Positions 1-32,197 of a stretch of DNA of 32,197 nt are shown here, in pieces. This DNA is from Mariprofundaceae bacterium (lineage in GTDB: Bacteria; Pseudomonadota; Zetaproteobacteria; Mariprofundales; Mariprofundaceae): NCBI GenBank assembly GCA_015488375.1, contig WFNX01000067.1, positions 1-32,197 on the forward strand, written 5' to 3'. Under the pieces are notes generated by a model, which was not told where the DNA came from, did not search any database, and saw nothing but the letters and a program-made list of their open reading frames with translations. The translations under genes and the position numbers were made by a program. How positions within the stretch are numbered: the stretch's first letter is position 1; each line of letters opens with the position of its first letter.

Positions 1-2453
1 ACATTATGCAGGGTTCTCATCGTTTCCTCGCGGATGCGGTCAAGCATGGCCGAGAACAGCTCAAACGATTCACGTTTGTATTCCTGAATCGGCTGCTTCT
101 GGGCATAGCCGCGCAGGCCCACGCTCTGGCGCAGGTGATCCATGGCCAGCAAGTGTTCCTTCCACAGGTTGTCCAGAATCTGCAGCACGAGGAATTTCTC
201 AAAAGCGCGCATCTGTTCGGCGCCGGTCATGGCTTCCTTGGCCGCCATATGCGCTTTCAGGGCTTCGGTGATTTTCACGGCCATATCCCCGGCCGTATCC
301 ACATCATCGCCGGCCAGCCATTCGGCAGGCTCACAGTCCACGGATAACTGCTCGTGCAGCGCCTGTTTCAGGCCCTCCAGATCCCATTCTTCCGGGTGTC
401 CTTCAAGGTATTGCGCTACCAGGCGTTCGGCATAGTCGGCTTGCATATCGTCGATCACATCGCGAACATCGTCAGCCAGCAGCAGTTCGCGTCGCTGGGC
501 ATAAATGACTTCGCGCTGCTTGTTCATCACATCATCATATTCAAGCAACTGTTTGCGAATATCGAAGTTGCGGCCTTCGACCTTTTTCTGCGAATTCTCG
601 ATGGCCTTGGTGATCCAGGGGTGCTCAATGGCCTCGCCTTTTTCAAAGCCCATCTTGGTCAGCATGGCCTGCATCTTTTCACCGCCGAAGATGCGCATCA
701 GATCATCTTCCAGCGACAGGTAGAAACGGGTCACACCCGGGTCGCCCTGACGACCGGCTCGACCGCGCAGCTGATTGTCGATGCGCCGCGATTCATGGCG
801 TTCGGTGCCGACGATATGCAGGCCTCCGGCAGCCACGACCTCATCATGTTCGGCCTTGCAACGTTCGCGGATTTCCTGTGCCTTGCGCTCGCGTTCTTCA
901 TCGGAAAGGTTTTTCGGCAGCGCCGCAATCATCATATCCGGGTTGCCGCCGAGCATGATGTCGGTACCACGGCCGGCCATGTTCGTGGCAATGGTGACGG
1001 CATTCTTGCGTCCGGCCTGGGCCACGATTTCCGCTTCGCGCTCATGATGTTTGGCATTGAGTACTTCGTGCCGGATGCCCTTCTTGTTGAGCATGATGGA
1101 CAGATGTTCGGATTTCTCAATCGATGTCGTACCGACGAGAATCGGCGCGCCGCTCTGATGCGTGCCGATGATATCGCGGATAATGGCTTCGTATTTGTCT
1201 TCCGTGTCACGATAGACCACATCCGGCAAATCCTTGCGGATCATCGGCTTGTTGGTCGGCACGATGACGACCTCGAGCTTGTAGATTTTCTCGAATTCCT
1301 CGGCCTCGGTATCGGCCGTGCCGGTCATGCCGGCCAGCTTCTCATAGAGGCGGAAATAGTTCTGGAAAGTAATCGAGGCCAGCGTCTGGTTCTCCGGCTG
1401 CACTTCCACGCCTTCCTTGGCCTCGATGGCCTGATGCTGACCGTCGGAGTAGCGACGGCCGGGCATCATGCGACCGGTGAATTCATCGATAATGATGACT
1501 TCACCGCCGCGCACGATGTAGTCCACTTCGCGTGTGAACAGGGTATTGGCGCGCAGCGACTGCGTAATCGCATGCATGATGTTGACGTTCTCGATATCGT
1601 AAAGGTTGCCTGTCGGCAACAGGCCGGCCTCACGGCACAGCGTTTCGATATGCTCCATGCCCTTCTCGGTGAAGGCGACGGCCTTGTCCTTTTCATCCTT
1701 TTCGTAATCGGATTCATCCAGTTGCTTGATTAAGGCATCGGCCTGTTTGTACAGGTCGGTGGCCTGTTCGGCCGGGCCGGAAATAATCAGCGGCGTACGC
1801 GCCTCGTCGATAAGGATGGAGTCCACCTCATCGACAATGGCGAAATGGTATTCGCGCTGTACCAGGTCTTCGCTGCGGAAGGCCATGTTATCGCGCAGGT
1901 AATCGAAGCCGAACTCGTTATTGGTGCCGTAGGTGACATCGGCGGCATAGGCGGCGCGCCGTTCATCATTATCGATGCCATGCACGATAACGCCGGTTGT
2001 CAGTCCCAGGAAGTGATACAGCTTGCCCATCCATGCGGCATCGCGCGAAGCCAGATAATCATTGACCGTGACCACATGCACGCCGCGGCCGGTCAGTGCA
2101 TTGAGATACACCGGCAGGGTGGCCATCAGCGTTTTACCTTCACCGGTCTTCATTTCCGAGATTTTGCCCTGATGCAGAATCATGCCGCCGATGAGCTGCA
2201 CATCATAATGGCGCATGCCCAGCACGCGTTTCGAGGCTTCACGGCAAACCGCGAAGGCTTCCGGCAACAGGTCATCCAGTGATTCGCCCTGTTCCAGGCG
2301 CTGTTTGAATTCGCCGGTTTTGGCCTGTAATTGCGCATCATCCAGCGCCTGAATGTCACTTTCCAGTGCATTGATGCGGTCCACCAGCGGGTACAGCTCT
2401 TTCAGGATGCGATCGTTACGGCTGCCGAAGATTTTGGTCAGAATGTTGAACAT
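1..2453 (-). CDS. secA: Preprotein translocase ATPase SecA (C-terminus cut off by window edge)
   Basis: SecA is the cytoplasmic motor ATPase that pushes unfolded preproteins through the SecYEG channel. About 817 residues are visible from the ATG at 2453. They start [18 protein letters not shown], a typical SecA N-terminus. The Walker A motif GEGKT lies at residues 104-108, and the DEAD-like Walker B stretch reads [18 protein letters not shown]. The second motor domain ([15 protein letters not shown] and [13 protein letters not shown]) and the helical scaffold/wing region ([16 protein letters not shown]) are all intact. Usual length is about 900 residues, so some 80 C-terminal residues, including the possible Zn-binding tail, lie outside the window. 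A GGAG ribosome-binding site precedes the start by about 9 nt. The gene starts 25 nt after an aminotransferase gene on the same strand and may be co-transcribed with it. Identification is firm. Confidence 0.98.
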
Positions 2454-2478
2454 GGGCGAAGAACTCCGCGTCGGGGAT

Positions 2479-3630
2479 TTACGATTCCCGTGAATTTAGA
2501 AAGGCGCTGATTCTACTGATGCCGCATTGAATGTCATCCAGCCCGGTAGCATAGGAAAAACGCACGTGCTCCCGCGCCCGGTAGCGGCCGAAGTCCTCGC
2601 CCGGCGTGATGGCAACACCGGCGCATTCCAGCAGTTCGCGGCAGAAGGATGGCGCATCATCGGTGAGTCTGCGCACATTGGCATAGATGTAGAACGCGCC
2701 CTGCGGTTCGACGACGATATCGAAACCGAGGGCGGGCAGTGTGTCCAGCAGGAAGCGCCGCCGCTCGTCATAGGCCCGGCGCATGGCCTCGGTGGCCTCC
2801 GTCGCCCCCAGGGCGGCGATGGCGGCATATTGCGATAAGGTGGGGGCGGCGATGAAGATGTTCTGCATCACGCGGCGGCAGGCATCGATCAGCGCTTCGG
2901 GCACGATCACCCAGCCGATACGCCAGCCGGTCATGGCCCAGCGTTTGGAGAAACCGTTGACGACAATGGCCTGATCGTCGAACTCCAGCGCCGAGCGGGC
3001 GCGCACGCCGTAGGTCAGGCCGTGATAAATCTCGTCGGAAATCAAATGGCCGCCATGCGCCCGGCAGTATGCGGCGATGGCGGTGAGCGCATCATCGCAG
3101 ATCAGCGTGCCGGTCGGATTGGACGGATTGATGACCACGGCGGCACGGGTGTCGTCGCGCCAGTGGCGCTCCAGCAGCTCAGCCGAAAGGTGATAGCGCG
3201 TCTCCGGCCCGACCGGGATATTGATCGGGCAGCCGCCGGCCAGGCGAATGAAGTTGCGCTGGCAGGGGTAGCCGGGATCGGAGAGCAACACCGATTCGCC
3301 GGCCTCCAGCAGCACGGCATAGAGCAGGCTGAAGGCGCCGGAGCTGCCCGGCGTGATCAGGATGCGTTCGGGAGCGACGGAAACGTTGTATTCTCGCGCA
3401 TACCAGTCGGCCAGCGCCTGCTGCAGTGCGGGATTGCCGGTGGACGGCGTGTAAAAATTATCGCCACGATCAAGCTGACGATGGGCTTCGGCAATCACTG
3501 CGGCCGGCGTGGGAAAGTCCGGCTCACCGATTTCCATATGAATGATGCGGCGGCCGGCGGCCTCCAGTTGTTTGGCCCGTTCCAGCAATTGCATGACCCG
3601 AAACGGCTCGATCTGATCAATTCTGCGCAT
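2479..3630 (-). CDS. PLP-dependent class I/II aminotransferase
   Basis: This is a 383-residue fold-type I aminotransferase of the aspartate/alanine aminotransferase superfamily, which moves amino groups between amino acids and 2-oxo acids in the cytoplasm. Family motifs are in order: IGEPDFPTP near residue 34, the cofactor-binding glycine turn TPGSSGAFS near 93, NPSNPTG at 168-174, SDEIYHGL near 198 (Asp and Tyr that contact PLP), the Schiff-base lysine K229 in [15 protein letters not shown], and the C-terminal substrate-carboxylate Arg in VRFSYAT. Length is normal. The substrate cannot be read from sequence; it belongs to the broad group that includes alanine and aspartate aminotransferases. 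The ATG at 3630 has only a weak ribosome-binding site. secA follows 25 nt downstream, with no metabolic link evident. Class is certain, specificity unknown. Confidence 0.93.
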
Positions 3631-4113
3631 GGCCCGATATTAGCGGCAAGCGGTCGGCCGGCCTATGCCGGATGTGTCGGGAAGGAGATATCATTTCCGG
3701 ATATCGCCGCGAGTGCTTTTCGCCGGATATGCTGCCTGTCATGCGTCTGTCGAGAACAGCCTGAATCAATCTGTGCCTGAAAAGATCCGGAGCACCCTCA
3801 TATTCATCCGGCAATGCACAGTCCGGGTTTTCATAAACTTCAACATGTATGGGCCATCGGCACATGAAATGATTGTCGGATAGTTTCTTGTCCGTATTTT
3901 GATCAACCGGCGGGTACGCCCTTCGCCGAGATAGATGGCGTTCGCCAAAATATCAGCAGCCTTGCCGCCTGCCTGTGTTATATCCAAACGCATCCTCCTG
4001 GTGAATGATGTTTTGCGTATGGCTGGTGTCCTCTTTTCCAGCATGTTCCCCTCTTCAGGCTATTCTCAATAACTATTGTGGTTGAGGTGATTGCGACCAA
4101 GCCCCAAAGCGGC
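3631..4113. other. Gap with little clear coding content
   Basis: This 483-bp stretch separates the aminotransferase start from the end of the hybrid histidine kinase. I see no tRNA, repeat or convincing terminator in it. The only candidates are a 92-codon ORF at 3766-4044 (minus) and a second, overlapping minus frame that stays open from about 3930 down to 3617. The second frame encodes protein-like acidic sequence (PIHVEVYENPDCALPDEY). The two could be halves of one frameshifted, decaying gene, or chance frames. Any promoter for the aminotransferase should lie in the right-hand part, upstream of 3630; I could not pick a clear one. Confidence 0.4.
3766..4044 (-). CDS. Doubtful small ORF, 92 residues, unrecognised
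   Basis: The frame opens at an ATG preceded by GAGGGGAAC, a good ribosome-binding site, 70 nt after the end of the upstream kinase gene on the same strand. The product is very basic (MLEKRTPAIRKTSFTRRMRL at the start), with a possible amphipathic helix around residues 22-40, and has no cysteine motif, signal peptide or domain I recognise. From about residue 50 the sequence looks less protein-like, while the neighbouring minus frame becomes more so, which suggests a frameshift remnant. It may equally be a chance ORF. Confidence 0.25.
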   Translation of the reverse strand: MLEKRTPAIRKTSFTRRMRLDITQAGGKAADILANAIYLGEGRTRRLIKIRTRNYPTIISCADGPYMLKFMKTRTVHCRMNMRVLRIFSGTD

Positions 4114-6024
4114 TCATCCGCTATGTCGGATTTCCGCGTGGAGTTGTTGTTTGATCTCCCTGCTGAGTTGCGGAACCTGCAGAGGCTTTTTCAGGACATG
4201 GTAATGAGCATCGGCAGGCAGGATTTCCATCTGCTGATGCAGGTCGTAGCCGGTGATGAACAGCACGGGGCGATGAATGCCAAGCGCATTCAAGCGTAGC
4301 AGGGTTTCCGGCCCGGAGAGTCCGGGCATGACGATATCACACAGAATGAGCGCTACATCATCACCTTGCGTTTGCATCAGTTCAATGGCCTGCTGGCCAC
4401 TTCCCGCCAGTAACACGCGGTAGCCGATGGATTGCAGTAATTCGCCATGTGTTTGAAGCAGGAAAGGATCGTCATCCACCAGCAACACGCATTGTCCTTC
4501 GCCGCATTCAATCGTGTTTGCTGTGGCATCGACATTTGTTTCACATGCGGGTGTGTCGTTGGTCACGGACTGGCTTTCTTCCAGCAGGGGGAGATAGATG
4601 CGAAAGCATGTCCCCTGTCCTGCCTGGCTGTCCACATTGATGTAACCGCCGTGGCTATTCATGGTAGCATGAGTCATGCTGAGTCCGAGGCCTGTTCCTT
4701 CACCTGCCTGTTTGGTGGTGAAGAAGGGATCGAAAATGCGGTGGATGTGTGTCTTGTCAATGCCACAGCCGTTATCTTCAATCTGCAATTCCAGGGCATG
4801 TTGCACGGGAGGGTGTGTGATCTCCTCGGGCGAAGCCAGTTGTTCGCCGGAAACGACGGATGCCTGCAGGCAGATGCGCGGCTTTGCGCATTCGCTGACG
4901 GCTTGGCAGGCATTATTGATGATATTGATCACGACCTGCCGCAGGCGGGCGTTGTCACCATGCAGCCAGGCTTCATTCGGAATATCAATGTTCACATCAA
5001 AGCGGATCTGTTCGTCCATGGTCAGTCGAGCCAGTTCGACCACATCCTGCAGAAATTTCCGGACAGAGAAGGTCTCCATTGTGCCGGAGTCGGGATGGGT
5101 AAACAGTTTCAGGCGGTTGATTACTGTCGAGGCGCGTTCCAGTTCGTCATGCATCAGGCGCAATCGGGAGCGGCGCTTTGTTTCATCATCATCCTTTTCC
5201 AGTAAATATACACAGCCCATCATAGCAGCCAGGATATTGTTAAAGTCATGTGCCAGGCGGCTGACCATGGTGCCCATTGCCTCCATCTTTTGCGCTTGGA
5301 TAAATTGTTGCTGAGTTTGCCGCCAAGCCTGATGAATCTTTTCCTTTTCACGAATTTCTTCGGCCAGTCGTTCGGCTGTTTGCCGCAGGGAAGTAGTGCG
5401 CTGCACAACTTCCTGTTCCAGATGGTCGCGTGCGCGTTCCAGTTCGGTGCGCGTGGCCTCCAGTTGTTGATTGGAGACCTGCATGCGGCGGTTTTCGCTT
5501 TCTCGATGGCTCTCGAAGATGTGTGCCATGGAGGCAAGGAAGAAATACATGACGCCGGCCATCAGCAGGGAAATTGGTGAATAGGTCAGAAACGGTTGCA
5601 CAATAAAATGCAGCAGGGTGAGCAGGAGCAGGAATCCTGCCAGAATAAGAATTTGTACGCGGGCAGTCCGGCAACCAAACAACGGGTAACAGAGCATGGG
5701 AAAGATCATGCTCCAGTAGAGTCCGGAATTGTCGATGCCGCCATCGATGAACAGCAGACTCAGGATGACAAAGCTGCTGATCAGAAGAAACTGCTTGATT
5801 TTCTCGATATGGGTGTTGTTGAGGAAAAGCAACAGGCAAAGCAGGAAACAGAGGTCGAGCAGGATTTCTGCCAGTCCGAGGATTAGATGGTCATGCAGCA
5901 GATTAAGTGCGCTGAAGAAAGCGATAAGGGGAATGGAAATATAGAAAATAAGGCGCAGTACCTTATATTGGTAGCTGGAGAGCTCCTCATTCTCTGCAAC
6001 GTGTATCCTCATGAAACTAATCAT
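4114..6024 (-). CDS. Membrane-bound hybrid sensor histidine kinase with receiver domain
   Basis: This 636-residue hybrid kinase is probably an inner-membrane protein. Residues about 23-170 form five or six hydrophobic segments with short loops and no large periplasmic sensor. A charged coiled coil follows (about 172-245). The HisKA H-box SRLAHDFNNIL places the phospho-accepting histidine at H259. The ATPase domain has an N-box (NIINNACQAV, about 367-376), G1 (EDNGCGID, about 416-423) and G2 (GEGTGLGLS, 441-449). A linker leads to a complete receiver domain: acidic pocket VDDD at 516-519, phospho-acceptor D563 in LCDIVMPG, and K613 in LKKP. All catalytic residues are present. An alternative start four codons in (6012) is equally possible. 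It is divergent from the FAD enzyme at 6149. No DNA-binding response regulator lies nearby, so its output partner and signal are unknown. Confidence 0.93.
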   Translation of the reverse strand: MISFMRIHVAENEELSSYQYKVLRLIFYISIPLIAFFSALNLLHDHLILGLAEILLDLCFLLCLLLFLNNTHIEKIKQFLLISSFVILSLLFIDGGIDNSGLYWSMIFPMLCYPLFGCRTARVQILILAGFLLLLTLLHFIVQPFLTYSPISLLMAGVMYFFLASMAHIFESHRESENRRMQVSNQQLEATRTELERARDHLEQEVVQRTTSLRQTAERLAEEIREKEKIHQAWRQTQQQFIQAQKMEAMGTMVSRLAHDFNNILAAMMGCVYLLEKDDDETKRRSRLRLMHDELERASTVINRLKLFTHPDSGTMETFSVRKFLQDVVELARLTMDEQIRFDVNIDIPNEAWLHGDNARLRQVVINIINNACQAVSECAKPRICLQASVVSGEQLASPEEITHPPVQHALELQIEDNGCGIDKTHIHRIFDPFFTTKQAGEGTGLGLSMTHATMNSHGGYINVDSQAGQGTCFRIYLPLLEESQSVTNDTPACETNVDATANTIECGEGQCVLLVDDDPFLLQTHGELLQSIGYRVLLAGSGQQAIELMQTQGDDVALILCDIVMPGLSGPETLLRLNALGIHRPVLFITGYDLHQQMEILPADAHYHVLKKPLQVPQLSREIKQQLHAEIRHSG

Positions 6025-6148
6025 GGAGGAATTTGGATAAAAAATCCATTCTTCGGAGCGATTGTTGTTGAGTAAGGGGTGAAAGGGGGCGTGGTGTATG
6101 GACTGTTGGCGCTGGTGTCACGGGATGTTCCGGTTTAGAGTCCTGATC

Positions 6149-7339
6149 ATGGCTGAACAATACGATATGGTGGTGATCGGCGCCGGAATCAGTGGCTTGT
6201 CCATGGCCTGGCGGGCACGGCAGGCGGGTATGCGCGTGCTGGTGCTGGAGAGGGAGCAACGCGCCGGCGGCTGTTTCCATTCGGTGGCCGTGGATGACGG
6301 AGGCTCCCCGTTCTGGCTGGAGCTGGGCACGCATACCTGCTTCAATTCTTATACGCGCCTGTTGGCAATGCTGCAGGAGCTGGGGCTGGCCGGGCAGTTG
6401 CAGGCGCGGCGCAAGCTGCGCTATCGCCTGCTTGCCGATGGACGCCTGTATTCGATTCCTTCGCGCCTGCACTGGCTGGAGCTGTTTGGTCATGCCTGGC
6501 GGCTGTTTTCGCTGGACAAGGCAGGGCGATCGGTGGCCGGCTATTATCGCACGCTGGTCGGTGAACGGAATTACCGCGAGGTATTTCGGCATGCGTTCAA
6601 TGCCGTGATTTGCCAGCCGGCGGATAACGTGCCGGCCGATATGCTGTTTCGCAAGCGGTCGCGCAACAAGGATGTGATGCGCAGTTTCACGATGCCGCAG
6701 GGCTTGCAGCAGATTATCGATGCGCTGGAGAAGCGGCTTGATTGCCGCAAGGGACAGGAGATCCGCAGCCTGCGCCATGAGCAGGGCAGGTTTGATGTGG
6801 TGACGGATGATGCGCACTATGCGGCCCGGCTGCTGGTGTGCGCCACGCCGACGACGGCCGCGGGCCGGCTGCTGCGCGATGCATTCCCGGATATTGCGCG
6901 GCGTTTGTCCGCCATCGATGAGGTGGTGGTGGAATCGGTCGGCGTGGTGGTCGAGCGGCAGACGCTGTCGCTGGAGGAGATCGCCGGCATTATCGCCGCG
7001 GATGATGATTTCTATTCGGCGGTCTCCCGCGATGTGGTTGACCATGAGCACTGGCGGGGATTCAGTTTTCATTTCCGCCCAGGGCGTCTGGATAAGGCCG
7101 GCAGGCTGCGGCGTGTGTGCGAGGTGCTGGGGGTTGATGAAGGGGCATTGCAACACGTGTTTCATAAAACCAATCGCCTGCCGGCGCCGGATATGGAGCA
7201 TCATGCGCGCATTGCCGGGATTGATCGTGCGCTGGACGGGTTGCCGCTGGGGCTGGTCGGTAATTATTTTGCCGGCGTGGCCGTGGAGGATTGTCTCGAA
7301 CGCGTGGAAAAGGAATGTGCCCGGTTGAGTCTGCGATGA
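6149..7339 (+). CDS. FAD-dependent amine oxidoreductase, protoporphyrinogen-oxidase-like
   Basis: The 396-residue product begins with a Rossmann dinucleotide-binding motif, VVIGAGISG (glycines at residues 11, 13 and 16), followed by a second FAD contact, VLEREQRAGG. The middle reads ELGTHTCFNS, corresponding to the GPNSF region of protoporphyrinogen oxidases. The C-terminus, GLVGNYFAGVAVEDCL, closely resembles the flavin-contacting GNY-x-x-G-V-x-V-x-DC motif of HemY-type oxidases. A role in haem synthesis is possible but not proven; a related flavin amine oxidase is the alternative. I chose the ATG at 6149, which sits right before the FAD motif with AGAG upstream; an in-frame ATG at 6098 would add 17 residues unlike this family. 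The stop overlaps the start of the next lipoprotein gene (ATGA), so the two are translationally coupled. Confidence 0.82.
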   Translation: MAEQYDMVVIGAGISGLSMAWRARQAGMRVLVLEREQRAGGCFHSVAVDDGGSPFWLELGTHTCFNSYTRLLAMLQELGLAGQLQARRKLRYRLLADGRLYSIPSRLHWLELFGHAWRLFSLDKAGRSVAGYYRTLVGERNYREVFRHAFNAVICQPADNVPADMLFRKRSRNKDVMRSFTMPQGLQQIIDALEKRLDCRKGQEIRSLRHEQGRFDVVTDDAHYAARLLVCATPTTAAGRLLRDAFPDIARRLSAIDEVVVESVGVVVERQTLSLEEIAGIIAADDDFYSAVSRDVVDHEHWRGFSFHFRPGRLDKAGRLRRVCEVLGVDEGALQHVFHKTNRLPAPDMEHHARIAGIDRALDGLPLGLVGNYFAGVAVEDCLERVEKECARLSLR

Positions 7340-7770
7340 TCCGCTATTTTTCCCTGCTTGCCGTACTGGCGCTCGGTGGGTGCGGTGATGGGCGTGTGGA
7401 TGTCATGTTCGAGTGCGCCTCGCCCGGTGGCGAATACGTTGCAACGGCATACCGTGTGGCAACCGGTCAGCGGCCGAACCAGCGGCAGCTACGCCTGAAT
7501 GTGCGTCCCCGGTTGCTGCCGTTTGATGCCGATATGTACAGTTTTGCGTTCCGTTACGGGGATGATGTGATTCTGCAGTGGCAGGATGCGCGGCATTTGC
7601 AGGTTGTGTATCCGCAACATGCGCAGATTCTGCGTCAGGAACGCGTGCTGTTCGGCACCAGCCAGACATACAGTTCCACGGATTCGTTGATGATCGATTA
7701 CCGTGAGCGACCATCCACGCACGGTTATTTCATGGTTGAGACACGTTGCAGGCCACCGTCCGGGGGCTGA
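7336..7770 (+). CDS. Small predicted lipoprotein, function unknown
   Basis: The 144-residue protein starts MIRYFSLLAVLALGGCGDG: a short basic N-terminus, a hydrophobic core and an LGGC lipobox that would be cut and lipidated at Cys16. The mature part has no domain I recognise and includes two further cysteines (about residues 29 and 138) that could form a disulfide. The ATG overlaps the stop of the FAD oxidoreductase gene by 4 nt, so it is expressed from the same message. It converges tail-to-tail with the histidine kinase at 7772, with a single base between the stops and no room for a conventional terminator outside the coding sequences. Confidence 0.8.
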   Translation: MIRYFSLLAVLALGGCGDGRVDVMFECASPGGEYVATAYRVATGQRPNQRQLRLNVRPRLLPFDADMYSFAFRYGDDVILQWQDARHLQVVYPQHAQILRQERVLFGTSQTYSSTDSLMIDYRERPSTHGYFMVETRCRPPSGG

Positions 7771-7771
7771 G

Positions 7772-9049
7772 TTATTTTACCAGGCATGGCTCCTGTTTGG
7801 CTTCCTCGTGGTGCCCGGGAGCTTCGAGTCGCCCGGGCTGTGTCCGGATGCCGGGAAGGCGAATGCTGACAGTACATCCTTCGCCTTCCCGGCTGGAGAT
7901 ATCGATCGTACCATGATGCAGCAGGATAATGCCGCGTACTGCAGCAAGTCCGAGGCCGCGTCCGAGGAAACGCGTGGAATAGAAGGGCTCGAATACGCGC
8001 GAGAGGTTGTCGGGGTCGATGCCATGAGCGTTGTCCCGGAATTGCAGTACACAAACGTCGTCTTGCTTTTCGAGAGAGATGGATATCCGGGCGGAAGATG
8101 GATCGCAGGCTTCTCTGGCATTGTTCCAGAGTTCGCTCAGAACTTCCCGCATCAGCGTAGTATCCATGGCACAGCGAACGGGATGGTCCGGCAACCGGGC
8201 CCGGGGGATGACAGTCATGTTCTGCTCCAGGCTGCGAAGATCCTCAAGCCATGTTCGAATCAGGGAGCCGAGGTCCATGGATTGCATTTCCAGTGCCATA
8301 TGATCAGCGCAATACAACAACTTCCTGGCGAGGGCGCTGGTTTCCTCGGCCTTGTGTTCAATCATCCCGATCAGCTTGTTGGCGGATTCTTCCGGGCCAG
8401 GCTCGCGCAACAGAAAGGCGCTGCCGTGAATGACATGCATGGCATTATTGATCAGATGTGCCAGGCCAGCGGCAATGGTCTGGATCGTGGTCAGCTTTTC
8501 CTTTTCAGCCTGCTCTTTGGCCAGCAGTTGTGCAGTGTTCAGGCGTTCTTCATGATGTGTCCGGTTGTGCCGGATAAACAGGATGGCAATAGCAGCACAG
8601 GCAATTTGTCCTGCCAGTGTGCCGATTTGGAGATCCAGAGGGTAGCCGGATGGCAATGGCTCCAGAATGAACAGGGTCAGCGTGCCAAGAAAAATCATCG
8701 TGACCCAGGGGTAGGCGGCTTCCTGCATGAACAGGAACAGCGCAATGATCACAACAGGAAGCCATACTGCCGCCTCGGCTTGCAGGTGAATGCCGGTCAG
8801 AATGGCAATGGTGGCAATGGCGGCGGAAAGATGCATGGCTATCTGCATTCGGCCGATGTATGTCATCGCGAAGGTCAGCAGGAACGCTGTACCGGCCATG
8901 CCGGTCATTTGCATCAGGGCCAAGCGGTTGGTGAAACCATAGAAGATGCTGAAGCCCAGTGAGATCAGCGTGGCGAACAGCATCATGCGTTGCAGATAGA
9001 CAGGGCTGACAAGGGGTTTGTGTTCGGACAGTAAATGCCTTATACGCAC
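7772..9049 (-). CDS. Membrane histidine kinase with atypical H-box and G1 box
   Basis: The 425-residue protein has about six hydrophobic segments (residues about 18-160), a charged linker, then a HisKA/HATPase_c pair and no receiver domain. The H-box reads GLAHLINNAMHVI: H198 is present, but the acidic residue that normally follows the histidine (HE or HD) is Leu199. The N-box is intact (SELWNNAREAC). The G1 box is FRDNAHGID, with Ala where the first glycine of DxGxG is expected. The G2 box (GRGLGLAAV) is normal. Autophosphorylation may therefore be weak or altered. The start is GTG at 9049, only 7 nt after the gcvPB stop, so it is probably the last gene of the glycine-cleavage operon. No cognate response regulator is in view. 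Confidence 0.88.
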   Translation of the reverse strand: MRIRHLLSEHKPLVSPVYLQRMMLFATLISLGFSIFYGFTNRLALMQMTGMAGTAFLLTFAMTYIGRMQIAMHLSAAIATIAILTGIHLQAEAAVWLPVVIIALFLFMQEAAYPWVTMIFLGTLTLFILEPLPSGYPLDLQIGTLAGQIACAAIAILFIRHNRTHHEERLNTAQLLAKEQAEKEKLTTIQTIAAGLAHLINNAMHVIHGSAFLLREPGPEESANKLIGMIEHKAEETSALARKLLYCADHMALEMQSMDLGSLIRTWLEDLRSLEQNMTVIPRARLPDHPVRCAMDTTLMREVLSELWNNAREACDPSSARISISLEKQDDVCVLQFRDNAHGIDPDNLSRVFEPFYSTRFLGRGLGLAAVRGIILLHHGTIDISSREGEGCTVSIRLPGIRTQPGRLEAPGHHEEAKQEPCLVK

Positions 9050-9056
9050 GTCCGGC

Positions 9057-10553
9057 TTAGCCCCCGGTGGAATGTTTCGGCCATGTCAGCACCGGCCTGC
9101 GTGCAGCCTGCGTTTCATCCAGTCGGCGGCGGATCGGATGCAGCGGGGCGGCATGCAGCGCCTCGGTATCGCCCTGCTCGCAGGCCGCGGCAATCTCCAG
9201 CATGGCATCGCAGAAGGCATCGATGGCCTGGCGCGACTCGGTTTCCGTGGGCTCGATCAGCATTGCGCCATGCACGATGAGTGGGAAATAGACCGTCATC
9301 GGATGGAAGCCGAGATCGATCAGGCGCTTGGCGATATCCAGCGTTTTCACGCCGTGGCGGTTCTGATGGGCGTCGGTGAGCAGGCATTCATGTTTGCACA
9401 GTCCCGGGAACGGCACATGGTAGGCGCTTTCAAGGCGATGCAGCATGTAATTGGCATTGAGCACGGCATCCTCGGCAATGCGGTGGATATGCTCCCGGCC
9501 GAAGGCCGCGATATAGGCCGTGGCGCGCAGCAACACGCCGACCTGACCCAGCGAGCCGAACACCGGGCCGATGCTGGCCTCGTCCTCATGCACGATGCGA
9601 TAGGCGTCCTTCGCCTTTTCGATGCGCGGCACGGGAAGAAACGGCGCCAGCGTATCGTTGACGGCGACAGGGCCTGCGCCCGGTCCGCCGCCGCCATGCG
9701 GCGTGGAGAACGTCTTGTGCACATTGATGTGCAGACAGTCGATGCCCATATCGCCGGGGCGTGCCTTGCCGACAATGGCGTTGAGGTTGGCGCCGTCACC
9801 ATAGACGAGGCCGCCGGCTTCATGCACAAGATGGCAGATTTCCGCGATATTGGATTCGAAATGCCCCGTCGTGTTCGGGTTGGTCAGCATCAGCGCCGCG
9901 ACTTCGTCGTTCAGATGCGCGCGCAATACTTCCAGATCAATCTGGCCATTGGCTGCCGACTTGATTTCCACGGTTTTCATGCCGGCCAGGGCGGCTGAGG
10001 CCGGATTGGTGCCATGGGCCGAATCGGGCACGAGCACGATGCGCCGCTTGTGGTCGCCGCGCTTATCATGCCAGGCGCGGATCATCATAATGCCGAGAAG
10101 CTCGCCGTGCGCGCCGGCGGCCGGCTGCAGGCTTACATGCGGCAGGCCGGAAATCTCGCCCAGCGCATGCTGCAGCTGGTAGAGCAGGGCCAGCGCCCCC
10201 TGCACCGTATCTTCCGGCTGATCGGGATGAATATGTGCCAGCCCCGGCAGGCGCACCAGCTGTTCGTTGATGCGCGGGTTATATTTCATCGTGCAGGAAC
10301 CGAGCGGATAGAAGCCGGTTTCGATGCCGTGATTCCATTGTGACAGGCGCACGAAATGGCGTACGGTTTCCGGCTCGGACAGGCCCGGAATGCCGGCCTC
10401 CTCGTTGCGCAGGAAAGCCTGCAATGCGGCCGGCGCCTCGGCATCCGCAAGCCCTGGCAGGGCAATGGCCTCGCTGGCGCGGTGCGCGCGCTCAAACAGC
10501 AACGGCTCTTCATGCATCAGGCCGCGCGTGCCGGAATAGTTCGCTGCATTCAT
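9057..10553 (-). CDS. gcvPB: Glycine dehydrogenase (decarboxylating) subunit 2
   Basis: This is the catalytic half of the split P-protein of the glycine cleavage system. It decarboxylates glycine on PLP and passes the aminomethyl group to the lipoyl arm of GcvH. It is 498 residues long. The PLP-binding lysine is K280 in NVHKTFSTPHGGGGPG, and the glycine-rich loop GGGGPGAGP follows directly. N-terminal GFYPLGSCTMKYNP and PDSAHGTNPASA are diagnostic of subunit 2. It overlaps gcvPA by 4 nt (ATGA), as expected for a heterodimer made in equal amounts. Two-subunit P-proteins replace the single ~950-residue GcvP of E. coli in many bacteria and archaea. Confidence 0.97.
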   Translation of the reverse strand: MNAANYSGTRGLMHEEPLLFERAHRASEAIALPGLADAEAPAALQAFLRNEEAGIPGLSEPETVRHFVRLSQWNHGIETGFYPLGSCTMKYNPRINEQLVRLPGLAHIHPDQPEDTVQGALALLYQLQHALGEISGLPHVSLQPAAGAHGELLGIMMIRAWHDKRGDHKRRIVLVPDSAHGTNPASAALAGMKTVEIKSAANGQIDLEVLRAHLNDEVAALMLTNPNTTGHFESNIAEICHLVHEAGGLVYGDGANLNAIVGKARPGDMGIDCLHINVHKTFSTPHGGGGPGAGPVAVNDTLAPFLPVPRIEKAKDAYRIVHEDEASIGPVFGSLGQVGVLLRATAYIAAFGREHIHRIAEDAVLNANYMLHRLESAYHVPFPGLCKHECLLTDAHQNRHGVKTLDIAKRLIDLGFHPMTVYFPLIVHGAMLIEPTETESRQAIDAFCDAMLEIAAACEQGDTEALHAAPLHPIRRRLDETQAARRPVLTWPKHSTGG

Positions 10554-11896
10554 GTGCTTTGCTCCAGAATGGTCAGGTAGTCGGCGATGTCCTCTGCCTC
10601 GGTCATCTCCGTTGTGGCGACAAGCAGGTGGCGGTTATCGGCGGTCGTATCGATCTGCTCCAGCGCGATACCGGCGAAGATGCCCGCTTTCCTCGCCGCA
10701 GTCAGGAAACCCTGTCGCGCCTCATGATCGCGGAAGCTGAGCACGGTTTCATTGTAGCGCGGTCCTCTCGCGGCGCTGATCTGTGGCGGCAGGCCCTGTA
10801 CCAGCCGCTCAAGCGCGGCCGCGCTGCGCAGGGCGACTTCGCGCAGGCCGGCATCGCCGAGCAGGGCCAGATAGCAGGCGTTGGCCGTACACATCAGGCC
10901 CTGATTGGAGCAGATGTTGCTGGTTGCCTTCTCCCGGCGGATATGCTGTTCGCGTGTGGACAGCGTGAGTACGAAGCCGCGCTTGCCGTCGGCATCCTCG
11001 GTCATGCCGCAGACGCGACCGGGCATCTGGCGAACGAATTTCTGCTTGCAGGCAAACAGGCCGATATGCGGCCCGCCCAAGCCCATCGGAATGCCCAAAG
11101 CCTGACCGGAGCCGACGACGATATCGGCGCCCATGGCGCCGGGCGGCGTGATCAGGCCGAAGGCCGTGGCATCGGAAAAGGCCACGACCAGCAGCGCGCC
11201 ATGCGCATCGCAGGCCCGGCGCAGCTCGCCAAGGTCGTAAACCGAGCCGTAGAAATCCGGGTATTGCACGATGATGCAGGCCGTTTCGTCATCAATGGCG
11301 GTCGCCAGTGCCGCGCCATCGGTGTCAAACTCCGGGCAGGGAAGCGCGTTGACCTGGCCATCCAGCCTTGAGAGGTATTGCGCGGTGACGGCGCGATAAC
11401 GCGGATTGAGGCTATGGGCCAGCAGCACCTTGCCGCGGCGGGTGATGCGCCGCGCCATCAGCGCGGCTTCGGCCGTGGCCGTGGCCGCATCGTACATCGA
11501 GGCATTGGCCACCTCCATGCCGGTCAGCCGCGCGATCATGGTCTGAAACTCGAACAGCGCCTGCAGCGTGCCCTGCGAGATTTCCGGCTGATAGGGGGTA
11601 TAGGCCGTGAGGAATTCACCGCGCGAAATCACGTAATCGACGACGGCGGGAATGAAATGATGGTAGGTGCCGCCCCCAAGGAAATAGCGATGGTTGCCGG
11701 TATGCCGGTTGCTTTCCGCGGCCTCGGTGAAGGCGCGGATGATGGCCGCTTCGCTGGCCGCCGGCGGCAGCTTAAGGCTGCCCGGCGCGATATGGAACTC
11801 GCGCGGGATATCGGCAAACAGGGCGTCAATGGCATTGACGCCCATGGCCTGCAGCATTTGCCTGCGATCATCATCGGTATGGGGAAGGAAACGCAT
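10550..11896 (-). CDS. gcvPA: Glycine dehydrogenase (decarboxylating) subunit 1
   Basis: This 448-residue protein is the N-terminal half of the split glycine cleavage P-protein. It shares the PLP fold but lacks the Schiff-base lysine, which lies in subunit 2. The N-terminus RFLPHTDDDRRQMLQAMGV is characteristic, and FLGGGTYHHFIPAVVDYVISRGEFLTAYTPYQPEISQG is the family hallmark stretch (split here: FLGGGTYHHFIPAV, then TPYQPEISQGTLQ). NASMYDAATATAEA and EKATSNICSNQGL are also conserved. The ATG at 11896 follows gcvH by 52 nt, an interval that contains a 16-bp perfect palindrome. The stop overlaps the gcvPB start. Confidence 0.97.
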   Translation of the reverse strand: MRFLPHTDDDRRQMLQAMGVNAIDALFADIPREFHIAPGSLKLPPAASEAAIIRAFTEAAESNRHTGNHRYFLGGGTYHHFIPAVVDYVISRGEFLTAYTPYQPEISQGTLQALFEFQTMIARLTGMEVANASMYDAATATAEAALMARRITRRGKVLLAHSLNPRYRAVTAQYLSRLDGQVNALPCPEFDTDGAALATAIDDETACIIVQYPDFYGSVYDLGELRRACDAHGALLVVAFSDATAFGLITPPGAMGADIVVGSGQALGIPMGLGGPHIGLFACKQKFVRQMPGRVCGMTEDADGKRGFVLTLSTREQHIRREKATSNICSNQGLMCTANACYLALLGDAGLREVALRSAAALERLVQGLPPQISAARGPRYNETVLSFRDHEARQGFLTAARKAGIFAGIALEQIDTTADNRHLLVATTEMTEAEDIADYLTILEQST

Positions 11897-11923
11897 GATT
11901 ATGCCTCGGTTACGGGATCAGGC

Positions 11924-11939
11924 GGCCTGCGCGCAGGCC
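11924..11939. repeat. Perfect 16-bp palindrome between gcvH and gcvPA
   Basis: The 16 bases GGCCTGCGCGCAGGCC are self-complementary and would form a GC-rich hairpin in the operon mRNA. No T-run follows on the minus strand, so it is not a classical terminator. A transcript-processing or stability element that sets the GcvH-to-GcvP ratio is one possibility; chance in GC-rich DNA is another. Confidence 0.5.
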
Positions 11940-11948
11940 ACGGCAGTC

Positions 11949-12323
11949 TTATTCTTCGAGATAAGTGGTGTAGGTGGCCTCATCGAGCAGTTCGGCGGTT
12001 TCGCCGTTCATGCGCACTTTGGCGATCCAGCCTTCGCCATAGGCGTCGGTATTGACTTTTTCCGGCTCGGATTCCAGCAGGGTGTTGACCTCGATCACTT
12101 CACCGCCAACCGGCGCATAGACATCGGATACGGCCTTGACCGATTCGACCACGGCGAAGGCTTCGCCCGGCGCAAGCTGGCGGCCGATTTCCGGCAATTC
12201 CACGAAGACGATATCGCCCAGCGCTTCCTGGGCATGATCGGTGATGCCCAGCGTGGCCGTATCGCCCTCGATGCGAACCCATTCGTGTTCCTTGGTGTAT
12301 TGCAAATCTGCAGGAATGGTCAT
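11949..12323 (-). CDS. gcvH: Glycine cleavage system H protein
   Basis: GcvH is the small lipoyl carrier that shuttles the aminomethyl group between the P and T proteins and is reoxidised by the L protein. The 124-residue product has the lipoylation lysine K63 in [19 protein letters not shown], one position from the E. coli site. It also has the N-terminal [10 protein letters not shown] and the [12 protein letters not shown] loop typical of the family. It lies 62 nt after gcvT and 52 nt before gcvPA on the minus strand, inside the folD-gcv operon. No lipoyl synthase or ligase gene is in the window. Confidence 0.97.
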
Positions 12324-12385
12324 GATTTATACTCCCTGGTGATGATCGGCGGATGGGCCAAGCATAGCAAGCCTGCCCGCCTCAG

Positions 12386-13477
12386 CTACGATTTTTTTAC
12401 CCGGCTGCGCACAAACGGCGTCCGCGTGCGTTCGGCGGCAATGCGCCGGCCGCGGATTTCGACGGAAAACTCGCCAGTCTCGGCATGTTCCGGCTGCACA
12501 TAGGCCAGCGCAATGCCGCCGGCTATCGGGCTGAACATGCCTGAGATCACTTCACCTGTGGCGGCATCGCCGGCAAAGACGCGGTAATGCTCGCGCGGAA
12601 TGCCGCGGCCGGTCAGCTTCAGTGCGATCAGGCAGCGCTCCGGCCCCTGCTCGCGGCGGGCCCGCACGGCATCGCGGCCGATGAAATCGCCCTTGTCCAG
12701 CTTCGTAATCCACATCAGTTTCGCCTCTACCGGCGTTACCTGATCGGAAATTTCGTGACCGTACAGCGCATAGCCCATCTCGGTGCGCAGCATATCGCGC
12801 GCGGCAAGCCCGATCGGCCTGGCTCCTGCCGCCAGCAATGCGCGCCACAGCGGCACGGCCAGCGCATTGGGGAGATACAGCTCGAAGCCGTCTTCGCCGG
12901 TATAGCCGGTGCGCGAAATCATCACCGCATGGTCATCGATCTCGGTGGTCGCAAAGCGGTAATAGCCGATGCCTGCCAGATTGATATTCACCAATGGCTG
13001 CAGGGTGGACTGGGCCTGTTCGCCCTGCAGGGCCAGCAGCGTGGTCGCATCGGATTCATCGCATACGCTGACCCTAAAGGGCGCGGTTTCGCGTTGCAGA
13101 TGCGCCAGGTCCTTGTGGCGGTTGGCGGCATTGATGCACAGGTAGTATTCGTCGTCCGAGAGCTTGTAGGTGGTGATGTCATCGATGAAGCCGCCTTCAT
13201 TGTTGAGCAGGGCGGAATATTGCACCTGTCCTTCCGTCAGGCGACTCACGTCATTACTCGTGACATATTGCAAAAAGGCCAGCGCATCCGGCCCCTGCAC
13301 GCGCACCTGCCCCATATGCGAGATATCGAACAGGCCGCAGCCGCCATCGCGGACGATATGATATTCCTTCAGTGCACCGGCCGGGTACTGCACCGGCATT
13401 TCAAAGCCGGCGAACGGCACCATCTTGCCGCCGGCGCTGCCATGTTCGTCAAACAGGGGTGTGCGGGCGAGTGTCAT
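12386..13477 (-). CDS. gcvT: Glycine cleavage system T protein (aminomethyltransferase)
   Basis: GcvT releases ammonia from the aminomethyl-lipoyl H protein and transfers the methylene group to tetrahydrofolate, giving 5,10-methylene-THF. The 363-residue product matches the usual length. It opens [29 protein letters not shown] and contains [28 protein letters not shown] and [20 protein letters not shown], all strongly conserved. The frame is open far upstream, but the ATG at 13477 starts at the family position and overlaps the folD stop (ATGA), so I take it as the start. FolD uses the methylene-THF made here, which fits the coupling. Confidence 0.97.
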
Positions 13478-14337
13478 GCGGCATCTCCCAGATGGGTTTT
13501 GAAGGACTGGACGGTGTTGGCCAGCAGCATCGTGATGGTCATCGGGCCGACGCCGCCCGGCACCGGCGTGATCCAGGCCGCGCGCCGGCTGGCGGTGGCG
13601 AAATCGACATCGCCGGTCAGGCTGCCGTCGGGCAGGCGGTGGATGCCCACATCGATGACGATGGCGCCGGGCTTGATCCATTCGCCGCGAATCAGGCCCT
13701 GCCTGCCGGCGGCGGCCACGACGATATCCGCGCGCGCGATATGCGCTTGCAGATCGCGGGTAAAGCGATGGCAGACCGTGACCGTGGCCCCGGCCAGCAG
13801 CAGTTCCAGCGCCATCGGACGGCCGACGATATTGGAGGCGCCGACAATGACGCATTCCTTGCCGTGCAGATCCTCGCCGGTTTCCTCCAGCAGCTTCATG
13901 CAGCCATAGGGGGTGCAGGAGCGCAGAGCGGGCTTGCGCGCGGCCAGCCGGCCGAGGTTGTAGGGATGAAAGCCATCGACATCCTTGCCCGGATCGATGG
14001 CCTCGATGATGGTCTCCGGGTTGATATGCTCGGGGACCGGAAGCTGGACAAGGATGCCATCCACCTTCGGATCCTGATTCAGTTCCGAAATCAGGCCGAG
14101 CAGATGCTGCTGGCTGGTCTCGGCCGGCAGCTCGTGCGAGAATGAACGAATGCCGATTTGTTTGCAGGCGGATTTCTTGTTGCGCACATACACGTGCGAG
14201 GCCGGATCGTCGCCGACGAGGATGACGGCGAGCCCCGGCGCGCGGCCGTGCTTCTCCGTCAGGGCGGTCACATCGTCCGCCAGTGTGCTGCGCAGGCGCG
14301 ATGCCAGCGCTTTGCCATCCAGGATTTGTGCTTTCAT
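13474..14337 (-). CDS. folD: Bifunctional methylene-THF dehydrogenase / methenyl-THF cyclohydrolase
   Basis: FolD converts 5,10-methylene-THF to 10-formyl-THF with NADP, supplying purine and fMet synthesis. From the ATG at 14337 it is 287 residues, the usual size. Y50 and K54 in [16 protein letters not shown] then fall exactly at the catalytic numbering of E. coli FolD, which supports this start over the upstream TTG (14376) and ATG (14349). Other hallmarks: [14 protein letters not shown], the dinucleotide motif [25 protein letters not shown] (short form [11 protein letters not shown]), and [15 protein letters not shown] near the end. It is probably the first gene of the folD-gcvT-gcvH-gcvPA-gcvPB operon. 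Its promoter must lie in or near the kinase relic at 14388-14630. I see no glycine riboswitch upstream. Confidence 0.97.
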
Positions 14338-14387
14338 AAGACCGCGCATTGTTGCAGCAAGCGGCGTTTCAGACAATGATAAGCTGC

Positions 14388-14630
14388 ATGCGAATCGGGA
14401 TTGAGCCGGGGTGCACGAAAACGGAGCTGATTGCGCTGGGTGACGAGGGTCTGGAGCGCCGGGGCGCGGCTGTGGGTAACGCGGCTTGTCAGGCGGTGAT
14501 GGCGGACTATTGTGCGCGGCTGGCGCTGGCCGGGGTGATCAATATTCTGGATCCGGATGCGATCGTGCCGGGCGGAGGACTGTCGAACATGGATATAGTA
14601 TATGAGGCCGTGCCGGCGCAGTGGAGGTGA
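14388..14630 (+). pseudogene. Relic of a ROK-family sugar kinase with internal deletion
   Basis: An 80-codon frame fuses the two ends of a ~300-residue ROK kinase (fructokinase/N-acetylglucosamine kinase type). Residues 1-25 ([20 protein letters not shown]) correspond to the phosphate-binding start that normally reads IGIDLGGTKTE. Residues about 35-75 ([20 protein letters not shown] then GGLSNMD) match the C-terminal region NILDPDVIVLGGGMSN. The catalytic Asp segment, the CxCGxxGC zinc site and most of both lobes are missing. Surviving motifs carry damaging changes: DLGG to EPGC, and VLGGG to VPGGG. It cannot be an active kinase. It sits between divergent folD and the glyoxalase-fold gene, whose ribosome-binding site overlaps its stop codon. 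Confidence 0.85.
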
Positions 14631-14634
14631 GGGC

Positions 14635-14994
14635 ATGAAACTGATGCATATGGGGCTCTTGGTGTCCGATCTTGCGCGGGCGGCACGGTTTTATGAACAG
14701 GTGCTGGGGCTATGCCGCATTCCCCGGCCGGCGCTGGATTTTGCCGGCATCTGGTACGGCCTGGATGAGGGGCAGGCCCTGCATCTGATGCAGCTGGAGA
14801 ATCCGTATGCGCATTGCGCCCTGCCGGCGCATGGCGGGCGGGATCGGCACATGGCCCTGCAGGTGGAGGACCTGGCGGCGGTCCGGCTGCGTCTGGAGCG
14901 GGCCGGCATCCCCTATACGCTGAGCCGTTCGGGCCGGGCGGCCCTGTTCTGCCGGGATCCGGACGGCAATGCGATCGAGCTGATGCAGGCCTGA
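14635..14994 (+). CDS. VOC-superfamily (glyoxalase/dioxygenase fold) protein
   Basis: The 119-residue protein has the paired beta-alpha-beta-beta-beta modules of the vicinal-oxygen-chelate superfamily. Candidate metal ligands are H5 (LMHMGLLVSDLARAARFYEQ), H72 (DRHMALQVEDL) and E115 in the closing DPDGNAIELMQ, a typical VOC ending. Sequence alone does not separate glyoxalase I, a dioxygenase or a resistance protein; at this size it would act as a dimer. The ATG at 14635 follows a strong GGAGGTGAGGGC ribosome-binding site; upstream in-frame codons belong to the relic region. It converges with gshA, whose stop is 17 nt away. Because glyoxalases use glutathione, proximity to gshA is suggestive but not evidence. 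Confidence 0.85.
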   Translation: MKLMHMGLLVSDLARAARFYEQVLGLCRIPRPALDFAGIWYGLDEGQALHLMQLENPYAHCALPAHGGRDRHMALQVEDLAAVRLRLERAGIPYTLSRSGRAALFCRDPDGNAIELMQA

Positions 14995-15011
14995 GTGGTT
15001 CCAGGGGCTGG

Positions 15012-16355
15012 TTATTGGCGTCCCTGATGCAGGCTTTCGAAAAAGATGCGGTCGATATCTTCATGCCAGTCCTGATGCCAGGCCTTCAGCCAGCGTTCGG
15101 CCTGGGTCTGGCCGGATTCAACGGCATGGATAACCGGCGCCAGGAACAGACTTTCATCCTGTCCGGCATCATTGGTGATATGGATGCGCGCCAGTCCTGC
15201 GGCCGCGATATCCAGCATCTGCTCGCATAATTCCAGCACCGTGGTCTGGCGAAAGGGCGTGGCAAGTGCCGTGCGCGGCACGGCCTCGCGCAGGGCAAGA
15301 ACTTCGGCATGGCTCCAGTCGGCAATCATGTTCCAGGCGTGGTCTTCAGCTTGTGCATCATATAATAATCCTTTCCACAGGGCCGGCAGCGAACAGATCC
15401 ATGGCCAGGGACCGGCATCGGCGCCGCGCATTTCCAGATACTGTTTCAGACGCACGTCGGGGAACAACGTGGAGACATGCAGCTCCCAGTCGTCCATGCT
15501 CGGGTATTCGCCGGGCAGTTGTGCAAGTCTGCCCTGCATGAAATCACGGAAACTGGCGCCGGCGCAATCGATATAACGATTCTCGCGGATGATAAAATAC
15601 ATCGGCGCATCCAGTGCCCATTCGGTATAGGCGGCAAAGCCGAAATCCTCGGTAAATACACAGGCCGGGATGCCGGTGCGCCCGGGGTCGGTATCCAGCC
15701 AGCAGGCGGCGCGACGGGAGAGAAAACCGGAAGGCCTGCCGTTTTCAAACGGACTGGCTGCATACAGGGCTGTTACCAGCGGTTGCAGGCACATCGCGAT
15801 GCGCATTTTGCGCGCCATGTCGGCCTCATCGGAAAAATCGAGATTGGCCTGTACGGTGGCTGTGCGCAGCATCATGTCCAGGCCGCCATTGCCGACGCGG
15901 GGCATGTAGCGGCGCATGACCTCATAGCGGGCTTTCGGCATCCACGGGATAGCCTCGCGTGCCCATTTGGGCTGGAAGCCAAGGGCCAGAAAGCCGATGC
16001 CCAGTTCTTCCGTAGCCTGGTGCAGCAAATGCAGGTGGTCGGTCGTTTCCCGGCAGGTATCGAAGATGCTGTTTAATGGCGCGCCGGAAAGCTCCAGCTG
16101 GCCGCCTGGCTCCAGCGTGATCGATGCCATGCCCCGGCGCAGGCCGATGATGTGATCATTTTCCATGATCGGCTGCCAGTCTTCCCGGCACAGCATTTGT
16201 AGCAGCGCGCTGATGCTGCGCTCACCGGCATAGGGGATCGGACGCAGGGTTTCCTTGCAGAAGCCGATTTTTTCATGTTCGGTGCCGATGCGCCAGGCAT
16301 GTTTCGGTGTGCTGCCGCGGGCGAACCAGCCGGCCAGATCCTCGATGGTTAACAT
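15012..16355 (-). CDS. gshA: Glutamate-cysteine ligase, plant/proteobacterial type
   Basis: This enzyme joins glutamate and cysteine in the first, ATP-dependent step of glutathione synthesis. The 447-residue product contains WRIGTEHEKIGF near residue 21, the signature of the class shared by plants and many alpha- and other proteobacteria and distinct from E. coli GshA. Other conserved stretches are TLEPGGQLELSGAP, LGIGFLALGFQPKW, MLRTATVQANLDFSDE (which forms part of the active site), and ASPFENGRPSGFLSRRA. The ATG at 16355 is the first reasonable start. It diverges from the Cyc2-like gene, leaving 296 bp of shared upstream sequence. gshB is not in the window. Confidence 0.95.
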   Translation of the reverse strand: MLTIEDLAGWFARGSTPKHAWRIGTEHEKIGFCKETLRPIPYAGERSISALLQMLCREDWQPIMENDHIIGLRRGMASITLEPGGQLELSGAPLNSIFDTCRETTDHLHLLHQATEELGIGFLALGFQPKWAREAIPWMPKARYEVMRRYMPRVGNGGLDMMLRTATVQANLDFSDEADMARKMRIAMCLQPLVTALYAASPFENGRPSGFLSRRAACWLDTDPGRTGIPACVFTEDFGFAAYTEWALDAPMYFIIRENRYIDCAGASFRDFMQGRLAQLPGEYPSMDDWELHVSTLFPDVRLKQYLEMRGADAGPWPWICSLPALWKGLLYDAQAEDHAWNMIADWSHAEVLALREAVPRTALATPFRQTTVLELCEQMLDIAAAGLARIHITNDAGQDESLFLAPVIHAVESGQTQAERWLKAWHQDWHEDIDRIFFESLHQGRQ

Positions 16356-16534
16356 CGCGTCATGCTAACCCGGATTTTTCATGATGACCATGCGCCGGGA
16401 CAGGGAAGGTCGAGGGCTTTGAAGCACGGGGTTGCCGCGCGAAGGGGCCGGAGGCGGGAGCGCGATGTATATACTACTGCGCGTGGCGGGTGTTGCAAAA
16501 TGACACACGCCCGGTGTGGCGTGTTGACACTGAA

Positions 16535-16550
16535 TGTGAGGGGGGTCACA
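16535..16550. promoter_or_regulatory. Perfect CRP-type palindrome upstream of the Cyc2-like gene
   Basis: The bases TGTGAGGGGGGTCACA match the CRP half-site pair TGTGA-N6-TCACA exactly, with flanking AA and TT-like bases also in place. It lies 101 nt before the cytochrome-porin start and 180 nt before gshA. A consensus TTGACA (16524-16529) abuts it, but I find no good -10 box 17 nt after that. A weak extended -10 (TGCTTTGAT, 16579-16587) lies further down. A CRP/FNR-family regulator is the obvious reader; whether it activates or represses cannot be told. Confidence 0.55.
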
Positions 16551-16651
16551 GTTGCGCAGTCTTCCCGGAAGGAATGCGTGCTTTGATGCATGACGGAGGG
16601 GAAAGAAACAAATGGCTCTGCGGAGTCAAATTTTTGGAGGAAATTACAGAT

Positions 16652-17944
16652 ATGAAGAAAATGCTTCTTTCTGCTGCTGCCTTCGCTGTTGTTGCTGTTT
16701 CTGCTGTTGCAGTTGCACCGACGACTTCTGAGGCAATCCCGGCGTTCGCACGCCAGACCGGCGCTGCTTGCTTGAGCTGCCATTTCATGAGCTTCCCGAC
16801 GCTGTCCAGCTTCGGTCGTTCATTCAAGGTTAACGGCTTTACCGACGTAGGCGAACAGGCGCTGGTTGAAGACGAAGGCCTGTCCATTCCGGCTTCGCTG
16901 AACATCACGGCCGTGGTTCGTCCGCAGTTCCAGAGTGTGAGCACAACGGGTGCTCCGACGACGAAGACGGCTGCAATTACGGCTGACCAGGTGCTGTTGA
17001 TCGGTGGTCGCTTTGGTACCAATAGTGGTGTGTTCATCGAATATGATGGCACATTCGCCAATGTTCAGATCATGAACTCGTTCGACTTCGGTTCGTTCCG
17101 TGCTGGTGTGAATATCTTTAACACCGGTTTCGGTGAAACGGCTGGTCTGGAACTGTCCTCCGTACACGGTCAGCATGGTGGTTTGCTGAATGGTAAGAAT
17201 CTGTCCGCTGAAAACACCCTGGCTTCTGCCGGCGGCAACACCGGTGGTGTGGCTTTCTGGGCTGCCAACGATTGGGCCATGGCATCTGTTTCATTGATCA
17301 CTGACGGTATTGCACTGGATGGCGCAACTTCTAACTCTTTGAAGCTGGCTCCTTCGTTCCGTGTGTTCCTGCAGCCTGAAATTGCCGGTTGGGAAACAGG
17401 CTTCGGTGGTGGTGTCACTTCTGGTCGCACGGGCAACAACGCCACGGTTCAGGCCGTTGGTGCTGCATTGGGTCTGATTGGCCCTGCGCCGCTCCCGGCT
17501 GCTCTGCCGGCAACGTGGCAGGCTGAGATGAAGAAGTGGTTCCTGGACTTCCAGGCCCATGGCGAGCTGGGTGATACGCAGGTTGGTGTTTATGCTGACT
17601 TCGCTTCTGCCAAGAAGTCTTCCGCTGCTGCTGGTACGGGTAACAAGGTCAATCTGTTCAACATGACGCCTGGCGATCTGGAAGGCTGGCACTTCCGTGG
17701 TAACGTCAAGCCGATGCACAATGTGATTTTCGGCGCCGGTTATGGCGAAATGAAGAATAAGGACAACCTGGCTGCTCTGTTCACGGGCTCGAAGACACGT
17801 CAGTGGCAGATCGGTGCCGAGTATGAAGTATATCAGAACTTCGTAATCTCGCTGATCTACAACAACACGAAGGTTACACCGAACGTAGGCCTTGGTTCGA
17901 CCACGACGAAGACCACGTTGTTGGATATCGAAGCACTTATCTAA
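16652..17944 (+). CDS. cyc2: Cyc2-like outer-membrane monohaem cytochrome-porin (candidate Fe(II) oxidase)
   Basis: The 430-residue product has a signal peptide (MKKMLLSAAAFAVVAVSAVA..., cut probably after SEA, residue 28). A single haem-c motif CLSCH (40-44) follows, within PAFARQTGAACLSCH then FMSFPTLSSFGRSFKVNGF. As I recall, this is the conserved N-terminal signature of Cyc2, a fusion of a small cytochrome domain to a beta-barrel that takes electrons from extracellular Fe(II). The remaining ~360 residues lack hydrophobic helices and alternate polar/apolar with Gly, Asn and aromatics, as in a porin. Against this, the last residue is Ile rather than the usual Phe, and CxxCH-barrel proteins with other roles exist. 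The ATG at 16652 follows TTTGGAGGAAATT. Alanine and glycine codons favour GCT/GGT, unlike the GC-rich neighbours, suggesting high expression. A strong terminator follows. Confidence 0.68.
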   Translation: MKKMLLSAAAFAVVAVSAVAVAPTTSEAIPAFARQTGAACLSCHFMSFPTLSSFGRSFKVNGFTDVGEQALVEDEGLSIPASLNITAVVRPQFQSVSTTGAPTTKTAAITADQVLLIGGRFGTNSGVFIEYDGTFANVQIMNSFDFGSFRAGVNIFNTGFGETAGLELSSVHGQHGGLLNGKNLSAENTLASAGGNTGGVAFWAANDWAMASVSLITDGIALDGATSNSLKLAPSFRVFLQPEIAGWETGFGGGVTSGRTGNNATVQAVGAALGLIGPAPLPAALPATWQAEMKKWFLDFQAHGELGDTQVGVYADFASAKKSSAAAGTGNKVNLFNMTPGDLEGWHFRGNVKPMHNVIFGAGYGEMKNKDNLAALFTGSKTRQWQIGAEYEVYQNFVISLIYNNTKVTPNVGLGSTTTKTTLLDIEALI

Positions 17945-17968
17945 TCGGTACTTCGATTGTCGATCCGG

Positions 17969-17998
17969 AAGGGGCGCTTTGTGCGCCCCTTCTTTTTT
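17969..17998 (+). terminator. Rho-independent terminator of the Cyc2-like gene
   Basis: A 9-bp perfect stem (AAGGGGCGC at 17969-17977 with GCGCCCCTT at 17983-17991) with a 5-nt loop is followed by CTTTTTT. It starts 24 nt after the stop codon and isolates the cytochrome-porin message from the BamC-like gene. Confidence 0.92.
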
Positions 17999-18051
17999 GG
18001 CCGTGCGCCGATGGTTGACCGCGGCCCTGATTCCGGCTTGAATGCGCGACC

Positions 18052-18759
18052 ATGAAATGCTACCTGAAAAACGCCCTGAAAATTTTTCCCCTGCTGGCCC
18101 TGCTGGCCGGCTGTGCGGACGGCATGCCGCAACTGTTCTGGGAAGTCGATGATAAGACGCCGGACTATGCACGCTCTGCCGGCTCCGCCGGGACGCAGGC
18201 GGAGGCTAACAAGCACCTGGAAGTGCCGCCCGAGCTGCGCGGGAAAATCGGCGTGCCGATGGCGGAGCAGGTGGCGGTGCATAACAGCCGTGAATTGCCT
18301 GAAAAGTATCGGCGGGCCGTTGCCGGCAAGGCCGTTTCACTGGATGCGCGCGTTTATCCTGTAGCCGCAGCCGATGTTTTCTCGGCAACGGTGGATGCCA
18401 TGACGAGTCTGAATCTGCCGGTGGATTCCGTGGATTCTCCCAGCGGCATTGTCACGACGGACTGGGTGCGCAAGGGCGCGAACAGTGCCTCGATTGCGGC
18501 CATGTTCGGCTATACATCCGGCACCATGACGCGACATCGCTTTATCGTGCGCGTATTTCGCCTGCAGCAGGAAACACCGGCCAGCAAGCTGGAAATTCGC
18601 ATGCTGGGTCAGTCGTATGAAAACGGCCATTGGGTGAACAAGCCATTCAAGCGTGCGCCCAGCGAGGAGCTGTTTCAGCGCGTTGAGGAAATTCTGGGTA
18701 TGAAGCAGGCGGAAACGCAGGCAACGCAGACGGGCGCGGAGATTCCCGAAAGCGAATAG
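18052..18759 (+). CDS. BamC-like (NlpB/DapX) outer-membrane lipoprotein
   Basis: The 235-residue product has a lipoprotein signal, IFPLLALLAGC, with lipidation at Cys21. Just after it comes a BamC-like unstructured segment (DYARSA...NKHLEVPPEL), similar to the tyrosine- and proline-rich region by which BamC binds BamD. The folded part includes VYPVAAADVFSATVDAMTSL and VDSPSGIVTTDWVR, resembling the helix-grip domain of BamC (a D/N-rich loop followed by G-x-x-x-x-x-W). BamC is an accessory subunit of the complex that inserts beta-barrels into the outer membrane. The usual partner dapA is not adjacent, and the similarity is moderate, so the name is tentative. The C-terminal tail is rich in Gln, Thr and Glu. 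No strong ribosome-binding site is seen before the ATG. Confidence 0.6.
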   Translation: MKCYLKNALKIFPLLALLAGCADGMPQLFWEVDDKTPDYARSAGSAGTQAEANKHLEVPPELRGKIGVPMAEQVAVHNSRELPEKYRRAVAGKAVSLDARVYPVAAADVFSATVDAMTSLNLPVDSVDSPSGIVTTDWVRKGANSASIAAMFGYTSGTMTRHRFIVRVFRLQQETPASKLEIRMLGQSYENGHWVNKPFKRAPSEELFQRVEEILGMKQAETQATQTGAEIPESE

Positions 18760-18760
18760 G

Positions 18761-18777
18761 TCCGGCGAAACGCCGGA
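18761..18777. terminator. Hairpin between convergent bamC-like gene and trpC
   Basis: TCCGGCG and CGCCGGA form a perfect 7-bp stem around an AAA loop, directly after the bamC-like stop and 13 nt from the trpC stop. Neither side has a real T-run, so termination efficiency is uncertain; position between two converging genes argues for a shared terminator. Confidence 0.55.
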
Positions 18778-18790
18778 TCGCTCTGCCTGA

Positions 18791-19576
18791 TCAGTCGATC
18801 AATCGGGCCAGCGCCTGGCCCGGATCGGGCTGACGCATCAGGGATTCACCGATCAGAAAGCCGTAGATGCCATGTTCGTTCATCAGGCGGATATCCCCGG
18901 TCGTATTGATGCCGGATTCGGTAATGACGGTTTTTTGCCCATCGACGGCATCCAGCAGCTCCAGCGTGGTTTGCAGGCTGGTTTCAAAGGTATGCAGGTT
19001 GCGGTTATTGATGCCGATCAGTGAGGTGTCCAGCCTGAGCGCACGATCCAGTTCCTGCCGGTTATGCACTTCCGGCAACACCGACAGTCCCTGCTCGCGG
19101 GCGCAGGCAGTCAGTTCGGCGGCCAGCATATCGTCGATCATGGCCAGGATGAGCAGAATCGCATCGGCGCCCATGGCGCGTGCCTCGATAACCTGATACG
19201 GATCAAGCATGAATTCCTTGCGCAGCACGGGCAGGTCCACCCTCTGCCGGATTTGCCGGACATACTCATCGCAGCCCTGGAAATATTTGACATCGGTTAA
19301 TACCGACAGGCAGCAGGCGCCGCCCCGGACATAGCTTTCGGCAATGGACACCGGATTGAAATCGGCGTGGATGACGCCCTTCGACGGGCTGGCCTTTTTG
19401 ACTTCGGCAATCACGGCATTCTGTTGCCGGCGGACTTTTGTTTGCAATGCGGCGGCAAAGTCCAGCGGCTGGTAGTCACCGGCCTGCTCCAGGAGCACTG
19501 CTTCCGGGCGCTGCTGTTTGCAATGCGCAACCCACTCCCGTTTATAGGCTGCAATCTCATCCAGAATCGAGGGCAT
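18791..19576 (-). CDS. trpC: Indole-3-glycerol phosphate synthase
   Basis: TrpC closes the indole ring in tryptophan synthesis, converting 1-(2-carboxyphenylamino)-1-deoxyribulose-5-phosphate to indole-3-glycerol phosphate. The 261-residue (beta/alpha)8 protein has the catalytic region VIAEVKKASPSKGVI near residues 55-69 (E58, K60), VLTDVKYFQG, LLRKEF-type VLRKEFMLDPYQV, GINNRNLHTFE and TESGINT. It is a monofunctional TrpC without a TrpF domain. I chose the ATG at 19576, which has GGTGG seven bases upstream; a TTG six codons earlier is possible. It is the last gene of trpEGDC here, 126 nt after trpD, a longer gap than the overlaps between the other trp genes. trpF, trpB and trpA must be elsewhere. 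Confidence 0.97.
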   Translation of the reverse strand: MPSILDEIAAYKREWVAHCKQQRPEAVLLEQAGDYQPLDFAAALQTKVRRQQNAVIAEVKKASPSKGVIHADFNPVSIAESYVRGGACCLSVLTDVKYFQGCDEYVRQIRQRVDLPVLRKEFMLDPYQVIEARAMGADAILLILAMIDDMLAAELTACAREQGLSVLPEVHNRQELDRALRLDTSLIGINNRNLHTFETSLQTTLELLDAVDGQKTVITESGINTTGDIRLMNEHGIYGFLIGESLMRQPDPGQALARLID

Positions 19577-19702
19577 ATGCGATCCACCTTGCAAAATGAT
19601 CAGGCGATAATGGGAATGGGTGGCCGGAAGTCAATGCTGAAGCCGGTCTGATATGATTATCCATGGGTTCTGCGCGCGCTCCAGCGGAGGTCGTTTCCTC
19701 TG

Positions 19703-20740
19703 TCAGGCGTCTTGTGCGGTTTCGTTGCTGATCCGGATCAGTGCCTCCAGCTTGTGCTGAACGGCTCCCGAATCAATCGCGCGGGCGGCCATGGCGATGC
19801 CGTCACCGATGCCATCGGTTTTGCCGGCGACCCACAGCGCGGCTGCGGCATTGAGCAATACGATATCCCGTCCGGCACCGGGCTGTCCGGCAAAGATATG
19901 ACGCAGTATTTCCGCATTGGTTGCGGCATCATCGCCAGCCAGGGCTGCGGGCACGGCATAGGGCATGCCGAAGGCGGCCGGGTCGATCTCGAAACGGACC
20001 GGTTCGGCATCCCTTTCGACCAGTACGGCATCGGTGATGGTGGTGGTGGTGATTTCATCCAGGCCATCGCGTCCGTGTACAACGAGTGCGCGCGTGCAGC
20101 CCAGTTGCTGCAACGCACGGGCCATGAGTTCAAGCTTGTCTGCGGCGAAGACGCCCAGTACCTGATATTCGGCGCCGGCCGGGTTGGTCAGAGGCCCCAG
20201 CAGATTGAACACCGTACGGATACCCAGTTCGCGGCGAACCGGGCCGGCATATTTCATGGCCGGATGCAATGCCTGGGCAAACAGAAAACCGATGCCGGCT
20301 TCGTCAATGCAGCGGGCCACCTGTTCGGGTGAAATGTCCAGCCTGACGCCGAGCGCCTCGAGCACGTCGGCGGCGCCTGATTTCGATGACATGGCCCGAT
20401 TGCCATGCTTGGCGACGGGCACGCCACAGGCTGCAACGACAAATGAGACGGCGGTGGAGATATTGAAAGTTTTGGCGCCATCGCCGCCGGTGCCGCAGGT
20501 ATCAATAAGCCCGCGGCTGGCCGGCCGGATGCGCGTGGCGGCCGCACGCATGGCGCGTGCCGCGCCGGCAATGATCCCGGCATTTTCTCCGCGGATGGAC
20601 AGACCCATAAGAATGGCTGCGATTTGTGCCGGACTGGCCTCGCCCTGCATGATGGCCGTGAATATTTGCTCGCTGTGTGCGGCATCGGGCAGATCGCCGG
20701 CCTGAAGCCCGGCAATGGCCTGGCGGATGATCTCATTCAT
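19703..20740 (-). CDS. trpD: Anthranilate phosphoribosyltransferase
   Basis: TrpD attaches phosphoribose from PRPP to anthranilate, the second step of tryptophan synthesis. The 345-residue product has the PRPP-binding loop [17 protein letters not shown] and [23 protein letters not shown] (short: [12 protein letters not shown]), both invariant in the family, plus [20 protein letters not shown] and [10 protein letters not shown]. It overlaps trpG by 8 nt, consistent with translational coupling in the operon. Confidence 0.98.
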
Positions 20741-21311
20741 GCCGCTCTCCCGTGATGCGCAGAAAGTTCTTCAGCATGGTATGGCCATGTTCGGTCAGGA
20801 TGGATTCCGGATGGAACTGCACGCCGAAGGTCGGATGATCGCGGTGGCGCAATCCCATGAGTTCGTTTTCCTGCGTCCATGCCGTGCGCAGCAGGCAGTC
20901 GGGCAGGGGCTCGGGCACGATCAGGGAATGATAGCGTGTGGCCGTGAAGGGTGAGGGGATGCTGCGGAATACGCCCTGTCCGTCGTGATGGATCGGGCTG
21001 GTTTTGCCGTGCATCAGACGCGGCGCGCGAACAACCCGGCCGCCAAAGACTTCAGCGATGGACTGATGGCCGAGACAGACGCCGAGAATCGGAATATGGC
21101 CGGAGAAGCGGCGGATCACCTCCATGGAAATGCCGGCTTCATGCGGCGTGCAGGGGCCCGGTGAAATCAGGATATGATCCGGGTGCATGGCGGCGATTTC
21201 ATCCGTGGTGATTTTGTCATTGCGGAACACCTGCGGGTTTTCGCCCAGTTCGCCCAGGTACTGCACCAGATTGAAGGTGAATGAATCGTAATTGTCGATG
21301 ACCAGAATCAT
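20733..21311 (-). CDS. trpG: Anthranilate synthase component II (glutamine amidotransferase)
   Basis: TrpG releases ammonia from glutamine and delivers it to TrpE. This is a class I amidotransferase of 192 residues with the nucleophile C79 in [11 protein letters not shown], the oxyanion stretch [11 protein letters not shown] near residue 50, and the His-Glu pair in [10 protein letters not shown] near the C-terminus. In many bacteria the same protein also serves PabB for folate; no pabB is seen here. It overlaps trpE by 4 nt (ATGA) and trpD by 8 nt. Confidence 0.96.
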
Positions 21312-22753
21312 GCGTTTTCTCCGTCACGCGGCTGCAGTTCGGCCAGTGCCACGGCGCGGAACATGGCCGTGGCCTTGTTGACGCACTCGCGATGTTCATT
21401 GGCCGGAACCGAATCGGCCACAATGCCTGCGCCGGCCTGAATATGGATCATATGATCGTGAATCACGGCCGTGCGAATGGCGATGGCCGTATCCATGCGT
21501 TCCCCGCCGAAGCCGATATAGCCGACGGTACCGGCATAGGGGCCGCGGGCCACCGGTTCCAGTTCGTGAATGATTTCCATGGCGCGCACCTTGGGAGCGC
21601 CGGAAACCGTGCCGGCCGGGAAGGAGGCGGCCAGCAGGTCGAGGCAATCGGTATCGGCGCGCAAGGTGCCTTCCACCTGCGAGACAATGTGCATGACATG
21701 CGAATAGCGTTCGATGGTCATCGATTCGGACAGGTGTACCGAGCCGTATTCACAGACCCGGCCAAGATCATTGCGGCCGAGATCAACGAGCATGACATGC
21801 TCGGCAAGTTCCTTTTCATCGGCCAGCAGATCCTTTTCCAGTGCCTGATCTTCGGCTGTGCTCCTGCCGCGGGGGCGTGTGCCGGCAATGGGTCGCAGCA
21901 CGGCATGGCGGCCTTCCTTGCGCACCAGGATTTCCGGTGAGGAGCCGACGAGAATCGTATCGCCGATATGCAGGTAGAACAGATAGGGCGAAGGGTTGAT
22001 ATGGCGCACGGCGCGATAGACATCAAACGGATCACAGGCCAGTTCACGGCTGAATCGCTGCGACAGAACCACCTGAAAAATATCGCCGGCAAGGATGTAT
22101 TCGCGCGCCCTGGCGACGGCGGCTTCAAAATCTTCCCGTGCAGTGACAGCCGCCGGTGGCGATACGGCCGCGTAATCCACATCCAGCTTCAGTGCGCTGG
22201 CCATCTGGCCTTCGTAAAGGCTGGATTCCATACGGTCCAGAATCTTTTCCGCCTCATCTTCGGCATCGGCGGCAAGTCGCACGCAGCAGGTCAGCGTACC
22301 CTTCAGATTGTCAAAGATCATGAATCGATCAACCAGCAGAAAGGCCGATTCCGGTGCCTGCACCGGATCAGGCAGATCATCGGGGATGTCCTCGAAACGG
22401 GATACCAGTTGATAGCCGAAATAACCGACCGCGCCGCCGGTAAACGGCAGATCATCATCCTGCAGCAGGGGTTGTTCGATCACATGGGTGCGCAGCCATT
22501 GCAGCACATCCGTGTCGTCATGTTCTTCCCGGCCATCGCGATAGCGAATATGGGTGCCTTGCTTGTCAAAACAGGCGGTGCAGGCCGGGCTGATGCCGAG
22601 AATGCTGTAGCGCCCCCATTGTTCACCGCCTTCGGCGGATTCAAACAGAAAACAGTCGCCGCGATGTGTCAGTCGTGAGAACACGCCGGGTGCGGTCAGG
22701 CAGTCGGCGGACAGGGTGCGACGGAACAGGCGCAGATTTTTTTGCATCATCAT
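21308..22753 (-). CDS. trpE: Anthranilate synthase component I
   Basis: TrpE makes anthranilate from chorismate with ammonia from TrpG, the committed step of tryptophan synthesis. It is 481 residues. The N-terminal feedback region [19 protein letters not shown] resembles the LLES...S motif that binds tryptophan. [20 protein letters not shown] precedes the chorismate domain. The catalytic domain has [54 protein letters not shown] and [17 protein letters not shown], with [13 protein letters not shown] near the end. Three ATGs in a row (22753, 22750, 22747) make the exact start uncertain; GAGG lies 9 nt before the first. The open frame continues upstream across the tRNA on the other strand, but that is not coding. 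Only 53 bp separate the start from tRNA-Ala, too little for a trp leader peptide and attenuator. Confidence 0.97.
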
Positions 22754-22754
22754 G

Positions 22755-22783
22755 TTGACAAGCCTCGGTTGCTGTGGCGAAAT
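22755..22783 (+). promoter_or_regulatory. Candidate promoter of tRNA-Ala
   Basis: A consensus -35 TTGACA (22755-22760), a 17-nt spacer and a poor -10 CGAAAT (22778-22783) are followed by GCGCGCCC, a GC-rich discriminator as found in stable-RNA promoters. Transcription would start about 15 nt before the tRNA. The -35 overlaps the trpE ribosome-binding region on the other strand. Confidence 0.45.
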
Positions 22784-22806
22784 GCGCGCCCTTCCGCAAG
22801 GAGTAC

Positions 22807-22882
<76 letters not shown>

Positions 22883-22892
22883 TCTTTGATCA

Positions 22893-22922
22893 GGGTCCGG
22901 CATGCCGGACCCTTTTCTTTTG
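22893..22922 (+). terminator. Rho-independent terminator after tRNA-Ala
   Basis: GGGTCCGG (22893-22900) and CCGGACCC (22905-22912) form an 8-bp stem with a CATG loop, followed by TTTTCTTTT. It begins 10 nt after the tRNA 3' end. On the minus strand no T-run follows, so it should not stop transcripts coming from ubiD. Confidence 0.92.
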
Positions 22923-23047
22923 TGTTCAGGCCATTTGCCGCCGCAGCCGGGCGATGAAACATAAGGAAATTCAGAGCTAATCGTTTCATTGCGCGAAACG
23001 CTACATTTTCTCGCTTTGGCGGGCTATACGAATTTTGGCGGAAGTTT

Positions 23048-24520
23048 TCAGGGCTTATCGCTGGCCATGATTTCATCCCACATTGCATCAATACGCTGTT
23101 TGACCCCGGCATCCATGCTGATCGGGCGCCCCCATTCGCGGTCGGTTTCGCCCGGCCATTTGTTGGTCGCATCGATGCCGACCTTGGAGCCCAGCCCGGC
23201 CACCGGCGAGGCGAAATCGAGATAGTCGATGGGCGTGCGTTCCACCATGGTGAAATCGCGCGCCGGATCGCAGCGCGTGGAGATGGCCCAGATCACTTCC
23301 GGCCACGAACGGCAATCGACATCGGCATCCACGACGATAATGAACTTGGTGTACATGAACTGGCGCAGGTAGGACCAGACGCCGAACATCACGCGCTTGG
23401 CATGGCCGGCATAGCCCTTGTTGATCGACACGACGGCCACACGATAGGAGCAGCCTTCCATGGGCAGGTAGAAGTCCACGATTTCCGGGAACTGTTTCTG
23501 CAGGATGGGTACGAATACCTCGTTGAAGGCAAGACCCAGCACGGCCGGTTCATCGGGCGGCTTGCCGGTATGCGTGGAATGGTAGATGGCATCGGCGCGC
23601 ATGCCCATGCGCTCGACGGTAAACACCGGGAAGCGCTCGACTTCATTATAATAGCCGGTGTGGTCGCCATAGGGGCCTTCCTCGGCGTATTCATCCAGTG
23701 AAACATAGCCTTCCAGTACGATTTCGGCACTGGCCGGCACCTGCAGCGGTACCGACAGGCAGTCGCTGAGCACGGTACGCTCGCCGCGCAGCAGGCCGGC
23801 AAACTGGTATTCGGACAGGGTGTCCGGGATGGGGGTGACGGCGGCCAGAATCGTGGACGGATCGGCACCAATGACCACGGCGCAGGGGAAGCGGTCCATG
23901 CCCGCAGCCTTTGCTTCGCGGTGGTCCTGCGCGCCGCCACGGTGTTTCAGCCAGCGCATGATCAGCTTGTTGCGGCCAAGCAGTTGCTGGCGGTAAATGC
24001 CCATGTTCTGGCGCGATTTATGCGGCCCCCTGGTGACCACCAGTCCCCAGGTGATCAGCGGGGCGGCATCTTCCGGCCAGCAGCGCTGGATCGGCAGCAG
24101 GTTCAGGTCCACTTCATCGCCGCTGAGCACGCGCTCCTTCCAGGCTGCCTTGCCGGTGGTTTTCGGATGCATGTCCAGCACCTTGCGCAGGAGCGGAAAT
24201 TTCTCCCATAAATCCTTCATGCCCCTGGGGGGCTCCGGTTCCTTCAGATAGGCCAGCAGTTCGCCGATGGAGCGAAGTTCAGCAGCCGATGCACGCCCCA
24301 TGCCCAGCGCGATGCGTTCGGCGGTGCCGAACAGGTTGGTCAGCACCGGCATGTCCGAGCCCCTGACGTTCTCGAACAATAAGGCCGGGCCGCCGGCGCG
24401 CAGCACGCGGTCGGAGATTTCGGTGATTTCCAGATCGGTGCTGACAGGGATGGTGATGCGGTGCAGCAGGCCCCTGGTCTCCAGTTCCCGGATAAAGGCG
24501 CGCAGGTCAGAATAGCTCAT
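23048..24520 (-). CDS. ubiD: UbiD family 4-hydroxy-3-polyprenylbenzoate decarboxylase
   Basis: UbiD removes the carboxyl group from the prenylated ring in ubiquinone synthesis, using prenylated FMN made by UbiX. The product is 490 residues, close to the E. coli length of about 497. Recognisable parts are the N-terminal [21 protein letters not shown], the cofactor-binding region [20 protein letters not shown] (short: [11 protein letters not shown]) with [11 protein letters not shown], and the catalytic acid motif [16 protein letters not shown]. The C-terminal [20 protein letters not shown] is conserved. The ATG overlaps the stop of the STAS-domain gene (ATGA). The usual menaquinone/ubiquinone partners are absent here. 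Other UbiD-family members act on aromatic acids, but the overall match to UbiD proper is good. Confidence 0.94.
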
Positions 24521-24846
24521 GCCGCGGCCTCTTGCTGGTCGTCAGCAATGTCAAAGACATGTTCCAGCCGATACAGCTGCAGCATATCCCGCGTTGCCTT
24601 GCCGAGATGGCAGAGCTGGAAGCGGCCCCCGCTCTGCCGTGCCCAGGCCACGCCTTCCAGCAGGGTTGCGGCACCCGAGGCATCGACGCGCTGCCCGGCA
24701 AGATCAACGCAAATGTAGCGGGCATCCTGTCGGAACTGTTGCTGCAGGATTTCGCGTAATTGCGGCGAGGTGTGATGGGTGACATCCCCGGATACCACGA
24801 GGTGGATGCCTTGCGCAGTCTGCGAAACGTCAACGGAAAAAGTCAT
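24517..24846 (-). CDS. STAS-domain protein (anti-sigma-factor-antagonist-like)
   Basis: The 109-residue protein is a single STAS domain: an initial beta strand pair ([20 protein letters not shown]), a helix, a central strand ([20 protein letters not shown]) and the alpha-2 helix. Ser57 in DASG occupies the site that is phosphorylated in SpoIIAA-type antagonists (usually DSSG). STAS proteins act as phospho-switches for anti-sigma kinases, or as subunits of transport or chemosensory assemblies; none of these partners is near. A GGAG site 7 nt before the ATG is good. The gene is coupled to ubiD by a 4-nt overlap, with no clear functional link. Confidence 0.85.
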
Positions 24847-25023
24847 GAAACACTCCGGGCCTGTGCGGCAGGCTCAAGCTTAACCCGGTTTTTCGGTCAG
24901 GGCACCTGTCAGTTTGTCCGCGTATGCGGCGCAGGCAACCATCCTTGCACCATCTGCAGGGCTTGGGTAGCGTCCCGCTGCCGTAAAAAAACAAACGGTT
25001 TTTCTAACTATTCGGGGGCTATT

Positions 25024-26934
25024 ATGCTGGAAAGCATGCGCAATCATGCGCAATCATGGATTGCCAAAGTCATTCTTGGGGGCGTTGCCCTTTCTTTTGT
25101 TTTATGGGGCGTCGGCGACTATTTTCTTGGCGGGCAGGTTCAGCCGGTTGCCGAAGTTGATGGCTCGCCTATTGGTCAGACCGAGTTCGTGCAGGCCTAT
25201 GAACGTCAGTTGAATAATTATCGTCGCATGCTTGGCAGTAATTTTTCCAAGGAACTGGTTCGCTCCCTGGGTCTGAAGGATAATACCCTGCAAACCATGA
25301 TCAATCGTCGCCTGATGCTTGATGAAGCGAACAAGCTGGGACTGACGGCGCCGGAATCGATGGTGATTGCCAGCGTGCGTCAGGAAGCGGCATTTCAGTC
25401 GGCGGGTAATTTCGATCCGCAGCGTTACCGCATTCTGACCCGCAATATGGGTTATGCGACGCCGCAGGATTATGAGCAGGATCTGAAAGTTAATCTGCTG
25501 ATTGATATGCTGCAAAAAACCATTGTGGATTCGGCGCGTGTCAGTGAGCAGGAAGTGCGCGAGCAGTATGAACGGGATTACGAGAAGCGTGTGCTGGCTG
25601 CCGTGGTCGTGGAGCCGGCATCCCTGGAAAAGGATATTACCATTGATCATGACAAGGCATTGGCGTGGTATGAGGCGCATAAGGATCAGTATATGTCGCC
25701 GTTGCGGGTGCGTCTGAAGCTGGTGGATATTGATCCGCTGGATATGGCCAAGGATCTGGCAGTCAGCAAGGCGGATCTGGACAAGGCCTATGAGGAAAAC
25801 CTGCAGCAATATACCCGGCCTGAACAGCGCCATGCCCGCCATATTCTCATCAAGGTTTCTCCTGATGCCTCAGAAGGTGTGCGCAAGGCGGCGCGCGAAA
25901 AAATCGAGGCGGCCCTGAAGCGCGTGCGTTCGGGAGAGGATTTCGCCAAGGTGGCGAAAGAGGTTTCGCAGGACAGCTCCGCCAAGCAGGGTGGTGATCT
26001 TGGCTGGTTCGCCCAGGGCGCGATGGTGCCGCAGTTTGATGCGCAGGTCTTCAGCATGCAGCCGGGTGAGATCAGTGATGTGGTGGAAACCCAGTTTGGT
26101 TTCCATATCATCAAGCTCGAAGGCGTGAAGCCGCGGGAAGTGCTGCCGCTGGAGAAGGTGAAAGCGGAACTGGAAGCGGAGATTCGTCGCCGCATGGGCG
26201 CTGATGAAGCCTACCAGCTGTCGCAGGATCTGGACGATGCCCTGGGCATGGAGGATTCGCTGTCGGCTGCGGCTGAATCCGTCGGTCTTAACGTTCGTGA
26301 AATCGGTCCGATCAGCCAGAATGAAGCCTTTGCTGAAAAGGCACTGTCTGATCCGGCCATTCGCAATCAGGTGTTTTCCGCCCGGCCGGGTGATCCGATT
26401 GAGATTCATGAAACGAATGACGGGCACTTCATTGCATTCGAAATTGTGGAGCGGGTGCAGCCACAGGTGCTGCCGTTCGAGAAGGTCGCCAAACGTGCAA
26501 CCGATGATGCACGCAGGGACGCCGCCCGCAACAAGGCGCGTGAGCTGGCTGAAAAAATATTGAAGGCAGCAAACGGAAAGAACGCGGATGAGCTGGCACA
26601 GCAATTTTCGCTGCCCAAGTTTATATCCAAGCCCTTGCGCGCCAACGGCTCCGGTGATCAGGCGCCATGGCTGACCCGTTCAGTGCTGGATGCCGCTTTC
26701 CGAACGGCGAAGGGGCAGTGGCTGACGAGCGTGCAGCAGGTTCCGGACGGCCTGGCTGTTGTGCAGGTGCAGGACGTGATTCCTGCATCCGAAGAGGAAT
26801 TCCAAAAACAGCAGGACAGCATTCGCCAGCAGGTGAAGAAGAGCAAGGGCGCGGTGCGCTTTGCCCGCTGGATGGATTCGGTGCGTGAGCAGCATGAGAT
26901 TATCGTGCATCCGGAAGTGATCGAGCGCTTCTGA
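25024..26934 (+). CDS. ppiD: Periplasmic folding chaperone / peptidyl-prolyl isomerase PpiD
   Basis: PpiD is an inner-membrane-anchored chaperone that meets proteins leaving the Sec channel. The 636-residue product has one N-terminal transmembrane helix (about residues 12-34), a SurA-like chaperone domain (about 40-180), and a parvulin domain at about 266-367 (RHARHILIKVSPDASEG..., SQDSSAKQGGDLGWF, QFGFHIIKLEGVKP). A long C-terminal region also resembles PpiD. E. coli PpiD is 623 residues. The start at 25024 gives the canonical MLESMRNHAQSWIAKVILGG opening and has GGGGG upstream; the frame is open further upstream but lacks family-like sequence. It is a single-gene unit closed by a strong terminator. 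The 177-bp gap to the divergent STAS gene should hold its promoter. Confidence 0.95.
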   Translation: MLESMRNHAQSWIAKVILGGVALSFVLWGVGDYFLGGQVQPVAEVDGSPIGQTEFVQAYERQLNNYRRMLGSNFSKELVRSLGLKDNTLQTMINRRLMLDEANKLGLTAPESMVIASVRQEAAFQSAGNFDPQRYRILTRNMGYATPQDYEQDLKVNLLIDMLQKTIVDSARVSEQEVREQYERDYEKRVLAAVVVEPASLEKDITIDHDKALAWYEAHKDQYMSPLRVRLKLVDIDPLDMAKDLAVSKADLDKAYEENLQQYTRPEQRHARHILIKVSPDASEGVRKAAREKIEAALKRVRSGEDFAKVAKEVSQDSSAKQGGDLGWFAQGAMVPQFDAQVFSMQPGEISDVVETQFGFHIIKLEGVKPREVLPLEKVKAELEAEIRRRMGADEAYQLSQDLDDALGMEDSLSAAAESVGLNVREIGPISQNEAFAEKALSDPAIRNQVFSARPGDPIEIHETNDGHFIAFEIVERVQPQVLPFEKVAKRATDDARRDAARNKARELAEKILKAANGKNADELAQQFSLPKFISKPLRANGSGDQAPWLTRSVLDAAFRTAKGQWLTSVQQVPDGLAVVQVQDVIPASEEEFQKQQDSIRQQVKKSKGAVRFARWMDSVREQHEIIVHPEVIERF

Positions 26935-26956
26935 TACAGCTCGCTTCAAGACTGCA

Positions 26957-26990
26957 AACACCCGCGCATTGTCGCGGGTGTTTTTGTTTT
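26957..26990 (+). terminator. Rho-independent terminator of ppiD
   Basis: ACACCCGCG (26958-26966) pairs with CGCGGGTGT (26973-26981) around a 6-nt loop, and TTTTTGTTTT follows. It begins 23 nt after the ppiD stop and separates ppiD from the riboswitch leader. Confidence 0.93.
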
Positions 26991-27028
26991 ACTTGTCTGC
27001 AGCCACCCAATCCATAGGCTTCGCGCAA

Positions 27029-27217
27029 CATTTCAGGTGCCCGGGTGATGTGATGTCGCAGGGTGAAACGGGAAGTCCGGTGCGGATGCAAGTCCAAGGC
27101 CGGCGCAGCCCCCGCTACTGTAATCCTGACAAATTCGTTTGCAGGCCACTGGAGGTGTTTTCCGGGAAGGCAAGGGCGAAGGCGGAAGAGGGAGAGCCAG
27201 GAGACCGGCCTGAAATG
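27029..27217 (+). ncRNA. Cobalamin (AdoCbl-type) riboswitch aptamer
   Basis: The leader has the conserved features of the B12 aptamer in order: AGGTGCC at 27035, the GGGAA...CCGGTG core at 27070-27082, GCCGGCGCAGCCCCCGCTAC near 27100, ACTGTAAT, and the B12 box AGCCAGGAGACCGGCC at 27195-27210. A nine-base-pair closing P1 stem can be drawn between CATTTCAGG (27029-27037) and CCTGAAATG (27209-27217), which sets the boundaries. It should bind cobalamin and lower expression of the downstream uptake operon. Confidence 0.96.
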
Positions 27218-27249
27218 GTTACGATATGCGTTCGGGGTGCGACGAAACA

Positions 27250-27327
27250 GCAGGTGCTTTTTACCTGCGTTCCCTGGCCCCGTTGCATAACGTTCACAAT
27301 AAAACGATGCACGGCGGGTGCAGGAGG
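27250..27327 (+). promoter_or_regulatory. Candidate expression platform of the B12 riboswitch
   Basis: GCAGGT (27250-27255) can pair with ACCTGC (27263-27268). The same CCTGCGTTC (27264-27272) can instead pair with GGGTGCAGG (27316-27324), which overlaps the btuB ribosome-binding site AGGAGG (27322-27327). The two pairings exclude each other, as expected for a translational switch. A third small hairpin, TGCAC/GTGCA (27308-27322), also borders the site. No terminator with a T-run is seen between aptamer and btuB, favouring control of translation. Confidence 0.5.
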
Positions 27328-27334
27328 ATATGCA

Positions 27335-29260
27335 ATGAAATACAGACAGACAATGTGGGCGGTTCTGGCCTGCATGGCGTGTGCCGTTCAGGCGCAGGCA
27401 GACGATATCGGCACAATGATTGTCACCGATGACAAGGCGCCTTCAAAAGCGGCAACATCAGCTCATAGTGTGACCGTGATTGATCGGGAGATGATCGAAC
27501 GCAGCCATGCGGCCAGCGTGGCTGAATTGTTGCGGGGCGTTGCCAATATCGTGGTTCGTGATGTTACCGGGGTGGGCGCCAAATCGCAGGTTGATCTCGG
27601 AGGCTATGGTGAGTCGGCCGCAGCCAACAGTGTGGTGTTGATTGACGGTCGAAGGGTGAATGCACCGGATTTGTCCGGAGTGGACTGGAGCCAGATTCCC
27701 GTTGACCAGATTGAACGCGTGGAAATTGTGCATGGCGGCGGCTCGGTATTGTATGGCCAGGGCGCTGTTGGCGGAGTCATCAATATCATTACGCGTGTGC
27801 CGGAGTCCGGCGGACAGGCGATGATCGAGGCCGGTAGTTTCGGGCATTATAATGCGGCCGTCCGTGCAGGCGTGGATAGCGATACAAGCCGTATGGAGAT
27901 CAATGTTTCCGGCCAGTCAACAGACGGCTATCGCAAAAACAGTTCCTTTGAACGTTTTGACGGCGGGGCGCGCGCGGAAGTTGATCTTTCCTCATCGCTG
28001 ACGGCCTCGCTGAAAGGCAATTTCCATCATGACCGGGTTGGCCTGCCGGGTTCGTTAACGGCCACCCAGGTGGCCGCCGATCCACGGCAAACCAACAACC
28101 CGAATGATTTCGCGCGTACGGATGACGGCTTTATCGACGGCGGGCTGTTATGGGATATTGCCTCCGGACTGGAGCTGAATGTCGAGGGCGGTGTGCGCCG
28201 GCGCAATGTGCATTCGGAATGGGTTTCCTTTACAGCCAATTCGGATTATCTGTTGCTCGATAAATCCATTCGCCCTTATCTGCGCTATTCGTTTGGTGAT
28301 GCGGTCCGTACTTCGGTGACGGCTGGCGCCGATATTCATGCCGGCGATGGTTCATTTGCCTTTGGCGGTGCGTTTCCTTTGCCGACAACAACGTTCAGCC
28401 GCAGTCATCAGGGATATTATGTCTATACCGATGTTCGCGATAATGGCGGACGCTGGCATCTCAATGGTGGCGTGCGCAGCGAGCGCCTGTCTGACACCTT
28501 TGTGCAGGCGACGCGTCAGCAGGTGTCGCAGAATCGTACGGTGTGGGAAATCGGTGCCTCGGTTGCGCCTGTTCGCCAGTTGCATGTACGTGCTTCGGCA
28601 TCGACATCGGTACGTTTTCCGTTGCTTGATGAACGTTTCAGCTTTTTCAGCGGTACGGTCAATACCGCGCTGGTTGCCCAGACCGGGCAGCACTGGGGCG
28701 TGGGTATGCGCTTTGGCGATGAGCGTACAAGCCTTGATGTCGGATTTAATCGCGCCGACCTGAAGCATGAGATTTTTTATAATCCGCTGGTGTTTGCCAA
28801 TGCCAATTATACGGACCCGACACGGCATGATGTCCTGATGCTGCAGGGACACTGGCGTATCACGGAGACGGCGGATGTATCGGCCAGTTATACCTATACC
28901 AGGGCCACTTTTCGAGGCGGTGCGTTTGACGGCAAGGATGTGCCGGCCGTGCCTCAGCATGCTTTTGGTGGACGTGTGAACTCGGACTGGGGCAATGGCC
29001 TTACCACGGTGCTGGATGGCAGCTATGTCGGAGCATCCTATCTGATCAGTGATCAGGGAAATGTACGTCCGAAACTTGCTGCGTATTTTCTGCTCAATGC
29101 TGCAGTGAATTATCAATGGCATGATATTGAGTTTTTCGTCCGTGGTGAAAACCTGACCAATACCAAATACAGCAGCTATGGCGTGAAAGGATTTGCCGGT
29201 GATGCGTTTTATCCTTCACCGACGATCTCCGTACGCGGCGGGATACGCTATTCATTCTGA
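27335..29260 (+). CDS. btuB: BtuB-like TonB-dependent vitamin B12 outer-membrane receptor
   Basis: The 641-residue product has a signal peptide ending VQAQA (about residue 22), a TonB-box-like DIGTMIVTDD just after it, a plug domain (AHSVTVIDREMIERSHAASV, then VLIDGRRVNAP, RVEIVHGGGSVLYGQGAVGGVINIIT) and a C-terminal 22-strand barrel. The barrel ends in ENLTNTKYSSYGVKGFAGDA... and RGGIRYSF with the terminal Phe expected for outer-membrane insertion. Substrate assignment to cobalamin rests on the riboswitch directly upstream and on btuF/C/D downstream. AGGAGG lies 7 nt before the ATG. The frame is open upstream through the riboswitch, but that part is not coding. It takes up B12 using energy from the TonB encoded next door. 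Confidence 0.93.
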   Translation: MKYRQTMWAVLACMACAVQAQADDIGTMIVTDDKAPSKAATSAHSVTVIDREMIERSHAASVAELLRGVANIVVRDVTGVGAKSQVDLGGYGESAAANSVVLIDGRRVNAPDLSGVDWSQIPVDQIERVEIVHGGGSVLYGQGAVGGVINIITRVPESGGQAMIEAGSFGHYNAAVRAGVDSDTSRMEINVSGQSTDGYRKNSSFERFDGGARAEVDLSSSLTASLKGNFHHDRVGLPGSLTATQVAADPRQTNNPNDFARTDDGFIDGGLLWDIASGLELNVEGGVRRRNVHSEWVSFTANSDYLLLDKSIRPYLRYSFGDAVRTSVTAGADIHAGDGSFAFGGAFPLPTTTFSRSHQGYYVYTDVRDNGGRWHLNGGVRSERLSDTFVQATRQQVSQNRTVWEIGASVAPVRQLHVRASASTSVRFPLLDERFSFFSGTVNTALVAQTGQHWGVGMRFGDERTSLDVGFNRADLKHEIFYNPLVFANANYTDPTRHDVLMLQGHWRITETADVSASYTYTRATFRGGAFDGKDVPAVPQHAFGGRVNSDWGNGLTTVLDGSYVGASYLISDQGNVRPKLAAYFLLNAAVNYQWHDIEFFVRGENLTNTKYSSYGVKGFAGDAFYPSPTISVRGGIRYSF

Positions 29261-29927
29261 TCGGTGGCATCTGTTGCCATGGGTGGCCGTCAGCCTGGCC
29301 ACCCATGGCATGCTGCTGTATATGTTTTACATCAGCTTCAAGGATATCCCTGTGCCTGCTCCGGCAGGGCAGGTGATGGTTGTTGCCCTGCAGGACGGTG
29401 TGTCTGTACATGCCCGCGCTCAGCCTGCCGCTGATTCTGCGCCGCAGGTGCAACAGGCTGAAACAAGCAGCATGGATGAGCATCGGCAGATGGCCGTTAC
29501 GTCGCCTGCGGTTCGTGTGCAGCGCAGACGCGAAGTGGCGGCAGCGCCGGCACAACATCAGCCTGTATCGGCGGAGCCTGCAGACCGAGGCAATATCAGG
29601 ACGCAGGGCATAAATGCGCAAGCCGCAAAGCAGACCGTGCCTGCCGCACAGGCCATGGCCGATCGTGAACAGCGGTTGTTGCGGATACGGCGGCATCTTG
29701 AACATTTCAAATATTATCCGGCAAGTGCACGGCGGCGCGGCATTGAAGGTCGGGTGGAAGTGGCGTTTGATCTGGATGCCCGGGGGATGGCAAGCCGTTT
29801 GCAACTGTTATCCCGTTCCGGCTACCGCATTCTGGATCGAGCTGCTCTGGAAACCGTGCGGCGCGCCAGTCCTTTTCCGGCCCGCGGCGGGCATTATCGT
29901 TTTCAACTGGTGTTCAGGCAGTCATGA
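29202..29927 (+). CDS. tonB: TonB family energy transducer dedicated to the B12 operon
   Basis: The product has one transmembrane anchor (WVAVSLATHGMLLYMFYISF, about residues 27-46), a Gln/Ala/Arg-rich periplasmic spacer, and a C-terminal TonB domain (LRRHLE-type RIRRHLEHFKYYPASARRRG, then IEGRVEVAFDLDARG, DRAALETVRRASPFP). It lacks the long Pro-Glu/Pro-Lys repeat of E. coli TonB. The start is uncertain. The ATG at 29202 overlaps btuB by 59 nt and has AAAGGA upstream; GTG 29199, TTG 29193, and later TTG 29274 or GTG 29283 (just before the anchor) are alternatives. The stop overlaps the btuF start (ATGA). No exbB or exbD is in view, so it must share them with another system. Confidence 0.88.
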   Translation: MRFILHRRSPYAAGYAIHSDRWHLLPWVAVSLATHGMLLYMFYISFKDIPVPAPAGQVMVVALQDGVSVHARAQPAADSAPQVQQAETSSMDEHRQMAVTSPAVRVQRRREVAAAPAQHQPVSAEPADRGNIRTQGINAQAAKQTVPAAQAMADREQRLLRIRRHLEHFKYYPASARRRGIEGRVEVAFDLDARGMASRLQLLSRSGYRILDRAALETVRRASPFPARGGHYRFQLVFRQS

Positions 29928-30730
29928 GGGCATGGCTTCTGGGCATCCTGTTGCTGACGGCCGTCCCCGTACAGGCGGCGGACAGGGTGCTGGCACTGGC
30001 ACCGCATGTATGCGAAATGCTTTATGCCATTGATGCGGGTGCAGCAGTGGCCGGTGTTGTTGATTATTGTGATTTCCCTGCCGCAGTTCAGCGCAAACCG
30101 CATGTGGGCAATTATCGTCGTATCAATGTGGAAGCCGCCTTGCGTTTGCATCCGCAAGTCGCCGTAGTGCTTAGTCGCCAGATTCCGGGGGTGACGAGAC
30201 TGGAGCATATGGGCGTTCGTATCGTGACCTCGGACCCGCGCAGTTTCGAAGAGATTTTTCATGATCTGCTGATGCTGGGAGAGCTGACGAATCACCGTCG
30301 GCAGGCTGAGGCGCTGGTGCAGCAGCAGCGCATGCGTCTGCAGCAAATCCGGCAGCAGGCCGCCGATAATGTGCGGGTGTTTTATGAATTGTGGCCGGAC
30401 CCTCTGATGACGGCGGGTGGCAAAAGCTTTATCCATTCATTAATTGAGCTCGGTGGAGGGCATAATGTGTTTGGCGACATCGCACTGGAGTCGCCGCATG
30501 TAAATGTTGAAGCCGTGCTGCGCGCTGAACCCGAGTTGATCATTATTCCGCTGGAGCGCCGGCGACTGACTGATCGAAAGCGCTTCTGGCAGCACTGGCT
30601 TGGTCCATCGGTGCGTTTTGCCGCCATTGACCCGGATTTACTGCATCGGCCGGGGCCGCGACTGATTGAAGGGCTGGAACAGTTGCAGCAGGCATTGCTT
30701 GCTGTCCGCTCAGCGAAGGAGTTGAAATAG
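29924..30730 (+). CDS. btuF: Periplasmic cobalamin-binding protein BtuF
   Basis: The 268-residue product has a signal peptide (MRAWLLGILLLTAVPVQA) and a class III substrate-binding fold of the BtuF/FepB family. RVLALAPHVCEMLYAIDAGA and GVVDYCDFPAAVQRKPHVG match the N-lobe. NVEAALRLHPQVAVV marks the first domain's end, and SLIELGGGHNVFGDIA and VNVEAVLRAEPELIII mark the second lobe. It would hand cobalamin from the periplasm to BtuC. It starts in the tonB stop (ATGA), and btuC follows. Confidence 0.92.
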   Translation: MRAWLLGILLLTAVPVQAADRVLALAPHVCEMLYAIDAGAAVAGVVDYCDFPAAVQRKPHVGNYRRINVEAALRLHPQVAVVLSRQIPGVTRLEHMGVRIVTSDPRSFEEIFHDLLMLGELTNHRRQAEALVQQQRMRLQQIRQQAADNVRVFYELWPDPLMTAGGKSFIHSLIELGGGHNVFGDIALESPHVNVEAVLRAEPELIIIPLERRRLTDRKRFWQHWLGPSVRFAAIDPDLLHRPGPRLIEGLEQLQQALLAVRSAKELK

Positions 30731-30776
30731 TGTGCCGGTATTGCCGGGTGGCATATCAGGTCGGGAGCCGGCCGGC

Positions 30777-31703
30777 ATGATGCGCGGGTTGTTGTTGACG
30801 CTGGGGTGCGCGCTGGTGCTGTGGTTGTCGCTGGGCATGGGTGAACACTGGCTGAATCCGCTGACGGCCGAGGGGCAGGATGCCCTGATTTTATGGCAGT
30901 TGCGGGCGCCGCGGCTGATACTGGCCTTTGCGGTTGGCGGACTGCTGGCGCTGGCCGGTGCCTGGTTTCAGGTGTTGCTGGGAAATCCGCTGGCCGAACC
31001 TTACGTGCTGGGGGTGGCCGGCAGTGCTTCGGCCGGTGCCGTGGCCGGGCTTATGGGCTGGCCGGATTCGGCGCTGGTCATGTCGATCGGTGCCTTTGTC
31101 GGGGCATGGCTGGGCATTGCCTGCGTCATGTTTTTTGCCCATTTGGGGCCCAACCGGATGCTGCTGGCCGGTGTGGTACTGGCCGCATTCTGGGCGGCTG
31201 TGCTGGCGTTATTGCTGGCCCTGTTGCCTGAGCAGGGGCTGTTTCGTGCCTTTGCCTGGATGATGGGCGATCTTGGCCAGTCCGATATGCCGTTGCCTTT
31301 ACTGCTGGCGGCATGGTTACTGGCTCTGGCGTGCGGGCTGTTGTTATCCCGTTCGCTGGATATGTTATTGCTGGGTGAACGTCATGCCGAGGCCCTGGGC
31401 GTGAATGTACATCGCTTGCGCCGGCAATTGTTGCTGCTGGCCTCGGCGGTGACGGCGCTGGCGGTGACGGCTGCCGGTACCATCGGTTTTATCGGGCTGG
31501 TGATTCCGCATTTGATGCGTCTGCTGTTTGGTTCCCTGCACCGACTGGTATTGCCGGCCTCGGCCGTGGGCGGGGGACTGTTGCTGATGCTGGCCGATGC
31601 TGCGGCCCGCAGCCTCATTGCCCCGGCCGAGTTGCCGGTCGGTGTGTTGACGGCGATGATCGGTGTGCCGGTTTTCCTGCTGCTATTGCTGAGGCGGTCA
31701 TAA
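30777..31703 (+). CDS. btuC: Cobalamin ABC transporter permease BtuC
   Basis: The 308-residue FecCD-family permease has about ten hydrophobic helices and the family motif RAPRLILAFAVGGLLALAGA followed by FQVLLGNPLAEPYVLGVAGSASAGA. The cytoplasmic coupling region LGERHAEALGVNVHRLRRQ contacts the ATPase. GTIGFIGLVIPHLMRLLFG and the C-terminal GELPVGVLTA-like AELPVGVLTAMIGVPVFLLLL are also typical. I prefer the ATG at 30777 (GGGAG upstream, next to a basic residue and helix 1) to the GTG at 30732, which abuts the btuF stop. Its stop overlaps the btuD start (TAATG). Confidence 0.93.
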   Translation: MMRGLLLTLGCALVLWLSLGMGEHWLNPLTAEGQDALILWQLRAPRLILAFAVGGLLALAGAWFQVLLGNPLAEPYVLGVAGSASAGAVAGLMGWPDSALVMSIGAFVGAWLGIACVMFFAHLGPNRMLLAGVVLAAFWAAVLALLLALLPEQGLFRAFAWMMGDLGQSDMPLPLLLAAWLLALACGLLLSRSLDMLLLGERHAEALGVNVHRLRRQLLLLASAVTALAVTAAGTIGFIGLVIPHLMRLLFGSLHRLVLPASAVGGGLLLMLADAAARSLIAPAELPVGVLTAMIGVPVFLLLLLRRS

Positions 31704-32197
31704 TGGCGGCCCTGTTGCAGTTGTCAGGGGTAGGCATCACGCGTGCGGGCCGGGTGTTGCTGGAGAATATGAATGAGGCGCTGTATGGCGGGCAAATTAC
31801 CGTGGTGCTGGGGCCCAATGGTGCCGGAAAATCCAGCCTGCTGCTGGCGATGGCCGGATTGATTCCCTGTGCGGGCAGCATGATGCTGTGCGGCGCACCG
31901 CTGTCTTCCTATGACCGTCAGGCATTGTCCCGATGCGTTGCCTGGCAGGGCGAATTACCGCCGGCGGAATTCGGGCTGACTGTTCACCAGCGTCTGCAAC
32001 TGGTGTGCAGGGATCAGGCGCGCATCAGGAAGCAGGCCAACATCATGGATGCGGATGGGTTTCTGACCCGTTCGCTGGGGCATTTGTCCAGCGGGGAGCG
32101 CCAGCGCGTGGAACTGGTGGCACTATCCTTGCGTGAAGCGCCGCTCTGGCTGCTGGATGAACCGATGTCGCACCTGGATCTGAAATATCAGTTGCGC
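31703..32197 (+). CDS. btuD: Cobalamin ABC transporter ATP-binding protein BtuD (cut by window end)
   Basis: The first 165 residues are visible: Walker A GPNGAGKSS (37-45), Q-loop region near VAWQGELP (79-86), ABC signature LSSGERQRVEL (128-138), Walker B LWLLDEP (148-154) and D-loop SHLD (156-159). The family length is about 250 residues, so roughly 85 residues lie beyond the window. It belongs to the FepC/BtuD group and starts within the btuC stop. It would power inward transport by BtuC. Confidence 0.93.
   Translation, partial: MAALLQLSGVGITRAGRVLLENMNEALYGGQITVVLGPNGAGKSSLLLAMAGLIPCAGSMMLCGAPLSSYDRQALSRCVAWQGELPPAEFGLTVHQRLQLVCRDQARIRKQANIMDADGFLTRSLGHLSSGERQRVELVALSLREAPLWLLDEPMSHLDLKYQLR

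Follow-up and report, generated by a model that had tools for sequence, protein, structure and literature searches.

The window, as we call the whole stretch of 32,197 nucleotides analysed here, belongs to contig WFNX01000067.1 of a Mariprofundaceae bacterium (GCA_015488375.1), in an assembly of 1.78 Mb and 157 contigs that is 86.8% complete. It carries a cobalamin riboswitch aptamer and the genes that follow it:

27018-27227, + strand: cobalamin riboswitch aptamer (RF00174), upstream of btuB, full-length model match
27335-29260, + strand: btuB, TonB-dependent receptor of 641 aa, ATG at 27335 (Pfam PF07715, PF00593)
29193-29927, + strand: tonB (Pfam PF03544)
29924-30730, + strand: btuF-like gene (Pfam PF01497)
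30732-31703, + strand: btuC-like gene (Pfam PF01032)

The RF00174 match reached 118.8 bits against a gathering score of 31.5 and covered model positions 1-189, and the sequence and structure of the aptamer, including the B12 box, are conserved. Judging from sequence, btuB, tonB and the btuF-like and btuC-like genes form a putative B12 uptake operon; tonB sits within the btuB-btuF-btuC cluster, which suggests a dedicated energiser for B12 uptake. The btuB gene was 90% identical to that of a Mariprofundaceae MAG record over the 3' part of the gene, which is all that this record includes, and the btuB leaders of the three other genomes of the window's genus were found to be strongly diverged. Downstream of the aptamer no terminator-like site was found on the + strand, which bears out the statement of an earlier note on this DNA that the leader lacks an intrinsic terminator; the sole such site on this strand lies upstream of the aptamer, at 26956-26983. 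The minimum free energy z-score of the single leader was uninformative (z -0.07).

The following parts were located in the aptamer and in the leader downstream of it:

27109-27114, + strand: L5, the kissing loop of the aptamer, CCCCCG, from its position in the Rfam alignment
27225-27238, + strand: 5' strand of the antisequestor, predicted to form 6+6 bp with 27277-27289 in the ON state and overlapping P13a
27229-27244, + strand: P13 (P13a), CGTT-C-GGGGT-G-(C)-GACG, placed by hand from the sequence
27250-27268, + strand: constitutive hairpin GCAGGT-GCTTTTT-ACCTGC, enclosed by the antisequestor
27269-27329, + strand: sequestor, predicted to bury the Shine-Dalgarno (SD) sequence in the OFF state
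27277-27289, + strand: switch strand GCCCCGTTGCATA, predicted to pair back to the P13a region (ON) or forward to 27307-27318 (OFF)
27308-27322, + strand: P13b, TGCAC-GGCGG-GTGCA, the SD-proximal hairpin, an element present in 48 leaders
27322-27327, + strand: SD sequence AGGAGG, 7 nt before the ATG at 27335

The L5 core GCNGCCCCCGC is common to 64 of the 72 riboswitches of the class that were compared, and in the window CCCCG of L5 (27110-27114) is complementary to CGGGG of L13 (27233-27237), a predicted kissing contact. P13a itself is weak, with five pairs and a bulge. The antisequestor consists of the helices 27225-27230 with 27284-27289 and 27233-27238 with 27277-27282, and had a probability of 0.98 for all transcript ends from 27292, that is before the SD sequence exists, to 27322. 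At transcript end 27322 the SD-proximal hairpin had a probability of 0.93, and forcing this hairpin left the SD sequence almost open (0.7 kcal/mol). Kissing contacts lie outside what ViennaRNA can model, and ligand binding with kissing was therefore mimicked by forcing P13. With P13a so forced, the sequestor (27269-27288 with 27307-27329) had a computed probability of 0.87-0.91; in this fold strand 27269-27276 joins the switch strand, with outer helices 27269-27272 with 27326-27329 and 27273-27276 with 27321-27324, and inner helices 27279-27283 with 27314-27318, 27284-27288 with 27307-27311 and 27291-27294 with 27303-27306. The full-length free state was near balance (ON 0.40-0.52, OFF 0.37-0.53), and thus any model built on these folds leans on co-transcriptional folding.

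The earlier note had placed the switch elsewhere in the same leader, proposing that CCTGCGTTC (27264-27272) pairs either backwards with GCAGGT (27250-27255) or forwards with GGGTGCAGG (27316-27324), and thereby controls translation. The letters and coordinates are correct and either pairing can be drawn from the sequence. The backward helix is indeed a perfect 6-bp stem, but the hairpin that it forms (27250-27268) came out at a probability of about 1.0 whether P13 was free or forced, and for all tested transcripts long enough to contain it. Since it is predicted in the free as well as the P13-locked state, it does not serve as an arm of an exclusive pair. The forward helix, nominally of 9 bp with three G-U pairs, stayed at a probability of 0.00 whatever the state or transcript length tested, and its formation would disrupt the conserved hairpin 27308-27322. 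Moreover, 94% of dinucleotide shuffles hold an 11-mer that pairs equally well with the SD region. The 6-bp hairpin together with an overlapping forward match was rarer (24 of 2000 shuffles), a rarity that stems from the hairpin, as the forward match alone is common. The toggle as drawn is therefore not the predicted behaviour of this RNA, and we regard it as extremely improbable. What stands is the kind of mechanism, translational control by one strand with two exclusive pairings of which one reaches the ribosome-binding site, whereas the named strand and partners do not: the switching strand would be 27277-27289, about 10 nt downstream, and its upstream partner the P13 region 27225-27238 in place of GCAGGT. 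The proposal was thus partly supported: it names the proper kind of mechanism but puts it at the wrong site. It had also missed the L5-L13 kissing hairpin, through which ligand binding would bear on the choice of partner, and the conserved SD-proximal hairpin.

Related leaders were collected by an RF00174 search of 78 genomes of the class Mariprofundia (Zetaproteobacteria), from which 71 stretches were taken. Forty-eight leaders, nearly all of receptor genes, share a 13-nt element, GCRCGGYGGGYGC, a short distance upstream of the SD sequence. A motif search located P13 in 46 of these 48, that of the window being hand-placed, and its stems are variable yet paired across leaders. Energy tests were done on 46 leaders from 11 genera, the window included, in which P13 lies at a usable distance; for SD access the sequence separating P13 from the element was shuffled. 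Forcing P13 raised the SD opening energy by 3.0 kcal/mol on average over the 46 leaders, compared with 0.3 in the shuffled ones, and 41 of the 46 exceeded their own shuffled mean (mean z 3.9). For the window alone the rise was 3.3 as against 0.4, with 11 of 300 shuffles as high, while little or no effect was computed for the leaders of genomes G001, G020, G043, G049, G050 and G051. The same measure showed no effect on E. coli btuB, a proven switch that had been intended as positive control; it is therefore no general detector, and a null result would not disprove a switch. The positive SD-access result stands on the shuffles.

Partner matching was assessed by pairing each strand with its own and with other leaders' strands after removal of row and column means. 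The native combination of P13 region and switch strand was better by 3.5 kcal/mol (z -7.3, 10 of 11 genera), and that of the switch strand with the region from SD to AUG was likewise better (z -3.5, 9 of 11 genera), compared with z -1.9 for the control combination of P13 with SD to AUG. With one leader per genus the median z was -3.0 (median p 0.000) for P13 with the switch strand and -2.3 (median p 0.013) for the switch strand with SD; both matchings also hold without the window, whose own native sequestor ranked first and native antisequestor second among 46 when set against foreign strands. This matching is covariation-type evidence for partners other than those of the earlier note, whose forward helix fails the refutation test that the note itself had set, since the matching in relatives lies elsewhere, and the P13 and antisequestor folds, mutually exclusive as modelled, are backed by the related leaders. 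In effect, the clade presents the same switch in some 46 natural forms whose sequences have drifted while partner matching has been kept, which lets comparison reveal the strands that exchange. How the bound state of corrinoid riboswitches favours alternative structures of the expression platform was, according to PMC10653944, not known.

The leader is thus best read, with a probability of roughly three in four, as a cobalamin riboswitch that acts on translation and represses btuB by strand exchange. Without cobalamin, the P13 region 27225-27238 would capture the switch strand 27277-27289 immediately upon its transcription, the SD-proximal hairpin 27308-27322 would next fold on its own, and the SD sequence would stay free for BtuB to be made. 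With cobalamin bound, L5 of the aptamer would kiss L13 and hold P13, and the released switch strand would pair forward across 27303-27329, burying the SD sequence and turning translation off. Sequences, Rfam and Pfam matches, comparative matching and energies are what was observed or computed; from these we infer the identity and binding of the ligand, the kissing contact, the repression and the co-transcriptional timing. A ligand-stabilised P13a might instead affect the SD sequence sterically alone, with no strand exchange, and P13 does adjoin the SD sequence in leaders L126, L128, L131 and L149; however, about 78 nt separate the end of P13a from the SD sequence in the window and the strand-exchange matching is strong, which makes such direct occlusion very unlikely here. 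Strand exchange is a mechanism of ordinary riboswitch type, unusually well supported by comparison.

P13b is the one conserved part outside this textbook scheme. Its consensus TGCRC-GGYGG-GYGCA is near-invariant directly before the SD sequence in the 48 leaders, and the loop GGYGG varies only in its C/T centre, while the surroundings vary. At the R-Y stem position 20 leaders have A-U and 28 have G-C, with no mismatch in any, and both forms coexist inside genera g7 and g11; the outer pair varies (T-A, T-G, C-G), and some leaders have it open. Among the 15 distinct sequences, two-sided changes were counted in nine cells (reached in 13 of 500 shuffles) and the covariation score was 0.291 (26 of 500 as high), support that is modest because the element barely varies. 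It showed no special match to its own switch strand (z -1.0), and leader base pairing thus fails to explain its conservation. Other accounts of the element were tried and set aside. Pairing with an upstream strand, an ACCGC-like string seen in many leaders, was no better than with shuffled or foreign strands, and against a coding function (MRGGR/MHGGC), 12 leaders have the ATG of the element in frame, 13 have it out of frame and 23 lack it. As for a general RNA motif, the element matches examined outside B12 leaders were chance hits in coding sequence or fell in a riboswitch truncated by a contig end: the two most conspicuous extra matches lay in alcohol-dehydrogenase-like and bioF-like coding sequences, and a third was the truncated riboswitch. 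The element or a variant of it (GCGCGGGTGGGCGC) was also seen after B12 riboswitches preceding short outer-membrane-like or unassigned genes (L045, L054, L081), and is thus not strictly confined to TonB-dependent receptors.

Two readings of P13b were weighed. The loop sequence CGGYGGG resembles CGGWGGG, which many of the same leaders have as L13 in P13a, and in the window CGGCGGG (27312-27318) can pair with CCCCCG of L5 if C27315 is bulged. Together with the hairpins of three further leaders (L126, L127 and L128), this resemblance and complementarity suggest that the element could act as another L13, and P13b as a second kissing hairpin for L5. As an extension of the strand-exchange switch, which it would not exclude, the leader could then work in two stages: when cobalamin arrives late and P13a is already trapped in the antisequestor, P13b would dock with L5 and block the adjacent SD sequence. 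This would account for a loop that is invariant in 48 leaders and has no special match to the switch strand, and is consistent with the confinement of the element, apart from the examined matches in coding sequence, to B12 riboswitch leaders, with leaders of other Proteobacteria (L126, L128) in which a CGGTGGG hairpin directly before the SD sequence is the only P13, and with the recurrence of tandem hairpins before a receptor gene in another family (L127). On the other hand, L5 never varies among these leaders, which puts the P13b-L5 contact beyond testing by covariation; the cbiA-type leaders of the class have the same L5 and lack P13b; the sequestor unfolds P13b in the P13-locked fold; and one further leader, of genome G040, has the loop GACGG, a poorer match to L5. 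We therefore hold the two-stage scheme only tentatively. The second reading takes P13b as a local insulator hairpin of the ON state that guards the SD sequence and the strand before it, without contact to L5. Its high probability at transcript end 27322 and the almost open SD sequence when it is forced agree with this, but an insulator requires the stem alone and leaves the invariant GGYGG loop across many genera unexplained, so that this reading too is a tentative one.

Put more generally, it is conceivable, though somewhat doubtful, that two L13-type hairpins compete for a single L5 in Mariprofundales btuB leaders, one early and distant from the SD sequence, the other late and touching it. 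If so, the SD-distant hairpin would drive strand exchange during RNA synthesis, and the SD-touching one would allow a finished mRNA still to be shut off by cobalamin arriving later. P13b thereby raises the question whether one aptamer loop with two kissing partners could let a single sensor act both early and late.

Several variants were seen among the relatives. The window's genome has another, short RF00174 match (G000:C96:359-497, L109), which like matches in relatives (L105-L108, L110) precedes an open frame of about 860-980 aa that by eye resembles an ATP-cone ribonucleotide reductase; these riboswitches have a different L5 and no SD-proximal hairpin. The same holds for one receptor-gene leader (L041, genome G005, genus g2), which has an apparent intrinsic terminator (CCCCGAATCG...CGGTCCGGGG-TTTTTTTT) and reads as a transcriptional version within the clade, possibly acquired. 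In genus g11, five leaders (L074, L076, L091, L095, L098) have P1 and P13 set apart by insertions of about 75-125 nt while the remaining platform is kept, and three of the insertions share AAGCGGAGCATAC...GTATGTGAGCATTTGAGCAG, in one copy per genome.

Among known systems, E. coli btuB, for which experiments established L5-L13 kissing and translational exchange between anti-SD and anti-anti-SD pairings (PMC11162775), is like the switch predicted for the window in gene, kissing contact and translational strand exchange, and differs in the letters of L5 and L13 and in that its leader sequence as read has no P13b-type hairpin directly before the SD sequence. The corrinoid riboswitch of Priestia megaterium metE follows, by experiment, the same logic of P13-strand exchange, part of the 3' side of P13 pairing with a strand that otherwise forms a repressive stem (PMC10653944); it controls transcription by a terminator, which the window lacks. 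No second kissing loop in cobalamin riboswitches was found in the literature searched, which included only a minority of subscription papers. In env8HyCbl a kissing hairpin is tied to the ribosome-binding site and the kissing pairs include a mismatch and a bulge (PMC10653944), features akin to those predicted for the window. The env8HyCbl riboswitch has a single P13 and, unlike the window, an aptamer of the hydroxocobalamin type. The closest likeness to P13b was seen in the other Proteobacteria: L128 has a hairpin, TGCACGGTGGGTGCA, that is one loop base off that of the window and stands shortly before AAGGA, and in L126 a P13 with CGGTGGG abuts the SD sequence. In both, however, this only P13 comes right after P1, whereas in Mariprofundales the SD-proximal hairpin is a second one, about 85 nt downstream of the first.
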